A stretch of DNA of 64,000 nucleotides from Pseudothauera rhizosphaerae. Its GTDB lineage: Bacteria; Pseudomonadota; Gammaproteobacteria; Burkholderiales; Rhodocyclaceae. Below the pieces are notes generated by a model. The model worked only from the letters and a program-made list of their open reading frames with translations. It was not told the DNA's origin and searched no databases. Numbering within the stretch: position 1 is the stretch's first letter; each line of letters starts with the position of its first letter. A program made the position numbers and the translations under genes. Positions 1-64,000 of this stretch are shown here, in pieces. The stretch is from positions 124,001-188,000 of the forward strand of contig NZ_SSOD01000005.1 of the NCBI RefSeq assembly GCF_004801305.1. The letters are read 5' to 3'.

Positions 1-86
1 GCGATTTCGACGGGCTGCTGCGCCGCCGCGGTACCGCTGAGCAGGGTCGCAACGCTGAGCAGGAGAGGGAATATAATGCGGATCAT
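1..86 (-). CDS. N-terminus of an exported protein (partial, runs off the window)
   Basis: Only the first 28 codons are present; the gene continues leftwards out of the window. The visible protein begins MIRIIFPLLLSVATLLSG and is a classic signal peptide: a short basic start, a hydrophobic core of about 14 residues and an Ala-Ala-Ala-Gln cleavage region near residue 22. A GGAAG ribosome binding site lies about 8 bases before the ATG. It is divergent from def. In related betaproteobacteria a LysM peptidoglycan-binding protein often sits divergent from def, so that is the best guess, but no LysM sequence is visible here. Confidence 0.6.
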   Translation of the reverse strand, partial: MIRIIFPLLLSVATLLSGTAAAQQPVEI

Positions 87-259
87 CGCTCGCTTCCGGT
101 TGGTGCGGGCCGGGGCAGACCGGTCCGGAACGCAATGAGCCGGACGGGAGTCGAAGCGGCAGATTCCGGCGCCGTTGCGACCCGCATGCCCGGCCCAGCA
201 CGTGGGCATGTCAAAACGCTTGAAATTCTGCACGTAATGTCTTCACCCGGCAAGCATTT

Positions 260-763
260 ATGGCTCTACTACCCATTCTCCGCTATCCCGATCCCCGCCT
301 GCACACCCGCGCCGCCCCCGTTGCCGTGGTGGACGACCACATCCGCAAGCTGGTGCGCGACATGGCCGAAACCATGTACGAGGCACCCGGCATCGGACTC
401 GCGGCGACCCAGGTGAATGTGCACAAGCGGGTGGTGGTGATCGACGTGACCGAAGACAAGTCCGCGCTGATGGCCTTCATCAACCCGGAGATCGTCGAAC
501 GCGCGGGCGAGCAGGTGTGCGAGGAAGGCTGCCTGTCCGTGCCCGGCGTCTACGAGAAGGTGACGCGCGCCGAACGCGTCAAAGTGCGTGCCCTCGATGC
601 CGACGGCAAACCCTTCGAGCTGGAGGCGGAAGGCCTGCTCGCGGTGTGTGTCCAGCACGAAATCGATCACCTGGACGGGAAGGTGTTCGTGGAATACCTG
701 TCGCCGCTCAAGCTCAACCGCATCAAGGCCAAGCTGGTCAAGAAGGCGCGCATCACCGCCTGA
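260..763 (+). CDS. def: Peptide deformylase
   Basis: Removes the formyl group from the N-terminal methionine of new proteins; a cytosolic metalloenzyme. At 167 residues it has the usual length. All three family motifs are intact: GIGLAATQ (residues 44-51), EEGCLSVP with metal ligand Cys91, and QHEIDHLDG with ligands His133 and His137 and catalytic Glu134. The start at 260 gives [14 protein letters not shown], the standard N-terminus of the family. fmt follows 46 bases downstream on the same strand, the common def-fmt pairing that couples formylation and deformylation. Confidence 0.97.
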
Positions 764-809
764 CTCGCCGGTGCCGCCCGGCGCCGACGTTTCCCCGACG
801 AGACTCCCC

Positions 810-1751
810 ATGTCCGAACTCAAGCTTGCCTTCGCCGGCACGCCCGAATTCGCCGCCTGCGCGCTGCGGGCCATCCTCGACGCCGGCTTCCGCGTCGCGC
901 TGGTGCTCACCCAGCCCGACCGCCCCGCCGGGCGCGGCATGAAGCTCACCCCCAGCCCGGTCAAGCAGGTGGCGCTGGAGCACGGCATTCCGGTGGACCA
1001 GCCCGAGCGCCTGCGCACCCCCGAGCAGCGCGCGGCCCTGGCGGCGGCGGCGCCGGACGTGCTGGTGGTGGCCGCCTACGGCCTGCTGCTGCCGCCCGAG
1101 GTGCTGGCCCTGCCGCGCCTGGGCTGCATCAACATCCACGCCTCGCTCCTGCCGCGCTGGCGGGGTGCGGCGCCCATCCACCGCGCCATCGAGGCCGGCG
1201 ATGCCGAGACCGGCATCACCATCATGCAGATGGACGAAGGCCTGGACACCGGTCCCATGCTGCTGGCGAAGCGCATCCCCATCCTGCCCGGGGACACCAC
1301 CGGCAGCCTGCACGACCGTCTCGCCGTCCTCGGCGCCGGGCTGGGGGTGGAGGCCCTGCGGCGCCTGCCGGACGGCCTGCCGGCCACGCCGCAGCCGGCG
1401 GAAGGGGTGACCTACGCCGCCAAGATCGCCAAGGCCGAGGCCGCGCTCGACTGGCGCCGCCCCGCCGTCGAACTGGCGCGGGCGGTGCGTGCCTTCGATC
1501 CGTTTCCGGGCGCCCACGGCACGCTGCGCGATACCGGCGTCAAGGTCTGGCGTGCGGAGGTCGTGGACGGCCCGGGCCTGCCGGGCGAGGTGCTGGCCGC
1601 CGGCGCGGACGGCATCGTGGTGGCCTGCGGCGCGGACGCGCTGCGCCTCGCCGAGCTGCAGCGCGCGGGCAGCAAGCGCATGGCGGCGCGGGAATTTCTC
1701 GCCGGTTTTCCGGTCTCTGTGGGCGACCGCTTCGCACTCGCAGCGGATTGA
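810..1751 (+). CDS. fmt: Methionyl-tRNA formyltransferase
   Basis: Transfers a formyl group from 10-formyl-tetrahydrofolate to the initiator Met-tRNA. The 313-residue protein has the catalytic triad Asn108, His110 and Asp146 (in [15 protein letters not shown] and [10 protein letters not shown]) and a C-terminal tRNA-binding domain from about residue 205. The reading frame is open from 588, but ATG810 gives the family N-terminus [16 protein letters not shown], so the longer form is not used. It is probably co-transcribed with def and htpX. Confidence 0.97.
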
Positions 1752-1819
1752 AAACCCCCGTTCCGGCCCCAAATGAACGGGACGCTCACCGGAAACAAGG
1801 AAAGGAAGGACACACGCAC

Positions 1820-2662
1820 ATGTACGGCAACTGGATGAAGACCTCCATCCTCATGGCGGGGATCGTGGCCCTGTTCGGCGCGGTCGGCGCGATGATCGGC
1901 GGCCAGCAGGGCATGCTGATCGCGCTGCTGTTCGGCGGCGCCACCAACTTGTGGGCCTACTGGTTCTCCGACAAGATGGTGCTGAAGATGTACAACGCGC
2001 GCCAGGTGGACGCCACCACCTCGCCGTATCTGTACAACATGGTGCGCGAGCTGGCCCACCGGGCCAACCTGCCCATGCCCAAGGTGTACATCATCGACGA
2101 GGCCCAGCCCAACGCCTTCGCCACCGGGCGCAACCCCGAGAACGCCGCGGTGGCGGCCACCACCGGCATCCTGCGCATGCTCTCCGAGCGCGAACTGCGC
2201 GGCGTGATGGCCCACGAGCTGGCCCACGTGAAGCACCGGGACATCCTCATCTCCACCATGTCCGCCACCGTGGCCGGCGCCATCTCCATGCTGGCCCAGT
2301 TCGGCATGTTCTTCGGCGGGCGCGACGGCGAGAACCGCCCGCATCCGGCGCTGCAGATTCTGGTCATGCTGCTCGCTCCGCTGGCGGCGATGATCATCCA
2401 GATGGCCATCTCGCGCACCCGCGAGTTCGGTGCCGACCGGGGCGGTGCGGAGATCTCCGGCGACCCGGAGGCGCTCGCCAGCGCGCTCGCCAAGATCGAG
2501 GCCTACGCCAAGGGCATCCCCATGCACACCGCCGAGGAACACCCGGAGACCGCGCAGATGATGATCATGAACCCGCTCTCCGGCGGCGGCCTGCGCAGCC
2601 TGTTCTCCACCCACCCCTCCACCCAGGAGCGCATCGCCCGGCTGCGCGCGCTGGCGCGCTGA
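1820..2662 (+). CDS. htpX: Protease HtpX (membrane zinc metalloprotease)
   Basis: Inner-membrane M48-family protease that degrades damaged or misfolded membrane proteins. The 280-residue protein has two N-terminal membrane segments (about 8-26 and 32-50), the zinc motif HELAH at 132-136 facing the cytosol, two further hydrophobic segments (about 149-168 and 185-205) and a REFGAD motif whose Glu is the expected third zinc ligand. ATG1820 is preceded by AAGGAAGGA and gives the usual short N-terminus [10 protein letters not shown]. The upstream in-frame codons to 1748 lack homology-type sequence. Confidence 0.95.
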
Positions 2663-2663
2663 G

Positions 2664-2695
2664 CGGGCGGCGGGCCGTTCGGCGGCCCTGCCCGA
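2664..2695 (+). terminator. Possible terminator hairpin after htpX
   Basis: Directly after the htpX stop a GC-rich inverted repeat can fold with GGGCCG pairing to CGGCCC around a TTCGG loop, extended by an outer GGGC/GCCC pair. There is no T-run after it, so intrinsic termination would be weak; it may only protect the 3' end of the transcript. Confidence 0.35.
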
Positions 2696-2781
2696 GCAGT
2701 CGTTTCGCGTGCGGCTGTACCGAGCAGGCGGGCCGGCGTCATGGTTAAATGCGTCCGATCCCACGCCAGCCACCGCCAGCC

Positions 2782-4167
<1,386 letters not shown>

Positions 4168-4171
4168 GCGC

Positions 4172-6280
4172 GTGGAGCCGGTAAGCCAGGGCCTGCTGCC
4201 GCGGCTTGCCGAACGCGCGCGCCGTTCGGTGCGCGCCAAGCTGCTGGCGCTGGTGCTGGCGCCGCTCGCGGTGGGTGTGCCGGTCCTGCTCGGCCTGGTG
4301 TGGACCTGGGGCAACCAGTCCTACCAGCGCCTGCTGACCTACAAGATCAGCTCCGACATGGTCACCGCCCACGAGTATTTCGACCGCGTGCGCATCGGCG
4401 TCGGCCACGAGGTGCAGGCCGCCGCCGAATCGCACCGCCTGGCGCTGCTGCTGCCGCGCCAGGGGCGCGACGCGGAGATGTCGGGGCTGCTCGCCAACCT
4501 GGCGGTGGCGCGCGGGCTGGACTTCCTGCACTTCCTCGACCGGGACGGGCGCATCCTCGCCAGCGCCCACAACGAGTTCGCGCCGGCCGATTCGCGCGTC
4601 GCCTGGCCGGTGGTGGCGGCCGCGCTCGCCGGCCAGGCCCACACCACGGTCGAACGCCTGAGTGCCGACCAGCTCGCCGGGATCGACCCGGCCCTGCGCC
4701 GCCGCGCCCGCCTCGACCTGGTGCCCACCCGCGCCGCCGCGCCCGATCCGCGCAGCTTCGAGGACCGCGGCCTGATCATCCACGCCGCCGCCCCGGTCGC
4801 GGACGCCCAGGGCCGGCCGCTGGGCGTGCTCGAAGGCGGGGTGCTGCTCAACGGCAACCTGGAGATCGTCGACCGCATCAACGCCATCGTATACCGCGAC
4901 GGCTCGCTGCCCCTGGGCAGCCGCGGCACGGCGACGCTCTTCCTCGACGACGTGCGCATCGCCACCAACGTGCGCCTGTTCGAGGGCAAGCGCGCGCTCG
5001 GCACGCGGGTCTCCGCCGCGGTGCGCGAGCACGTGCTGGGGCGCGGCGAGACCTGGCTGGGCACGGCCTTCGTGGTCACCGACGACTACGTGTCGGGCTA
5101 CGAGCCGGTGCTCGACGGACGCGGCGCGCGGGTCGGCATGCTCTACGTCGGCTTCCTCGAAGAACCCTTCCGCAACGCCATGCGCTTCGCCCTGGGCGCG
5201 CTGTTCGTGCTCTTCGCCGTGCTCTCCGGGTTGGGCACGGTGCTGTCCCTGCGCTGGGCGCGCAGCGTGTTCCAGCCCATCGAGCGCATGAACGCGGTGA
5301 TCCAGCGCGCCCGCCAGGGCGAGGCCGGCGCGCGCGTGGGCGAGGTCGCCAGCCGTGACGAACTGGGCCGCCTGGCCGGCGAGTTCGATCACCTGCTCGA
5401 CACCCTGGCCGCCCGGCGGGAGGAACTGCAGCGCTGGGGCGAGGAACTGGACGCCAAGGTGGCCGAGCGCACGCGGGAGCTGTCGGAGGCCAACGCCCAT
5501 CTGCGCCACGCCCAGCAGCAACTGGTGATGAACGAGAAGCTGGCCGCCATCGGCGAGCTGACCGCCGGTGTCGCCCACGAGATCAACAACCCGGTGGCGG
5601 TGATCCAGGGCAACCTGGACGTGCTGCGCGACGTGCTGGGCGAAGCGGCCGACCCGGTGCGCGGCGAAATCCGCCTGATCCACCAGCAGGCCGACCGCAT
5701 CCGCCAGATCGTCACCAAGCTGCTGCAGTTCGCCCGCCCCGGCGACTTTGCCGGCTACGTGGAGGCCGTGGACGTCAACGCCGTGCTGGCCGACTGCCTG
5801 CTGCTCACCCAGCACAACCTGGACCGGCGCAGCGTGGCCGTCGAACAGCGGCTGGAGGCCACGCTGCCGGTGGAGATCAACCGCAGCGAGTTGCAGCAGG
5901 TGCTGATCAACCTCATCGTCAATGCCATCCAGGCCATGCCGGACGGCGGCACGCTGACCCTGGCGAGCGAGAACTGGCTGGAGCACGACCAGCCCATGGG
6001 CGTGGTGCTGCGCGTGCGCGACACCGGCCACGGCATCGCGCCGGAGAACCTGTCCAGCATCTTCGACCCCTTCTTCACCACCAAACGCGGCAGCGGGACC
6101 GGCCTGGGCCTGTCCATCAGCTACACCATCGTCGAGCGCTACGGCGGGCACATCGAGGTGGACAGCCGGCCGGGCGAGGGCGCGGAGTTCGCCGTGCGCC
6201 TGCGCTGCGAGCCGATTTACGACGACGCGCCCGAAGCGCCGCACTTCGCCCGCCGCTGGGACATCGCCGGCAAGATCTAG
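4172..6280 (+). CDS. Sensor histidine kinase with large periplasmic (Cache-like) domain
   Basis: Partner of the preceding regulator. The 702-residue protein has a membrane segment at about 23-44, a periplasmic region of about 290 residues that looks like a double Cache domain, a second membrane segment at about 338-360, a HAMP-like linker and coiled coil, then HisKA with phosphoacceptor His469 (GVAHEINNP) and an ATPase domain with N-box Asn584, DTGHGI from Asp617 and GSGTGLGLS near 640. It starts at GTG4172; the ATG at 4164 is out of frame and closes at once. The ligand cannot be read from sequence. Its position before the formate dehydrogenase operon suggests it senses formate or a related small acid or redox cue. 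Confidence 0.9.
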   Translation: MEPVSQGLLPRLAERARRSVRAKLLALVLAPLAVGVPVLLGLVWTWGNQSYQRLLTYKISSDMVTAHEYFDRVRIGVGHEVQAAAESHRLALLLPRQGRDAEMSGLLANLAVARGLDFLHFLDRDGRILASAHNEFAPADSRVAWPVVAAALAGQAHTTVERLSADQLAGIDPALRRRARLDLVPTRAAAPDPRSFEDRGLIIHAAAPVADAQGRPLGVLEGGVLLNGNLEIVDRINAIVYRDGSLPLGSRGTATLFLDDVRIATNVRLFEGKRALGTRVSAAVREHVLGRGETWLGTAFVVTDDYVSGYEPVLDGRGARVGMLYVGFLEEPFRNAMRFALGALFVLFAVLSGLGTVLSLRWARSVFQPIERMNAVIQRARQGEAGARVGEVASRDELGRLAGEFDHLLDTLAARREELQRWGEELDAKVAERTRELSEANAHLRHAQQQLVMNEKLAAIGELTAGVAHEINNPVAVIQGNLDVLRDVLGEAADPVRGEIRLIHQQADRIRQIVTKLLQFARPGDFAGYVEAVDVNAVLADCLLLTQHNLDRRSVAVEQRLEATLPVEINRSELQQVLINLIVNAIQAMPDGGTLTLASENWLEHDQPMGVVLRVRDTGHGIAPENLSSIFDPFFTTKRGSGTGLGLSISYTIVERYGGHIEVDSRPGEGAEFAVRLRCEPIYDDAPEAPHFARRWDIAGKI

Positions 6281-6294
6281 GCACCCGCCGGATT

Positions 6295-6329
6295 GGGACA
6301 ATATGTCCCGCCATCGGACAGAAAGTCCC
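6295..6329. promoter_or_regulatory. Paired upstream activator sites for the fdn promoter
   Basis: Two similar inverted repeats lie 15 bases after the kinase gene. Site 1 (6295-6309) reads GGGACAATATGTCCC, perfect 6-base arms around a 3-base centre. Site 2 (6315-6329) reads CGGACAGAAAGTCCC with GGAC/GTCC arms. The centres are 20 bases apart, about two helical turns, and lie about 80-110 bases upstream of the predicted start point, the usual place for enhancer-binding proteins. A further half-site TGTCCC occurs at 6416-6421. The neighbouring NtrC-type regulator is the obvious candidate to bind (inference). Confidence 0.65.
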
Positions 6330-6384
6330 ATGCCGGGAATCGGGTAGCATCACCAAGTCCCTGTTACAGAAACTATTTCTCTTC

Positions 6385-6400
6385 TGGTATGTCTTTTGCG
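6385..6400 (+). promoter_or_regulatory. Sigma54 (-24/-12) promoter of the formate dehydrogenase operon
   Basis: The sequence TGGTATGTCTTTTGCG fits the sigma54 consensus TGGCACG-N4-TTGCW: the invariant GG is at 6386-6387 and the invariant GC at 6398-6399 with exactly 10 bases between. Transcription would begin near 6410, about 40 bases before the fdnG ATG. The location directly downstream of a sigma54 activator and kinase, and directly upstream of fdnG, supports it. Confidence 0.75.
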
Positions 6401-6448
6401 GTACGACAGCCGTTTTGTCCCATAACCAAAAGCGAAGGGGGAGAGACC

Positions 6449-9400
6449 ATGCACGTCTCCAGACGCGGATTCTTCAAGGTCTGCGCCGCGGGCATGACGG
6501 GCTCCAGCCTGGCCACGATGGGCTTCGCGCCCACCGCGGTGCTGGCCGAAGTCCGCCAGTACAAGCTCGCGCACGCGACCGAAACGCGCAGCATCTGTCC
6601 GTATTGCTCGGTCAGTTGCGGCACCCTGGTGTATTCGATGGGCGACAAGTCCAGGAACGCCAAGGCGCGCATCTTCCACATCGAAGGCGACCCGGACAAC
6701 CCGGTCAACCGCGGCAGCCTCTGTCCGAAGGGCGCCGGCCTGCTGGACATGGTCCACAGCCCGCTGCGCCTGACCCATCCGGAAGTGCGCGAACCCGGTT
6801 CCAACCAGTGGAAGCGCATCTCCTGGGATGAAGCCTTCGACCGCATCGCGCGGCACATGAAGGCCGACCGCGACGCCAACTTCGTCGACAAGAACGACGC
6901 CGGTCTCACGGTCAACCGCTGGACCACCACCGGATTCCTCGCCAGCTCGGCTGCTTCGAACGAACCGTCCTACCTGTCGATCAAGGTCATGCGCGCCCTG
7001 GGCGTGGTGGCCATCGACACCCAGGCGCGCATCTGACACGCTCCCACGGTAGCCAGTCTGGCTCCGACCTTCGGGCGTGGTTCGATGACCAACCACTGGG
7101 TGGACATCAAGAACGCCGACCTCGTCCTGATCATGGGTGGCAACGCCGCGGAAGCGCACATCTGCGGCTTCAAGTGGGTGCAGGAGGCCAAGCACGTCCG
7201 CCGCGCCAAGCTCGTGGTCGTGGACCCGCGCTTCACCCGTTCGGCCGCCGTTGCCGACTTCTACGCGCCGATCCGCGCGGGCACCGACATCGCCTTCCTC
7301 GCCGGGGTGATCAACTACCTGCTGGAAAACGACAAGCTCCAGCATGAGTACGTCAACGCCTACACCAACGCCGCCTTCCTGATCGATCCGGACTACGGCT
7401 TCGAGGACGGCCTGTTCACCGGCTACAACGCCGAGAAGCGCAGCTACGACAAGGCCACCTGGCGCTACCAGATGGGCGAGGACGGCTTCGCCAAGGTCGA
7501 TCCCACGCTGCAGGACCCGAACTGCGTCTTCCAGTTGATGAAGAAGCACTTCGCGCGCTACGACGCGGACGCGGTCAGCAACATCACCGGCACGCCGAAG
7601 GACGCCTTCCTGAAGGTCTGCGAGATGATCGCCGAATGCTCGGCGCCCGACCGCGTGATGACCATCCTCTACGCGCTGGGCTGGACGCAGCACTCGGTGG
7701 GTTCGCAGAACATCCGCACCATGGCGATGATCCAGCTCCTGCTGGGCAACATGGGCATGCCGGGGGGCGGCATCAACGCCCTGCGCGGCCACGCCAACGT
7801 GCAGGGCGTGACCGACATGTGCCCCTTCACCGCCAACCTGCCGGGCTACCTGTCCGCGCCCACGGAGCGGGACGCCACCGCCGAAGCCTACGTCGCGGCG
7901 CGTACCACCAAGCCGCTGCGGCCCGGCCAGATGAACTTCTACGGCAACTTCCCGAAGTGGTGGGTGAGCCTGATGAAGACCTGGTACGGCGACGCGGCCA
8001 CCGCGGAGAACGGCTGGGCCTACGACTGGCTGCCCAAGCCGGACGGCTCCTACGACGTGCTGGCCATGTTCGAGCGCATGCACCAGGGCCGCATGAACGG
8101 CTTCTTCTGCCAGGGCTTCAACCCGCTCGCCTCGGTGGCCCACAAGGGCAAGGTCTCGGCCGCGCTCGCCAAGCTCAAGTACCTGGTGGTAATGGACCCG
8201 CTGGCCACCGACACCTCCGAGTTCTGGAAGAACTACGGCGAGTACAACGACGTGGACCCGCGCCAGATCCAGACCGAGGTGTTCCGCCTGCCGGCCGAGC
8301 TGTTCGCCGAGCACGAGGGCAGCTTCACCAACTCCGGCCGCGTCATCCAGTGGCACTGGAAGGCCGCGGACGGTCCGGGCGAGACGCGCGGCGACCTGGA
8401 GATCATCGCGCAGCTCTACACCCGCCTGCGCGACCTCTACGCCAAGGAAGGCGGCGCGCTGCCCGATCCGGTGCTCAACCTGACCTGGCCCTACCGCCAG
8501 CCTACCAGGCCGTCCGCCGACGAAGTGGCGCGCGAAGTCAGCGGCCGCGCGCTGCGCGACCTCACCGACGCCGCCGGCAACGTGGTGGTCAAGGCCGGCG
8601 ATCAGCTCGCGGGCTTCGCCCAGTTGCGCGACGACGGCTCTACCGCCAGCGGCAACTGGATCTATTGCGGCTCGTACTCCCAGGCCGGCAACCTCACCGC
8701 GCGGCGCGACAACTCCGACCCGTCCGGCCTCGGCCAGACGCTCAACTGGGGCTTCGCGTGGCCGGCCAACCGGCGCATCATCTACAACCGCGCGTCCTGC
8801 GATCCGAGCGGCAAGCCGTGGGACCCCAAGCGCGCCCTGCTGCGCTGGACCGGAACCGCGTGGGGCGGCAACGACGTGCCGGACATGCGGCCCAACGCCG
8901 CACCGGAAGAAGGCGTCGGCCCCTTCATCATGAACGCGGAAGGGGTGGCGCGGCTGTTCGCCCCGGGCATGATCGAAGGGCCTTTCCCCGAGCACTACGA
9001 GCCCTTCGAGACGCCGCTGGCACGCAACCCGCTGCACCCGGACAAGCCGGAAGTCACCAGCAACCCGGCGGCCCGCGTGTACAAGGGCGACATGGAACTG
9101 TTCGGCAAGGCCGACGAGTTCCCCTACGTGGCCACCACCTACCGCCTCGCGGAGCACTTCCACTTCTGGACCAAGACCTCGGTGATCAACGCGGTTCTCC
9201 AGCCGGAGCACTTCGTCGAAATCTCCGAAGAACTGGCCGCGGAGAAGGGCATCGGCAAGGGCGACGTGGTCAAGGTGCGCTCCAACCGCGGCGAGATCAA
9301 GGCCGTGGCGGTGGTCACCAAGCGTATCCCCGTGCTCCAGGTGGACGGCCGCAAGGTCCACACGGTGGGCATCCCGCTGCACTACGGCTTCAAGGGTGAG

Positions 9401-9505
9401 ACCAAGCCTGGTTACATCACCAACACCCTGACGCCGTTCGTGGGCGACGCCAACAGCCAGACGCCGGAATACAAGGCGTTCCTGGTGGACATCGAAAAGG
9501 CATAG
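6449..9505 (+). CDS. fdnG: Formate dehydrogenase-N/O alpha subunit, selenocysteine-containing
   Basis: Catalytic molybdenum (bis-MGD) subunit that oxidises formate to CO2 in the periplasm. The 1018-residue protein has a twin-arginine signal (SRRGFFK, residues 4-10), a 4Fe-4S site made by Cys50, Cys53, Cys57 and Cys92, and a UGA at 7034-7036 read as Sec196, followed by His197. E. coli FdnG has the same cluster spacing and Sec196. The frame is identical on both sides of the UGA, and the conserved sequence [20 protein letters not shown] runs straight through it. A SECIS-like hairpin follows the UGA. ATG6449 has a GGGGGAGAG ribosome binding site. Read without recoding the gene would appear as two ORFs split at 7036; it is intact. 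Confidence 0.96.
7034..7066 (+). promoter_or_regulatory. Selenocysteine UGA codon with SECIS hairpin
   Basis: The UGA (7034-7036) is followed, after about 10 bases, by a hairpin: CGG (7047-7049), a single bulged U (7050), AGCC (7051-7054), loop AGUCU (7055-7059), GGCU (7060-7063) and CCG (7064-7066). The bulged U and the GU-containing apical loop at this distance are the features recognised by SelB in the E. coli formate dehydrogenase SECIS. selB and selC are encoded in the same window. Confidence 0.88.
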
Positions 9506-9515
9506 GGAGGCTCGC

Positions 9516-10421
9516 ATGGCACTGCAATCGCTCGACATCGCGCGGCGCTCGGCGACCACCACCGAGGCGCCGCAGGTCCGCCACACCGAAGAGGTCGCCA
9601 AGCTCATCGACGTGTCCGCCTGCATCGGCTGCAAGGCCTGCCAGGCGGCCTGCATGGAGTGGAACGACATCCGCCCGGAAGTGGGTCACAACGTCGGCAT
9701 CTACGACAACCCGCAGGACCTGGACGACAAGACCTGGACCCTGATGCGCTTCACCGAGGTGGAGGAGCACGGCAAGCTCGAATGGCTCATCCGCAAGGAC
9801 GGCTGCATGCACTGCGCCGACCCCGGCTGCCTGAAGGCCTGCCCCTCCCCCGGCGCCATCATCCAGTACGCCAACGGGATCGTGGATTTCCACCAGGAGA
9901 ACTGCATCGGCTGCGGCTACTGCGTCACCGGCTGCCCCTTCAACGTGCCGCGCATCTCCAAGACGGACAGCAAGGCCTACAAGTGCTCGCTGTGCTCCGA
10001 CCGGGTCGCGGTGGGCCAGGCGCCGGCCTGTGCCAAGGCCTGTCCCACCGGCGCGATCAAGTTCGGCGCCAAGGAAGACATGGTCCATTACGCCGAAGAC
10101 CGCATCGTCGACCTCAAGGAGCGTGGCTACCGGAACGCCGGCCTGTACGACCCGCAAGGGGTAGGCGGCACCCACGTCATGTACGTACTGCACCACGCCG
10201 ACCGGCCCTCGCTGTACGCCGGCTTGCCGGACAACCCGCAGATCAGCCCCATGGTGTCCCTGTGGAAGGGCATCGCCAAGCCGCTGGCCATGGTCGCTCT
10301 GGGCGCCACGGCACTCGGCAGCCTGTTCCACTACGTCATGAAAGGCCCCAACGAAGTCTCCAAGGAACTGGAAGACGAGATGGACAAGGAAGCGGCCCTG
10401 GAGAAGGAGGACGCCAAATGA
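9516..10421 (+). CDS. fdnH: Formate dehydrogenase iron-sulfur (beta) subunit
   Basis: Carries electrons from the alpha subunit to the membrane cytochrome. The 301 residues contain four ferredoxin-type cysteine groups ([42 protein letters not shown] with CAKAC), as expected for four 4Fe-4S clusters, and one C-terminal membrane segment at about 250-270 that anchors it facing the periplasm. A GGGAGG ribosome binding site overlaps the fdnG stop region, 10 bases before the start. The length is close to E. coli FdnH. It is exported with FdnG through the Tat signal of the alpha subunit (family knowledge). Confidence 0.95.
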
Positions 10422-11041
10422 TCCGCAATCCGCGCGACCTGCAACGCTACACGGCGTCCGAGCGGGCCAACCACTGGGTGCTGGGCATCTGCTTCATCCT
10501 GCTGGGCCTCTCGGGCCTCGCCTTCTTCCATCCGGCCTTCTTCCCGCTGGTGAATCTCTTCGGCGGCGGCACCTGGGCGCGCATCCTGCATCCGTGGATC
10601 GGCGTGATCATGGCCCTGTTCTTCCTCGTCATGTTCATCCGCTTCGCGCGCCTGAACCTGATGGGGCCGGTGGACTGGGACTGGCTGTCCAAGGTCGGCA
10701 AGATGGTGGACGGCGACGACCACGACATGCCCGAGCAGGGCAAGTACAACGGCGGCCAGAAGCTGTTGTTCTGGGGGCTCGCCCTCAGCATGCTGCTGCT
10801 CGCCGCCTCCGGCGTGGTCATGTGGCGCGCCTGGTTCAGCTTCCCGGTGGAGGTGGTGCGCGTCGCGATGGTGGTGCATGCGGCCACCGGAGCCTTCATG
10901 ATCGGCCTGATCTTCGTGCACGTGTACGCCGCCATCTGGACCCGCGGCACCATCCGCGCCATGCTGTACGGCACCGTCACCCGCGCCTGGGCCAAGCAGC
11001 ACCACCGCGGCTGGTACCGGCAGGTGACCGGCAAGAACTAG
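10418..11041 (+). CDS. fdnI: Formate dehydrogenase cytochrome b556 (gamma) subunit
   Basis: Inner-membrane cytochrome that passes electrons from formate oxidation to quinone. The 207 residues form four membrane segments. His19, His58, His154 and His168 match the heme b ligands of E. coli FdnI (18, 57, 155, 169). The ATG overlaps the fdnH stop (ATGA) and follows a GGAGAAGGAGG ribosome binding site, so the two genes are translationally coupled. The frame is open far upstream inside fdnH, but only this start gives the family N-terminus [20 protein letters not shown]. Confidence 0.95.
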
Positions 11042-11054
11042 GTCACGAGGCATG

Positions 11055-11125
11055 AACCGTTCGGGCTGAGCCTGTCGAAGCCCCTTGGCAGCAATCGCCC
11101 TTCGACAGGCTCAGGGCGAACGGTT
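11055..11125. repeat. Dispersed palindromic repeat, copy 1
   Basis: A 26-base left arm (11055-11080, starting AACCGTTCGGGCTGAGCC) is repeated in inverted form at 11100-11125 with two mismatches, around a 19-base spacer. It lies between fdnI and fdhE, only 13 bases after the fdnI stop. A second copy with the same arms is at 25178-25246. In transcripts it would form a long hairpin that could separate fdnI from fdhE expression. Confidence 0.8.
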
Positions 11126-11159
11126 TGTCCCGATTCTCCGCACCGACACCCGAGACCGC

Positions 11160-12101
11160 ATGAATCCTGCAAGTTCCGCCACGCCCGGCTCCGCCCTCAA
11201 CCCCGGCCTCGAACCGCCAGCCGTCATCGCGCCGCCCGCCGATCTGTTCGCCGACCGCGCCGCGCGCTTCGAACGCCTGGCCGCCGGCCACGCCTCGGGT
11301 GACTGGCTGGCCTTCCTCGCCCGCCTCACCCGTGTGCAGCATGAGTTGCTGCAGCAGCACCCCGCGGTGCCGCTGCCCGACGCTGCCACCCTGGAGCAGG
11401 CGAGCCGCCACGCCATGCCGCCGCTGCCGGCCAACGGCTGGCCGCGCGACCCGGTGTGGCGCCGCCACCTCGCCACGCTGGCCGACCGCCTGATCCCCGC
11501 CGCGCCCGAGTCCCTGCGCCCGCAGCTCGCCGGCCTCGCGTCCGCCCCCGCGGAAGAACTCGAACGCCTCGCTGCGGCGGTGCTGCGCACCGAGTACGAC
11601 CCGCGCGAAGCCGCCCGTCTGCCCTTCGTCGCCGCCGCGCTGCAGGTCTATTGGACCTGGATGGCCGCCCAGCCCGCCTTCGCCGGCCTGGCCCGGCTGG
11701 ACGTGCCCGGCGTGTGCCCGTGCTGCGGCAGCCTGCCGGTGGCCAGCGTCATCCAGGCCGGCCAGTACGCCGGCACGCGCTACCTGCACTGTTCGCTCTG
11801 CAACACCGAATGGAACCTGGTGCGCGTCCAGTGCAGCGCCTGCGGCAAGGACGACAAGGTGTCCTACCGCGTGCTGGAAGAGGACGTCGCCGAGGGGGGT
11901 ACGCAAAGGGAACTGGTCCGTGCGGAAGTCTGCGACGACTGCCATAGTTATCTGAAGGTCGTGTACCGCGACAAGGACGCGGCCGCCGACCCGGTGGCCG
12001 ACGATCTCGCCACGCTGGCCCTGGACATCCTGGTGGACGAGGCCGGCTACATGCGCAGCGGCCCCAACCCGCTTTTCATCCCGGGAGACGCAGCCGCGTA
12101 A
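11160..12101 (+). CDS. fdhE: Formate dehydrogenase accessory protein FdhE
   Basis: Cytosolic maturation factor for Tat-exported formate dehydrogenases. The 313-residue length matches the family. The C-terminal half carries the rubredoxin-like cysteine groups CPCC (186-189), CSLC, CSAC and CDDC that bind iron or zinc. The frame is open from 11085 through the palindromic repeat, but ATG11160 gives MNPASSATPGS and avoids the repeat-encoded residues. The dehydrogenase genes lie upstream and selA downstream. Confidence 0.93.
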   Translation: MNPASSATPGSALNPGLEPPAVIAPPADLFADRAARFERLAAGHASGDWLAFLARLTRVQHELLQQHPAVPLPDAATLEQASRHAMPPLPANGWPRDPVWRRHLATLADRLIPAAPESLRPQLAGLASAPAEELERLAAAVLRTEYDPREAARLPFVAAALQVYWTWMAAQPAFAGLARLDVPGVCPCCGSLPVASVIQAGQYAGTRYLHCSLCNTEWNLVRVQCSACGKDDKVSYRVLEEDVAEGGTQRELVRAEVCDDCHSYLKVVYRDKDAAADPVADDLATLALDILVDEAGYMRSGPNPLFIPGDAAA

Positions 12102-12152
12102 CACCGGCCCCTCCCGCTGACAGACCTCCCTGCCCGGTCCGGGCGTCAGGCC

Positions 12153-13565
12153 ATGACGACAAACCGCCTCGCATCGCTCCCCGCCGTAGATCGCCTGCTC
12201 GCCGAGCCCGCCCTCGCCGGGGAGATCGCCGCCCACGGCCGTGCGCTGGTCACCGGCTGCGTGCGCGCCGAACTGGCCGCTGCCCGCGAGGCTGTCCGTG
12301 CCGGTGCCGCGCTGCCCGACGTGGCGGCTCTGCTCGGCGCCGTCGCCCGCCGCATCGAGCGGGAAGTCCGTCTCAACCTGCGCCGCGTCTTCAACCTCAC
12401 CGGCACCGTGCTGCACACCAATCTGGGCCGCGCTACGCTGCCGGAGGAGGCCATCGCCGCCATGGTCGAAGCCGCGCGTCATCCCTGCGCGCTGGAATAC
12501 GACCTGGACTCCGGCGGCCGTGGCGACCGGGACGATCTGGTCAGCGACCTCCTCGCCGAACTCACCGGCGCCGAGGCCGCCACCGTGGTCAACAACAACG
12601 CCGCCGTGGTCTTCCTGCTGCTGAACACCCTGGCGCACAGGAAGGAAGTGGTCGTCTCCCGCGGCGAACTGGTGGAGATCGGCGGCGCCTTCCGCGTGCC
12701 CGACATCATGAAGCGCGCCGGCGCGAAGCTGGTCGAAGTGGGCTGCACCAACCGCACCCACGCCCGGGACTACGAAGGCGCCATCGGCCCGCGCACGGCG
12801 CTGCTGATGAAGGTGCACACCAGCAACTACGCCGTGGAAGGCTTCACCCACGCGGTGCCGCAGGCGGAACTGGCGGCCATCGCCCACGCCCACGGCCTGC
12901 CCTTCGTCGAGGACCTCGGCTCCGGCACGCTGACCGGGCTGGAGGCGTGGGGCCTGCCCCACGAGCCCACGCCGCGGGAGGCCATCGCCGTCGGCACGGA
13001 CCTCGTCACCTTCTCCGGCGACAAGCTGCTGGGCGGCCCCCAGGCCGGCATCCTGGTCGGCCGCCGCGAGTTGATCGCCAGGATCAAGAAGAACCCCCTC
13101 AAGCGCGCGCTGCGCGTGGGCAAGATCACGCTCGCCGGGCTGGAGGCGGTGCTGCGCCTGTACCGGGACCCGGACCGCCTGCCCGAACGCCTGGAAACCC
13201 TGCGCCTGCTGACCCGCCCGCAAGGCGAGATTCTCGTCCAGGCCGAGCGCCTGCAGCCCGCACTGGCCGCTGCGCTCGCCGGCTGGCCGCTCACCGTCAC
13301 CGTGGAGCCCATGCGCTCCCAGATCGGTTCCGGCAGCCTGCCGGTGGACCGCCTGCCCTCCGCCGGCCTGGTGTGCCGCCCACAGAAGAAGGGCGGGGCG
13401 CTGAACCGCCTGGAACAGGCCCTGCGCGAACTCCCCGTGCCGGTCATCGGCCGCATCGCCGACAACGCCCTGTGGTTGGACCTGCGTTGCCTGCGCCCCG
13501 CCGACGAGGCAGACTTCGCCGCCCAGCTCACGCGGCTGCCCGCCGGCGCCAAGCGCCGCGGCTGA
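12153..13565 (+). CDS. selA: L-seryl-tRNA(Sec) selenium transferase
   Basis: PLP enzyme that converts Ser-tRNA(Sec) to selenocysteinyl-tRNA(Sec) with selenophosphate. The 470-residue protein has the PLP-binding Lys291 in [14 protein letters not shown] (E. coli Lys295), the N-terminal tRNA-binding domain and the motif [14 protein letters not shown]. It follows fdhE by 51 bases, an arrangement that ties it to the selenoprotein fdnG. Its partners selB and selC are 6 and 10 kb downstream; selD is not in the window. Confidence 0.96.
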
Positions 13566-13605
13566 AACACGAACGCTGCCCGACCGCTACGCGCGGCCGG
13601 GCGCT

Positions 13606-13730
13606 CCGGGCACATCCGGCCGATCCGCGTATCGGCTGCCCGGCCGGCGGCCTCCGTGCCGCCAACCCATGGGTCCGTCGCCATGGACCCCTTAAACCCC
13701 GGCGGCTTCCGCGCCGGGGTGGCTCACCAC
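13606..13730 (+). other. Hairpin-rich intergenic leader between selA and the flavoprotein gene
   Basis: The 185-base gap holds consecutive predicted stems: CCGGGCA (13606-13612) with TGCCCGG (13637-13643), enclosing GCCGAT (13619-13624) with ATCGGC (13631-13636); GGCGGC (13646-13651) with GCCGCC (13658-13663); GGGTCC (13671-13676) with GGACCC (13685-13690); ACCCCGGCG (13696-13704) with CGCCGGGGT (13712-13720); and a small GTGG/CCAC stem before the ribosome binding site. Nothing matches a riboswitch class I recognise. The ACCCCGGCG stem could end selA transcripts, but it has no U-run. Confidence 0.5.
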
Positions 13731-13750
13731 GACATCGGGAGGAGGAAGAA

Positions 13751-15124
13751 ATGACCGAACAACACAACGCTTCGCGCAGGCGCTTTCTCGCCGCGGGCGG
13801 CAGCATCGCCGCCGCCGCGGCCGCCGGGCCGGCCCTGGCCCAGACGCCGGCCTCCGCCGGCACACGCCCGCTGCCGCCCCTGGTCGGGCGCAGCACCGAC
13901 ACCCTGCTCGCCCGCGGCAACGTCCGCCGCGTCGTGATCTGCGGCGGCGGCTGGGGCGGGGTCACCGCCGCGCGCTACCTGCGCCAGCTCGCCCCGCAGC
14001 TCGAAGTGGTGCTGCTGGAACGCAACCCGGTGTTCTTCTCCTGCCCCATGAGCAACAAGTGGCTGGTGGACATCGTGGACACCCAGTACCTCACCAAGGA
14101 CTACCTGGCGGTGTCCGAGGCCCAGGGCTACCGCTTCATCCAGACCGAAATCCTGGAGATCGAGCGCGACAGGAAGCGCGTCGTCACCGCCGCCGGCGCG
14201 GTGGATTACGACTACCTGATCCTCTCCCCCGGCATCCGCTACAACTACGAAGCCTGGTTCGCCAACGACCGCCGCGCCGCGGAAGCCACCCGCGCCCGCT
14301 TCCCCGCGGCCTACATCCCCAACGCCGAGCACTTCCGCCTCAAGCAGGCCATCCACGACTTCAAGGGTGGCGACCTGGTGATGACCCTGCCGCCCCCGCC
14401 CCAGCGCTGTCCGCCCAGCCCCTACGAGCGCGCCTGCCTGATCGCCGCGCTGTTCAAGGCGAAGAAGCTGAAGGCGCGGGTGATCGTCCTGGACCACAAG
14501 GACGACGTGCGCCCCATCGGCCCGGGCTTCAAGGCGGCCTTCCAGGAACTGTACAAGGACATCGTCACCTACGTGCCCAACGCCCACGTGCAGGAAGTGG
14601 ACCCCTTCAACAAGCGCATCAGGACCGCGGCGGGCGAATTCAACTTCGACCACGCCATCCTGATGGCCCCCCACCAGGCCGGCGACCTGGCGTGGAAGGC
14701 CGGCGTGGTCGGCAAGTCCGCCCTGGGTGGGCCGGATGGCTGGGCGAATGTCGATCCGCTCTTCCTCCACGCCCACGACGACAAGGACGTGTACGTCATC
14801 GGCGACGCGGTGGGCTTCGTCTCCCCCCAGTTCGCCTTCTATCCCAAGGCCGGCCACGTCGCCAACCGCCACGCCCGCATCGTCGCCAAGTACATCGCCG
14901 AGCGCGAAGCCGGCCGCGACCCCGTCCACGATCTGCCCAACAACCTGTGCTACATGATGGTCAGCACCGATCCGCAGGAAGCCATCTCGGTGCAGTTCGA
15001 CTACAGCATCAACGCCCAGGGCGTCATCGAGCAGAAGCAGTGGGACTTCAACCAGCGCAAGCCGGAGACCGTGGGCGACGACTTCGAATGGGCGCGCATC
15101 ATCTACGGCGACATGTTCGGATGA
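13751..15124 (+). CDS. Flavocytochrome c sulfide dehydrogenase-type flavoprotein (FccB/SoxF-like)
   Basis: Exported FAD protein of the sulfide:quinone reductase superfamily. The 457 residues start with a twin-arginine signal (SRRRFL, 8-13), then the FAD motif VVICGGGWGG (61-70). Cys98, Cys220 and Cys400 have the same spacing as the three key cysteines of Chromatium FccB (42 covalent FAD, 161 and 337 redox disulfide), so catalysis on sulfide or a thiol is plausible. No cytochrome FccA gene is adjacent. The ATG follows GGAGGAGGAAGAA. Its stop overlaps the start of the thioredoxin-like gene. The substrate is inferred. Confidence 0.85.
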   Translation: MTEQHNASRRRFLAAGGSIAAAAAAGPALAQTPASAGTRPLPPLVGRSTDTLLARGNVRRVVICGGGWGGVTAARYLRQLAPQLEVVLLERNPVFFSCPMSNKWLVDIVDTQYLTKDYLAVSEAQGYRFIQTEILEIERDRKRVVTAAGAVDYDYLILSPGIRYNYEAWFANDRRAAEATRARFPAAYIPNAEHFRLKQAIHDFKGGDLVMTLPPPPQRCPPSPYERACLIAALFKAKKLKARVIVLDHKDDVRPIGPGFKAAFQELYKDIVTYVPNAHVQEVDPFNKRIRTAAGEFNFDHAILMAPHQAGDLAWKAGVVGKSALGGPDGWANVDPLFLHAHDDKDVYVIGDAVGFVSPQFAFYPKAGHVANRHARIVAKYIAEREAGRDPVHDLPNNLCYMMVSTDPQEAISVQFDYSINAQGVIEQKQWDFNQRKPETVGDDFEWARIIYGDMFG

Positions 15125-15630
15125 TGCGCCCGGTTCGCCTGCGTGCCTTCCTGCTGGTGATGCTGGTGCCGGCTCTGGCCGGCGCCAGCCCCGAGCCGCA
15201 AGCCGTGGACGCACTTCCCGCCCCACCGCCGGCGCTGCAGCGCGCGCTCGACGCCGTGCCCGGCCAGGTCGTGCTGGTGAACTTCTGGGCGAGTTGGTGC
15301 GAACCCTGCCGCACCGAGATGCCCGCCCTGGTCGCCTTTGACGAGGCCGAGCCGGACATCGCCCTGGTCACCGTCGCGGTTTCCGACCGGGCGGCGGACA
15401 CCAAGCGTTTCATCGAAGAGCACCTGCTGGACGGCCTCGCCGTCGTCGCTGACCCAGACCAGAGCATCGCCCGCGCCTGGCGCGCCCGCCTGCTGCCCAC
15501 CACCTACGTCCTCGACGCCCGCCACCATCCGCAGTGGCGCCTGGTCGGCGAGGCCGACTGGCGTGACCCCGCGCTGCGCGCGCGGGTGCGCGCCCTGCTG
15601 CCCCCAACGGAAAAAGGAGACAAACCATGA
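15121..15630 (+). CDS. TlpA/ResA-type periplasmic thioredoxin-like protein
   Basis: A 169-residue protein with an N-terminal signal or anchor segment (about 7-22) and a thioredoxin fold whose active site is Cys60-Glu-Pro-Cys63 in NFWASWCEPCRTEMP; the cis-proline motif LLPTTYV is present. Such proteins reduce or shuttle disulfides in the periplasm. The start ATG overlaps the flavoprotein stop by four bases and its own stop overlaps the next start, so the three genes form a coupled operon. It may provide or remove electrons for the flavoprotein (inference). Confidence 0.85.
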   Translation: MMRPVRLRAFLLVMLVPALAGASPEPQAVDALPAPPPALQRALDAVPGQVVLVNFWASWCEPCRTEMPALVAFDEAEPDIALVTVAVSDRAADTKRFIEEHLLDGLAVVADPDQSIARAWRARLLPTTYVLDARHHPQWRLVGEADWRDPALRARVRALLPPTEKGDKP

Positions 15631-16733
15631 ACCGCCGCGACTTCCTCAAGACCTCCACGCTCGCCGCCAGCCTCGCTTCGCCCCTGCTGGCCCGCGCCGC
15701 CACGCCCGCCTTCCCGCCCTTCGCGCCCACGCCGAAAACCGGCTGGCGGACATTCGAAGTCACCACCCGCCTCGAACGGCTGGCCTCCGACGGCGTGCTG
15801 CGCGCCTGGGTGCCGCTGCCTTCCGTGTTCGAAGCGGCCTGGTTCCGCCCCATGGGCAATTTGTGGCAAGGCAACGCCGAAACCATGCGCGTGGTGCGCG
15901 AAGCCGACTACGGCGCCGAGATGCTGCTCGCCGAATGGCCCTCCGGCACTGCCGCGCCCGTGTTGGAAGTCGTCACCCGCTTCGCAACCCGCGACCGCGC
16001 CACCGACTTCACCCGCCCCGCGGCGCAGCCCCTCGCCCTGCCGGCGGCCCAGCACGCCCTCTACACCCGCGCCACCGAACTGCTGCCCACTGACGGCATC
16101 GTCGCCGACACGGCCCGCGACATCACCCGCGGCCTCAGCGGCGACGAGGACAAGGCGCGCGCCATCTACGAATGGATCGTGGACAACACTTCCCGCAACC
16201 CCGCCACCCGCGGCTGCGGCATCGGCGACATTGCCGCCATGCTCGAATCCGGCAACCTGTCCGGCAAATGCGCCGACCTCAACGCCCTCTACGTCGGCCT
16301 AGCCCGCGCCGCCGGCCTGCCCGCCCGCGACGTGTACGGCGTGCGCGTGGCCGACTCGCGCTTCGGCTACAAGAGCCTGGGCAAGAGCGGCGACATCAGC
16401 AAGGCCCAGCACTGCCGCGCCGAAGTCTTCCTGTCCCGCTACGGCTGGGTGCCCGTGGACCCCGCCGACGTGCGCAAGGTCGTCCTCGAAGAGCCCCCCG
16501 GCAACCTGCCCCTCATCGACCCCAAGGTCGTCGCCGCGCGCAAGCAGCTCTTCGGCGCCTGGGAAATGAACTGGCTGGCGTACAACGACGCCCACGACGT
16601 CGCCCTGCCGGGCAGCCAGGGCGCAACGCTGCCCTATCTGATGTATCCGCAGGGGGAAAGCGCTGCCGGCCGCCTGGATAGCCTCGACCCGGCCGCCTTC
16701 CGCTACAGCCTGACGGCGCGCGAAATCGCGTAA
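15627..16733 (+). CDS. Exported transglutaminase-like protein
   Basis: A 368-residue protein with a twin-arginine signal (NRRDFLK, residues 2-8; cleavage near ARAA) and a transglutaminase/protease-like domain with the triad Cys215 (GKCADLNALY), His262 (AQHCRAEVF) and Asp278 (PVDPADVR). In bacteria this fold is usually a cysteine peptidase or amidase rather than a cross-linker. It overlaps the thioredoxin-like gene by four bases (ATGA) and has an AAAAAGGAGA ribosome binding site. The substrate is unknown; a catalytic thiol enzyme beside a thioredoxin and a thiol- or sulfide-type flavoprotein hints at a shared redox task. Confidence 0.82.
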   Translation: MNRRDFLKTSTLAASLASPLLARAATPAFPPFAPTPKTGWRTFEVTTRLERLASDGVLRAWVPLPSVFEAAWFRPMGNLWQGNAETMRVVREADYGAEMLLAEWPSGTAAPVLEVVTRFATRDRATDFTRPAAQPLALPAAQHALYTRATELLPTDGIVADTARDITRGLSGDEDKARAIYEWIVDNTSRNPATRGCGIGDIAAMLESGNLSGKCADLNALYVGLARAAGLPARDVYGVRVADSRFGYKSLGKSGDISKAQHCRAEVFLSRYGWVPVDPADVRKVVLEEPPGNLPLIDPKVVAARKQLFGAWEMNWLAYNDAHDVALPGSQGATLPYLMYPQGESAAGRLDSLDPAAFRYSLTAREIA

Positions 16734-16739
16734 GCCCGT

Positions 16740-16770
16740 GCGGGGCGGCCGCCACCGCCCCGCCTTGCCT
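16740..16770 (+). terminator. Terminator-like hairpin after the transglutaminase gene
   Basis: GCGGGGCGG (16740-16748) pairs with CCGCCCCGC (16755-16763) around a 6-base loop, followed by a pyrimidine-rich CTTGCCTCTT. It closes the three-gene operon just before the promoter of the toxin-antitoxin pair. Confidence 0.6.
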
Positions 16771-16780
16771 CTTACCATCT

Positions 16781-16809
16781 TTGCCACAGAAAATAATACG
16801 GCGTAAGAT
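16781..16809 (+). promoter_or_regulatory. Sigma70 promoter of the toxin-antitoxin pair
   Basis: A -35 box TTGCCA (16781-16786) and a -10 box TAAGAT (16804-16809) are separated by an AT-rich 17-base spacer. The antitoxin ATG lies 23 bases downstream behind an AGGAGGTGA ribosome binding site. Confidence 0.7.
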
Positions 16810-16831
16810 TTCTGCAGACAGGAGGTGAACC

Positions 16832-17209
16832 ATGACCGTAACCGTCGCCCCCGCTACCGATCCCGCCGCCGCAACCGTGCTGAGCAAGGCCGTTGCCCGC
16901 GCCGCCGAACGCCTCGGCATCTCCCGCGCCCTGCTCGCCCGGGTGCTCGGCGTCAGCCCCGCCACCGTGACCCGCCTCTACGGCGGCAGCTACCATCTCG
17001 AACGCAGCCGCAAGGAATGGGACTTCGCCGTGCTGTTGCTGCGCCTGTTCCGTTCCCTCGACTCCATCGTCGGCGACGAAGCGGCCGCCCGCGCCTGGCT
17101 CAACAGCGCCAACCTCGGCCTCAACGGCCGTCCCATCGAACTGATCCGAGACACCGAAGGACTGGTCCGTGTCGTCCACTACCTGGACGCCTCCCGCGGT
17201 CGCATCTGA
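16832..17209 (+). CDS. Xre/MbcA/ParS-type antitoxin (DUF2384)
   Basis: A 125-residue DNA-binding antitoxin. The N-terminal half has a helix-turn-helix (LGISRALLARVLGVSPATVTRL). The C-terminal half resembles the MbcA/ParS toxin-binding domain, including the AWLNSANLGLNGRPIELI motif typical of DUF2384. It has a strong AGGAGGTGA ribosome binding site and its own promoter. It overlaps the RES-domain toxin gene, giving the standard antitoxin-first order, and should repress its own promoter (family knowledge). Confidence 0.88.
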   Translation: MTVTVAPATDPAAATVLSKAVARAAERLGISRALLARVLGVSPATVTRLYGGSYHLERSRKEWDFAVLLLRLFRSLDSIVGDEAAARAWLNSANLGLNGRPIELIRDTEGLVRVVHYLDASRGRI

Positions 17210-17900
17210 AGCGCGCGCGTGGGCCCAGGCCGCCTGGCGCATCGTGGAGGCGCAGCACGTTGCTTCCACGATGAAGCTGGTGGACGACGCAGCCGAACAG
17301 GATCTGCTCGAAGTCCTGCTGGAAGAAGGCAAGCCCCCGCTCCCGGCCGCAGCCGCCGGCCTGGACTACCTCCTCGCCACCCCCTTCCGCTATCCGCCCC
17401 TGCCGACCGGCTCGCGCTTTCGCGCGCCGACCGATCCCGGCGTGTTCTACGGCGCCCAGCACGTCCGCACCGCCTGCGCCGAACTCGCCTACTGGCGCTG
17501 GCGCTTCCTGATGGACGCGGTTGACCTTGAACGCCTGGAGCCGGTAGCCCACACCGCCTTCCGCGTGCGCATCGCCACCATGGCGGTCGACCTGCGCACG
17601 CCACCCTTCGACGCCGATGCCGCGGTATGGACCGACCCCCTCGACTACCGCGCCACTCAGGCCTTTGCTGCAGCAGTGCGCGAAGCCGACGTGGGCGCCA
17701 TCGTCTATCGTTCAGTGCGCGACCCCGAACTCGCCTGGTGCGTGGCGCTGCTGAGTCCGGCCGGCTTTGCTTCCCCGCGCCCCGAGCCGCAGCGCCAGAC
17801 TTGGTGGATCGCCGTGCAGCGCGACTCGGTGGTATGCCGGCGGGAGAACGAGGCGTTGATCTTCTCCGTCGCAACTTGGCGGGGACCATCCCATCGGTAA
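17169..17900 (+). CDS. RES-domain toxin
   Basis: Partner of the preceding antitoxin. Characterised RES toxins degrade or modify NAD+. The 243-residue protein shows the expected fold signature: Arg in GSRFRAP, Glu in FYGAQHVRTACAELAYWR and Ser in VYRSVRDPE, the three residues that name the family. The frame opens at GTG17169, overlapping the antitoxin gene by 41 bases; a slightly later start is possible because the first recognisable family residues are AWRIVEAQH near residue 22. It is somewhat longer than many RES toxins. Confidence 0.82.
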   Translation: MSSTTWTPPAVASEARAWAQAAWRIVEAQHVASTMKLVDDAAEQDLLEVLLEEGKPPLPAAAAGLDYLLATPFRYPPLPTGSRFRAPTDPGVFYGAQHVRTACAELAYWRWRFLMDAVDLERLEPVAHTAFRVRIATMAVDLRTPPFDADAAVWTDPLDYRATQAFAAAVREADVGAIVYRSVRDPELAWCVALLSPAGFASPRPEPQRQTWWIAVQRDSVVCRRENEALIFSVATWRGPSHR

Positions 17901-17959
17901 GAAGCTGAAGGCCGTTACGCTCTTACCGACGTCCCCGCACCCAACAACGGGAGAACGAA

Positions 17960-18439
17960 ATGGTCAGCAAGAACACGATTTGTCTCTGGTACGACGGTAC
18001 CGCCTTGGACGCCGCGCAGTTTTACGCCGAGACGTTTCCGGACAGCGCCGTAGGAACCATTCTTCGCGCGCCCGGCGACTATCCCGCTGGCAGGCAGGGC
18101 GATGTCCTGACGGTCGAGTTCACCGTCGTCGGCATCCCTTGCCTCGGACTGAACGGCGGCCCGGCGTTCAGCCACAACGAGGCTTTCTCGTTCCAGGTTG
18201 CAACCGACGACCAGGCCGAAACCGATCGCCTGTGGAACGCGATCATCAGCAACGGCGGCCAGGAAAGCGCATGTGGCTGGTGCAAGGACAAGTGGGGCTT
18301 ATCGTGGCAGATCACGCCACGTGCCCTCACGGCCGCGATCGCCGACCCTGATCGCGCGGCGGCCAAGCGAGCCTTCGAAGCGATGATGCAAATGACGAAG
18401 ATCGACATCGCTGTCATCGAAGCGGCTCGGCGGGGCTGA
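17960..18439 (+). CDS. VOC-family protein (PhnB-like)
   Basis: A 159-residue protein of the glyoxalase/dioxygenase-fold family often labelled PhnB or 3-demethylubiquinone-9 3-methyltransferase domain. Typical features are the start LWYDGTALDAAQFYAETFPDS, the FTVVGIPCLGLNGGP strand and the LSWQITPRAL strand near the end. No reaction can be assigned. It lies alone between the toxin gene and the convergent YihY gene. GGGAGAACGAA precedes the ATG. Confidence 0.8.
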   Translation: MVSKNTICLWYDGTALDAAQFYAETFPDSAVGTILRAPGDYPAGRQGDVLTVEFTVVGIPCLGLNGGPAFSHNEAFSFQVATDDQAETDRLWNAIISNGGQESACGWCKDKWGLSWQITPRALTAAIADPDRAAAKRAFEAMMQMTKIDIAVIEAARRG

Positions 18440-18452
18440 CTGAAACAACGGC

Positions 18453-19367
18453 CTACCGCCCAACCGCATCCTCGACCACCGCCCGCCGCACACACACCGC
18501 CGTCGCCCGCGGACGCACCGCCACGCCCCGTGCCTCCACATTCGCCCGCGTAAACGCCGCCCCGAACAGCAGAATCAGCGACGAGTAGTTCACCCACAAC
18601 AGCAGCAACACCAGCGAACCCGCCGCGCCGTAGGCGGAGGCGGCGCCGGTGGTGGACAGGTAGAGCGCGATCAGCGAGCGGCCGAAGACGAACAGCAACG
18701 CGGTGATGAAAGCGCCCAGCCATACGTCGCGCCAGTCCAGTAGCACGTCGGGCAGCACGCGGAAGATGGTAGCGAAGAGCAGCGTCACCACGGCCAGGGA
18801 CACCGCACCGTCGATGCCCAGCAGCAGGGCGCCGGGAATGGGCAGCCAGTCCTGGGCGAACACGACCAGGGCGCGGACGGCGACGTTGAGCAGCAGCGAC
18901 ACGAGCAGCACGAAGCCGATGGCGAGCACCACGGTCAGCGACAGCAGGCGCCCTTTCAGGTAGATCAGGATGCTGCTGCGGGTGGGCTTGGGGGCGACGC
19001 CCCAGATGGCGTTGAGCGAGTTCTGCATCTGCGCAAACACGGTGGTGGCGCCGAACAGCATGGCGGCGATGCCGGCCAGGGTGGGCAGCAGGCCGCCGTG
19101 CTTGAGGCGGCTGCCGGCGACGGCGGTCTGCACGGCTGCTGCCGCCTGCGGGCCGATGGCCGCTTCGAGCTGCTGGGCGATCTGGCCCTGGGCGGCGCTT
19201 TCGCCCAGCACCAGGCCGACGATGGTCACGGCCACGATCATCACCGGCGCCACCGAGAACACGGTGAAGAAGGCCAGCGCCGCCGCGTGGATGAACACCT
19301 GCGCCCCGAGCCACAGCCGTACCGTGGCCTTCAATACGCCGATCCAGTAACCCGCCCAGTTCTTCAT
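18453..19367 (-). CDS. YihY/BrkB-family inner-membrane protein
   Basis: A 304-residue membrane protein with about six hydrophobic segments and the family features ALAFFTVFSVAPVMIV, FGATTVFAQMQNSLNAIWGV and the late SVLVLLLLWVNYSSLILLFGA-type helix. The family was once called ribonuclease BN in error; its true role, possibly transport, is unsettled. It is convergent with the VOC gene and divergent from selB, with 149 bases to the selB start. Confidence 0.88.
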   Translation of the reverse strand: MKNWAGYWIGVLKATVRLWLGAQVFIHAAALAFFTVFSVAPVMIVAVTIVGLVLGESAAQGQIAQQLEAAIGPQAAAAVQTAVAGSRLKHGGLLPTLAGIAAMLFGATTVFAQMQNSLNAIWGVAPKPTRSSILIYLKGRLLSLTVVLAIGFVLLVSLLLNVAVRALVVFAQDWLPIPGALLLGIDGAVSLAVVTLLFATIFRVLPDVLLDWRDVWLGAFITALLFVFGRSLIALYLSTTGAASAYGAAGSLVLLLLWVNYSSLILLFGAAFTRANVEARGVAVRPRATAVCVRRAVVEDAVGR

Positions 19368-19516
19368 TGCCGGTTTTCCGTCGTCATTTCGCTCCTTTTA
19401 GCCGTTCGGGAGCCTGCGGGCAAGTGAAGTGCTTGGCGGAGAACACGATTGCGCAGGCGAGCGGGCGGTCCGCGCCTGGCGCTAAACTCTGCACCACGCA
19501 ATTTCCGGAGCCCGCC

Positions 19517-21490
19517 ATGCTGATCGGCACCGCCGGCCACATCGACCACGGCAAGACCACGCTGGTGCGTGCGCTCACCGGCGTGGACACCACCCATCTG
19601 CCGGAAGAGAAGAAGCGCGGCATCACCATCGAGCTGGGCTATGCCTATGCGCCCCTGCCCGGCGACGCGGGCGGGGGGCGCATGCTGGCCTTCATCGACG
19701 TGCCGGGGCACGAGAAGTTCGTGCCCACCATGCTCACCGGCGCGGCGGGCATCGACTTCGCGCTGCTGGTGGTGGCGGCCGACGACGGGGTGATGCCGCA
19801 GACGCGCGAGCATCTGGCCATCCTGCAGATCCTCGGCGTGGCGCGCGGCGCGGTGGCGATCACCAAGTGCGACCGAGTGGATGCGGCGCGTATCGCGGAG
19901 GTGGAAGCCCAGGTGCGCGCCCTGCTGGCGCCCACAACCCTGGCGGGCGTACCGCTGTTTGCGGTGGCCGCGTCCGGCGCCGACCACTTCCAACTCGACG
20001 CGCTACGCGATTGCCTGCACGCCGCGGCGCTGGCCGAACCGGCCCATGCCGTGCCGCCCGGCGCGGGTTTCCGCCTGGCGGTGGACCGCCATTTCGCCGT
20101 GGCCGGCGCCGGCACCGTGGTCACCGGCACGGCCTACGCCGGCCGCGTGCGGGTGGGCGACCGCCTGGTGCTGGCGCGCGGCGACGGTTTCACGCGCGAA
20201 GTGCGGGTGCGCGGCCTGCGCGTCAGCAACACCCCGGCGGAGGAGGGCTACGCCGGCCAGCGCTGCGCGGTGAACCTCGCCGGCATCGAACACGGTGCGG
20301 TGGAGCGCGGCGACTGGCTGTGCGACCCCGTGCTCGCCCGCCCCACGGACCGACTGGACCTGCGCCTCACGCTGCTCGCCGACGCCCCGCGCACCCTGGG
20401 CCAGTGGAGTGCGGTCACGCTGCACCACGCCGCCGGCCAGGCGCAGGCGCGCCTGGCGCTGCTGGACGATGCGCTTGAGGCCGGCGGCCTCGCCCCCGGC
20501 CGCGCCGCGCTGGTGCAGGCGGTGCTGGACCGGCCCATCCTCGCCTGCTGGGGCGACCGGGTGGTGATCCGCGACGCCGCCGGCCGGATCACGCTGGGCG
20601 GCGGCCGCGTGCTCGATCCTTTCCCGCCCGCCCGCCACCGCCGCCGGCCGGAGCGCCTGGTGTTGCTCGCGGCGCTGGAGAATGCCGACCCGGCGGCCCG
20701 CCTGGCTGCGTTGTTGGCCGCCGCGCCCTACGGCATCGATGCCGCCGAACTGGCCGCGGCGCACAATCTGGAGGCCTCCGCCTGGCTCGCCACGCTGCCG
20801 GCCGGCGCGGTACTCGCCATCGGCACTGCCCGTGGCACCCAGCTCTTCAATCCGGCTGCATGGGCGCAACTGGGCGAGCGGGTGCTGGGTCGGCTCGCCG
20901 CCCACCACGAGCAGTTCGCCGACGAACCCGGCGTGGAGCGCGAACGCCTGCGCCGCATGGCCGTGCCGCAACTGGCCTCGCCGGTCTTCCTCGCGCTGCT
21001 GGAGGCCCTGCTGGCCGAAGGCCGGCTGGCGCGTGCGGGTTCGGCTTGGCACTTGCCCGGCCACACGGTGGAGCTGTCGCCGGCCGACCGGGAGCGCGCC
21101 GATAGCCTGCTCGCGCGGCTCGCTGACGGCCGCTTCGATCCGCCCTGGGTGCGGGATCTGGCCGCCGCCACGGGCTTCACCGAGGCCGACGTGCGCCGCC
21201 TGCTGCGCCAGCTCGCCGCGCGGGGCGAGGCCTTCCAGGTGGTGCGCGACCTGTTCTATCCGGCCGCGACCGTGGCCGAACTGGCCGCCATCGTCGCCGA
21301 CCTCGCGGCCCAGGACGAGAGCGGCCGCATCCGCGCCGCGGCCTTCCGCGACCGCATCGGCGGCGGGCGCAAGCGCGCCATCCAGATCCTGGAGTTCTTC
21401 GACCGCGTCGGCTACACGCGCCGGGTGGGCGAGGGCAACCGGCGCGCCCACCTGATCCGCGGCGAACCACCGGTGCTTCCCGGCACCTGA
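19517..21490 (+). CDS. selB: Selenocysteine-specific elongation factor SelB
   Basis: GTPase that brings Sec-tRNA(Sec) to the ribosome at a UGA next to a SECIS hairpin. The 657-residue protein has G1 GHIDHGKT (7-14), the RGITIELGY switch, G3 DVPGHE (61-66) and G4 TKCD (116-119), EF-Tu-like domains II and III, and a C-terminal half of winged helices that bind the SECIS RNA (for example [31 protein letters not shown]). The frame is open from 19367, but ATG19517 gives the family start [13 protein letters not shown]. The client fdnG and selA/selC are nearby. Confidence 0.96.
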
Positions 21491-21553
21491 TCCGCCGGAT
21501 TCGACCGCAAGCAGCGGAGTGCCGACGCGCCGGTGAGGGGCTACAGTACAGAC

Positions 21554-22423
21554 ATGGCAACTCCCGTGCAGGACACAACCATGAACGCCTCCCTGCCCGC
21601 CGCGGCGCGGCACGCGGCCCTGGTGGCCGAGCTGTGCCGCTACATCGACGCGGCCGAAACGCCCCCGACGCTCGACCAACTGGCCGCGCGCGCGGGCCTG
21701 AGCGCCTGGCATCTGCAGCGCGTGTTCAAGGCCGCCACCGGCCTGAGCCCGCGCGCCTGGGCCGCCGCGCGCCGCGCCGAGCGGCTGCGCACGGCGCTGG
21801 CCGGCGGCGCTCGCGTCACCGATGCGCTCTACGAGGCCGGCTACGGCTCCAGCGGGCGCCTCTACGAGGACGCGGACGCGGCGCTCGGCATGAGCCCGGG
21901 CCAGTACCGTGCCGGCGGGCGCGACGCGGAAATCCGCTTCGCCCTCGGCCAGTGTTCCCTGGGCGCCATCCTGGTGGCGCGGAGCGTGCGCGGCGTGTGC
22001 GCCATCGCCCTGGGCGACGACCCGCAGGCACTGCTCGACGAACTGCAGGCCCGCTTCCCGGCCGCCACGCTGATCGGCGCCGACGCGGATTTCGAAGCGC
22101 TGGTGGCCCGGGTGGTGGGCCTCGTGGAAGCGCCCGCCACCGGCGCGGACCTGCCGCTCGACATCCGCGGCACCGCCTTCCAGCAGCGCGTGTGGCAGGC
22201 CTTGCGCCGGATTCCGCCGGGCGAGACCGTGAGCTATGCGGAACTCGCGCGGCGCATCGGCGCGCCGGCCGCGGTGCGTGCGGTGGCCGGCGCCTGCGCG
22301 GCCAATCCGCTGGCGGTGGCCATCCCCTGCCACCGCGTGGTGCGCAGCGACGGCGGGCTGGCGGGCTACCGCTGGGGCGTAGCGCGCAAGCGCGCGCTGC
22401 TCGAACGTGAAGGCGCGCGGTGA
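21554..22423 (+). CDS. Ada-like protein: AraC DNA-binding domain fused to O6-methylguanine-DNA methyltransferase
   Basis: A DNA repair and regulatory fusion of about 289 residues. The N-terminal part is an AraC-type helix-turn-helix (LDQLAARAGLSAWHLQRVFKAATGLSPRAW). The C-terminal part is the alkyl-transfer domain with acceptor Cys259 in PCHRVVRSDGGLAGYRWG. The zinc-binding Ada N-domain, which senses methyl-phosphotriesters in E. coli, is absent. The start is uncertain: GTG21533, ATG21554 and ATG21581 are in frame; the last has AGGA closest to it. The stop overlaps the alkA start (GTGA). Confidence 0.88.
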   Translation: MATPVQDTTMNASLPAAARHAALVAELCRYIDAAETPPTLDQLAARAGLSAWHLQRVFKAATGLSPRAWAAARRAERLRTALAGGARVTDALYEAGYGSSGRLYEDADAALGMSPGQYRAGGRDAEIRFALGQCSLGAILVARSVRGVCAIALGDDPQALLDELQARFPAATLIGADADFEALVARVVGLVEAPATGADLPLDIRGTAFQQRVWQALRRIPPGETVSYAELARRIGAPAAVRAVAGACAANPLAVAIPCHRVVRSDGGLAGYRWGVARKRALLEREGAR

Positions 22424-23343
22424 GCGAGGCCGCCGAAGGCCTTGCCTGCCGCATCCCGCTGCCGGCGGACTACCGCGCTGCCGATCTGCTGGCCCTGCAT
22501 CGGCGCGACCCCCACGAGACCGCCGAACGGGTTGACGACAGGGGTTTCGCCAAGGGCATCGTCTGGCAAGGCCGTCCCGCCTGCCTGCAGGTGCGGCTCA
22601 CGCCCAGCCGGGCAGAGGCCCGCCTGGCGGTAGACGGCGGGGCGGGTCCGGCATCCGATGAACTGGCCCGCCTGGTGCGTCACATGCTCGGACTGACCCA
22701 GCCGGTGGAGGACTTCGAGCACCGCCATCGCCGCCATCCGCAGCTCGGCACGCTGATTGCCGCCCGCCCCGGCCTGCGCGTGCCCCAGGCTGCAAGCCCG
22801 TTCGAGGCCCTGAGCTGGGCGGTCACCGGCCAGCAGATCAGCGTGCGCGCCGCGGTGGCGGTGCGCGGGCGGCTGATCCGCGCGGTGGGTGTGCGCCACA
22901 GCGGCGGGCTGTACTGCTACCCGGATGCCGCGCACCTGGCCGCGACACCCGAGCCGGCGCTGCGCGCAGCCGGCTTGTCCGGCTCCAAGGCCGCGACCCT
23001 GCTGGCGCTCGCCGCGGAGGTGGCGGAAGGCCGGCTGCCGCTGGATGACTGGCGCGACGCGCCGCAGCCGGACGAGATTCGTACCCGGCTGCGGCAGATT
23101 CGCGGCATCGGCCCGTGGACCGTCGACTATGCACTGCTGCGCGGCTTCGCCTGGCTGGACGGTTCGCTGCACGGCGACGTGGCGCTGCGCCGCGGTTTGC
23201 AGCGCCTGCTGGGAAGCACGGTTCCCCCCGTCGAGCGCGAGGCCGAGCAGTGGCTGAGGTCCTTCTCGCCATGGCGGTCGCTGGTGGCCGTCCATTTGTG
23301 GGCACTGCAGGCGGACCGCGACGGCGCGGGCGGGCAGAACTGA
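22420..23343 (+). CDS. alkA: DNA-3-methyladenine glycosylase II (AlkA)
   Basis: Base-excision repair enzyme for alkylated purines. The 307-residue protein has an N-terminal AlkA_N-like domain, the helix-hairpin-helix IRTRLRQIRGIGPWTVDYAL and the catalytic Asp253 in HGDVALRRGL. It starts with GTG22420 overlapping the stop of the Ada-like gene, so repair of O6-methylguanine and 3-methyladenine is translationally coupled. Confidence 0.93.
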   Translation: MSEAAEGLACRIPLPADYRAADLLALHRRDPHETAERVDDRGFAKGIVWQGRPACLQVRLTPSRAEARLAVDGGAGPASDELARLVRHMLGLTQPVEDFEHRHRRHPQLGTLIAARPGLRVPQAASPFEALSWAVTGQQISVRAAVAVRGRLIRAVGVRHSGGLYCYPDAAHLAATPEPALRAAGLSGSKAATLLALAAEVAEGRLPLDDWRDAPQPDEIRTRLRQIRGIGPWTVDYALLRGFAWLDGSLHGDVALRRGLQRLLGSTVPPVEREAEQWLRSFSPWRSLVAVHLWALQADRDGAGGQN

Positions 23344-23364
23344 TCCGGCATGCTGCGCTGCCGC

Positions 23365-23392
23365 TTGGCGCAGGTGGCGCAGCGGTTACAAT
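23365..23392 (+). promoter_or_regulatory. Sigma70 promoter of selC
   Basis: The -35 box TTGGCG (23365-23370) and -10 box TACAAT (23387-23392) are 16 bases apart and lie 14 bases before the first base of the selenocysteine tRNA, which fits a start point near 23399. Confidence 0.65.
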
Positions 23393-23406
23393 CCGGCCGT
23401 GGCCAA

Positions 23407-23503
23407 GGAAGAGAGGCGTTCCCCGGTGGGGCGACCGGTCTTCAAAATCGGGTGGGGCCGTCAGCCGGTCCCAGGTGGGTTCGACTCCCATTCTCTTCCG
23501 CCA
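23407..23503 (+). tRNA. selC: tRNA-Sec (anticodon TCA)
   Basis: A 97-base selenocysteine tRNA including encoded CCA. The acceptor stem is the diagnostic 8 base pairs (GGAAGAGA 23407-23414 with TCTCTTCC 23492-23499), followed by discriminator G and CCA (23501-23503). The anticodon arm is CCGGT (23435-23439), loop CTTCAAA with anticodon TCA at 23442-23444, and ATCGG. A long variable arm (GGGGCCGTCAGCCGGTCCC region) and the T-loop TTCGACT are present. It decodes the UGA in fdnG. Confidence 0.96.
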
Positions 23504-23533
23504 CGCTGCCCGTTTCCTCTTGCCGGATCACCC

Positions 23534-24007
23534 ATGGCCGAACTGCGCGGCTGCCCCTTCCCGGAAGACCTGCTCTACCACCCGGACACCCACCTGTGGT
23601 TCGCGGCGGAAGGCGGGGACCTCTACCGCGTGGGCGTCACCCCCTTCGGTGTGGCGATCGCCGGCGAGATCCTGCTGTTCACATCCAAGCCCATGGGCCT
23701 GAAGCTCACCGCCGGGCGCGCCTTCGGCCTGCTGGAAGCCGGCAAGACGGTGTTCCCGGTGAAGACCCCGGTGGGGGCGGAACTGGTCGTTGCCAACGAG
23801 GCGCTGGCGTCCTCGGCCGCGGAGATGAACCGCGACGCCTATGCCGCCTGGCTGGTGCGGCTGCGCATTGCGCCGGCCGAGGTGGCGACCCTGCTGCCCT
23901 GGCCGGCGGCGTGGACCGGCATCGAGGCGCAGATGGACCTGTGGCGCTTCGACGATCTGGCGTCCTTCCAGACCCCGCTGCTGGGCGCCGGGGCGCGGGA
24001 AATCTGA
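23534..24007 (+). CDS. GcvH-like lipoyl-carrier protein
   Basis: A 157-residue protein with the glycine cleavage H-protein fold (YRVGVTPFGVAIAGEILLFTS, then LLEAGKTVFPVKTPVGAELVVANEAL). Lys71 in LEAGKT aligns with the lipoylated Lys of GcvH (VESVKA). No glycine cleavage genes (gcvT, gcvP) are nearby. Instead the stop overlaps the start of a DsrE-like gene. GcvH-like lipoate-binding proteins paired with sulfur-carrier proteins are known from sulfur oxidation (LbpA of the sHdr system), so a non-glycine role is likely, by inference. It lies 30 bases after selC. Confidence 0.8.
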   Translation: MAELRGCPFPEDLLYHPDTHLWFAAEGGDLYRVGVTPFGVAIAGEILLFTSKPMGLKLTAGRAFGLLEAGKTVFPVKTPVGAELVVANEALASSAAEMNRDAYAAWLVRLRIAPAEVATLLPWPAAWTGIEAQMDLWRFDDLASFQTPLLGAGAREI

Positions 24008-24405
24008 TGGCGGACCGACTGGCCATCCTGGTGTGGGCGGCCGACCCGGCCGTGCCCGAACTGTGCGCCACGCCCTTCTACTTCGCGGCGGCGGCGGCGG
24101 CGATGGACGCCGAGGTGGAGATGTATTTCACCGCCCGCTCGGTGCGCCTGCTCGCCCGCGGCGTGGCCGAAACCCTGTACGCGGACGGCACGCGGGACGA
24201 GGTGGCGCCGGGCGGGCGCCGCGCGGTGGCCGACTTCCTGCAGGAGGCGCACCGCTACGGCGTGCGCTTCTACGCCTGCCCGAGCGCGATGCAGGCGCAC
24301 GGCGTGGCCGCCGATGCGCTGCGCGCCGAGGTGGCGGGCCAGGCCGGCGCCGCCGCCTTTCTCGGCCGGGCGCTGGACGACGGCTGGCGCACGTTGACGT
24401 TCTGA
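24007..24405 (+). CDS. DsrE-family protein
   Basis: A 132-residue protein with the DsrE/peroxiredoxin-like fold (LAILVWAADPAVPELCATPFYFAAAAAAMDAEVEMYFTARSVRLL). Members move persulfide sulfur or are cytosolic proteins of unknown use. Two cysteines are present (in PELCATPF and FYACPSAM); the latter aligns with the conserved Cys of DsrE-like proteins. The ATG overlaps the stop of the GcvH-like gene (TGATG), which implies coupled synthesis. Confidence 0.78.
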   Translation: MADRLAILVWAADPAVPELCATPFYFAAAAAAMDAEVEMYFTARSVRLLARGVAETLYADGTRDEVAPGGRRAVADFLQEAHRYGVRFYACPSAMQAHGVAADALRAEVAGQAGAAAFLGRALDDGWRTLTF

Positions 24406-24423
24406 ACCGCCGGCGTGCCGCGT

Positions 24424-25092
24424 TCAGCCGGCGACGGCGAAGGCGAGGGAGCCCAGCATCGCCAGCGCGAGCAGGACCAGCGCCGCGCCGGTGATCCGTT
24501 CGAGCGCCGGCAGCCAGCGGGAGAAGCGCGCCAGCACGGCGCGGTGGCCGATGGCCAGCGCGACCAGCAGATCCCAGCCCAGCACCGCGCAGAACATCCA
24601 CAGCCCGCAGGCCAGGCGCCAGGCCGGCGTGCCGGTGCCGGCCAGCATGGCCGCCAGGCTGGCGTAGAAGAGGGCGTTCTTCGGATTCAGCATGCCGGAC
24701 AGCAGGCCCATGCCCAGCCCCTGCCGCCACGACGGGCCGGACGGCGCCGGGCCGGCGGTGCCGCCGGCCATGGCGTCGTGGCGCAGCGCGGCCTGCCCCG
24801 CGTGGCGGACGAACAGGTGGCCCAGGTGCAGCAGATAGAGGGCGCCCGCCCCTTGCAGGACCACGAAGAGCGTGCTGCCGGGGCGCAGCAGGGAGAGGCC
24901 GCCGAACGCGAGCGCGATGCAGGCGCCGTTGGCCAGGGCGATGCCCAGGCACACGCCGGTGGCGCGGCGCCATCCGCCCGCCAGCGCGGTGCGCGCGATG
25001 AGAAAGAAATCCGGTCCGGGCGAGAGCAGGGCGAGGAAGTGGATGCCGGCGACGAGGATGAACTGTTGCAGCAAGGGGAAACTCCGGCGCAT
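24424..25092 (-). CDS. LysE/RhtB-family amino-acid exporter
   Basis: Inner-membrane exporter of about 220 residues with six hydrophobic segments and the family signature AGIHFLALLSPGPDFFLIARTAL near the N-terminus, followed by GLLSGMLNPKNALFYASL. Two starts are possible: ATG at 25092 (MRRSFPLLQQF) or TTG at 25074 (MLQQFILVAG), the latter with a GGAG ribosome binding site and the more typical N-terminus. An AraC-type regulator precedes it on the same strand, with a palindromic repeat between. Confidence 0.87.
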   Translation of the reverse strand: MRRSFPLLQQFILVAGIHFLALLSPGPDFFLIARTALAGGWRRATGVCLGIALANGACIALAFGGLSLLRPGSTLFVVLQGAGALYLLHLGHLFVRHAGQAALRHDAMAGGTAGPAPSGPSWRQGLGMGLLSGMLNPKNALFYASLAAMLAGTGTPAWRLACGLWMFCAVLGWDLLVALAIGHRAVLARFSRWLPALERITGAALVLLALAMLGSLAFAVAG

Positions 25093-25177
25093 GCGGGGCG
25101 AGTCCGGAGAGTCTGCGGCGCGCGGCGGCGGCCGGTCTTGAAGGAAATTGCGCGCCTGTTGAACCCAGCAACCCAAT

Positions 25178-25246
25178 ACCGTTCGCCCTGAGCCTGTCGA
25201 AGGGCATAGGCACGCATCGGGCTTCGACGGGCTCAGCCCGAACGGT
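25178..25246. repeat. Dispersed palindromic repeat, copy 2
   Basis: A 25-base left arm (25178-25202, starting ACCGTTCGCCCTGAGCC) and an inverted right arm (25222-25246) differ at three positions and flank a 19-base spacer. It is the same element as at 11055-11125, with the same spacer length but an unrelated spacer sequence. It starts 4 bases after the stop of the AraC gene. Confidence 0.8.
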
Positions 25247-25250
25247 GTCG

Positions 25251-26060
25251 CTAAGCCCGGTAGCGGCCCGGCGTGACGCCCACGTGGGCCTTGAACACGC
25301 GCTGGAAATGGCTCTGGTCGGCAAAGCCGAGGCGGTAGGCGAGCTCGGCCAGATCGTCCCCCGCGCGCAGCCGGGCGCGGGCGTGCTGGATGCGCAGGTT
25401 GAGCTGCCAGGCGTGCGGGGTCAGGCCGGTGGCGGCGCGGAAGGCGCGGATGAGCTGGTAGCGGCTCATGCCGGCGGCCTGCGCCAGTTCGGCGAGGGGC
25501 AGATCGGCGGCGCAATCCTCCCGCAGCCGTTGCTGGGCCTTGTGCACGCCCCGCCTTGCTGCGGCGCCGACCGGTGCCCCGCCGATGCGGCACACATGGG
25601 CGGCGTAGCGCGCACCGATGAATTCGATCAGGGCGGCTTCCTTCTCCCGCGGCCCGGCGGCGGAGAACAGCAGCGCGTTGAGCCGGCGGAAGTGTGCATA
25701 GTCGGCGGGGCGGGTGGAGATTGCGGCGCTTTCGGGCCGTCCGGCGGGCGCGTCGAACCCGGCCTCGCGGCGCACGGCGTCCACCCAGGCCGCGTCCAGG
25801 TGCAGCATCTGGTAGCTCCATGCCGCGCCGGGGGCGGGATTGCAGGCGTGGAGGCATTCCGGCGGCACATGGACCACCGTGCCCGTGGCGATGGGCGTGG
25901 TGGTGCCGGCGGCGGTGAACAGGCTGCTGCCTGCGTCCACGCAGCCGATGGACAGCGTGGGGTGGGTGTGCGGGCGGTAGCAGGCGCGGCTGGCGCAGGC
26001 CCGCCGGCTTTCCGCGAAAGGCAGTTCGGCGCAGCGCCAGAAGCGGGTGTCCGTCGCCAT
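25251..26060 (-). CDS. AraC-family transcriptional regulator
   Basis: A 269-residue regulator with an N-terminal cupin-like ligand domain (CYRPHTHPTLSIGCVDAGSS) and a C-terminal double helix-turn-helix (LPLAELAQAAGMSRYQLIRAFRAATGLTPHAW; LAELAYRLGFADQSHFQRVFKAHVGVTPGRYR). This layout is common for regulators of LysE-type exporters, and the exporter gene is next on the same strand. The frame is open far upstream through gatB, but ATG26060 gives the normal start MATDTRFWRCAELPF. Confidence 0.9.
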   Translation of the reverse strand: MATDTRFWRCAELPFAESRRACASRACYRPHTHPTLSIGCVDAGSSLFTAAGTTTPIATGTVVHVPPECLHACNPAPGAAWSYQMLHLDAAWVDAVRREAGFDAPAGRPESAAISTRPADYAHFRRLNALLFSAAGPREKEAALIEFIGARYAAHVCRIGGAPVGAAARRGVHKAQQRLREDCAADLPLAELAQAAGMSRYQLIRAFRAATGLTPHAWQLNLRIQHARARLRAGDDLAELAYRLGFADQSHFQRVFKAHVGVTPGRYRA

Positions 26061-26074
26061 GCCGGGTTTTGGCC

Positions 26075-27544
26075 TCAGCCGCCCAGCCGGGCGCGCAGGA
26101 TGTCGTTGACCTGGGCCGGGTTGGCCTTGCCGCGGCTGGCCTTCATGACCTGGCCGACCAGGGCGTTGAAGGCCTTCTCCTTGCCGGCGCGGAATTCCTC
26201 CACCGACTTCTGGTTGGCCGCCAGCACCTCGTCCACGATGGCTTCGATGGCGCCGCTGTCGGTGACCTGCTTGAGGCCCTGGGCCTCGATGATGCGGTCG
26301 GCGGCGTCCGCGCCTGCGCCGCCCTCGCCGTTCCACAGGGCCTCGAACACCTTCTTGCCGATGTTGTTGGAGATGGTGTTGTCGGCGATGCGGCGCACCA
26401 GGCCGGCCAGTTGCGCGGGGGAGACCGGCGAGTCGGCGATGTCCAGCTCCGCCTTGTTCAGGCGCGCGGCCAGGTCGCCCATGACCCAGTTGGCGCAGGG
26501 TTTCGCCAGCGCCACGCTGGCGGCGTCGATGACGGCCTGGTAATAGGCGGCGATCTCCTTGCTCGCGGTCAGCGTGGTGGCGTCGTAGGCGGACAGGCCC
26601 AGTTCCGCCACGAAGCGCGCCTTCATGGCGCCGGGGAGTTCCGGCATCTCGCCCTGCACGCGGGCGATCCACTCGGGGGAGATCACCAGCGGCAGCAGGT
26701 CCGGGTCGGGGAAGTAGCGGTAGTCGTGGGCGTCTTCCTTGCTGCGCATCATGCGGGTCTCGCCCGTGTCCGGGTCGAACAGCACGGTGGCCTGCTGGAT
26801 GCTGCCGCCGTCTTCCAGGGTGGCGATCTGCCACTGCACTTCGTAGTCGATGGCCTGCTGCAGGAAGCGGAAGGAGTTCAGGTTCTTGATCTCGCGCCGG
26901 GTGCCCAGCGGGCCGCCGGGGCGGCGTACGGAGACGTTGGCGTCGCAGCGGAAGGACCCTTCCTGCATGTTGCCGTCGCAGATGGCGATCCAGCGCACCA
27001 GGGCGTGCAGCGTGCGGGCGTAGGCCACGGCTTCCGCGGAGGAGCGCATGTCCGGTTCCGAGACGATCTCCAGCAGCGGCGTGCCGGCACGGTTGAGGTC
27101 GATGCCGCTCATGCCGTGAAAGTCATCGTGCAGGCTCTTGCCGGCGTCCTCTTCCAGGTGGGCGCGGGTGAGGTTCACCATCGTCTCGTAAGCCTTGTCG
27201 CCTTCGCCCACGGTGATGGTGATCGCCCCGCCCTGCACCACCGGCAGTTCGAACTGGCTGATCTGGTAGCCCTTGGGAAGGTCCGGGTAGAAGTAGTTCT
27301 TGCGGGCGAACACGCTCCTCGGCGCCACGTGGGCGCCGATGGCGAGGCCGAAGCGGATGGCGCGCTCCACCGCGCCCCGGTTCAGCACCGGCAGCACGCC
27401 GGGCAGGGCGATGTCCACCGCGCTGGCCTGGCGGTTGGGCTCGGCGCCGAAGGCGGTGCTGGCGCCGGAGAAGATCTTGGAGGCGGTGTTGAGCTGGGCG
27501 TGGACTTCCAGCCCGATGACGACTTCCCAATCGGTTCTGCTCAT
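26075..27544 (-). CDS. gatB: Asp-tRNA(Asn)/Glu-tRNA(Gln) amidotransferase subunit B
   Basis: Binds mischarged Glu-tRNA(Gln) or Asp-tRNA(Asn) and phosphorylates the acid before amidation. The 489-residue protein has the family start [24 protein letters not shown], the [16 protein letters not shown]-type core and a C-terminal YqeY-like tRNA-binding tail ([24 protein letters not shown]). It belongs to a gatC-gatA-lipoprotein-gatB series on the minus strand, with 24 bases to the preceding lipoprotein gene. Confidence 0.97.
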
Positions 27545-27568
27545 GGTCGTTTCCGTTGTTGCAGGGGC

Positions 27569-28093
27569 CTATCCGCAGCGGCCGTTGCGCCGGTTGATGA
27601 GGATGGGCCAGACATATTCGAAAGTGCCACTGCTGCAGCGGCTGGCGCACTGGGCGAAGGACACGGTGACCTGCTGTCCCTGTTCCCACATGCGCACCGT
27701 GCAGCCGTCGGCGGCACGCAGTTCCACGTGGGGTTCCTTCTTCACCTGCCTGAAGCCGTTCATGTCGAACTGGCAACTGCCGCGCTTGGGCACGTCCACC
27801 GTGGCGGCGAAGTCGCGCACCTCGGCCTTGGCCACGTGCACGCGCGCACTGGCGGCGTAGCCGACCTCGTCCTTGAAGCGGCAGTCGGCCTTCACGTCCA
27901 GGGGGCGTACCGGCATGGGCTTCAACTGGCGGCGGGCAGTCGAGGGCTTGGCGAGTATCTTCTCGGACGGCATTGCGGCGTCGGCATCCGGCTTGGATTC
28001 CGCCGGCGCCGGTGGCGGCGGCGTGGCGCAGGCGCCCAGCAGCAGCGCGGCGAGCGCTGCGGCGGAGCGGGGGCCGAAACCGGGCACGCGCAT
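27569..28093 (-). CDS. Putative lipoprotein of unknown function inserted between gatA and gatB
   Basis: A 174-residue protein with a signal peptide ending in the lipobox LLGAC (lipid-bearing Cys22), a Pro/Ala-rich linker and a C-terminal domain of about 110 residues with five cysteines (DCRFKDEV, GSCQFDM, DGCTVRM, AQCASRC, GRCG). I do not recognise a family with a known function. It lies 3 bases after the gatA stop and 24 before the gatB start, so it is co-transcribed with the amidotransferase genes, although a cell-envelope lipoprotein has no obvious link to tRNA amidation. Confidence 0.75.
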   Translation of the reverse strand: MRVPGFGPRSAAALAALLLGACATPPPPAPAESKPDADAAMPSEKILAKPSTARRQLKPMPVRPLDVKADCRFKDEVGYAASARVHVAKAEVRDFAATVDVPKRGSCQFDMNGFRQVKKEPHVELRAADGCTVRMWEQGQQVTVSFAQCASRCSSGTFEYVWPILINRRNGRCG

Positions 28094-28096
28094 GGC

Positions 28097-29545
28097 TCAG
28101 GCCGGCCGGCGGGTGTGCCAGTCGGTGGCCTGCTGGTAGCGGTGGGCGGCGTTGAGCAGGCGGCCTTCCGCGAAGTAGTCGCCGATCAGTTGCAGGCCCA
28201 CCGGCAGGCCGCCGGCGCCGAAGCCGGCCGGGTGAGACAGGCCGGGCAGGCCTGCCAGGTTTACCGCGATGGTGTAGATGTCCGACAGATACATCTGCAC
28301 CGGGTCGTCGCTCTTCTCGCCGATGGCCCAGGCCGTGGTGGGACTGGTGGGGCCGGCGATGACGTCGCACCGGGCGAAGGCAGCCTGGAAGTCCTGGGCG
28401 ATGAGGCGGCGCAGCTTCTGCGCCTTCAGGTAGTAGGCGTCGTAGTAGCCGTGGGAGAGCACGTAGGTGCCCACCAGGATGCGGCGCTTGACCTCGGCGC
28501 CGAAGCCCTGGGCGCGGCTCTTGCCGTACATGTCGGCGAGGTCGCCGTATTCCGCGGCGCGGTGGCCGTAGCGCACGCCGTCGAAGCGGGAGAGGTTGCT
28601 GGAGGCTTCCGCCGGGGCGATGACGTAGTAGGCCGGAATCGCCAGCCTGGCGTTGGGCAGGCTGACGTCCACCGTGGTGGCACCCAGCTTGCGGTACTCG
28701 GCCAGGACCGCTTCGATGGCGGCGCGCACGTCATCGGCCATGCCGGGGCCGAAGAACTCCTTCGGCAGGCCGATGCGCAGGCCGGCGAGGGGGTGGTCGA
28801 GATCGCGGGTGTAGTCCTCCCGCGGGCGCTCCAGGCTGGTGGAGTCGCGCGGGTCGAAGCCGGCCATGGCGGTCAGCAGCGCGGCACAGTCGGCCGCCGA
28901 GGCCCCGAAGGCGCCGGCCTGGTCCAGGGAGGAGGCGTAGGCCACCATGCCGTAGCGGGAACACACGCCGTAGGTGGGCTTGATGCCGGTCACGCCCGTC
29001 AGCGCGGCGGGCTGGCGCACCGAGCCGCCCGTGTCGGTGCCGGTGGCGATGGGCGCCAGGCGCGCGGCCACGGCCACCGCCGAACCGCCGGAGGAGCCGC
29101 CGGGCACGCGGGTCGCGTCCCAGGGGTTGCGGGCCGGGCCGTAGTGGGAGTTCTCGTTGGACGAGCCCATGGCGAACTCGTCCATGTTGGTCTTGCCCAG
29201 CATCACGGTGCCGGCTTCCTTCAGCAGGCTCACCACGTGGGCGTCGTAGGGGCTGACGAAGTTGGCCAGCATCTTCGAGCCGCAGGAGGTCAGCACGCCT
29301 TCGGTACAAAACACGTCCTTGTGGGCGATGGGGATGCCGGTGAGCGGGCCGGCGGTGCCGGCGGCGATGCGGGCGTCCGCGGCGCGGGCGGCGGCGAGCG
29401 CCCCTTCCCGGTCCACGGTGATGAAGGCGTTGAGCCCGGGGTTGGCCGAGTCGATGCGGTCCAGGAACAGGGTGGCCAGTTCGACGGCGGAAATCTCGCG
29501 CGCGTCGAGGGCGCGGCGCAGGGCGGTGACGGAAGCGTTGATCAT
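28097..29545 (-). CDS. gatA: Asp-tRNA(Asn)/Glu-tRNA(Gln) amidotransferase subunit A
   Basis: Amidase-signature glutaminase subunit that makes ammonia for the amidation. The 482-residue protein shows [20 protein letters not shown] with the catalytic Lys and the signature [32 protein letters not shown] with the cis-Ser and nucleophile Ser. gatC ends 34 bases upstream. Confidence 0.97.
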
Positions 29546-29579
29546 GTCAGGGAAGGGGCGAACAGGAGCGCGGGGCGGC

Positions 29580-29867
29580 TCACTCGATGACCTTGGGCAC
29601 CAGGTAGAGGCCGTTTTCGGTTTGCGGCGCGATGCGCTGGAAGGCTTCGCGGCGGTCGGTTTCGGTGACCGCGTCGTCCCGCAGCCGGGTGGCGAGGTCC
29701 TGGGGATGGCTCATGGGTTCGACCCCGGCGGTGTCCACCGCCTGCATCTCTTCGATGAGTCCGAAAATGCCGTTGAGCTTGGCCAGGGTGGCCTCGGCGT
29801 CGGCGTCGGTGAGTTCGATCCGGGCGAGCCGCGCAACGTGCCGGACCTGTTCGAGGGAAAGCGACAT
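29580..29867 (-). CDS. gatC: Asp-tRNA(Asn)/Glu-tRNA(Gln) amidotransferase subunit C
   Basis: A small 95-residue subunit that wraps around GatA and joins it to GatB. Family features are [16 protein letters not shown] at the start and the C-terminal [33 protein letters not shown]. It is the first gene of the gat operon and is divergent from mreB. Confidence 0.95.
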
Positions 29868-29904
29868 GGGGAAACAAAACCTGCTTAAGCCACAAAGGTT
29901 TGTA

Positions 29905-31072
<1,168 letters not shown>

Positions 31073-31131
31073 CACCCGCGACGGGCCCGCTCCCACGGGC
31101 CCGGCCTGCCGCCGAGAGATAGACGCAAGAC

Positions 31132-32031
31132 ATGTCCCTGGTCGGTCATCAGGCGCCCCCCATCTTCCGGCGAGGCCCCACTCCGCTCGCCCGCCTGATC
31201 CTGCTCGTCTCCATATGCCTGGCGATGATGGTGGCGGACATCAAGTTCCGCTACCTGGACGTGCTGCGCCAGGGCATCTCGGTGGTCACCTATCCGCTGC
31301 AGATGGCGGCGGCCGCGCCCGCCGACTTCGTACTCAACGCATCGCACTATTTCGCCACCCTGATCGAAGTGCAGATGGAGAACGCCGAGCTGCGCCGCCA
31401 GTTGCTCGACGCGGCGCAACTGCTGCTGCGCTTCGACCATCTGCAGCGCGAGAACGAGCAGTTGCGCGGCCTGGTCCAGATGGCGGAGCGCGTGCCGCTG
31501 AAGAGCGTCAGCGCGGAAATCCTCTACAACGCTCCCGATCCCTTCGCGCGCAAGGTCATCCTCAACCGCGGCACCCAGCACGGCGTGGAAGCCGGGCTGG
31601 CGGTGGTCGATGCGCGCGGCGTGATCGGCCAGGTGACGCGCGTCTATCCGGTGCAGGCCGAGGTGACGCTGCTCACCGACAAGAACCAGGCCATCGCGGT
31701 CGAAGTGGTGCGCAACGGCCTGCGCGGCGTGCTGTTCGGCAGCGGGCAGGGACGGCTGGAAATGCGCTTCGTGCTCGCCGGCGCGGACATCGTGCCGGGC
31801 GACGAACTGGTCACCTCCGGGCTGGACGGCGTGTTCCCGTCCGGCCTGCCGGTGGCCACCGTCTCCCGCGTGGAGCGCGAGAGCCAGGGCCAGGCCTTCA
31901 ACAGCATCGCCTGCGAGCCGGCCGCCGGCATCGAAAGCAGCATCCAGGTGCTGGTGGTCGGGCGCGCCGAACTGCCGCCGCCTCCGCCCTCCGCGCAGAA
32001 AGCGCCGGCCGCGCCGCCGGGGAGGTCCTGA
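31132..32031 (+). CDS. mreC: Rod shape-determining protein MreC
   Basis: Periplasmic scaffold of the elongasome. The 299-residue protein has one N-terminal membrane segment (about 19-37), a coiled coil around residues 80-115 (MENAELRRQLLDAAQLLLRFDHLQRENEQLR), the paired beta-barrel core, and a Pro/Ala-rich C-terminal tail. It lies 59 bases after mreB and 3 bases before mreD. Confidence 0.96.
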   Translation: MSLVGHQAPPIFRRGPTPLARLILLVSICLAMMVADIKFRYLDVLRQGISVVTYPLQMAAAAPADFVLNASHYFATLIEVQMENAELRRQLLDAAQLLLRFDHLQRENEQLRGLVQMAERVPLKSVSAEILYNAPDPFARKVILNRGTQHGVEAGLAVVDARGVIGQVTRVYPVQAEVTLLTDKNQAIAVEVVRNGLRGVLFGSGQGRLEMRFVLAGADIVPGDELVTSGLDGVFPSGLPVATVSRVERESQGQAFNSIACEPAAGIESSIQVLVVGRAELPPPPPSAQKAPAAPPGRS

Positions 32032-32034
32032 CCC

Positions 32035-32556
32035 GTGCAGCCGACCAACCGTTCCAGCCGCATCCTGCTGCCGGTCAAGTTCTGGTTCGTGTGGCTCAGC
32101 CTGATCGTGGCGGTCGGCCTGCGCTACATCCCCACCGGCCTGCTGCCCGCCGTGCCCGACTGGGTGGCGCTGGTGCTGGCCTTCTGGTGCATCCGCGAAC
32201 CGCTCAAGGTGGGCATGGGCACGGCCTTCCTGCTCGGCCTGCTGGTGGACATCGGCCTCGGCGCGGCCATGGGCCAGCATGCGCTGGCCTACGTGGTGAT
32301 CGCCTACCTGGCCACGGCGCTGTCGCGCCGCGTGCTGTGGTTCCCGCCGCTGGAACAGGCGCTGCACGTGCTGCCGCTGCTGCTGATCGGCCAGATGCTG
32401 ATGGTGCTGGTGCGCCTGGTGGCCGGCGCCGAGTTCCCGGGCTGGTGGTACTTCCTGTCCAGCTTCAGCGGAGCCGTGCTGTGGGTGCCGCTCACTTTCC
32501 TGCTGCTGCTGCCGCAGTACCAGCCGGTGGAGCGCGATGAGCACCGGCCCATCTGA
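32035..32556 (+). CDS. mreD: Rod shape-determining protein MreD
   Basis: A 173-residue integral membrane protein with five to six hydrophobic segments and the family features FWCIREPLKVGMGTAFLLGLLVDI and PLTFLLLLPQYQP. It begins with GTG32035 just after the mreC stop, consistent with coupled translation. Confidence 0.94.
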   Translation: MQPTNRSSRILLPVKFWFVWLSLIVAVGLRYIPTGLLPAVPDWVALVLAFWCIREPLKVGMGTAFLLGLLVDIGLGAAMGQHALAYVVIAYLATALSRRVLWFPPLEQALHVLPLLLIGQMLMVLVRLVAGAEFPGWWYFLSSFSGAVLWVPLTFLLLLPQYQPVERDEHRPI

Positions 32557-32568
32557 GCTGGCCGCGCG

Positions 32569-34452
32569 ATGACCGAGTTCCGCTCGCCCGACCAGGAACT
32601 GCAGGGCTTCCGCGTCCGCGTGGTGGTGTCGCTGCTGTTCATCCTGGCCTGCTTCGCGGTGCTGGCCGGGCGCTTCTACCATCTGCAGGTGGTGCGCCAC
32701 GAGTATTTCCACACCCGCGCCGAGGACAACCGCATCGCCCTGCTGCCGGTGGTGCCCAACCGCGGCACCATCGCCGACCGCAACGGTGCCGTGCTGGCGC
32801 GCAACTATGCGGCCTACACGCTGGAGATCAACCCCTCCCAGGTGCGCAGGCTGGACGAGACCATAGACGCGCTGGCGGAGATCATCGACATCCTGCCGCG
32901 CGACCGTGCCCGCTTCCGCAAGATCCTGGAAGAGAGCCGCAACTTCGAGAGCGTGCCGATCCGTACCCGCCTCACCGACGAGGAGGTCGCTCGCTTCGTG
33001 GCGCAGCGCTACCGCTTCCCCGGCGTCGAGGTGCAGGCTCGATTGTTCCGCGACTATCCGCTGGGGCCGGTGGCCTCGCACCTGATCGGCTACATCGGGC
33101 GCATGAACGAGCGCGACCAGCAGCGCGTCGAGGAGCGCGGCGAAGCCGCCAACTACCGCGGCACCGACCACATCGGCAAGGCCGGGCTGGAGCTGTCCTA
33201 CGAAGCCGATCTGCACGGCACCACCGGCTTCGAGCAGGTGGAGGTCAACGCCGGGGGACGCGCGGTACGCCTGCTCGCCAGCCAGACGGCGCTGCCCGGC
33301 AACGACCTGGAGCTGACCCTGGACGTCGAGTTGCAGCAGGTTGCCGAACACGCCTTCGGCAACCGGCGCGGTGCCCTGGTGGCGATCGACCCCGCCACCG
33401 GGGGCGTGCTGGCGCTGGTGTCCATGCCCACCTTCGACCCCAACCTGTTCGTGGATGGCATCTCCACCAAGGACTGGCAGGCGCTCAACGAGTCCGAGGA
33501 CCTGCCGCTGCTCAACCGCGCCATCTACTCCGCCTATCCGCCGGGCTCCACCTTCAAGCCCTTCATGGCGCTTGCGGGCCTGACCACCGGCAAGCGCACG
33601 CTGGAACAGCGCGTGCCCGATCCGGGCTATTTCATCTACGGCGGCCACCGCTTCATGGATCACAAGGCCCGGGGCAGCGTGAACCTGCACGAGTCCATCG
33701 TGGTGTCCAGCAACACCTACTACTATTCGCTGGCCAACGACCTGGGCATCGACAACATCGCCGGCTTCATGAGCCAGTTCGGCTTCGGCGCGCGCACCGG
33801 CATCGACGTGCCGGGCGAGGCCGAGGGCGTGCTGCCCTCGCCGGAATGGAAGCGCAACCGCTTCCGCAAGCCCGAGCAGCAGCGCTGGTACGGCGGAGAG
33901 ACCATCTCGGTGGGCATCGGCCAGGGCTACAACGCCTACACGCCGCTGCAGCTCGCCAATGCGGTGGCGACCATGGTCAACGGCGGCCGCCTGTTCCGGC
34001 CGCACCTGGTGAGCCACGTCGTCTATGCGGGCAGCGGCGTGCGGCGGGCGGTGGAGCCCCGACCGGTGCGGCAGATCGAGCTCGATCCGCGCCACGTGGA
34101 GGCGGTGCGGCGCGCGATGGTGGAGGTGAACAAGACCGGCACCGGCGCGCGCGCCTTCGCCGGCGCGCCCTACGCCGCGGGCGGCAAGACCGGTACGGCC
34201 CAGGTCTACTCCCTGCGCGGGCAGCGCTACGAGGAAGGCAAGGTAGCCGAGCGCCTGCGCGACCATTCGCTGTTCATCGCCTTCGCCCCGGCCGAGGCGC
34301 CGACCATCGCGCTGGCGGTGCTGGTGGAAAACGGCGGCTTCGGCTCCCAGTCGGCCGCACCCATCGCGCGCCAGGTGATCGACTACCATCTGCTCGGCCG
34401 CAAGCCCGAACAGCCGGCCAGCGAGGACGCGGAAGGAGCGGACGTCCAGTGA
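32569..34452 (+). CDS. mrdA: Penicillin-binding protein 2 (elongasome transpeptidase)
   Basis: Class B peptidoglycan DD-transpeptidase needed for rod growth. The 627-residue protein has one membrane anchor (about 20-40), a pedestal domain with the NRGTIADRNGAVLARN motif, and a transpeptidase domain with S327-T-F-K, S380-S-N and K540-T-G-T. The stop overlaps the rodA start, which fits PBP2 and RodA acting as a complex. Confidence 0.97.
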   Translation: MTEFRSPDQELQGFRVRVVVSLLFILACFAVLAGRFYHLQVVRHEYFHTRAEDNRIALLPVVPNRGTIADRNGAVLARNYAAYTLEINPSQVRRLDETIDALAEIIDILPRDRARFRKILEESRNFESVPIRTRLTDEEVARFVAQRYRFPGVEVQARLFRDYPLGPVASHLIGYIGRMNERDQQRVEERGEAANYRGTDHIGKAGLELSYEADLHGTTGFEQVEVNAGGRAVRLLASQTALPGNDLELTLDVELQQVAEHAFGNRRGALVAIDPATGGVLALVSMPTFDPNLFVDGISTKDWQALNESEDLPLLNRAIYSAYPPGSTFKPFMALAGLTTGKRTLEQRVPDPGYFIYGGHRFMDHKARGSVNLHESIVVSSNTYYYSLANDLGIDNIAGFMSQFGFGARTGIDVPGEAEGVLPSPEWKRNRFRKPEQQRWYGGETISVGIGQGYNAYTPLQLANAVATMVNGGRLFRPHLVSHVVYAGSGVRRAVEPRPVRQIELDPRHVEAVRRAMVEVNKTGTGARAFAGAPYAAGGKTGTAQVYSLRGQRYEEGKVAERLRDHSLFIAFAPAEAPTIALAVLVENGGFGSQSAAPIARQVIDYHLLGRKPEQPASEDAEGADVQ

Positions 34453-35591
34453 CCGACAACCGCTTCCACCCCTTCAACCTGATCCGCGGCCTGGTGCGCC
34501 CCATCGACCCGGTGCTGCTCGGCATCCTCGCGGTGCTGCTGGGCGCCTCCTTCCTGCTCATGCTCTCCGCCTCGCCCGAGCGCCAGCAGGCCCAGCTCGT
34601 CAATACCGGGGTGGCGCTGGGCGCCATGTGGGTGGCGGCCCGCCTGTCGCCGCAGCGCCTGATGAACCTGGCGGTGCCGCTCTACGCCCTGGGCGTGATC
34701 CTGCTGTTCGCGGTGGCGGCCTTCGGCGAGACCTCCAAGGGCGCCCAGCGCTGGCTGCACATCGGCGTCACCCGCATCCAGCCTTCCGAATTGATGAAGA
34801 TCGCCGTGCCGCTGATGCTGGCCTGGTATTTCCAGCAGCGGGAAGGGGTCGCCAACCTGCAGACCTTCGTCGTCGCCGGCGTGCTGCTGGCCGTGCCGGT
34901 GGGCCTCATCGTGCAGCAGCCCGACCTGGGCACCAGCCTGCTCGTGGCCGCCGCCGGCATCTACGTGATCTACTACGCCGGCCTGTCGTGGAAGCTGATC
35001 GTTCCCATGCTCCTGCTCGGCCTGCTCGGGCTGGGGGCGATCGTGCTGTTCGGCGACCAGTTGTGCCAGCCCGGGGTGGACTGGCACGGCCTGCGCGAAT
35101 ACCAGAAGCAGCGCGTGTGCACCCTGCTCGATCCGACCCGCGACCCGCTCGGCAAGGGCTTCCACATCATCCAGTCCACGATCGCCATCGGCTCGGGCGG
35201 CCTGTTCGGCAAGGGCTGGATGGATGGCACCCAGACCCACCTCGCCTTCATTCCGGAGCGCCACACCGACTTCATCTTCTCGGTGCTGGCCGAGGAGTTC
35301 GGCCTGGTCGGCGCGCTGGCGCTGCTGGGCGTGTACATCCTGCTGCTGGTGCGCGGCTACCAGATCGCCATGCGTGCGCCCTCCGTCGCCTCCCGCCTGC
35401 TCGCGGGGGCCATCACCACCATCTTCTTCACCTATGCCTTCGTCAACATGGGCATGGTCAGCGGCATCCTGCCGGTGGTGGGCGTGCCGCTGCCCTTCAT
35501 CAGCTACGGCGGTACCGCGCTGGTGACACTGTGCCTGGGCGTCGGTATCCTGATGAGCATCCACCGCCATCGGGTGAGCACTCCGGACTGA
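34449..35591 (+). CDS. rodA: Peptidoglycan glycosyltransferase RodA
   Basis: SEDS-family lipid II polymerase and partner of PBP2. The 380-residue protein has about ten membrane segments and conserved SEDS motifs: WLHIGVTRIQPSELMKIAVPL, QQPDLGTSLLV (catalytic Asp), HTDFIFSVLAEEFGLVG and PLPFISYGGTALV. It begins with GTG34449 overlapping the mrdA stop (GTGA). Confidence 0.97.
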   Translation: MTDNRFHPFNLIRGLVRPIDPVLLGILAVLLGASFLLMLSASPERQQAQLVNTGVALGAMWVAARLSPQRLMNLAVPLYALGVILLFAVAAFGETSKGAQRWLHIGVTRIQPSELMKIAVPLMLAWYFQQREGVANLQTFVVAGVLLAVPVGLIVQQPDLGTSLLVAAAGIYVIYYAGLSWKLIVPMLLLGLLGLGAIVLFGDQLCQPGVDWHGLREYQKQRVCTLLDPTRDPLGKGFHIIQSTIAIGSGGLFGKGWMDGTQTHLAFIPERHTDFIFSVLAEEFGLVGALALLGVYILLLVRGYQIAMRAPSVASRLLAGAITTIFFTYAFVNMGMVSGILPVVGVPLPFISYGGTALVTLCLGVGILMSIHRHRVSTPD

Positions 35592-35602
35592 CCCGAGCCG
35601 CC

Positions 35603-36481
35603 ATGAACACACGCCTTGCCCCGACCGTCCAATCGCGCGCCGGCCTGCTTGCCGCCGCGGTGCTGTGCCTGGTGCTGGCCGCCTGCGGGTCGACCCCGCG
35701 CGTGGGTGACTCCGCCGGCGCCGGGCCCCAGGGCGGCGGCTACTACAAGAACGACGGCCCCGGCGCCAATCCGCCGCCCGACCTCGACCGCGTCGCCGAT
35801 GCGGTGCCGCGCGCGGAGCCGCTGCACCGCTACGCCAACCGGCCCTACAGCGCGCTCGGGCAGAACTTCGTGCCGGCCACCGCGGTGAAACCTTTCCGCC
35901 AGCGCGGCACGGCGAGCTGGTACGGGCGGCGCTTCCACGGCCAGCCCACGTCCAGCGGCGAGCCCTACGACATGTACGCCATGACCGCCGCCCATACGAC
36001 GCTGCCCATCCCGAGCTACGCCCGCGTGACCAGTCTCGCCAACGGGCGCTCGGTGGTGGTGCGCATCAACGACCGCGGACCCTTCCTGCGCGGGCGCATC
36101 ATCGATCTGTCCTACGCCGCGGCGAACCGGCTCGGCTACGTCAATGCCGGGCATGCGGAGGTGGAGGTGGAGGCCCTGGTGCCGGGCGCCGCCGGATTCG
36201 ACGCGGTGCAGACGGCAGCCGCGCAGCCGTCCGTGAATGCCGTGCCGGGTGAAGGGGTCTACCTGCAGCTCGGCGTGTTCGCCGAGCGCAGCAACGCCGA
36301 AGACCTGAAGACCCGCGTGCAGCGCGAACTGGCCGGGCTGTCCGACCGCCTGCTGCTGGTGGCCGACGGGGCGCGCTTCCGCCTGCACCTCGGTCCCTGG
36401 AGCAGCGAAGGCGAGGCGCGCGGCGTGGCCGAGCAGGTCGCGCGCGTGCTCGGCCTGCAGCCCTACCTGCTCGTCCGGTAA
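35603..36481 (+). CDS. rlpA: Septal ring lytic transglycosylase-type lipoprotein RlpA
   Basis: Outer-membrane lipoprotein that cleaves or binds naked glycan strands. The 292 residues contain a lipobox LAAC (Cys28), a double-psi beta-barrel domain around 100-190 (GTASWYGRRFHGQPTSSGEPYDMYAMTAAH; VRINDRGPF) and a C-terminal SPOR domain from about residue 220 that targets denuded peptidoglycan. It closes the mre operon. Confidence 0.94.
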   Translation: MNTRLAPTVQSRAGLLAAAVLCLVLAACGSTPRVGDSAGAGPQGGGYYKNDGPGANPPPDLDRVADAVPRAEPLHRYANRPYSALGQNFVPATAVKPFRQRGTASWYGRRFHGQPTSSGEPYDMYAMTAAHTTLPIPSYARVTSLANGRSVVVRINDRGPFLRGRIIDLSYAAANRLGYVNAGHAEVEVEALVPGAAGFDAVQTAAAQPSVNAVPGEGVYLQLGVFAERSNAEDLKTRVQRELAGLSDRLLLVADGARFRLHLGPWSSEGEARGVAEQVARVLGLQPYLLVR

Positions 36482-36605
36482 CACTTTGAACCAACCATGG
36501 GCGTCCCGGTCTGCTTCGGGGCGTGTATCGTTTCCGCCCTTCCCGCTCGCCGTTCTTCGCGCCGTTTTCCATATTCCCCCGCCATTCCACAGGTTTCCGT
36601 AGCCC

Positions 36606-37733
36606 ATGCGTTTCATCCTGCCCCTGCTGCTTTCGCTGTTCGCCCTCACCGCTTCCGCCCAGAACGTGCCCGCGCCGGTACTCGCCGCCCGTGCCTGGCT
36701 GTTGCTGGACCACGCCACCGGCCAAGTGCTCGCCGCCCACGAGCCGGATGCCCGCATCGAACCGGCCTCCCTCACCAAGCTGATGACCGCCTACGTCACC
36801 TTCTCCGCCCTCAGGGCCGGCACCATCGCCCTCGACCAGCCGGTGCCGGTGTCGGAGAACGCATGGCGGCAGGAAGGCTCGCGCATGTTCATCGAGCCGC
36901 GCAAACCGGCCACGGTCGGCGAACTGCTGCGCGGCGTGATCGTGCAGTCGGGCAACGATGCCTGCGTGGCCCTGGCCGAACTCGTGGCCGGCGGCGAGCA
37001 GGCCTTCGCCGAACTGATGAACCGCGAGGCGCGCCGCCTGGGGATGGCCGACACCCACTTCACCAACGCCACCGGCCTGCCCGACGAGCAGCTCTACAGC
37101 ACGGCGCGGGACCTCTCCGTGCTCGCCGCGGCCATCGTGCGCGACTTCCCCGAGTACTACCCGCTCTACTCGGAGAAGGAATACACCTACAACAAGATCA
37201 CCCAGCCCAACCGCAACCGCCTGCTGTGGCTGGACGGCACCGTGGACGGCATCAAGACCGGCCACACCGCCGGCGCCGGCTACTGCCTGATCGCGTCCGC
37301 CCAGCGCGGCTCGCGCCGCCTGATCTCGGTGGTGGCCGGCACCGACTCGGACGCCATCCGCGCCCAGGAATCCCTCAAGCTGCTCAACTTCGGCTTCCAG
37401 TTCTTCGACACGGTGCAGTTGTATGCGGCCGAACAGGCGCTGAGCGAGTTCCGCATCTGGAAGGGCAAGAGCAAGGAAGTGCCGGTGGGCTTCACCAGCG
37501 ATTTCGTCATGTCCCTGCCCAAGGGCCAGGCCGACAAGATCACCGCCACGCTGACCAGCCAGCAGCCGCTGGTGGCGCCGGTGCAGAAGGGCCAGCAGGT
37601 CGGTACCATGCAGCTCGCCCTCGACGGCCGCGTGCTCGGCGAATATCCCGTGGCCGCGCTGCAGGAAGTGCCGCTGGCCGGCTTCTTCGGCCGCCTGTGG
37701 GACGCGCTGGTGATGTGGATCAAGAGCCTCTGA
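36606..37733 (+). CDS. dacC: D-alanyl-D-alanine carboxypeptidase (class C/A low-molecular-weight PBP)
   Basis: Periplasmic penicillin-binding protein that trims the pentapeptide. The 375-residue protein has a signal peptide (cleavage after TASA, residue 18), active-site S55-L-T-K, S115-G-N and K217-T-G, and a C-terminal beta domain ending in an amphipathic anchor helix (FGRLWDALVMWIKSL). It follows rlpA by 124 bases and precedes dat. Confidence 0.95.
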   Translation: MRFILPLLLSLFALTASAQNVPAPVLAARAWLLLDHATGQVLAAHEPDARIEPASLTKLMTAYVTFSALRAGTIALDQPVPVSENAWRQEGSRMFIEPRKPATVGELLRGVIVQSGNDACVALAELVAGGEQAFAELMNREARRLGMADTHFTNATGLPDEQLYSTARDLSVLAAAIVRDFPEYYPLYSEKEYTYNKITQPNRNRLLWLDGTVDGIKTGHTAGAGYCLIASAQRGSRRLISVVAGTDSDAIRAQESLKLLNFGFQFFDTVQLYAAEQALSEFRIWKGKSKEVPVGFTSDFVMSLPKGQADKITATLTSQQPLVAPVQKGQQVGTMQLALDGRVLGEYPVAALQEVPLAGFFGRLWDALVMWIKSL

Positions 37734-37768
37734 GCCCGCCGGGCGCGGAGAACCCTGGGGAGGCACGC

Positions 37769-38626
37769 ATGAGCATCTGCCATCTCGACGGCCGCTACCT
37801 GCCCCTGCGGGAGGCCCGCGTGTCGCCCATGGACCGTGGCTTCCTGTTCGGCGACGGCGCCTACGAGGTCATCCCGGTCTATTCGCGCCGGCCCTTCCGC
37901 CTGGAAGAGCACCTGGCGCGCCTGGCCCGCACGCTGGCCGCGCTGCGCCTGCCCGACCCCCACGGCGCGGCCGGGTGGGCGGAGATCGTGCGGGAGATCG
38001 TCGCGCGCAACGCGTGGGAGGACCAGTCGGTGTACCTGCAGGTCACCCGCGGCGCGGACGACAAGCGCAGCCACGCCTTCCCCGTGCCCATCCGCCCCAC
38101 CGTATTCCTGATGAGCGAGGAGCTGGTCACCCCGCCCGCCGCCCAGCTCGAAACCGGCGTGGCCGCGGTCGGCGCGGCGGACTTCCGCTGGCTGCGCTGC
38201 GACCTCAAGACCGTGGCCCTGCTCGCCAACTGCCTGCTGCGCCAGCAGGCGGTGGACCACGGCTGTGCGGAGACCGTGCTGTTCCGCGACGGCTTCCTCA
38301 CCGAAGGCTCGGCCTCCAACATCTTCATCGTCCGCGACGGCGTCGTGCTCGCCCCGCCCAAGAGCCACCTCATGCTGCCCGGCATCACCTACGACGTGGT
38401 GCTGGAACTGGCCGAACGCCACGGCCAGCCGCACCAGGTACGCGAGATCCTGGAGGACGAGGTGCGCAGCGCGGACGAGATCTGGATGACGTCCTCCACC
38501 AAGGAAGTGCTGGCGATCACCACGCTGGACGGCCGCCCGGTGGGCAGCGGCAGGCCCGGCCCGGTGGGCCGGCAGATGTACGCCTGGTATCAGGACTTCA
38601 AGAACACGGTGATGCGCAGTGGCTGA
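37769..38626 (+). CDS. dat: D-amino-acid transaminase (class IV aminotransferase)
   Basis: Fold-IV PLP enzyme that makes D-glutamate and D-alanine from each other, building blocks of peptidoglycan. The 285-residue protein has PLP Lys147 in CDLKTVALLANCLLRQQA (Bacillus enzyme Lys145) and ITYDVVLELAERHG, with the EGSASNIFIV motif for phosphate binding. ATG37769 follows GGGGAGGC. The frame is open further upstream through dacC, but that part is a shadow. The neighbouring dacC also acts on D-Ala, which supports the substrate. Confidence 0.9.
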   Translation: MSICHLDGRYLPLREARVSPMDRGFLFGDGAYEVIPVYSRRPFRLEEHLARLARTLAALRLPDPHGAAGWAEIVREIVARNAWEDQSVYLQVTRGADDKRSHAFPVPIRPTVFLMSEELVTPPAAQLETGVAAVGAADFRWLRCDLKTVALLANCLLRQQAVDHGCAETVLFRDGFLTEGSASNIFIVRDGVVLAPPKSHLMLPGITYDVVLELAERHGQPHQVREILEDEVRSADEIWMTSSTKEVLAITTLDGRPVGSGRPGPVGRQMYAWYQDFKNTVMRSG

Positions 38627-38909
38627 CAACACGCCCGACGAAATCCAGGGCCGCCAGACCCTGATCGAATACCCCTGCGACTTCCCCATCAAGGCCATGG
38701 GCCTGCGGGTGGAAGGCTTCGCCCAGGTGGTGGTGGAAGTGGTGCAGCGCCACGCGCCGGATTTCGACGTCGCCACCGCCGAGATGCGCCCCTCCGCCAA
38801 GGGCAACTACCTGTCGGTGACCTGCACCTTCCGCGCCGTGTCCCAGGAGCAGGTGGACGCCCTGTACCGCGAGCTGACCTCGCATCCCATGGTCAAGGTG
38901 GTGCTGTGA
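38619..38909 (+). CDS. ybeD: YbeD/DUF493 family protein
   Basis: A 96-residue ferredoxin-like-fold protein of unknown mechanism, nearly always beside lipB as here. Features: [15 protein letters not shown]-type start ([16 protein letters not shown]), [28 protein letters not shown]. It begins with GTG38619 inside the end of dat and ends inside the start of lipB. A role in lipoate metabolism regulation has been suggested for the family from gene context. Confidence 0.92.
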
Positions 38910-39571
38910 GCGGTGCCCCGCTGGTGAAGCGCCTCGGCCGGGTGGACTACGCCCCGGCCTGGGAGGCCATGCAGCACTTCACCGCCGCGCGCACGGACGA
39001 CACCGGCGACGAAATCTGGCTGCTGGAACACCCGCCCGTCTACACCCTGGGCCAGGCCGGCCGGCCCGAGCACCTGCTGCCGGCCGGGCGCGAGTCCGGC
39101 ATCCCCCTGGTCCACATCGACCGGGGCGGGCAGATCACCTACCACGGCCCCGGCCAGCTCGTGGCCTACCTGCTCATCGACCTCGCCCGCCGCCGCCTCA
39201 AGGTGCGCGAGCTGGTGCACCTGATGGAACAGGCCCTGATCGACTGCGTGGCCGACTACGGCCTCGCCGCAGAACGCAAGGCCGGTGCACCGGGCGTGTA
39301 CATCGACGGCGCCAAGGTCGCCGCCCTCGGCCTGCGGGTCAGGAACGGCTGCAGCTACCACGGCCTGGCGCTCAACGTGGATGTGGATCTGGCCCCTTTC
39401 GGCTGGATCAACCCCTGCGGCTACGAGGGCCTGCAAACCATCCGGCTGAAGGATTTCGGGGTCGACGAGGACGTGGCCGCGGCGGGCGAGCGCCTGCTCG
39501 GCCATCTGCAGCGCCTGCTGCCACCCGTGGCCGTGCCCGCGGATACCCCCACTGCCCCGGCCAACCCATAA
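38906..39571 (+). CDS. lipB: Octanoyl-[acyl-carrier-protein]:protein octanoyltransferase
   Basis: Transfers octanoate from ACP to lipoyl domains, the first step of lipoate synthesis. The 221-residue protein has the catalytic Cys171 (NPCGYEGL) and Lys137 ([12 protein letters not shown]), matching E. coli Cys169 and Lys135, and the [17 protein letters not shown] motif. It starts with GTG38906 overlapping ybeD. The GcvH-like protein at 23534 is a possible extra substrate. Confidence 0.96.
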
Positions 39572-39618
39572 CAGGGCACAATACGCCCCACCCCCGCAGA
39601 ATCACCGAGACTGCCTCC

Positions 39619-40566
39619 ATGGAAACCCCCGTGCGCAAGCAGCGCGGCGCCGACAAGACCGCCCGCATCCCGATCAAGATCGTCCCCGCCGAACGGCTCA
39701 AGAAGCCCGAGTGGATCCGCATCAGGCTCGGCGCCGGCCAGGAAGCCGAACGCTTCAACGAGATCAAGACCACCCTGCGCGGCCACAAGCTGCACACCGT
39801 GTGCGAGGAAGCCTCCTGCCCCAACATCCACGAATGCTTCGGCAAGGGCACGGCCACCTTCATGATCATGGGCGACATCTGTACCCGGCGCTGCCCCTTC
39901 TGCGACGTGGGCCACGGCCGTCCCGAGCCGCTCAATCCGGATGAACCGCGCGAACTCGCCGCCACCATCGGCGCCATGCGCCTCAACTACGTGGTGATCA
40001 CCTCGGTGGACCGGGACGACCTGCGCGACGGCGGCGCCCAGCACTTCGTGGACTGCATCCGCGAAACCCGCGCCGCCTCGCCCAGGACCGCCATCGAGGT
40101 GCTGGTGCCGGACTTCCGCGGGCGCATGGAGATCGCCCTGGAAATCTTCGACCAGGCCCCGCCCGACGTCATGAACCACAACCTGGAAACCGTGCCGCGC
40201 CTCTACAAGCAGGCCCGCCCCGGCGCGGACTACGCCTGGTCGCTGAAGCTGCTGAAGGAATTCAAGGCCCGCCGCCCCGAGGTGCCCACCAAGTCCGGCC
40301 TCATGGTCGGCCTGGGCGAGACCGACGAGGAAATCCTCGAAGTCATGCGCGACCTGCGCGCCCACGACGTGGACATGCTCACCATCGGCCAGTACCTGCA
40401 ACCCTCCGGCGGCCACCTGCCGGTGCTGCGCTACGTGCATCCGGACACCTTCAAGATGTTCGAGCGCGAGGCGCTGGCCATGGGCTTCAGGAACGCCGCC
40501 TGCGGCCCGATGGTGCGTTCTTCCTACTGGGCCGATCAGCAGGCCCACGGCGCCGGGGTGGTCTGA
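39619..40566 (+). CDS. lipA: Lipoyl synthase
   Basis: Radical SAM enzyme that inserts two sulfurs into protein-bound octanoate. The 315-residue protein has the auxiliary cluster Cys62, Cys67 and Cys73 ([12 protein letters not shown]), the radical SAM cluster Cys88, Cys92 and Cys95 (CTRRCPFC) and the C-terminal RSSYWADQ motif with the Ser ligand of the auxiliary cluster. It follows lipB by 47 bases. Confidence 0.98.
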
Positions 40567-40569
40567 CCG

Positions 40570-40995
40570 TTGAGCTACGGCGACTGGCTGCGCGGCTCCC
40601 TGTGGGCCTGGCCGGCGCTGGAAGTGGTACACATCGCCGGCATCGCGCTGCTGGTCGGCAGCCTGGTGGTGCTGGAACTGCGGGTGCTGGGCCTCGCCCG
40701 CGCCCTGCCGCTCCCCGCGCTGGCGCGGCTCGCGCTGCCGGTTTCGCTCGCCGGCTTCGGCCTCGCCGCGGCGAGCGGCTTGCTGATGTTCGCCGCCGAT
40801 ACGGACACCCTGCTCGTCCATCCCGCCTTCCGCGCCAAGATGCTGCTGCTGATGGCCGCCGGGCTCAACGCCGCCCTGTTCCACGCCCGCGGCGGCCTCG
40901 TCCGCGTTGACGCCACCGCCCGCCTGCAGGTCGCTGGCTCCCTGCTGCTGTGGCTGGCGGTGATCGTTGCCGGCCGGCTGATCGCCTACATCTGA
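40570..40995 (+). CDS. Small membrane protein (DUF6644/DUF2214-like), unknown function
   Basis: A 141-residue protein with four predicted membrane segments (about 13-35, 50-72, 85-105, 118-138). Histidines in EVVHIAGIALLVGS and ALFHARGG lie in or near membrane segments, as in heme-binding membrane proteins, but this is weak evidence. The start is TTG40570, only 3 bases after the lipA stop; no ATG fits. It precedes a DUF6152-type exported protein. Confidence 0.7.
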   Translation: MSYGDWLRGSLWAWPALEVVHIAGIALLVGSLVVLELRVLGLARALPLPALARLALPVSLAGFGLAAASGLLMFAADTDTLLVHPAFRAKMLLLMAAGLNAALFHARGGLVRVDATARLQVAGSLLLWLAVIVAGRLIAYI

Positions 40996-41071
40996 ATTGC
41001 CCCGGGGCGGCGAACTCCGGGACGCTCGCGCCATCGAAAGGACATCGCCCCGCATCGGTCTGGAGTGCGCC

Positions 41072-41545
41072 ATGGATCGCCGCCTGTTCCTGCTCGGTGT
41101 TGCCGCCGCCGGCACCGCTCCACTGCTCGCCCGCGCCCATCACGGCTGGAGCGGCTTCGACACCGCCACGCCCATGTATGTGGCCGGCACGGTGAAGCGT
41201 GCGAAGTGGCAGAACCCCCACGTGGAACTGGTCGTCGCCCCCGACGACCCGCTGGCGTTGCCCGCGGACCTGAAGGGCCGGCCGCTGCCCGCCCAGAGCG
41301 CCAACGTGGACGGCGCCGCGCTGCTCGCCCGCACCCGCCTGCCGCCGCGCCTGGGCGGCGAATGGACGCTGGAACTGGCGCCGCTGTTCCGCATCAACGC
41401 CTGGCGCATCCCGGAGATCGGCACCGGCGAGCGGGTGGAGGCGGTGGGCTACGTCCTGCGCATGGACAACGTGCCGCCCTTCATGCGCGTGGAGTACCTG
41501 TTCCACGCCGGGCGCGCCTATGGCCTGCGCTCCGCGCCGGTTTGA
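41072..41545 (+). CDS. Exported DUF6152-like protein
   Basis: A 157-residue protein with a twin-arginine-like signal (MDRRLFLLGVAAAGTAPLLARA) and the HHGWSGFDTATPMYVAGTVKRAKWQNPHVEL motif typical of the DUF6152 family of periplasmic proteins. The function is unknown; the His-His at the mature N-terminus and a conserved PH motif hint at metal binding. The frame is open from 40997, but the signal peptide begins at ATG41072. Confidence 0.75.
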   Translation: MDRRLFLLGVAAAGTAPLLARAHHGWSGFDTATPMYVAGTVKRAKWQNPHVELVVAPDDPLALPADLKGRPLPAQSANVDGAALLARTRLPPRLGGEWTLELAPLFRINAWRIPEIGTGERVEAVGYVLRMDNVPPFMRVEYLFHAGRAYGLRSAPV

Positions 41546-41551
41546 TTTCCG

Positions 41552-42559
41552 TCAGGCGAAATGGCAGGCGACCCAGTGTTCGCCTGTGGCAGGGTACAGG
41601 ATGGGTTCTTCTGCCCGGCAGCGCGGTGCGGCGAAGGGGCAGCGGGTCTGGAAGCGGCAGCCGGCGGGCGGGTTCAGCGGGCTGGGCAGGTCGCCCTGCA
41701 GCGTGATGCGCGCGCCGTTTCTTTGCTCGGGATGCACGCGGGGAATCGCGGACATCAGCGCACGGGTGTAGGGGTGCCGCGGCTCGCGCCAGAGATCGTC
41801 CCGCGGCGCGATCTCCACGATCCTGCCCAGATACATGACGGCCACGCGGTCGGACATGTGGCGGACGATGGAAAGATCGTGGGAGATGAACAGGTAGGCG
41901 ACCCGGTAGTCCTTGCGCAGGTCGAGCAGCAGATTGAGGACCTGCGCGCGGATGGACACGTCCAGCGCGGAGACCGCCTCGTCGCAGACGATGAGTTCGG
42001 GACGCAGGGCCAGCGCGCGTGCGATGCCGATGCGCTGGCGCTGGCCGCCGGAGAATTCGTGGGGGTAGCGCTGCGCGGCGTCCGGCTTGAGGCCCACGCG
42101 CTCCAGCAGCCAGGCCACGCGCTCCGCCCGCTCCTTCCGGTTGCCGCGGCGGTGGATGATCAGCGGTTCTTCCAGCGTGCGGCCGATGCGGTGGCGGGGG
42201 TTGAGGGAGGAAAAGGGGTCCTGGAAGACCATCTGCAGGCGGGCATGGCGAGCCTTTCTCGCGTCCCGGCCGGCTTTGGCGATGTCTTTCCCGTCGAAAT
42301 GCACCGTGCCGGAGGTCGGCGGGTACAGGTCCATCACCAGGCGAGCGACCGTGGACTTGCCGCAGCCGCTTTCCCCCACCAGGCCCAGGGTCTCGCCGCG
42401 CCGGATGGACAGGCTGACGCCTTCCAGCGCGTGCACCGTGCCGGCGCCGGTGTCGAAGCGTTTGACCACTTGCCGCAGTTCCAGAAGCGGCTTTTCTTCC
42501 GCGCCGTCCCGCCGGCCGTCCGCCCCCGTTTCCGTCCTCCGCCGAGCTGCGGTGTTCAT
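41552..42559 (-). CDS. Dipeptide/oligopeptide ABC transporter ATPase (DppF/OppF-like)
   Basis: Second ATPase of the peptide-type importer. The 335 residues show Walker A GESGCGKST, Q-loop, signature FSGGQRQRIGIARAL, Walker B LIVCDEAVSALD and the C-terminal oligopeptide ATPase extension with cysteines in CRFQTRCPFAAPRCRAEEP, a likely Fe-S motif of the family. Its start overlaps the end of the DppD-like gene (ATGA). Last gene of the operon. Confidence 0.92.
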   Translation of the reverse strand: MNTAARRRTETGADGRRDGAEEKPLLELRQVVKRFDTGAGTVHALEGVSLSIRRGETLGLVGESGCGKSTVARLVMDLYPPTSGTVHFDGKDIAKAGRDARKARHARLQMVFQDPFSSLNPRHRIGRTLEEPLIIHRRGNRKERAERVAWLLERVGLKPDAAQRYPHEFSGGQRQRIGIARALALRPELIVCDEAVSALDVSIRAQVLNLLLDLRKDYRVAYLFISHDLSIVRHMSDRVAVMYLGRIVEIAPRDDLWREPRHPYTRALMSAIPRVHPEQRNGARITLQGDLPSPLNPPAGCRFQTRCPFAAPRCRAEEPILYPATGEHWVACHFA

Positions 42560-43617
42560 GCCACGACCCTTGCCGCTGCATCCAGCGGAAGAAGGGCGCC
42601 GGCGGCCTCGCCCGTTGCCTCCGCGTGCAGCGGGGGCCTTGGCGTTGGAGGCGTCCGGAAGCAGGCCACGCGGTGATCGTCTGCGACCGGCAGAAAAGCC
42701 GGCGCGTGGTCGAGGCAGCCGTCCGTGCCGGCGGCGTACGGGCAGCGCTCGGCGAAGGCGCAACCCCGCGGCATGACGAGGAGGGAGGGCACGGTGCCCG
42801 GAATCTCCGGCAGACGCGCACCCGGCGGCAGGTCGTCGATGGACACCGAGGCGAGCAGGCCCGCCGTATAGGGATGGAAGGGGCGGGTGAACAAGGTCGC
42901 CACCAGGCCCTCTTCCACCACGCGGCCCGCGTACATGACGGCGGCGCGGTCGGCGGTCTCGGCGACCACGCCCAGATCGTGCGTGATGAGCAACAGGCCC
43001 ATGCCGTTCTCGGCCTGCAGGGATTTCAGGAGTTTCAGGATTTGCGCCTGCGTGGTCACGTCCAGTGCCGTGGTCGGTTCGTCGGCGATCAGCAAATCCG
43101 GCTCGCAGGCGAGCGCCAGCGCGATCATCGCGCGCTGGCGCATCCCGCCGGAAAGCCGGTGGGGGAACTCATGCACCCGCTTGGCGGGGGAGGGAATGCC
43201 CACCTGTTCCAGCAATTCCATGGCGCGGTGGTAGGCCGCGCGGCGGCCGATGCGCCGATGCAGGCGGATGGCCTCGACGATCTGCGCGCCGACGGTCTGC
43301 ACGGGATTGAAGGCGGAAAGCGGTTCCTGGAAGATCATGGCGACGCGATCGCCGCGGATGCTGCGAATGCCCTTGTCGTCGAGTTTCAGCAGGTCCGTGC
43401 CGTTGAACAGGATCTTCCCTGCTTCGATGCGGCCGGGCTCGTTGATGAGGCGCAGGATGGAGTAGGCTGTCACCGATTTGCCGCTGCCGCTTTCCCCCAC
43501 CAGTGCGAGCGTTTCGCCCGGCTGGATGGCGAAGCTGACGTCATTGACGGCGCGCGCCACGCCCGCCCGGGTGTGAAACCAGGTGCGCAATCCCTGGATG
43601 GCGAGAAGATCGGCCAT
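42556..43617 (-). CDS. Dipeptide/oligopeptide ABC transporter ATPase (DppD/OppD-like)
   Basis: First ATPase of the pair, 353 residues, with Walker A GESGSGKS, signature [15 protein letters not shown], Walker [13 protein letters not shown] and the C-terminal extension ([16 protein letters not shown]) with cysteines. It lies 7 bases after the second permease gene. Confidence 0.92.
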
Positions 43618-43624
43618 GGGCGCC

Positions 43625-44461
43625 TCACCTTTCCTTCAGATGCGGATTCAGGGTGTCGTTCAACCCCTCGCCCAGCAGGCTGAACGCCAGCACGATGATC
43701 ACGATGGCGATCCCCGGCAGTCCGCAGATGTACCAGGCGTCCACCACCTGCTCGCGGCCGTTGCCGATGATGGTGCCCCAGCTCATGACGTTGGGGTCGC
43801 CCAGGCCGAGGAAGGAGAGCGCAGCCTCGGTCTGGATGGCCGTGGCGATGTTGAGCGCGGCGATGACGATGACCGGCGGCAGGGCGTTGGGCAGGATCTG
43901 CGTGAGGATGAGCCGCCCATCGCCCATGCCGAGGGTGCGGGCGGCCTGGATGAATTCCCGTTCGCGCAGCAGCAGGAATTCGGAACGCACCAGCCGCGCG
44001 GTGGGCGGCCAGGAGACGATGCCGATGGCGAAGGTCGCGGTGGCGACGGAAGGCTTGAAGATGGCGACCAGCACCACCGCCAGCACGAACTGCGGCACGG
44101 TCTGGAACAGTTCGGTGACGCGCATCAGGAAGGCGTCGATCCAGCCCCGGTAGAAACCGCCCAGGGCGCCGAAGGTGATGCCGACGACGGCGGAGATCAG
44201 CGTGCTGACGAGGCCGATCAGCAGCGACACCTTGGCGCCGGAGACGAGGCCGGTCGCCATGTCCCGGCCCATGATGTCCGTTCCCAGGGGGTTGGCGGGG
44301 TCTTCGCCGGGCCACAGCATGGGCGTGCCGACCATGTCCCACGGATCGCCGGGAAACCAGACGTGGCCCAGGGTGGCGGCGCACATCACGAGAGCGAGCA
44401 GGATCAGCCCCGTCAGGGCGGAGCGGTTTCTCAGCAGTTCCTTCAGGAGGGCCGGATACAT
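43625..44461 (-). CDS. Peptide-type ABC transporter permease (DppC/OppC-like)
   Basis: A 278-residue inner-membrane permease with an N-terminal extension domain (GTDIMGRDMATGLVSGAKVSLLIG) and the ATPase-contact EAA loop (AARTLGMGDGRLILTQILPNALP). The partner DppB-like permease ends 12 bases upstream. Confidence 0.92.
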   Translation of the reverse strand: MYPALLKELLRNRSALTGLILLALVMCAATLGHVWFPGDPWDMVGTPMLWPGEDPANPLGTDIMGRDMATGLVSGAKVSLLIGLVSTLISAVVGITFGALGGFYRGWIDAFLMRVTELFQTVPQFVLAVVLVAIFKPSVATATFAIGIVSWPPTARLVRSEFLLLREREFIQAARTLGMGDGRLILTQILPNALPPVIVIAALNIATAIQTEAALSFLGLGDPNVMSWGTIIGNGREQVVDAWYICGLPGIAIVIIVLAFSLLGEGLNDTLNPHLKER

Positions 44462-44473
44462 CGTTTCAGCCGC

Positions 44474-45463
44474 TCAAAGCTCGATGCGCGGGTCGAGAAC
44501 GGCATAGACCACGTCGACGAAGATATTGAGGATGGTGACCATCACCGAACTGAACAGCAGGATGCCCAGCAGCAGGTTGAAGTCCCGCGCCAGGATGGAT
44601 TCGAACGCCAGCCGCCCCAGGCCCGGCCAACTGAACACGGATTCCACCAGCACCGCGCCGCTCAGGATGGAGCCGAGCTGCAGGCCGAGCATGGTCATCA
44701 GCGGCAGCAGGGCGTTGCGCAGGGCGTGAAACAGCGTGATGCGCGTTTCCGTCGCCCCTTTGGCGCGCGCCGTGCGGATGAAGTCCGCGCCGAAATATTC
44801 CAGCATGGCGGTGCGCACCAGCTTGGTGTAGACGGCGAGATAGAAGGTGGCCAGCGAGAGCGCGGGCAGCACGGTGTGCCTGGCCACGTCCCACAGATAT
44901 TCGAAGCCGCCCAGATCGGCGCCGATGTCCGTCATGCCGCTGGAAGGCAGCCACCCCAGCCTGGCGGAGAAGAGCACGATCGCCATCAGGCCCAGCCAGA
45001 AGGTCGGCAGCGCGTAGGTGACCAGCACGAAGACCGAAACGGCGCGGTCGGCGGCGCGATGCACGAAGCGCGCGGAGATCACGCCCAGCACCACCCCCGA
45101 CACGACCGCGCAGCCCATGGCGGCGATCATCAGGAGCAGCGTGGCGGGCAGCCGCTCCAGAATCAGTTGCAGCACCGGCATGTTCTGCCGGAAGGAAAAG
45201 CCCAGATCCAGCATCGCGGTGTTCTTCAGGTAATACGCGAGCTGGACCGGCAGGGGTCTGTCCAGGCCGAAACTGGCGCGCAACTGCGCCATGTATTCGG
45301 GCGTGGCGGCACCCGCCTCGCCCGCGAGGACGTCCACGACGTCCCCCGGTGCGAGCTGCAGGATCAGGAAGTTCAGCAGGGCGATGCCGAATACGACCGG
45401 CACCACCTGCCAGATGCGGCGACGCAGGAACCTGGCGACGGCGGGAATCCGGTTTCTCGTCAT
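44474..45463 (-). CDS. Peptide-type ABC transporter permease (DppB/OppB-like)
   Basis: A 329-residue permease with the family N-terminus (RFLRRRIWQVVPVVFGIALLNFLILQLAPGD), FGLDRPLPVQ and the EAA loop TARAKGATETRITLFHALRNALLP. The binding protein gene ends 30 bases upstream. Confidence 0.92.
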   Translation of the reverse strand: MTRNRIPAVARFLRRRIWQVVPVVFGIALLNFLILQLAPGDVVDVLAGEAGAATPEYMAQLRASFGLDRPLPVQLAYYLKNTAMLDLGFSFRQNMPVLQLILERLPATLLLMIAAMGCAVVSGVVLGVISARFVHRAADRAVSVFVLVTYALPTFWLGLMAIVLFSARLGWLPSSGMTDIGADLGGFEYLWDVARHTVLPALSLATFYLAVYTKLVRTAMLEYFGADFIRTARAKGATETRITLFHALRNALLPLMTMLGLQLGSILSGAVLVESVFSWPGLGRLAFESILARDFNLLLGILLFSSVMVTILNIFVDVVYAVLDPRIEL

Positions 45464-45493
45464 GCGTGCTCTTCCCGATCCTTCCGGCGGCGT

Positions 45494-47113
45494 CTATTTC
45501 CTGGGTTCCAGCCAGGCGTCCGCGTAGGAGGAAAAGAGGCCGTCCGCCTGCAGCGCGAGTTTCTTGAAGCGCGCCGAGGACACGGTGATCCACACGGGTT
45601 CGACCAGTTCCAGCAGCGGCACGTCTTCCTGCACGATCTGCTGCCATTCGCGGATCTGCGCCTTGCGCCGCTGCTCGTCCGGCTCCTTGGCGGCCTGTTC
45701 CATGATGGCGTCCAGGTGCGGGTTGGAGTAGCCGGAGCCGTTGGTCCACGGCACACCCTTGCGGATGTTCTGCGTCCAGAAGATGCGCTGCACGCCCAGC
45801 GTGGGGTCGGGCAGGCGATGCATGCTGGACACCAGGATGTCGTAGTCCTGATCGGTGAACACGTGGCGCAGCATGGTGGCGAAATCCGGCGCCTGCAGTT
45901 CCACGTCCACGCCGACCTTGGCCAGGGCCTGCTTGATGAATTCCGCCGTGCGCGTGCTGAGCGGGCTGCCGGCGGCGCCGTCGTGGATGAGGCGCAGCCT
46001 GAAGCGCTTGCCGTTCGCGCCGGCCTTGTAGCCGGCCTCGTCCAGCAGTTGCGCCGCGCGCTTCGGGTCGAAGGCGTACTGGCGGGTGTCGGGCGTGTAG
46101 TACTTCGTCACGGACGAAGGCACGGGGCCGGTGGCGATCTTGCCGTAGCCCAGATACACCACCTTCAGCAGCGCGTTGCGGTCCACGGCATGGGCGAAGG
46201 CCTGGCGCACGCGCTTGTCGTTCAGGGGCGCGCTGCGCACGTTGAACTGGGCGAAGGCGATGGTCGCCAGATAATTGCCGTCGATCAGGTTGATGGTGTA
46301 TCTGGACTTGTCCTCGAACTGCCTGAGGCTGGTCACGGGCAGGGCGTTGCCCACCACCACGTCCACTTCGCCGGACTGCAGGGCCACCACGCGGGCGGAC
46401 ACGTCGGGTATGAACTTGACGATGATGCCGTCGAGGAAGGGCTGGCCCGCCTTCCAGTAATCGGGGTTGCGCTCCAGGCGGATGTGGCTGCCCTTCACCC
46501 ATTCCTTGAACACGAAGGGCCCGGTGCCCACGGGCTTCTGGTTGTACGGGTTGTTGACCACGTCCGTGCCTTCGTAGAGGTGCCGGGGCAGTACCGGCGC
46601 GCCGTAGGCATTGATGTAGTTGAGCAGGTAGGGCGCGGGCGCGGAGAGCGTCAGGATGATCCTGTGCGAGTTGGGCGTTTCCACCTTGGTCACGTTGCCG
46701 AAGGCGGATCTGCCGAAGGGGTGCAGTTTCTGCCAGACCTCCTTCAGCGTGTACGCCACGTCGGCAGCGGTGAAATCCTTGCCGTCGTGCCATTTGACGC
46801 CCTTGCGCAGATCGAAGCTCACGGTGAGGCCATCGGGCGAGACCTCCCACTGGGTCGCCAGCGACGGGACGGGTTGCAGATCGGCGTCGAAGGCGATCAG
46901 GCCCTCCTGGATCTTGCTGGCTACCTCGCCGATGAACATGGTGGTGTTGATGCCGGAATTGAGGCCCACCGGCTCGGTCGGGATGTTGACGTTCAGGATG
47001 CCGCCGCGCACCGGGGCGTCGCCCACGGTCTGCGCGATCGAAGGGTGGGAGGCGGCCACGCCGAGGGCGAGGCCCAGCACGGCTGCCAGCTTCAGAAACC
47101 GCCGGGATTGCAT
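45494..47113 (-). CDS. Extracellular solute-binding protein, family 5 (copy 1)
   Basis: Periplasmic substrate-binding protein of the DppA/OppA class, 539 residues, with a signal peptide (MQSRRFLKLAAVLGLALG, cleavage near SIAQ) and the family motif TFDLRKGVKWHDGKDFTAADVAYTLK-type (SFDLRKGVKWHDG). It feeds the DppBCDF-like genes that follow. It is a close duplicate of the gene at 47166-48779: long stretches such as GKDFTAADV, EVWQKLHPFGRSAFGNVT and the QREWQQIVQEDVPLLELVEP-type C-terminus are shared. The substrate is not evident; organosulfur peptides or thioethers are possible from context. Confidence 0.9.
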   Translation of the reverse strand: MQSRRFLKLAAVLGLALGVAASHPSIAQTVGDAPVRGGILNVNIPTEPVGLNSGINTTMFIGEVASKIQEGLIAFDADLQPVPSLATQWEVSPDGLTVSFDLRKGVKWHDGKDFTAADVAYTLKEVWQKLHPFGRSAFGNVTKVETPNSHRIILTLSAPAPYLLNYINAYGAPVLPRHLYEGTDVVNNPYNQKPVGTGPFVFKEWVKGSHIRLERNPDYWKAGQPFLDGIIVKFIPDVSARVVALQSGEVDVVVGNALPVTSLRQFEDKSRYTINLIDGNYLATIAFAQFNVRSAPLNDKRVRQAFAHAVDRNALLKVVYLGYGKIATGPVPSSVTKYYTPDTRQYAFDPKRAAQLLDEAGYKAGANGKRFRLRLIHDGAAGSPLSTRTAEFIKQALAKVGVDVELQAPDFATMLRHVFTDQDYDILVSSMHRLPDPTLGVQRIFWTQNIRKGVPWTNGSGYSNPHLDAIMEQAAKEPDEQRRKAQIREWQQIVQEDVPLLELVEPVWITVSSARFKKLALQADGLFSSYADAWLEPRK

Positions 47114-47165
47114 GGATGATCTCCGTTCAAGTTCGAGGGTGCTTCGATGCCCTTGCGGGCCAGGG

Positions 47166-48779
47166 CTATTTCTTCGGTTCCAGCCAGGCATCCGCCCAGT
47201 TCGAGAAAAGGCCGTCGCCCTGCAGCGCGAGTTTCCTGAAACGCACGGTGGAAACCGTGTACCACTGGGGTTCGACGAGTTCGAGCAGCGGCACGTCTTC
47301 CTGCACGATCTGCTGCCATTCGCGGATTTGCGCCTTGCGCTTCGTTTCGTCCGCTTCCCTGGCGGCCTGCTCCATGATGGCGTCCAGCCTGGGGTTGGAG
47401 TAGCCGGAACCGTTGGTCCACGGCACGCCCTTGCGGATGTTCTGCGTCCAGAAGATGCGCTGCACGCCAAGGGTGGGATCGGGCATGCGGTGCATGCTGG
47501 AGACCATCAGGTCGTAGTCCTGCTCGGTGAATACCCGGCGCAGGAAGGTGGCGAAATCCGGCACCTGTATTTCCACGTCCACGCCGACCTTGCCCAAGGC
47601 CTGCTTGATGAATTCCGCCGTGCGCGCGTTCTGCGTATTGCCGGCGGCGGTGATGATGCGCAGCTTGAAACGCCTGCCGTTCGCGTCGGCCTTGTAGCCG
47701 GCCTCGTCCAGCAATTGCGCCGCGCGTTCCGGATCGGGCGGATAGCGGCGGGTATCGGAGGTGTAGTAGTTCGCGATGGACGAAGGCACGGGGCCGGTGG
47801 CGACCTTGCCGTAGCCCAGATACACCACCTTCAGCAGCGCATCCTTGTCGATGAGGTGCGCCAAGGCCTGGCGCACGCGCTTGTCGCTCAGGGGCGCGTT
47901 GCGCACGTTGAACTGCGCAAAGGCGATGGTCGCCAGATAGTTGCCTTCGATCAGGTTGAAGGCATATTTGGAGGCGTCGCCGAACTGGCCCAGGCTGGTC
48001 GCGGGCAGTGCGGAACCGACGGAGACGTCCACTTCTCCCGACTGCAGGGCCACCACGCGGGCTGCCGCGTCGGGAATGAACCTGAAAACGATGCCGTCGA
48101 GATAGGGCTGGCCCTTCTGCCAGTAGTCGGGGTTGCGCTCCACGCGGATGTGGCTGCCCTTGACCCATTCCTTGAACACGAAAGGTCCGGTGCCGACGGG
48201 CTTCAGGTTGTAGGGGTTGTTGACGATGTCCGTGCCTTCGTAGAGGTGCTTCGGCAGCAGTTGGGCGCCGTAGGCATTGATGTAGCTCAGCAGGTAGGGC
48301 GCGGGCGCGGAAAGCCGCAGGACGATCCTGTGGGGGTTGGGCGTCTCCACCTCCGTCACGTTGCCGAAGGCGGATCTGCCGAACGGATGCAGCTTCTGCC
48401 AGACTTCCTTGAGGGTGAATTCCACGTCGGCGGCGGTGAAGTCCTTGCCGTCGTGCCATTTGACGCCCTTGCGCAGATCGAAGCTCACGGTGAGGCCGTC
48501 GGGCGAGACGTCCCACCGGGTCGCCAGCGCCGGGACGGGTTTCAGATCGGCGTCGAACGCCACCAGGCCTTCCATGATCTTGCTGGCGACTTCGCCGATG
48601 AACATGGTGGGGTTGATGGCCGAGTTGAGGCCGACCGGCTCGGTCTGGATGTTGGCGTTCAGAATGCCGCCGCGCACCGGGGTATCGCCCACGGTTTGCG
48701 CGGTCGCGGGACCGAATCCGGCCATGGCAAGGGCGAGACCCAGTATGGCCGCGATTCTTGGAAGGGTTGCAGATCTCAT
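47166..48779 (-). CDS. Extracellular solute-binding protein, family 5 (copy 2)
   Basis: A 537-residue periplasmic binding protein with a signal peptide (cleavage near ATAQ). It shares the mature start QTVGDTPVRGGILNANI and nearly the whole sequence pattern of the adjacent copy at 45494-47113, so the two arose by tandem duplication. Differences cluster around the predicted ligand-facing parts, for example SLGQFGDASKYAFNLIEG versus SLRQFEDKSRYTINLIDG. Two binding proteins for one permease may widen the substrate range. Confidence 0.9.
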   Translation of the reverse strand: MRSATLPRIAAILGLALAMAGFGPATAQTVGDTPVRGGILNANIQTEPVGLNSAINPTMFIGEVASKIMEGLVAFDADLKPVPALATRWDVSPDGLTVSFDLRKGVKWHDGKDFTAADVEFTLKEVWQKLHPFGRSAFGNVTEVETPNPHRIVLRLSAPAPYLLSYINAYGAQLLPKHLYEGTDIVNNPYNLKPVGTGPFVFKEWVKGSHIRVERNPDYWQKGQPYLDGIVFRFIPDAAARVVALQSGEVDVSVGSALPATSLGQFGDASKYAFNLIEGNYLATIAFAQFNVRNAPLSDKRVRQALAHLIDKDALLKVVYLGYGKVATGPVPSSIANYYTSDTRRYPPDPERAAQLLDEAGYKADANGRRFKLRIITAAGNTQNARTAEFIKQALGKVGVDVEIQVPDFATFLRRVFTEQDYDLMVSSMHRMPDPTLGVQRIFWTQNIRKGVPWTNGSGYSNPRLDAIMEQAAREADETKRKAQIREWQQIVQEDVPLLELVEPQWYTVSTVRFRKLALQGDGLFSNWADAWLEPKK

Positions 48780-48931
48780 CGTGGAACTGACTCCGGTTGG
48801 GAACTCCGCCTTGGGCGTGAGCAGGGTGATGCAGCAATCGGCGCATGATCCGCGGAGCGTTTTGCCCTGCCGGAGCGGCAGGCAGGACGCCCGCCGCTCG
48901 GTGCTCGCTCCGCGGATTCGTCTGGCGCGGC

Positions 48932-50275
48932 CTACCGGCCGGGCGGTACCCAGGGCTTCAGCCCCAGGTGCTCGCGCAGCGTCGTGCCCGTGTATTCCCG
49001 GCGGAAACGGCCCCGTTTCTGCAGTTCGGGCACCAGGTGGTCGGCCACCGCTTCGAGGCCGCTCGTCTGCACGTCGATGTTCAGGTTGAAGCCGTCGGCG
49101 GCGCCGTTGTCGACCCACTCCAGGATGTCGTCCGCCACCTGCTCGGGCGTGCCGACCACGGTCCGGTGGCCGCCGGTGAGGTTGCTGTACAGCACGTTGC
49201 GGGTGGTGAAGCCCTGCGCCTTCGCTTCGTCGATGACGATCTGGCGGTGCCAGCGCGCGGCGAGCGGCACCCTGGCGGCGGCCGCCTCGATCTTGTCGTA
49301 GGGCAAAGGCTTGTCCAGCTCGAAATCGGCGGGCTGCAATTCGAACTGGCTGGCCAGCACTTCCAGCAGGTAGCGGGTGTCCAGTTGTTCGTCCAGATCC
49401 TTCTTGCGCCGCTTCGCTTCCGCCTCGGTGCCGCCGAGAATGGGAAAGAGGCCGGGGACCACGAGAAACTGCGACACGTCGCGGCCGAAGGACCTGGCGA
49501 GCGCCTTGGCATCCGTGTAGAACGCCCGGCCGCTCTCCAGCGTGCGCTGTCCGGTGAACAGCGCATCGGCGTAACGCGCGCCGAAGGCCTTGCTCTCGGC
49601 GGATTGCCCGGCCTGGAAGATCACCGGGCGCTGCGCGCCGGTCGGCGTCTGCAGCACGCCGCTGGAGCTGAAATGCTCGCCCTTGTAGTCGATGGGGCGC
49701 AGGCGGTTCCTATCCACGAAGACATGGTTCGCGGCGTCCGCCACCACGGCCTCGGCGGGCAGGGAATCCCAAAGCCGGGTCACGATCTCGGTGAATTCGC
49801 TGGCGCGCCGGTAGCGTTCTTCCTGCTCGAAGCCCTGTTCCAGCCCGAAGGTCCTGAGTACCGCCGGCGCCTGGCTGGTGGTGATGTTCCACGCGGCGCG
49901 GCCCTTGCTCACGTGGTTGATGGAGGCGATCTGCCGGGCCACGGTGTAGGGATGGCCGAACAGGCTGGTAGTGGTGGAAACGAGGCCGATGTGCCGCGTC
50001 GCCTGGCTCAGGGCGGAATGCAGCACGATGGGGTCGAGGGCGCGCCACGGGCGTTGGAACGGCTCGTCCCACGGGTAGGCGCTGCCCAGCGCGCCGACGT
50101 TGTCGGCCAGGAAAAGAGCGTCGAGCTTGCCGCGCTCGGCGACCCGGGCGATCTCGATGAAACGGTCGATGTCGGTGGACAGGGTTCGGGGGTCGGGCAG
50201 GGTTTTCCACGCGGCGTCGTGACGGCCGGATGCCAGCACGTTTACCCCCAGGACGATTTCCTTGCGGGAGGACAT
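48932..50275 (-). CDS. NtaA/SnaA/DszA-family FMN-dependent monooxygenase
   Basis: A 447-residue two-component flavin monooxygenase of the bacterial luciferase superfamily. Features: LGVNVLASGRHDAAWK at the start, LDALFLADNVG, HPYTVARQIASINHVSKGRAAWNI and PVIFQAGQSAESKAFGARYADALF. Relatives oxidise nitrilotriacetate, dibenzothiophene sulfone or alkyl sulfones and need a separate FMN reductase, which is not nearby. It lies between an SsuABC-like importer and a peptide-type importer, which suggests an organosulfur (or related) substrate taken up by one of them. Confidence 0.85.
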   Translation of the reverse strand: MSSRKEIVLGVNVLASGRHDAAWKTLPDPRTLSTDIDRFIEIARVAERGKLDALFLADNVGALGSAYPWDEPFQRPWRALDPIVLHSALSQATRHIGLVSTTTSLFGHPYTVARQIASINHVSKGRAAWNITTSQAPAVLRTFGLEQGFEQEERYRRASEFTEIVTRLWDSLPAEAVVADAANHVFVDRNRLRPIDYKGEHFSSSGVLQTPTGAQRPVIFQAGQSAESKAFGARYADALFTGQRTLESGRAFYTDAKALARSFGRDVSQFLVVPGLFPILGGTEAEAKRRKKDLDEQLDTRYLLEVLASQFELQPADFELDKPLPYDKIEAAAARVPLAARWHRQIVIDEAKAQGFTTRNVLYSNLTGGHRTVVGTPEQVADDILEWVDNGAADGFNLNIDVQTSGLEAVADHLVPELQKRGRFRREYTGTTLREHLGLKPWVPPGR

Positions 50276-50309
50276 GGGTCGGGTTCTCCAATGGACGATT
50301 GGGAGGAGT

Positions 50310-50335
50310 GCCCTCCGATGCATGGATCGGAGGGC
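50310..50335. terminator. Hairpin between the SsuA-like and monooxygenase genes
   Basis: GCCCTCCGAT (50310-50319) pairs perfectly with ATCGGAGGGC (50326-50335) around a 6-base loop. In the gene direction (minus) no T-run follows, so it may be an attenuator, a processing site or a 3' end stabiliser rather than a true terminator. On the plus strand it is followed by CTCGGCTTTT. Confidence 0.5.
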
Positions 50336-50371
50336 CTCGGCTTTTCTCTGGGGGATATGGAAGGAATTCGT

Positions 50372-50393
50372 CATTCCCGTGGCAGCGGGAATG
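50372..50393. repeat. Short REP-like hairpin CATTCCCG/CGGGAATG
   Basis: CATTCCCG (50372-50379) and CGGGAATG (50386-50393) form a perfect 8-base inverted repeat around TGGCAG. It resembles the small ATTCCC-GGGAAT palindromes found in many betaproteobacterial intergenic regions. It lies in the same gap as the hairpin at 50310. Confidence 0.5.
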
Positions 50394-50425
50394 GCGTTGG
50401 GAAAGTGTCCGCGAACTCTTCCTGC

Positions 50426-51442
50426 CTACGGCCTGATGGAGTACTCGGCCACCCTGGCATGCTTGGGCAGCACCTTGCGTTCGGACAGCCAGTCGGCGGC
50501 GCGCTGGAAATCGCCGAGGAACTGCGCGTCGTCCGCTTCGTAGAAACGATGCAGCCGCTTCAGGCCGACGAGATGGTCGCGCACGCCGTCGCTGTACTTG
50601 CCCGCTTTCTGGGCGATGATCTCGGATTCCAGCAGGTTCTCGTTCGCCCATTTGCCCTCGGCGGCATAGGCGTCGATCACGGCGCGCACCAGCGCGGAAT
50701 TCTCCGTGACGAACTTTCTCGACGAGACGAGCGTGCCGAAATCGATGTAGAAAGGCAGGTCGGCGCCTTCGAAGAAGATGTCCTTGCCGCCGAACTGTTC
50801 GCGGGCGATGTCCACGCCGGGCGACCACATCGACCAGGCATCCACCTTGCCCTGGCCGAAGGCGGGCGCGGCATCGGGCGGGTTCAGGTAGACGAACTGC
50901 ACCTGGTCGCGGCTCAGTCCGTTCTTCTCCAGTGCCGCCACGACCAGGAATTCCCCCAGGCCGGAGCGGTTGACGGCGATCTTCTTCCCCACCAGATCGT
51001 GGACGGTATCGATGCCGGAGTTCTTCTTCACCAGGATGGCCGTGCTGCGCGGATGCTGGACGTTGTACTGGACGAACACCAGCGGCGAGCCGGCCAGGAT
51101 GGCGGCCAGGGCCGGCGTGGTGCTGCCGTAGAAGGCGAAATCGGCGCTGCCGCCGACCACGGCCTGGAGCGTGGGGGCGTGGTTGGGGAAAGGACCGATC
51201 CATTCGGCCTTGATGCCCTGCGCCGCCAGCGTCTTTTCGAACACGCCGCGTTCCTTGGCCAGCAGGGACAGCGCGCCGCTCGGTCCCCAGGTGAGGCGCA
51301 CGGTATCGGTGTTGCGCGTGGCCGCCCTTGCCGCCAGCGCGCCTTGCGGCAGTCCGAGCAGTCCTGTGGCAGCGCCGCCGAGCAGCAGTCCGGTGCCCTG
51401 GATCAGTTTGCGGCGCGAAGGGTTGATGCGGTCCCGGGTCAT
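50426..51442 (-). CDS. Sulfonate/nitrate/taurine-type ABC transporter binding protein (SsuA-like)
   Basis: A 338-residue periplasmic binding protein with a twin-arginine-like signal (SRRKLIQG) and the NMT1/SsuA fold: TVRLTWGPSGALSLLAKERGVFEKTLAAQGIKAEWIGPFPNHAPTL-type start, GGSADFAFYGSTTPALAAILAG, and DLVGKKIAVNRSGLGEFLVVAALEKNGL. Members bind alkanesulfonates, taurine or sulfate esters. The SsuB-like ATPase gene ends 33 bases upstream. Confidence 0.87.
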   Translation of the reverse strand: MTRDRINPSRRKLIQGTGLLLGGAATGLLGLPQGALAARAATRNTDTVRLTWGPSGALSLLAKERGVFEKTLAAQGIKAEWIGPFPNHAPTLQAVVGGSADFAFYGSTTPALAAILAGSPLVFVQYNVQHPRSTAILVKKNSGIDTVHDLVGKKIAVNRSGLGEFLVVAALEKNGLSRDQVQFVYLNPPDAAPAFGQGKVDAWSMWSPGVDIAREQFGGKDIFFEGADLPFYIDFGTLVSSRKFVTENSALVRAVIDAYAAEGKWANENLLESEIIAQKAGKYSDGVRDHLVGLKRLHRFYEADDAQFLGDFQRAADWLSERKVLPKHARVAEYSIRP

Positions 51443-51475
51443 GCTTTTCTCCTGTTCGGAATAGACAATGAAGAC

Positions 51476-52192
51476 TCAGACATGGGCGGCGTCCGGCACG
51501 TCCACGCCCAGTTCGTGCAGCAGCCGGGCGCGCAAGGGACCGCGCCCGGCTTCCGTTTCCCTGGCCACGTCCAGGGAAATGGCAATCTTCCCGCTGCGCA
51601 TCACCAGGATGCGGTCGGCGATGGCGATGGCCTCGTCCACGTCGTGGGTCACCAGCAGCACGCCGGGATGGTGGCGTGCCACCAGTTCGCGGATCAGCAC
51701 GTGCATCTTGATGCGGGTGAGCGCGTCCAGCGCCGCGAAGGGCTCGTCCAGCAGCAGCAGTCCGGGCTCGCGCACCAGCGCCCGGGCGAGCGCCACCCGT
51801 TGCGCCTGGCCGCCGGAGAGATTGAGGGGCCAGTCGTTCTCGCGTCCCGCCAGTCCCACTTCGCCCAGCGCGTTCTGGGCCAGCACCCGGCCGGTGGCCG
51901 TGTTCATGCCCAGCGCCACGTTTTCCCACAGGGGCAGCCAGGCCATCAGGCGGTGTTCCTGGAAGACCACCGCGATCTCGCCGGTGCTCTCTATCGTTCC
52001 GTCGTCCGCTTCGTCGAGGCCGGCGAGCGCCCGCAGCAGCGTGGTCTTGCCGCAGCCGCTCTCGCCCAGCAGGGCGACGAACTCGCCGGTTCCGATCGCC
52101 AGATCGAGTCCGTCGATCACCACGCGCTCGCCGTACTGGCGGCGCAGGCCGCGTACCACGACGGCGTGACTGTTGGGAGAGAACTCGCCCAT
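51476..52192 (-). CDS. SsuB/TauB-like ABC transporter ATPase
   Basis: A 238-residue ATPase with Walker A GESGCGKTT, VVFQEHRLMAWLPLWENVALG (typical SsuB Q-loop), signature LSGGQAQRVALARAL, Walker B LLLLDEPFAALD and H-loop VTHDVDEA. The start overlaps the SsuC-like stop by one base, so the two genes are coupled. Confidence 0.92.
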   Translation of the reverse strand: MGEFSPNSHAVVVRGLRRQYGERVVIDGLDLAIGTGEFVALLGESGCGKTTLLRALAGLDEADDGTIESTGEIAVVFQEHRLMAWLPLWENVALGMNTATGRVLAQNALGEVGLAGRENDWPLNLSGGQAQRVALARALVREPGLLLLDEPFAALDALTRIKMHVLIRELVARHHPGVLLVTHDVDEAIAIADRILVMRSGKIAISLDVARETEAGRGPLRARLLHELGVDVPDAAHV

Positions 52193-53097
52193 CAGCGCTT
52201 CCCTTTCGCGTAATTGGGATGCCAGGCAAGGAGACGGCGCTCCAGCCAGCGGGCGAGGCTGTCGCCCAGCGCGCCGAACGCGGCATAGATGATCAGGGTC
52301 AGGACGATGACGTCGGTCTTGAGAAACTCCCGCGCATCCATGACCAGGAAGCCGATGCCCTTGTCGGCGGCAATGAGCTCCGCGATCACCAGTGCCATGC
52401 AGGCCGTGCCGAGCGCGTAGCGCACGCCGGTCAGGATGGAGGGCATGGCGCCGGGCAGGATGATCCTGGAAATCTTTCCCCACACGCTCAGCCCGGTGAC
52501 CTTGGCGACTTCCAGCAGCTTCGGATCGACCTGGCGGATGCCCAGCATGGTGTTGATGTAGATGGGAAACACCACCGCCAGCGTGACGAGGAAAATCCTG
52601 CCGCCTTCATCGACGCCGAACCAGATGATGACGAGCGGCAGCAGGGCGAGAAAGGGAATGGCGCGGACCATCTGCAGGGAACGGTCCAGCACCGCCTCGG
52701 CGAGACGGGAAAAGCCCACCAGCACCCCCAGGGAGAATCCGAGGGCGCTGCCGAGGATGAAACCCGCCAGGGCCCGCAGCAGACTCGCGCCCAGGTGGAT
52801 GAAGAGATCGCCGTCCTGCGCCAGTTCCCAAGTGGTCCTGGCGACGACGCTGGGGGCGGACAGAATCTGCGGTGCGATGTAGCCGAGGCGGGAGAGAAAC
52901 TCCCATGCCGCGACGACCGTTATCGGCACGAGCCATGAAATGAGGAAGAACGCCCGCTCGCCCAGCACCTTGTTCCGGGTGCACGGCGCAGGGTGCCGGG
53001 ACTTGCGGGCCGCAGCCGTGCCCTGAGGCGCGGAGGGGGCTTCGGCTTCGGCCAGATCGTTGAAAGCGCCGGCAGCCAGCGTGCCTGTCGTTTTCAT
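52192..53097 (-). CDS. SsuC/TauC-like ABC transporter permease
   Basis: A 301-residue permease with an unusually long hydrophilic N-terminal extension (about 45 residues) before the membrane domain. The EAA loop reads EVAKVTGLSVWGKISRIILPGAMPSILTGVRYALGTACMALV-type sequence (IRQVDPKLLEVAKVTG). It is the first gene of the ssuCBA-like set; four ATATG motifs lie upstream. Confidence 0.9.
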   Translation of the reverse strand: MKTTGTLAAGAFNDLAEAEAPSAPQGTAAARKSRHPAPCTRNKVLGERAFFLISWLVPITVVAAWEFLSRLGYIAPQILSAPSVVARTTWELAQDGDLFIHLGASLLRALAGFILGSALGFSLGVLVGFSRLAEAVLDRSLQMVRAIPFLALLPLVIIWFGVDEGGRIFLVTLAVVFPIYINTMLGIRQVDPKLLEVAKVTGLSVWGKISRIILPGAMPSILTGVRYALGTACMALVIAELIAADKGIGFLVMDAREFLKTDVIVLTLIIYAAFGALGDSLARWLERRLLAWHPNYAKGKR

Positions 53098-53168
53098 GCT
53101 GCATGCTCTCGATTCAGCGGGCGGGCATGCAGTCTCTTATGGCAAAAGTCGGCGATGCAAAAACAAAG

Positions 53169-53340
53169 TTCTTATATGCATAGCAGCCCGGGCATTCATA
53201 TGCTTAGCAGGCCGATGGGGAACTCGGTATTTCAAGGAATCGGCCTTTTTTTCGGCCGGCCGTGAACGGTTTCGGAGTCTCCGTTTTTCAACAACGAATT
53301 TCTTATATGTACAGCGAGCCGGTTTTCATATGCTTAGCGG
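53169..53340. promoter_or_regulatory. Four iterated ATATG-motif sites upstream of the SsuCBA-like genes
   Basis: In an AT-rich island the motif TTATATGCATAGC and close relatives occur four times in two pairs: ATATG at 53174-53178 and 53198-53202 (24 apart), and at 53305-53309 and 53328-53332 (23 apart). The pairs share the same order: TTCTTATATG, about 14 other bases, then TCATATGCTTAGC. Read towards the genes the element is GCTAWGCATATRARAA. Repeated sites with this spacing suggest a dimeric or oligomeric regulator. A sulfur-starvation regulator such as a CysB/SsuR homologue is a reasonable guess only from the neighbouring genes. Nothing coding was seen in the 276-base gap. Confidence 0.6.
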
Positions 53341-53373
53341 CTGGCGAGAAAACCGGCATTGCATGCACGGGGT

Positions 53374-53901
53374 TCAGGCGGTCTTGCGGTAGTCGTACAG
53401 ATACTCGTCCAGCGGCACGTCGAGCAGGTTGTTGAACAGGTTGTTGGCCACCATCAGCCCGCCGAAGGCGATCAGCAGCACCAGGGTGCGGGTGTCGTGG
53501 CGTTCGGCCAGGCGGCGCCAGGCGTCCGCGTCCACGCCGTGGCCGTTGGCGAGGAAGGTGCGGGCCAGCGACTGCAGCAACTGCTCCTCCTCGGTGGGCA
53601 CGAACGCCTCGGGCGGGATGCCCTTGTCGATGAGCAGGCGGCGGAAGAAGGTGGAGCACACCAGGCAGTCGGTGCCCGCCGAGATGGTGTGGCAGAAGAT
53701 CCACACCGCGCGCTCGCCGAAGGCGGGGATCAGCAGGTCGCGCAGCTTGTACCACTCGATGTAGGCGTCGAAGGCTTCGGGGGCGTGCAGCAGGGTGCGC
53801 TGCATGTTGGTGACGCGCCCGTCGCGGGCGATCTTGGCGTCGTAGGAGACTTGCTGGCGCGGCGTCAGCGCGTCCGGGGAGAGGGGTTCGATGAGTTGCA
53901 T
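53374..53901 (-). CDS. AhpD/carboxymuconolactone decarboxylase-like protein
   Basis: A 175-residue all-helical protein of the CMD/AhpD superfamily. A CxxC pair is present (Cys79 and Cys82 in GTDCLVCSTFF) within the usual helix, but the His that normally follows four residues later is replaced by aromatic residues, so classical AhpD proton relay is doubtful. It is the last gene of a minus-strand operon with an amino-acid-type ABC importer and an FAD oxidoreductase. Confidence 0.78.
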   Translation of the reverse strand: MQLIEPLSPDALTPRQQVSYDAKIARDGRVTNMQRTLLHAPEAFDAYIEWYKLRDLLIPAFGERAVWIFCHTISAGTDCLVCSTFFRRLLIDKGIPPEAFVPTEEEQLLQSLARTFLANGHGVDADAWRRLAERHDTRTLVLLIAFGGLMVANNLFNNLLDVPLDEYLYDYRKTA

Positions 53902-53933
53902 GGCTGGACCTCCGATGGAAGGGAAAACGGCCG

Positions 53934-54689
53934 CTACAGCACCTTGGCCAGAAAGGCCTGGGTGCGCGGGTCGTGGGGGCGGTTGAAGAAGTCGGCGGCC
54001 GGGGCGTGTTCGACGATCAGCCCGGCGTCGGTGAAATAGACGTGGTCGGCCACCTCGCGGGCGAAGCCCATCTCGTGGGTGACCAGCACGCAGGTCATGC
54101 CCTCGGCGGCCAGTTCGCGGATGGTCACCAGCACCTCGCTGACCGTTTCCGGGTCCAGCGCGGCGGTGACCTCGTCGAACAGCATCACTTCCGGGCGCAT
54201 CGCCAGGCTGCGCGCGATGGCCACGCGCTGCTGCTGGCCGCCGGAGAGTTCGCCGGGGTAGGCGTCCTCCTTGCCCTGCAGGCGCACCTTGGCGATCAGC
54301 GCGCGGGCGCGGGCCTCGACCTCGGCGCGCGGTTCGCGCAGCACGTGCAGCGGCGCCATCATGATGTTCTTCAGCACGGTCTTGTGCGGGAACAGGTTGT
54401 ACTGCTGGAACACCATGCCCACCTTGCGCCGCAGGGCCAGGCGGTCGGTGGCGGGGTCGTGCACGTCCAGGCCGTCCACGTGGATGCTGCCGCCGTCGAT
54501 GCGGGCCAGGCCGTTGATGCAGCGCAGCAGGGTGGATTTGCCGGAGCCGGAAGGGCCGATGATGCACACCACCTCGCCGCGGGCCACGTCGAGGCAGACG
54601 CCGCGCAGCACCTCCACGCCGTTGAAGGATTTGCGCACCTCGCGGCAGCGGATCAGCGGGGGGCGGCGCGTGGCCGCGGATGGATTCAT
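53934..54689 (-). CDS. Polar amino acid ABC transporter ATPase (GlnQ-like)
   Basis: A 251-residue ATPase with Walker A GPSGSGKST, VGMVFQQYNLFPHKTVLKNIMMAPLHV, signature LSGGQQQRVAIARSLAM and Walker B MLFDEVTAALDPE, all typical of the PAAT family. It overlaps the upstream permease gene by four bases. Confidence 0.94.
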   Translation of the reverse strand: MNPSAATRRPPLIRCREVRKSFNGVEVLRGVCLDVARGEVVCIIGPSGSGKSTLLRCINGLARIDGGSIHVDGLDVHDPATDRLALRRKVGMVFQQYNLFPHKTVLKNIMMAPLHVLREPRAEVEARARALIAKVRLQGKEDAYPGELSGGQQQRVAIARSLAMRPEVMLFDEVTAALDPETVSEVLVTIRELAAEGMTCVLVTHEMGFAREVADHVYFTDAGLIVEHAPAADFFNRPHDPRTQAFLAKVL

Positions 54690-55441
54690 GGCAGGCTGGG
54701 CGCCGGCCTGCGTTCGAGCAGGCGGGTGAGGCGCGCGATGGGGTAGCAGTAGGCGAAGAACCACAGCAGCAGGTAGCCGTATACCGGCAGCAGCAGGTCG
54801 TGGCGGTCCTGGTTGGCGAGCAGTTCGCCGGCCACGGACATCACCTCGTGCACGCCGACGATGTTGCACAGGGGGGTGGACACCACCACCAGCGCGTACA
54901 GATTCATCCAGCTCGGCAGCATGCGCCGCAGGCACTGGGGCAGCACGATCAGCCACACCGTCTGGCGGCGGCTGAAGCCCAGGGATTCGGCGGATTCCCA
55001 CTGCCCGGGTGGAATGGACTGCACCGCGCCGCGCACGATCTCCGAGACGTTGGCCGCCGCGCCGATGGCGATGCCCAGGATGGCCTTGGCCCAGTCCGGA
55101 AAGGGCAGCGCGACGCCGAACAGGCGCAGCTGGAAGGGCAGCAACAGCATGCAGTAGAACAGCACCACCAGCCACGGCGCGTTGCGGAAGAAATGGGTGA
55201 GGAAATGGCAGGCGCGCCGCCACGGCGCGAGGCCCGACAACTGCCCCAGGCCGACCGCCAGGCCGAGCAGGCTGGCGAGCAGCATGGCGGCCACGCTGAT
55301 CAGCACGTTCATCAGGAAGCCGGAGGCGATCGCCGGCGTCCATTGCCACAGCAGCAGCCAGGCCGGCGCGGCGCCGTCGGCCGCCGCGGCGGTGCCGGGG
55401 AGCAGCGCGGCCGGCAGGACGAATGCCCGCGCGCTCAGCAT
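54686..55441 (-). CDS. Amino acid ABC transporter permease (HisM/GlnP-type) 1
   Basis: A 251-residue permease with the PAAT features THFFRNAPWLVVLFYCMLLLP, AANVSEIVRGAVQSIPPGQWESAESLGFSRRQTVWLIVLPQCLRRMLPSW and five membrane segments. The predicted start MLSARAFVLPAALLPGTAAAAD looks like a signal peptide, unusual for this family. It overlaps the next permease gene upstream by seven bases. Confidence 0.9.
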   Translation of the reverse strand: MLSARAFVLPAALLPGTAAAADGAAPAWLLLWQWTPAIASGFLMNVLISVAAMLLASLLGLAVGLGQLSGLAPWRRACHFLTHFFRNAPWLVVLFYCMLLLPFQLRLFGVALPFPDWAKAILGIAIGAAANVSEIVRGAVQSIPPGQWESAESLGFSRRQTVWLIVLPQCLRRMLPSWMNLYALVVVSTPLCNIVGVHEVMSVAGELLANQDRHDLLLPVYGYLLLWFFAYCYPIARLTRLLERRPAPSLP

Positions 55442-56181
55442 CCCAGCCCCGGCACGCGCAGGCGGCGCTCGATGCGCGCCATCAGCGCGTTGAAGCCGCT
55501 CACCAGCAGCACGTAGGACACCAGCACCACGTTCATCATCTCCGGCACGTTCAGCGCGTCGGACCAGATCTGGTTGCTCACGTAGAGGATTTCCGGCACG
55601 GCGATGGCGTAGGCCACGCTGGTCATCTTGATCAGGTTCACCAGGTTGTTGCTCAGCGCCGGAAAGCTGATGCGCAGCGCCAGCGGCAGCACCACGTACA
55701 GGTAGGCGCCCAGGCGGGTGTAGCCCAGGCTTTCGGCCGCTTCCTCGGTCTGGCGCGGCACGGCGTCGATGCCGGCGCGGAAGGTCTCGGTGTTGAAGGC
55801 GCCGGTGTAGAACGAGAAGCACACCACCGCCCAGGTGAAACCGCTGATCAGCGGTTCCGCCTGGCCGTGGGCGTTGTGCGCGGCGATGTAGGGGCCGAGG
55901 CCGAAGAACAGGAAATACAGCTGGATCATCGACGGCGTGTTGCGCACGAGTTCCACGTAGGCATTCACCAGCGCGCGCACGCAGCGCCAGCGCGAGCCTT
56001 GCAGCCAGGCGCCGACGGCGCCGATGAGCACGCTGGCGACGATGCACAGGGCCGCCATCTCCACGGTCAGCAGCACGCCGCGGAAGAAGCGCGCGGCGTC
56101 GAAGGGGTCGTAGAACACCACCAGGTTGATGCCGGTGCGCTCGTGCAGGTCGGCGAACCACCGCGCCAGCGCCTCCATCAT
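55435..56181 (-). CDS. Amino acid ABC transporter permease (HisQ-type) 2
   Basis: A 248-residue permease with YVELVRNTPSMIQLYFLFFGLGP, GAFNTETFRAGIDAVPRQTEEAAESLGYTRLGAYLYVVLPLALRISFPAL and the NLVNLIKMTSVAYAIAVPEI loop, standard for the PAAT class. The start (two consecutive ATG codons) overlaps the end of the FAD oxidoreductase gene. Confidence 0.92.
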   Translation of the reverse strand: MMEALARWFADLHERTGINLVVFYDPFDAARFFRGVLLTVEMAALCIVASVLIGAVGAWLQGSRWRCVRALVNAYVELVRNTPSMIQLYFLFFGLGPYIAAHNAHGQAEPLISGFTWAVVCFSFYTGAFNTETFRAGIDAVPRQTEEAAESLGYTRLGAYLYVVLPLALRISFPALSNNLVNLIKMTSVAYAIAVPEILYVSNQIWSDALNVPEMMNVVLVSYVLLVSGFNALMARIERRLRVPGLGC

Positions 56182-57491
56182 CGCCGCGGCGTCTCCAGCG
56201 CGTCGCGCAGGCGGTAGTACTGGTACACGGCGCCCACGCCCAGCGCACGCAGGGCGTGGCCGGGAATGGGGCGCAGGGGCTGGAAGGGCATCGCCAGCTC
56301 GTCCGCCGGCCGGCCGCCGAGGAAGGCAGCGAGTTCGCGCCCGAACACCGTGCCCAGGCCCAGCCCGCGCCCGTTGCAGCCCAGCACCGCGAACAGGCCG
56401 GGCTCCGGTTCGTGCAGCTTCCAGGCGCTTTCCCGGTTCATCGCCATCCAGCCGCTCCACCAGTAGTCCACCGCCACCACGCCTTCCAGTTGCGGGAAGA
56501 GGGCGTGGATGCGCGCCAGGCTGGCGGCGATGCCGGGTTCCCGCTCGGCGCCGAACAGCGGCCCCTGGCCGCTGAAATGCAGGCGGCCGTCCGGATGGAG
56601 GCGCACGCCGGACATCAGCCGCCGGGTGTCGGTGAGGCCCTGCCCGCCGGGCAGGATGGCGCGCCGCAATTCCCCGGGCAGCGGTGCGGAGACGAACTGG
56701 TAGGCGCGCAGGGCGACGATGCTGCGCCACAGGTCGGCCCGCAGGCGGTCGCTGTAGCCGTTGGTGCACAACACCACGCGTTCGGCGCGGATTCGGCCGC
56801 CGCCGCACGCGGCCAGCCAGCCGCCGCCGTCGCGTTCCAGGGCCCGCACCCGCGTGCGTTCGTGGATCGCCGCGCCGGCGTCCGCCGCGGCGCGCGCCAG
56901 GCCGCGCGTGTAGGCGAGCGGGTCGATGGTGCCGGCGCGCGGGTCGAACACCGCGCCGCAATACACGCCGGGGCCGCTGCCGATCATCGCCGTGGTGCGT
57001 GGGGCGTCCAGCAGTTCCACGCGGTGGCCCAGGCGCGCCAGGTCGTCCACCCGCCGCGCCAGCCGTTCCAGCGCCCGCGGCGAGTGCGCGGCCTGCAGGC
57101 CGCCGCTGCGCACCGGCCGGGCGTCCATTCCATATTCGTCGACCAGGCCGAACACCAGGTCCGGCGCGGCGCGCGAGGCTTCAACGATGCGCGGGCCGTA
57201 GTGCGGCCCGTAGACCCGCAGGATCTCCGCCGGCTCCAGCCGGGTCGCCGCCGGCACGTGGCCCGAATTGCGCCCGGAGGCGCCCCAGCCCACGCAGTGC
57301 GCCTCGGCCACCCGCACGCGCTGGCCCTGCCGGGCCGCGTGCAGGGCCAGCGACAGGCCGGTGACGCCGCCGCCGACCACCAGCAGGTCGGCCTGGGCGT
57401 CGCCGTTCAGCGCCTCGCCGCCCGCATCGTCATCGGGACGGCCATAAGGGGTGCGCGGCAGGGCGGCGGCGTCTTGCGAGGGCAGGTACAT
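56178..57491 (-). CDS. FAD-dependent oxidoreductase (DAO family, PuuB/OrdL-like)
   Basis: A 437-residue flavoprotein with the FAD motif VVGGGVTGLSLALHAARQG (about 39-57), then CVGWGASGRNSGHV and a C-terminal GCNGRGLGLGTVFGRELA motif, the pattern of gamma-glutamylputrescine oxidase and other amine or amino-acid oxidases. It lies between the binding protein and permease genes of an amino-acid-type importer, so it probably oxidises the imported amine or amino acid. ATG57491 gives MYLPSQDAAALPRTPYG, as in PuuB-like proteins; an upstream in-frame start at 57524 is less likely. Confidence 0.88.
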   Translation of the reverse strand: MYLPSQDAAALPRTPYGRPDDDAGGEALNGDAQADLLVVGGGVTGLSLALHAARQGQRVRVAEAHCVGWGASGRNSGHVPAATRLEPAEILRVYGPHYGPRIVEASRAAPDLVFGLVDEYGMDARPVRSGGLQAAHSPRALERLARRVDDLARLGHRVELLDAPRTTAMIGSGPGVYCGAVFDPRAGTIDPLAYTRGLARAAADAGAAIHERTRVRALERDGGGWLAACGGGRIRAERVVLCTNGYSDRLRADLWRSIVALRAYQFVSAPLPGELRRAILPGGQGLTDTRRLMSGVRLHPDGRLHFSGQGPLFGAEREPGIAASLARIHALFPQLEGVVAVDYWWSGWMAMNRESAWKLHEPEPGLFAVLGCNGRGLGLGTVFGRELAAFLGGRPADELAMPFQPLRPIPGHALRALGVGAVYQYYRLRDALETPRR

Positions 57492-57548
57492 GTCAGTTGC
57501 TCCACCGCGCGTGGCGCGGCCCACGACGCATGAAACGTGGTGGTTTTG

Positions 57549-57571
57549 CTCCCTCTCCCCTTGCGGGGGAG
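57549..57571. repeat. C/G-rich REP-like hairpin
   Basis: CTCCCTCTCCCC is followed by a TTGC loop and GGGGGAGGGAG, giving an 11-base stem with one G-U pair. It is the widespread CTCTCCC-type palindrome of high-GC proteobacteria. A second small stem CCCCC-GTCA-GGGGG follows near 57595. The gap between the binding protein gene and the oxidoreductase gene (57492-57681) holds nothing else recognised. Confidence 0.55.
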
Positions 57572-57681
57572 GGAGAAAGGTGGCAATCTGCCCGTCCCCC
57601 GTCAGGGGGCCCGGACTTTCGGCGGATGTCGTCCAGTTTCATTTCAGCGGAAAGCGTGCGGGTTGGCGGGCATCACGGCGC

Positions 57682-58509
57682 TCACTTGCTGCCGGCGGCG
57701 TATTTCTTCTCAAGCTCCGCAACGTATCCGCTGCGCTTGCCGGGGAACCATTTCTGCTCCAGTTCGCGGATGTAGCCGGCGCGATACCATTCCTGCGAAA
57801 GCTCGGTCAGCAATGCATGGAAGCGCTCCTCGCCGTGGCGCACCGCGATGGCGACGGGCTGGGGCAGGATCGATTCCAACGGCAATTCGTAATTGGCCCA
57901 TTGGGGCTCTTCCAGGCGCTGGGTCAGCGCGTTGTCGTCATACACGAAGCCGATGCAATTGCCGTTCTGCAGGGCCGAATAGGCTTCCGGCGGCGATTTG
58001 AAGGCGATCACCTCGGCGCCGTATTCCTGCTGCACGTGGCGGTTGAAATACGCCCCCTGGTTGGCGCAGATCTTCCTGCCCTTGAGTTCCTTCCAGTCGC
58101 GGATGCCGGCGGATTTCACCAGCATCACATTGGCCGCCGAGGCGTAATAACCCGGCTCGACGATGGCGACGACCTTGCGCCGCTCCGGCGTGTCGTTCAT
58201 CGCCGCGATCAGCACGTCGATCTTTCCCTGTTCGAGAAACTGGATTTGATTGGCGGCCTCGGTGGGGATGATTTCCAGCCCGACCTTCAGGCGTTCCGCC
58301 ACCTTGCGCGCCAGATCGACGGAAAACCCTTCGAATTCGCCCGCCGCATTGCGCACGCCGAAGGGCTTGTAATTCGATTTGCCGCCCACCACCAGCTTGC
58401 CGCGCTGCTGGATGTCGTCGATCGCATCCGCCTGCGCGGGCGTGGCGAATTGCAGGCCCACGGCGGTCAATAGCAATGCGCTGATGCGGCCCAATGCGTG
58501 AACGTTCAT
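57682..58509 (-). CDS. Amino acid ABC transporter substrate-binding protein (family 3)
   Basis: A 275-residue periplasmic binding protein with a signal peptide (cleavage near AQAD) and the family-3 pattern GKLVVGGKSNYKPFGVRNAAGEFEGFSVDLARKVAERL. ATG58509 has an AGGAG ribosome binding site; an in-frame GTG at 58515 would add two residues. First gene of the minus-strand operon and divergent from the LysR regulator. In most family-3 proteins an Asp follows the F-EGFDVDLA pattern; here it is SVDL, a mild change. Confidence 0.92.
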   Translation of the reverse strand: MNVHALGRISALLLTAVGLQFATPAQADAIDDIQQRGKLVVGGKSNYKPFGVRNAAGEFEGFSVDLARKVAERLKVGLEIIPTEAANQIQFLEQGKIDVLIAAMNDTPERRKVVAIVEPGYYASAANVMLVKSAGIRDWKELKGRKICANQGAYFNRHVQQEYGAEVIAFKSPPEAYSALQNGNCIGFVYDDNALTQRLEEPQWANYELPLESILPQPVAIAVRHGEERFHALLTELSQEWYRAGYIRELEQKWFPGKRSGYVAELEKKYAAGSK

Positions 58510-58625
58510 TTGCACTCCTTCATGGCGGGCAGCGAAACGCCCTTATAGAAAAAACGGAATAAGCTTCTCAATAGAAATTATTACTTGGTTTTTTATCAAC
58601 TATATATTCTCGCAATCGGCTCAAC

Positions 58626-58645
58626 AATCGCCATTTGTGGCGATT
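58626..58645. promoter_or_regulatory. LysR-type operator palindrome
   Basis: AATCGCCATTTGTGGCGATT is a perfect inverted repeat with 8-base arms around TTTG, 35 bases before the LysR start and in the AT-rich divergent promoter region (58510-58679). LysR proteins commonly bind such sites to repress their own gene and activate the divergent operon. Confidence 0.7.
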
Positions 58646-58679
58646 AATCCATGACAAAAAATCATGTTTCGGAGCGAGC

Positions 58680-59603
58680 ATGCCGAGTTTGAGAAAAAGG
58701 CTTCCGCCGCCCAACAGCATCGTCACGTTTGAATCCGCCGCGCGTCACGGCAGTTTCACGTCGGCCTCGGAAGAATTGCGCGTGACCCAGGCCGCCGTGA
58801 GCCGGCAGATCCGGCGCATCGAGGATTACATCGGCCAGGCCCTGTTCAAGCCGGCGGGGCGCGGGCGGGTGCTCACGCCCGCCGGGCGCGAGCTTTTCGA
58901 AGCGGTCTCCATCGGCCTCGGCCACATCGCCGGCGCGGTATCGAGGATTCAGGAAAAAAGCGCGCGCTCCTGCGTCACCATCGCCACGCCGCTGTCCTTC
59001 GCCAACCTGTGGCTGATTCCGCGCATCGCCTCGTTCCGGCGCGCCTATCCGGACATCGAGATCCGCTTCGTCACCACCGACGGCGACCTCGACCCCGCCG
59101 GCGCGGGCCTGCCCCTGGCGGTGCGCTACGGCGACGGCAAGTGGCCGCACCTGGCGGTGACGCCCTTCCTGGAACTGGAAGTGTTCCCGGTGTGCACCGC
59201 CGGCTACCTGAAGGAATGCGGGCGCCTGGAAAGCGTGGACGACCTGCTGGGCAAGACCCTGCTGGACCGGGAAACCGAAAACGCCTTCGCGATCCGCTGG
59301 AGCACCTGGCTGGAGGCCATGGGCGCCGCGCCCGAGCAGAGCCCGCGGCGCCTGTACTTCAACAGCTACGAGACGGTGATCCGCGCGGTGCTCACCGGCC
59401 AGGGCGTGGCGCTGGGGGTGGACGTGCTGCTGGAGGAACACCTCGGCCAGTCCATGCTGGTGGCGCCGCTGGATTGCCGGCTGCGCTGGCCGCAGGCCTA
59501 CTACCTGGTGTCGCCCCACGGCGCCGAACTGACGCGGGAAATGTGCATCTTCGCCGACTGGCTGCTCAGCGAGGCCCGCGCCGCGCGCAGCGCCAGGCAT
59601 TAG
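58680..59603 (+). CDS. LysR-family transcriptional regulator (GcvA-type)
   Basis: A 307-residue regulator. The N-terminal winged helix (LPPPNSIVTFESAARHGSFTSASEELRVTQAAVSRQIRRIEDYIGQALF) has the LP.....FE.AAR..S...AA.EL..T..AVS pattern of the GcvA/AmpR group, followed by the effector domain. ATG58680 follows GGAGCGA; an open frame to 58635 has no such support. It is divergent from the amino-acid importer operon, its likely target, with a 20-base palindrome between. Confidence 0.93.
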   Translation: MPSLRKRLPPPNSIVTFESAARHGSFTSASEELRVTQAAVSRQIRRIEDYIGQALFKPAGRGRVLTPAGRELFEAVSIGLGHIAGAVSRIQEKSARSCVTIATPLSFANLWLIPRIASFRRAYPDIEIRFVTTDGDLDPAGAGLPLAVRYGDGKWPHLAVTPFLELEVFPVCTAGYLKECGRLESVDDLLGKTLLDRETENAFAIRWSTWLEAMGAAPEQSPRRLYFNSYETVIRAVLTGQGVALGVDVLLEEHLGQSMLVAPLDCRLRWPQAYYLVSPHGAELTREMCIFADWLLSEARAARSARH

Positions 59604-59615
59604 GCGGCGGGGCTG

Positions 59616-60155
59616 CTACTGCTGCGCCTGCTGCTGCGCTTCGCGGGCGGCGCGCTCCATGTCGCGCACGAAGTAGATGAAATCCATCTCCGCCGCCGGG
59701 GCGCCCAGGCGGGTGGCCACCGCCGAGATCTGCCCGCGGTGGTGGGTGAAGTGGTTCATCAGATGGGTGAGGATGTCGGCCAGCGTGGCGTGGTGCACCT
59801 CGCCGCCGCTGCGGGTGTAGCGCACCATGCCGTCGAACTCGGCCTGCTGCCGCTGCGCCAGCCAGTGGCGGAAGTGGCGCAGCTCGTGCTGCAGCCCGTG
59901 CTTGAGTTCCGTCCAGCGCGGCTCGCCGATGCGGTGGAAATCCACCGCCGGGCTTTCGCCGCGCAGCTGGGCCGCCCACAGGCGCAGCACCACCAGCAAG
60001 TGGTCCACGGTGTGGTGGATGCTGCCGAAGAACAGGCCCTCCTGCGCTTCCAGGGCCTCGGGCTGCAGGCGGGCCAGGCTGTCGAACAGCACCTGGTTGG
60101 CCCACAACTGGTAGTCGGTCTGCCGGATGAAGTGGCTGCGCCAGTCCGTCGCCAT
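59616..60155 (-). CDS. DinB-family metal-dependent protein
   Basis: A 179-residue four-helix protein of the DinB/YfiT group. His48 (SIHHTVDHL), His135 and His139 (HLMNHFTHHRGQ) form the expected metal triad. Members include thiol-dependent S-transferases and stress proteins of unknown role; no reaction can be named here. It is convergent with the LysR gene, 12 bases apart. Confidence 0.88.
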   Translation of the reverse strand: MATDWRSHFIRQTDYQLWANQVLFDSLARLQPEALEAQEGLFFGSIHHTVDHLLVVLRLWAAQLRGESPAVDFHRIGEPRWTELKHGLQHELRHFRHWLAQRQQAEFDGMVRYTRSGGEVHHATLADILTHLMNHFTHHRGQISAVATRLGAPAAEMDFIYFVRDMERAAREAQQQAQQ

Positions 60156-60183
60156 GCTTCGCCTCCCGCGCCCGGACGCCGCG

Positions 60184-60681
60184 CTAAACGGATTCGTTCA
60201 GCAGGCGTTCGAGCAATGCGTGCAACTTGTCGAAGTCGGGTTCGCCGAGATACTTCTGCACGATCTGCCCGCGCTTGTCGATCAGGAAGGTCGTCGGGGT
60301 GAGGCGCACGCCTTCGAAGGCCCGCGCCACCTCGCCGCGGGCGTCCAGCGCCACGGTGAAGGGCAGGCCGGTGCGCTCCGCGTAGGCCTTCACCTGGGCG
60401 GGCGGGTCGTAGTCCATGGCCACGGCGATGGTGCGGTAGCCGCGCGGGGCGAACTTCTCGTGGGTGCGCACCAGTTCCGGCATCTCCTTGACGCAGGTGG
60501 TGCAGGTGGTGGCCCAGAAATTCACCAGCACCACCTGGCCGCGCAGGTCGGCGGTGCGCAAGGTTTCGCCCTGCAGCGTGGTGAAGGCCACGTCCGGCGC
60601 GGCCGGTTTCCGGGTGAACACGAAAAAGCCCGCGATGGCGAGAACCAGAACCGCGATCGCGGCGATAATCTTGACCTTCAT
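60184..60681 (-). CDS. TlpA-family membrane-anchored thiol:disulfide oxidoreductase-like protein
   Basis: A 165-residue thioredoxin-fold protein with an N-terminal membrane anchor (about 4-23) and active site Cys60-Thr-Thr-Cys63 in NFWATTCTTCVKEMPEL. The C-T-T-C motif is unusual compared with C-x-P-C and should shift the redox potential. It retains TPTTFLIDKRG. The DinB gene lies 28 bases downstream on the same strand. Its start is only 24 bases from that of the divergent DUF4197 gene. Confidence 0.88.
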   Translation of the reverse strand: MKVKIIAAIAVLVLAIAGFFVFTRKPAAPDVAFTTLQGETLRTADLRGQVVLVNFWATTCTTCVKEMPELVRTHEKFAPRGYRTIAVAMDYDPPAQVKAYAERTGLPFTVALDARGEVARAFEGVRLTPTTFLIDKRGQIVQKYLGEPDFDKLHALLERLLNESV

Positions 60682-60705
60682 GTGCCTGACCGAGAGAGGT
60701 GCGTC

Positions 60706-61398
60706 ATGGGTCCGATTCTGCGAGCTTTCGCCCTGCTTGTCATCTGCACGCCCTTGTGGGCGGCCGGCGGCCTTGCCAGCCTGGCCGGCTTCAGCGAGCA
60801 GAACAGTGCCACCGGTCTGCGAGAGGCCCTGACCCAGGGGGCCGGGCGCGCGGTGGACCTGCTCGGCCGCCGCGACGGCTTCCTGGCCAATCCCAAGGTG
60901 AAGATTCCCTTGCCCGAGGCGCTGGAGAAGGCCGAGCCCCTGTTGCGCATGACCGGGCGCGGCAAGGATCTGGACGAGCTGGTGACCGCCATGAACCGGG
61001 CCGCCGAGGCGGCCGTGCCGGAGGCGCGCAGCCTGCTCGTCAATGCGGTGAAGCAGATGAGCGTGCAGGACGCCAAGAACATCCTCACCGGCGGCGACGA
61101 TTCCGGCACGCGTTACTTCCGCCAACACACGGAAGGCCGGCTCACGGAACTCTTCCTGCCCGTGGTCAAGCGCAGCACCGACCGCCTGGCGCTCGCCGGG
61201 CAGTACAACGCCCTGGCCGGCCAGGCCGCCACTTTCGGCCTGTTGAAGGCCGAGGACGCCCAGATCGAGGGCTACGTCACGCGCAAGGCCCTGGACGGCC
61301 TGTACCTGCTGATCGCCGAGGAAGAGCGCGCCATCCGCGCCAACCCGGTGGAAGCGGCCGGCACCTGGGCCAAGCGCATCTTCGGCGCCCTCAAGTAA
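60706..61398 (+). CDS. DUF4197 exported protein
   Basis: A 230-residue protein with a signal peptide (cleavage near LWAAG, residue 20) and the DUF4197 pattern GLREALTQGAGRAVDLLGRRDGFLANPKVKIPLPEAL, LLVNAVKQMSVQDAKNILTGGDDSGTRYFRQ and a conserved C-terminal helix. The function is unknown. The ATG follows GAGAGAGGT. It precedes rep by five bases. Confidence 0.85.
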   Translation: MGPILRAFALLVICTPLWAAGGLASLAGFSEQNSATGLREALTQGAGRAVDLLGRRDGFLANPKVKIPLPEALEKAEPLLRMTGRGKDLDELVTAMNRAAEAAVPEARSLLVNAVKQMSVQDAKNILTGGDDSGTRYFRQHTEGRLTELFLPVVKRSTDRLALAGQYNALAGQAATFGLLKAEDAQIEGYVTRKALDGLYLLIAEEERAIRANPVEAAGTWAKRIFGALK

Positions 61399-61403
61399 GG
61401 CCC

Positions 61404-63389
61404 ATGGCGGCCCTGCTCAACGCCCCCCAGCGCGAGGCCATCCGCTATCTGGACGGCCCCTCGCTGGTGCTCGCCGGCGCGGGCAGCGGCAAGACCCGGG
61501 TCATCACCCACAAGATCGCCCATCTGATCAACGAATGCGGCTTCGAGCCGTACAACATCGCCGCCATCACTTTCACCAACAAGGCCGCCAAGGAGATGCA
61601 GGAGCGCGTCGCCCACCTGATGGGCGGGCGGGCGCCGCGGGGGCTCACGGTGTGCACCTTCCACGCCCTGGGCGTGCGCATCATCCGCCAGGAGGCGGTG
61701 CACTGCGGGCTGAAGCCCCAGTTCTCCATCCTGGACGCCGCCGACACGGTGCAGATCGTCGCCGACGCCGCCAAGGACGGCGACAAGGGCATCGCTAAGC
61801 AGATGCAGTGGCAGATTTCCGCGTGGAAGAACGCCATGGTCACCCCGGCCGAGGCCGCGCAACTGGCCGACAACGAACTCGCCGCGGCGGCGGCCGCGGC
61901 CTACGTGGAGTACGACCGCACCCTGCGCGCCTACCAGGCGGTGGATTTCGACGACCTCATCGGCCTGCCGGTGCAGCTCTTCGAGAACAACGAAGAGGTG
62001 CGCGAGCGCTGGCAGCATCGCCTGCGCTACCTGCTGATCGACGAATACCAGGACACCAACCGCGCCCAGTACCGCCTGCTGCGCCAGCTCTCCGGCGAGC
62101 GCGGCATGTTCACCGCGGTGGGCGACGACGACCAGGCCATCTACGCCTGGCGTGGCGCGGACGTGGAGAACCTGCGCCTGCTGCAGCAGGACTACCCGAA
62201 GCTCAAGGTCATCAAGCTGGAGCAGAACTACCGCTCCTCGCGCCGCATCCTGGAGGCGGCCAACACGCTCATCGCCAACAACGAAAAGCTCTTCGAGAAG
62301 CGCCTGTGGTCCGAGCACGGCCCGGGCGAGCAGATCGCCGTGCATGGCTGCCGCGACGCCGAGGCCGAAGCCGAATGGGTGGCCATGAAGATCAATGCCC
62401 ACCGCTTCGAGGCCCGCACCGCCTACAAGGACTACGCCATCCTGTACCGGGGCAACCACCAGGCGCGCGGGGTGGAGCAGGCCCTGCGCAACGCCGGCAT
62501 TCCCTACGTGATCTCCGGCGGGCAGAGCTTCTTCGACAAGGCCGAGATCCGCGACCTGATCGCCTACCTGCGCCTGCTGCAGAACGAGGACGACGACCTC
62601 GCCTTCATCCGCGCCATCACCACGCCGCGGCGCGGCATCGGCGCCGCCACGCTGGAAACCCTGGGGCGCTATGCCGGCGAGCGCCACGTGAGCCTGTTCG
62701 CCGCGGTGGCGGAGGAGGGGCTGGCCGAACACCTGGCCGTCCGCCAGCTCGAAGCGGTGCGGGAATTCACCGCCTTCATCGACAAGCTCAAGTACCGCGT
62801 GACCCGCGAACCCGCCGGCCGCCTGTTGGAGGATCTCCTCGCCGCCACCCGTTACGAGGCCTGGCTGTTCGAGCACCTGGACAGCCGCGAGGCGGAAACC
62901 AAGTGGAGCAACGTGCGCGACTTCGTCGGCTGGCTCACCCGCAAGGGCGACGAGGACGGCAAGAACCTGGTCGAACTCGCCCAGACCATCGCGCTCATTT
63001 CCATGCTGGACAAGGACGACCCGGACTTCGACGGCGTGCAGCTCGCCACCCTGCACGCCTCCAAGGGCCTGGAATTCCCCCACGTTTTCCTGATCGGCGT
63101 GGAGGAGGGCCTGCTGCCCCACCAGGCCAGCCTGGACGAGGACAAGGTGGAGGAAGAGCGCCGTCTGATGTACGTGGGCATCACCCGCGCGCAGCGCAGC
63201 CTCACCCTGACCTGGTGCGAGCGGCGCAAGATGGGCAAGGAATTCCGCCCCTGCCAGATCAGCCGCTTCGTCGCCGAGATGGGCGGCGACGTCAAGCTGA
63301 GCCACCGGCGCAGCAACGATCCCCTGGGCAAGGAAGAAGGCCGCAACCGCGCCGCGGCCCTGCTCGCCATGCTGGAACGGCGCTCGTAG
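61404..63389 (+). CDS. rep: ATP-dependent DNA helicase Rep
   Basis: UvrD-family 3'-5' helicase that clears proteins and restarts replication forks. The 661-residue protein has Walker A GAGSGKT (25-31), motif Ia ITFTNKAAKEM, motif II DEYQDTN (213-219), GDDDQAIYAWRGA, LEQNYRSSRRIL and the C-terminal VGITRAQRSL. The stop codon TAG (63387-63389) lies inside the left arm of a REP-like repeat that begins at 63386, so the repeat supplies the end of the gene. Confidence 0.95.
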   Translation: MAALLNAPQREAIRYLDGPSLVLAGAGSGKTRVITHKIAHLINECGFEPYNIAAITFTNKAAKEMQERVAHLMGGRAPRGLTVCTFHALGVRIIRQEAVHCGLKPQFSILDAADTVQIVADAAKDGDKGIAKQMQWQISAWKNAMVTPAEAAQLADNELAAAAAAAYVEYDRTLRAYQAVDFDDLIGLPVQLFENNEEVRERWQHRLRYLLIDEYQDTNRAQYRLLRQLSGERGMFTAVGDDDQAIYAWRGADVENLRLLQQDYPKLKVIKLEQNYRSSRRILEAANTLIANNEKLFEKRLWSEHGPGEQIAVHGCRDAEAEAEWVAMKINAHRFEARTAYKDYAILYRGNHQARGVEQALRNAGIPYVISGGQSFFDKAEIRDLIAYLRLLQNEDDDLAFIRAITTPRRGIGAATLETLGRYAGERHVSLFAAVAEEGLAEHLAVRQLEAVREFTAFIDKLKYRVTREPAGRLLEDLLAATRYEAWLFEHLDSREAETKWSNVRDFVGWLTRKGDEDGKNLVELAQTIALISMLDKDDPDFDGVQLATLHASKGLEFPHVFLIGVEEGLLPHQASLDEDKVEEERRLMYVGITRAQRSLTLTWCERRKMGKEFRPCQISRFVAEMGGDVKLSHRRSNDPLGKEEGRNRAAALLAMLERRS

Positions 63390-63457
63390 GAGCGGGCTTG
63401 CCCGCGATGCGGCCTGCGGGAAAACAAACACCCCATCGCGGGCAAGCCCGCTCCTAC
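63386..63457. repeat. REPIN-like inverted repeat (24-base perfect arms)
   Basis: The left arm (63386-63409, beginning GTAGGAGCGGGCTTGCCCG) and right arm (63434-63457) are exact reverse complements and enclose a 24-base spacer. Each arm contains the inner palindrome GCGGGCTTGCCCGC. The layout, two REP sequences facing each other, matches REPINs known best from Pseudomonas. The left arm contains the rep stop codon. Confidence 0.8.
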
Positions 63458-63488
63458 CGGCGCGCAGGCGGGCACGGGCTGGGCGCGC

Positions 63489-63512
63489 AAAAAAGGCAGC
63501 CCGCAGGCTGCC
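63489..63512 (-). terminator. Rho-independent terminator of the cytochrome gene
   Basis: On the minus strand GGCAGCC, a 4-base loop and GGCTGCC are followed by six T residues (A-run at 63489-63494 on the plus strand). It lies 29 bases after the cytochrome stop and is the clearest intrinsic terminator in the window. Confidence 0.85.
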
Positions 63513-63540
63513 CCTCTGTTGCCGTGCGACCGGTCGCCGC

Positions 63541-63999
63541 TTACTCCACCGGCGGCTCGGTGAAGCCGGCGCCGGCGGTGTTGGCCAGATAGGCCGTCGC
63601 GCGCACCACTTCCGCATCGGTCAGGTCGGTCGCGCCACCCTTGGGCGGCATTGCATTCAGGCCGTTGGTCACCGAGGCCACCAGCGCGTCCAGGCCCTTG
63701 CCCAGGCGCGGCGCCCACTGGCCGGCGTCGCCGGTCGTCGGCGCGCCCAGCACGCCCGTGGCGTGGCAGGCGGTACACACGGCGTTGTAGATCTGCTCGC
63801 CGGTGCGCGAACCGGCGGCGACCTTTTCCACCTTGAGTTCGATCCTGGCGACCGGGGCGATGGCCGAGGCGGTCACTTCCGGGTCCACCTCGGGCGGCTT
63901 GCCACAGCCAGCCAGCAGCGAAGCTGCGACCACGGCAACGACAGGCAGGGCGAGGCTAAGAGGCCGCTGGGCGGCGCGAGTAGCGCAATGTTCCGACAT
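63541..63999 (-). CDS. Lipoprotein cytochrome c (class I, c5-like)
   Basis: A 152-residue exported cytochrome with a lipobox LLAGC (Cys32), heme site C75-T-A-C-H79 and Met117 (NAMPPKGG) as the probable sixth ligand. It should sit on the periplasmic face of a membrane and carry electrons. ATG63999 is at the window edge; the whole gene appears present, but a longer N-terminus cannot be ruled out. The c5 type resembles cytochromes linked to terminal oxidases. Confidence 0.9.
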   Translation of the reverse strand: MSEHCATRAAQRPLSLALPVVAVVAASLLAGCGKPPEVDPEVTASAIAPVARIELKVEKVAAGSRTGEQIYNAVCTACHATGVLGAPTTGDAGQWAPRLGKGLDALVASVTNGLNAMPPKGGATDLTDAEVVRATAYLANTAGAGFTEPPVE

Positions 64000-64000
64000 G

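Follow-up and report, generated by a model that had tools for sequence, protein, structure and literature searches.

The DNA analysed here is a stretch of 64,000 nucleotides, called the window in what follows (G000:C5:124001-188000), from a genome of 4.6 Mb. Near its start, and all on the plus strand, lie the genes of a two-component system followed by those of a formate dehydrogenase. The first gene (2749..4167, possibly starting at an internal ATG at 2782) encodes an NtrC-type response regulator with a receiver domain, a Sigma54_activat AAA+ domain in which the GAFTGA motif can be read, and a Fis-type helix-turn-helix (Pfam PF00072, PF00158 and PF02954). This domain set and the cognate kinase gene that adjoins it place the protein in the NtrC family (group I). 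It shares 58-92% identity with six aligned orthologues and falls below the curated cut-off of every one of the 25 NCBIfam matches listed (of 114). An assignment to the FhlA type was rejected, given that a receiver is present and that the score on the formate hydrogenlyase activator model NF011958 is 276.3 against a cut-off of 830. The second gene (4172..6280, GTG start) encodes a membrane sensor histidine kinase for which Pfam and an AlphaFold model together give an N-terminal helix, two Cache-like modules, HAMP, HisKA and HATPase. Sequence reading and Pfam therefore confirm the preliminary description of this DNA in placing a GAFTGA activator and a kinase directly upstream of fdnG.

The enzyme is a formate dehydrogenase-N in its selenocysteine form, with all three subunits above curated cut-offs. 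Its alpha subunit is encoded by fdnG (6449..9505; TIGR01553, 1523.5 bits against a cut-off of 814.2), which carries an in-frame Sec codon, TGA, at 7034-7036 together with a bacterial SECIS element (7031..7089; Rfam RF01989, SECIS_3, 75 bits). The beta subunit gene fdnH (9516..10421; TIGR01582) and the cytochrome b gamma subunit gene fdnI (10418..11041; TIGR01583) follow, and then fdhE for an accessory protein (11085..12101, TTG start as listed; TIGR01562 above cut-off). Further downstream on the same strand are genes for selenocysteine supply, namely selA (12153..13565; TIGR00474 above cut-off), selB (19517..21490; TIGR00475 above cut-off) and tRNA-Sec (23407..23499; Rfam RF01852, 70.1 bits), whose membership of the circuit is putative. 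Between selA and selB, at about 13745-15124, lies a gene for a flavoprotein resembling flavocytochrome c sulfide dehydrogenase (FCSD_central); a gene of the same family stands divergent from the regulator gene in Dechloromonas hortensis (L127:7036-8367).

Direct reading gives 168 bases between the kinase stop (6280) and the fdnG ATG (6449). This gap contains two candidate operator palindromes on the plus strand, GGGACAATATGTCCC (distal, 6295..6309) and CGGACAGAAAGTCCC (proximal, 6315..6329), both of which fit GGAC-N5-GTCC, are of the GGGACA-N3-TGTCCC type, start exactly 20 bases apart and are kept in orthologous promoters. On the same strand, 55 nt past the proximal palindrome, lies TGGTATGTCTTTTGCG (6385..6400), a predicted -24/-12 element with an exact GG-N10-GC and three mismatches elsewhere relative to TGGCACG-N4-TTGCW, which marks a candidate sigma54-dependent promoter. 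The palindrome pair and the element are thus just as the preliminary description had reported them. The pair scores 39.8, compared with a maximum of 8.4 in 5,000 shuffles of the gap, none of which equals it, although the scoring matrix includes these two sites. Taken on its own, the -24/-12 element of the window is of moderate strength and weaker than the pair, an equally good one arising in 117 of the 5,000 shuffles.

The control region recurs in relatives. Full-length kinase orthologues among 41 genomes were found in G000, G005, G004, G001, G010, G008, G006 and G027, and among 12 chosen genomes FdnG exceeded its cut-off in G000, G001, G004, G005, G006 and G008, all of which carry the kinase; in G017 a fragment of FdnG lies at the end of a contig. 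The check that had been suggested beforehand, a search of related genomes for conserved GGGACA-N3-TGTCCC sites upstream of fdnG, turned out positive: two palindromes with at most two mismatches each are present in 8 of 9 close-relative fdnG upstream regions, the two of the genome itself included, and the upstream region in G001:C3 has one clear palindrome. The arrangement of the genes varies, in that the kinase gene precedes fdnG on the same strand in G000 and G005, and the regulator gene is divergent from fdnG in G006 and G008, with an operator region common to both.

Within the genome itself, single sites mean little, because a whole-genome search at one mismatch or fewer gives 18 sites against 11 for the reversed pattern, and a genome-wide regulon of single sites was rejected on this ground. 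The pair is far more selective. When the core pattern of the pair is relaxed, the whole genome matches it at two places, both upstream of fdnG, and each of four relatives matches it once upstream of fdnG, with one further place in G005 and one in G006; the reversed pattern is absent from all five genomes. The second of the two places belongs to another fdnGHI operon (L050; G000:C1:215608-218649, minus strand), which has Cys at the Sec position and an FdnG identical to that of the window at 627 of 1014 residues. Upstream of this operon lies the only exact match to the searched palindrome outside the window, 31 bases from a one-mismatch site, and TGGTCCGGAATTTGCT, again a -24/-12 element, follows the pair after 55 nt. 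The preliminary description had the circuit controlling a selenoenzyme. As regards the Sec fdnG this is supported, but a circuit confined to selenoenzymes has to be rejected, because the Cys-FdnG paralogue has the same control region. In viral contigs, two stretches fit a pattern, and neither encodes a kinase relative.

Whether kinase and control region occur together was assessed in a sample of 399 genomes drawn from the order, with thresholds of E 1e-60 for the kinase sensor and E 1e-200 for FdnG. The kinase is present in 27 genomes, FdnG in 86 and both in 15, and FdnG is absent at this threshold from 12 of the 27 kinase-bearing genomes. We examined 87 of 92 FdnG rows, leaving out the split-hit G270:C92, G043, G209, G358:C1 and G172, all kinase-negative; the 16 kinase-positive rows represent 15 genomes, with four rows from one genus (g52) and two from G000 itself. 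The best pair upstream of fdnG scores 12.7 to 49.6 in all 16 kinase-positive rows, 14 of which exceed 18 (the cut-off used elsewhere), and the weakest are G287 at 12.7, which lacks a -24/-12 element, and G364 at 17.5. In all 71 kinase-negative rows, the score is 3.6 at most or there is no pair. The positives are not fully independent, because the matrix was partly trained on sites of these lineages; the 71 negatives are unaffected, as is the count of -24/-12 elements, a measure independent of the palindromes. An element with at most two mismatches lies within 250 nt in 12 of 16 kinase-positive rows, compared with 0 of 71 kinase-negative ones, and the window's own, with its three mismatches, is not among the 12. 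A consensus-free search for repeated palindromes separates the two groups much more weakly than the consensus search (5/16 versus 1/71). Both kinase states occur in eight families (f1, f10, f22, f27, f34, f38, f49 and f51), and the split is therefore not one of one clade versus another. This co-variation of operator pair and -24/-12 element with the kinase, alongside a single rpoN match in the genome, argues for the sigma54 control within a dedicated circuit that had been proposed.

The same rows bear on the possibility that fdnG is driven by an E. coli-like sigma70 promoter of the FNR/NarL type and that the -24/-12 sequence is a chance match. The frequency of equally good elements in the gap shuffles speaks for such a promoter. 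However, a search for FNR-like boxes with at most one mismatch found them in none of the 16 kinase-positive upstream regions and in 6 of the 71 kinase-negative ones, so that FNR-like control was rejected for the kinase-positive group and the contrast with E. coli fdn drawn earlier holds for its FNR part. Together with the regular spacing described below, this leaves a sigma70 promoter as a highly improbable explanation.

We further collected named kinase loci in one profile scan with the kinase sensor alignment, and all locus counts that follow refer to the best 80 of 586 candidates. These 80 come largely from Aromatoleum, Azoarcus, Zoogloea, Thauera, Azospira, Azonexus, Dechloromonas, Sulfuritalea and uncultured relatives, and also include alphaproteobacteria, e.g., Azospirillum and Nitratireductor. 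The set includes some short contigs, and tblastn gives a regulator match in 71 of the 80 loci. Strict pairs occur 25 times in the 1.41 Mb of these best 80 loci and not once when the sequence is reversed, and the pair counts for five scrambled palindromes are 0, 0, 1, 0 and 0; with the gap shuffles, these controls rule out chance palindromes. A position matrix finds 41 pairs (some sharing a site), again with none in the reversed sequence, and 33 of the 41 are followed by a -24/-12 element at 40-90 nt. With a duplicate in L124 left out, 32 of the 33 were tallied: the element follows the pair at 51-56 nt in 28 of them and at 74 nt in the other four, which are from the Azospirillum loci L117-L120. 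The two palindromes are spaced by 20-23 or 29-33 bases, with a helical phasing that is only moderate (mean resultant length 0.66-0.68). In the four Azospirillum loci, a further palindrome, weaker than the others, precedes the pair by 29 bases (L117:7029, L118:6982, L119:7888 and L120:6873).

An fdnG start is present in 24 of these best 80 loci, 25 starts in all, and 24 of the 25 are preceded by both pair and -24/-12 element at a distance of 52-56 or 74 nt, a constancy that is hard to reconcile with a chance -24/-12 match. In Azonexus fungiphilus, one of two fdnG copies (L153:6880-3836) has no pair, though the locus has the system. Within the stretches fetched for the best 80 of 586 loci, the pair is present in 36 and absent from 44, and the neighbour genes were inspected by eye in part of the pairless ones. 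These 44 loci, as well as the 12 kinase-bearing genomes in which FdnG falls short of the threshold used, are what might be expected if a different transcription factor bound the palindromes and the neighbouring two-component system acted elsewhere. We nevertheless consider such a factor very unlikely, since all 16 kinase-positive fdnG upstream regions outscore all 71 negatives across families that contain both states, since the -24/-12 element, which an NtrC-type activator requires, co-varies with the kinase, and since pairs also stand at or just behind the kinase end before targets other than fdnG (L083, L084, L086, L087, L150 and L158).

That the pair stands before FDH3 or other genes in some other genomes also speaks against a circuit specific to the selenoenzyme. 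In L083, L084, L086 and L087, the pair and a -24/-12 element are located at the end of the kinase gene. A 4Fe-4S gene starts approximately 420 nt further on in L083, L084 and L086, and in L084 it is followed by a formate dehydrogenase (FDH) alpha-like gene (below cut-off) and genes for FDH3 beta and FDH gamma (both above cut-off); genes were judged by sequence in L083 and by tblastn in L086, and L087 ends inside the first gene. Two genomes of the relatives' set, G010 and G027, have the kinase and FDH3 and no FdnG over cut-off. In G027, which belongs to another family, a pair with a score of 28.1 and a spacing of 32 bases precedes a 4Fe-4S gene that leads the FDH3 genes, as judged by sequence, and TGGCATGAAGATTGCT, a -24/-12 element with one mismatch, lies 72 nt beyond the pair. 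In G010, the kinase orthologue (G010:C1:3828283-3830307) has an in-frame TGA stop, tblastn detects no regulator in 18.5 kb, and there is no pair in the 7 kb before FDH3. The kinase locus of G010 is possibly decaying, and the lack of a pair before its FDH3 is as predicted by loss of the regulator, with one case each for G010 and G027. Upstream of FDH3 in Thauera and Parazoarcus loci there are some palindromes, but no -24/-12 element at the matching place as good as those of fdnG; the predicted control of FDH3 is therefore firm in the Denitromonas-like loci and in G027 alone.

Further neighbours of the system lie outside the enzymes themselves. In L141:5533-6411 (TIGR04553 above cut-off) and L156:7442-8320 (judged by sequence), a weaker pair lies in the interval that separates the regulator gene from one encoding a putative selenate ABC transporter binding protein, a position that suggests selenium uptake under the same control in these two loci. 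The system adjoins MobA and an FdhD-like gene in L079 and MobB and a TupA-like gene in L114, with the FdhD and TupA matches below their curated cut-offs, and moaD/moaE/moeA-like genes, judged by sequence, lie near it in other genomes. In two alphaproteobacteria, the pair precedes genes that are not for formate dehydrogenases, with a -24/-12 element of 0 or 1 mismatch: an MFS transporter of the lactate/oxalate-formate type in L150:11972-13841 (313.8 against a cut-off of 320) and an AMP-binding enzyme in L158:4504-6592.

As to the signal, an AlphaFold model of kinase residues 21-360 (pLDDT 91.2, pTM 0.87) has two Cache-like modules behind a long helix. The second, C-terminal module, next to the membrane, is of the sCache_3_3 type (residues 226-337, encoded at 4847..5182 on the plus strand; PF17202, E 7.2e-29, 100.7 bits against a cut-off of 28.8). 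When all PDB sequences were searched with the sensor, the best matches were 8py0 (9.1e-7) and 8py1 (6.8e-6), whose titles in Foldseek describe chemoreceptor sensor domains in complex with formate. By fold, both are within the Foldseek top 30, but their TM-scores are modest, and they rank no higher than two-module Cache domains that bind other ligands. Residues R262, T265 and T278 (codon stretch 4955..5005, plus strand) align to the R/T/T of 8py0 and 8py1, are invariant in 28 of 28 aligned sensors and have the spacing (R, +3 T, +16 T) of R142, T145 and T158 of PacF, which are reported to influence formate binding (PMC12501870). Formate is also reported as a ligand of an sCache_3_3 domain (PMC12415202), and in Agrobacterium Atu0526, R115A is reported to have abolished chemotaxis to formic acid while binding remained (PMC8698456). 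The kinase sensor thus resembles the PacF-type sCache_3_3 chemoreceptors in having a Cache module with this R/T/T set. It differs in being part of a histidine kinase and not of a chemotaxis receptor, and in carrying R/T/T in the second, membrane-near module, whereas PacF is said to bind formate at the distal one.

Kinase and regulator together very probably detect formate outside the cell and turn on formate dehydrogenase through the sigma54 promoter. The formate-sensing circuit that the preliminary description had envisaged is supported by the likeness of the sensor to receptor domains with bound formate and by its R/T/T set. L187 (G386:C2) and L188 (G301:C2) each contain an additional, weaker match to the sensor within a far longer reading frame (998 and 1300 aa, respectively), so that the sensor may also serve other outputs. 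The main competing reading retains the same two-component system as the controller of formate dehydrogenase and exchanges the signal for another small carboxylate or a C1 compound, or for the status of molybdate, tungstate or selenium. Many small acids are known ligands of Cache domains, and the genes for Mob, FdhD-like, TupA-like, selenate transporter and moa/moe-like proteins near the system, together with the transporter behind one alphaproteobacterial pair, would suit such a signal. However, the molybdenum, tungsten and selenium genes are themselves required for making formate dehydrogenase, two formate complexes head the PDB sequence matches, and R/T/T is kept in every aligned sensor. On balance, a signal other than formate seems unlikely to us, if less so than the other alternatives considered above.

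The computation directly shows the parts, their architecture and its conservation, how this architecture co-varies with the kinase, and that the reported formate residues are kept. From them we infer the following course of events, in which the ligand, the phosphotransfer, the direct binding of the regulator, the direction of regulation and a transcription start near 6411 all have the standing of predictions. Periplasmic formate would bind the sCache_3_3 module of the kinase around R262/T265/T278, and the kinase would then phosphorylate the NtrC-type regulator. Dimers of the latter would occupy both palindromes, whose consensus is TGGACA-N3-TGTCCA and which lie two or three turns of the helix from each other. 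In this position, the AAA+ domain would activate sigma54 RNA polymerase at the -24/-12 element approximately 55 nt downstream, leading to transcription of fdnGHI. Both operons of the genome, the Sec one in the window and the Cys one on contig C1, would be controlled in this way. We therefore think it likely that a dedicated formate-responsive two-component system activates respiratory formate dehydrogenases via sigma54, and that it does so beyond selenoenzymes. A wider proposal is that the system regulates formate respiration in general, in betaproteobacteria and some alphaproteobacteria, with one periplasmic formate kinase and one sigma54 activator co-ordinating Sec FdnGHI, Cys FdnGHI, FDH3 and, in some lineages, selenium uptake and Mo/W supply for these enzymes, and that genomes swap it wholesale for other fdnG control; for this proposal, the chances appear to us evenly balanced.

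Anaerobic and C1 metabolism both use formate as a central currency. If the proposed circuit is correct, a kinase reading periplasmic formate and switching on periplasm-facing formate dehydrogenases would constitute a new sensing route. Its simple operator signature could provide a basis for a formate biosensor, and formate-respiration genes would become predictable in many Rhodocyclaceae-type genomes.

The combination of a sigma54-driven fdnG with a neighbouring activator gene has a precedent in Geobacter sulfurreducens. According to the text available to us, its fdnG (GSU0777-0781) has an RpoN promoter supported by primer extension and an activator gene upstream (PMC2725144), and proteomics finds less of its formate dehydrogenase subunits on acetate than on either formate or hydrogen (PMC2725144; PMC7894505). 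The likeness thus comprises a Sec fdnG operon, an RpoN promoter and an adjacent upstream gene for an enhancer-binding protein; the difference, in a comparison made by description, is that the activator, signal and operator of Geobacter sulfurreducens are not named in that text. A 2025 survey reports sigma54 control predicted for 176 members of one COG, of which 32% are formate dehydrogenases (PMC12316311). Among the titles and abstract openings listed from the open-licence literature of PubMed Central, outside which most subscription papers lie, we found no formate two-component system for formate dehydrogenase, so that, as far as could be searched, a regulatory circuit common to many related bacteria appears undescribed. 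With NtrC, ZraR and AtoC, the regulator shares domain order and mechanism class, and it differs from them in its operator and in the sensor of its kinase. The enzyme belongs to the same family as E. coli fdnGHI, with TIGR01553, TIGR01582 and TIGR01583 all over cut-off here. In E. coli, however, fdnGHI is under Fnr and NarL with sigma70, whereas a sigma54 promoter and a two-component activator are predicted here. The best known bacterial formate regulator is FhlA, which together with sigma54 controls formate hydrogenlyase and fdhF in E. coli, has an N-terminal formate-binding region and no receiver domain, and detects intracellular formate on its own. Both systems would activate formate metabolism through sigma54 in response to formate, but FhlA is an intracellular sensor and not part of a two-component system, whereas here a membrane-bound kinase that senses in the periplasm, together with an activator that has a receiver, would serve a respiratory formate dehydrogenase.
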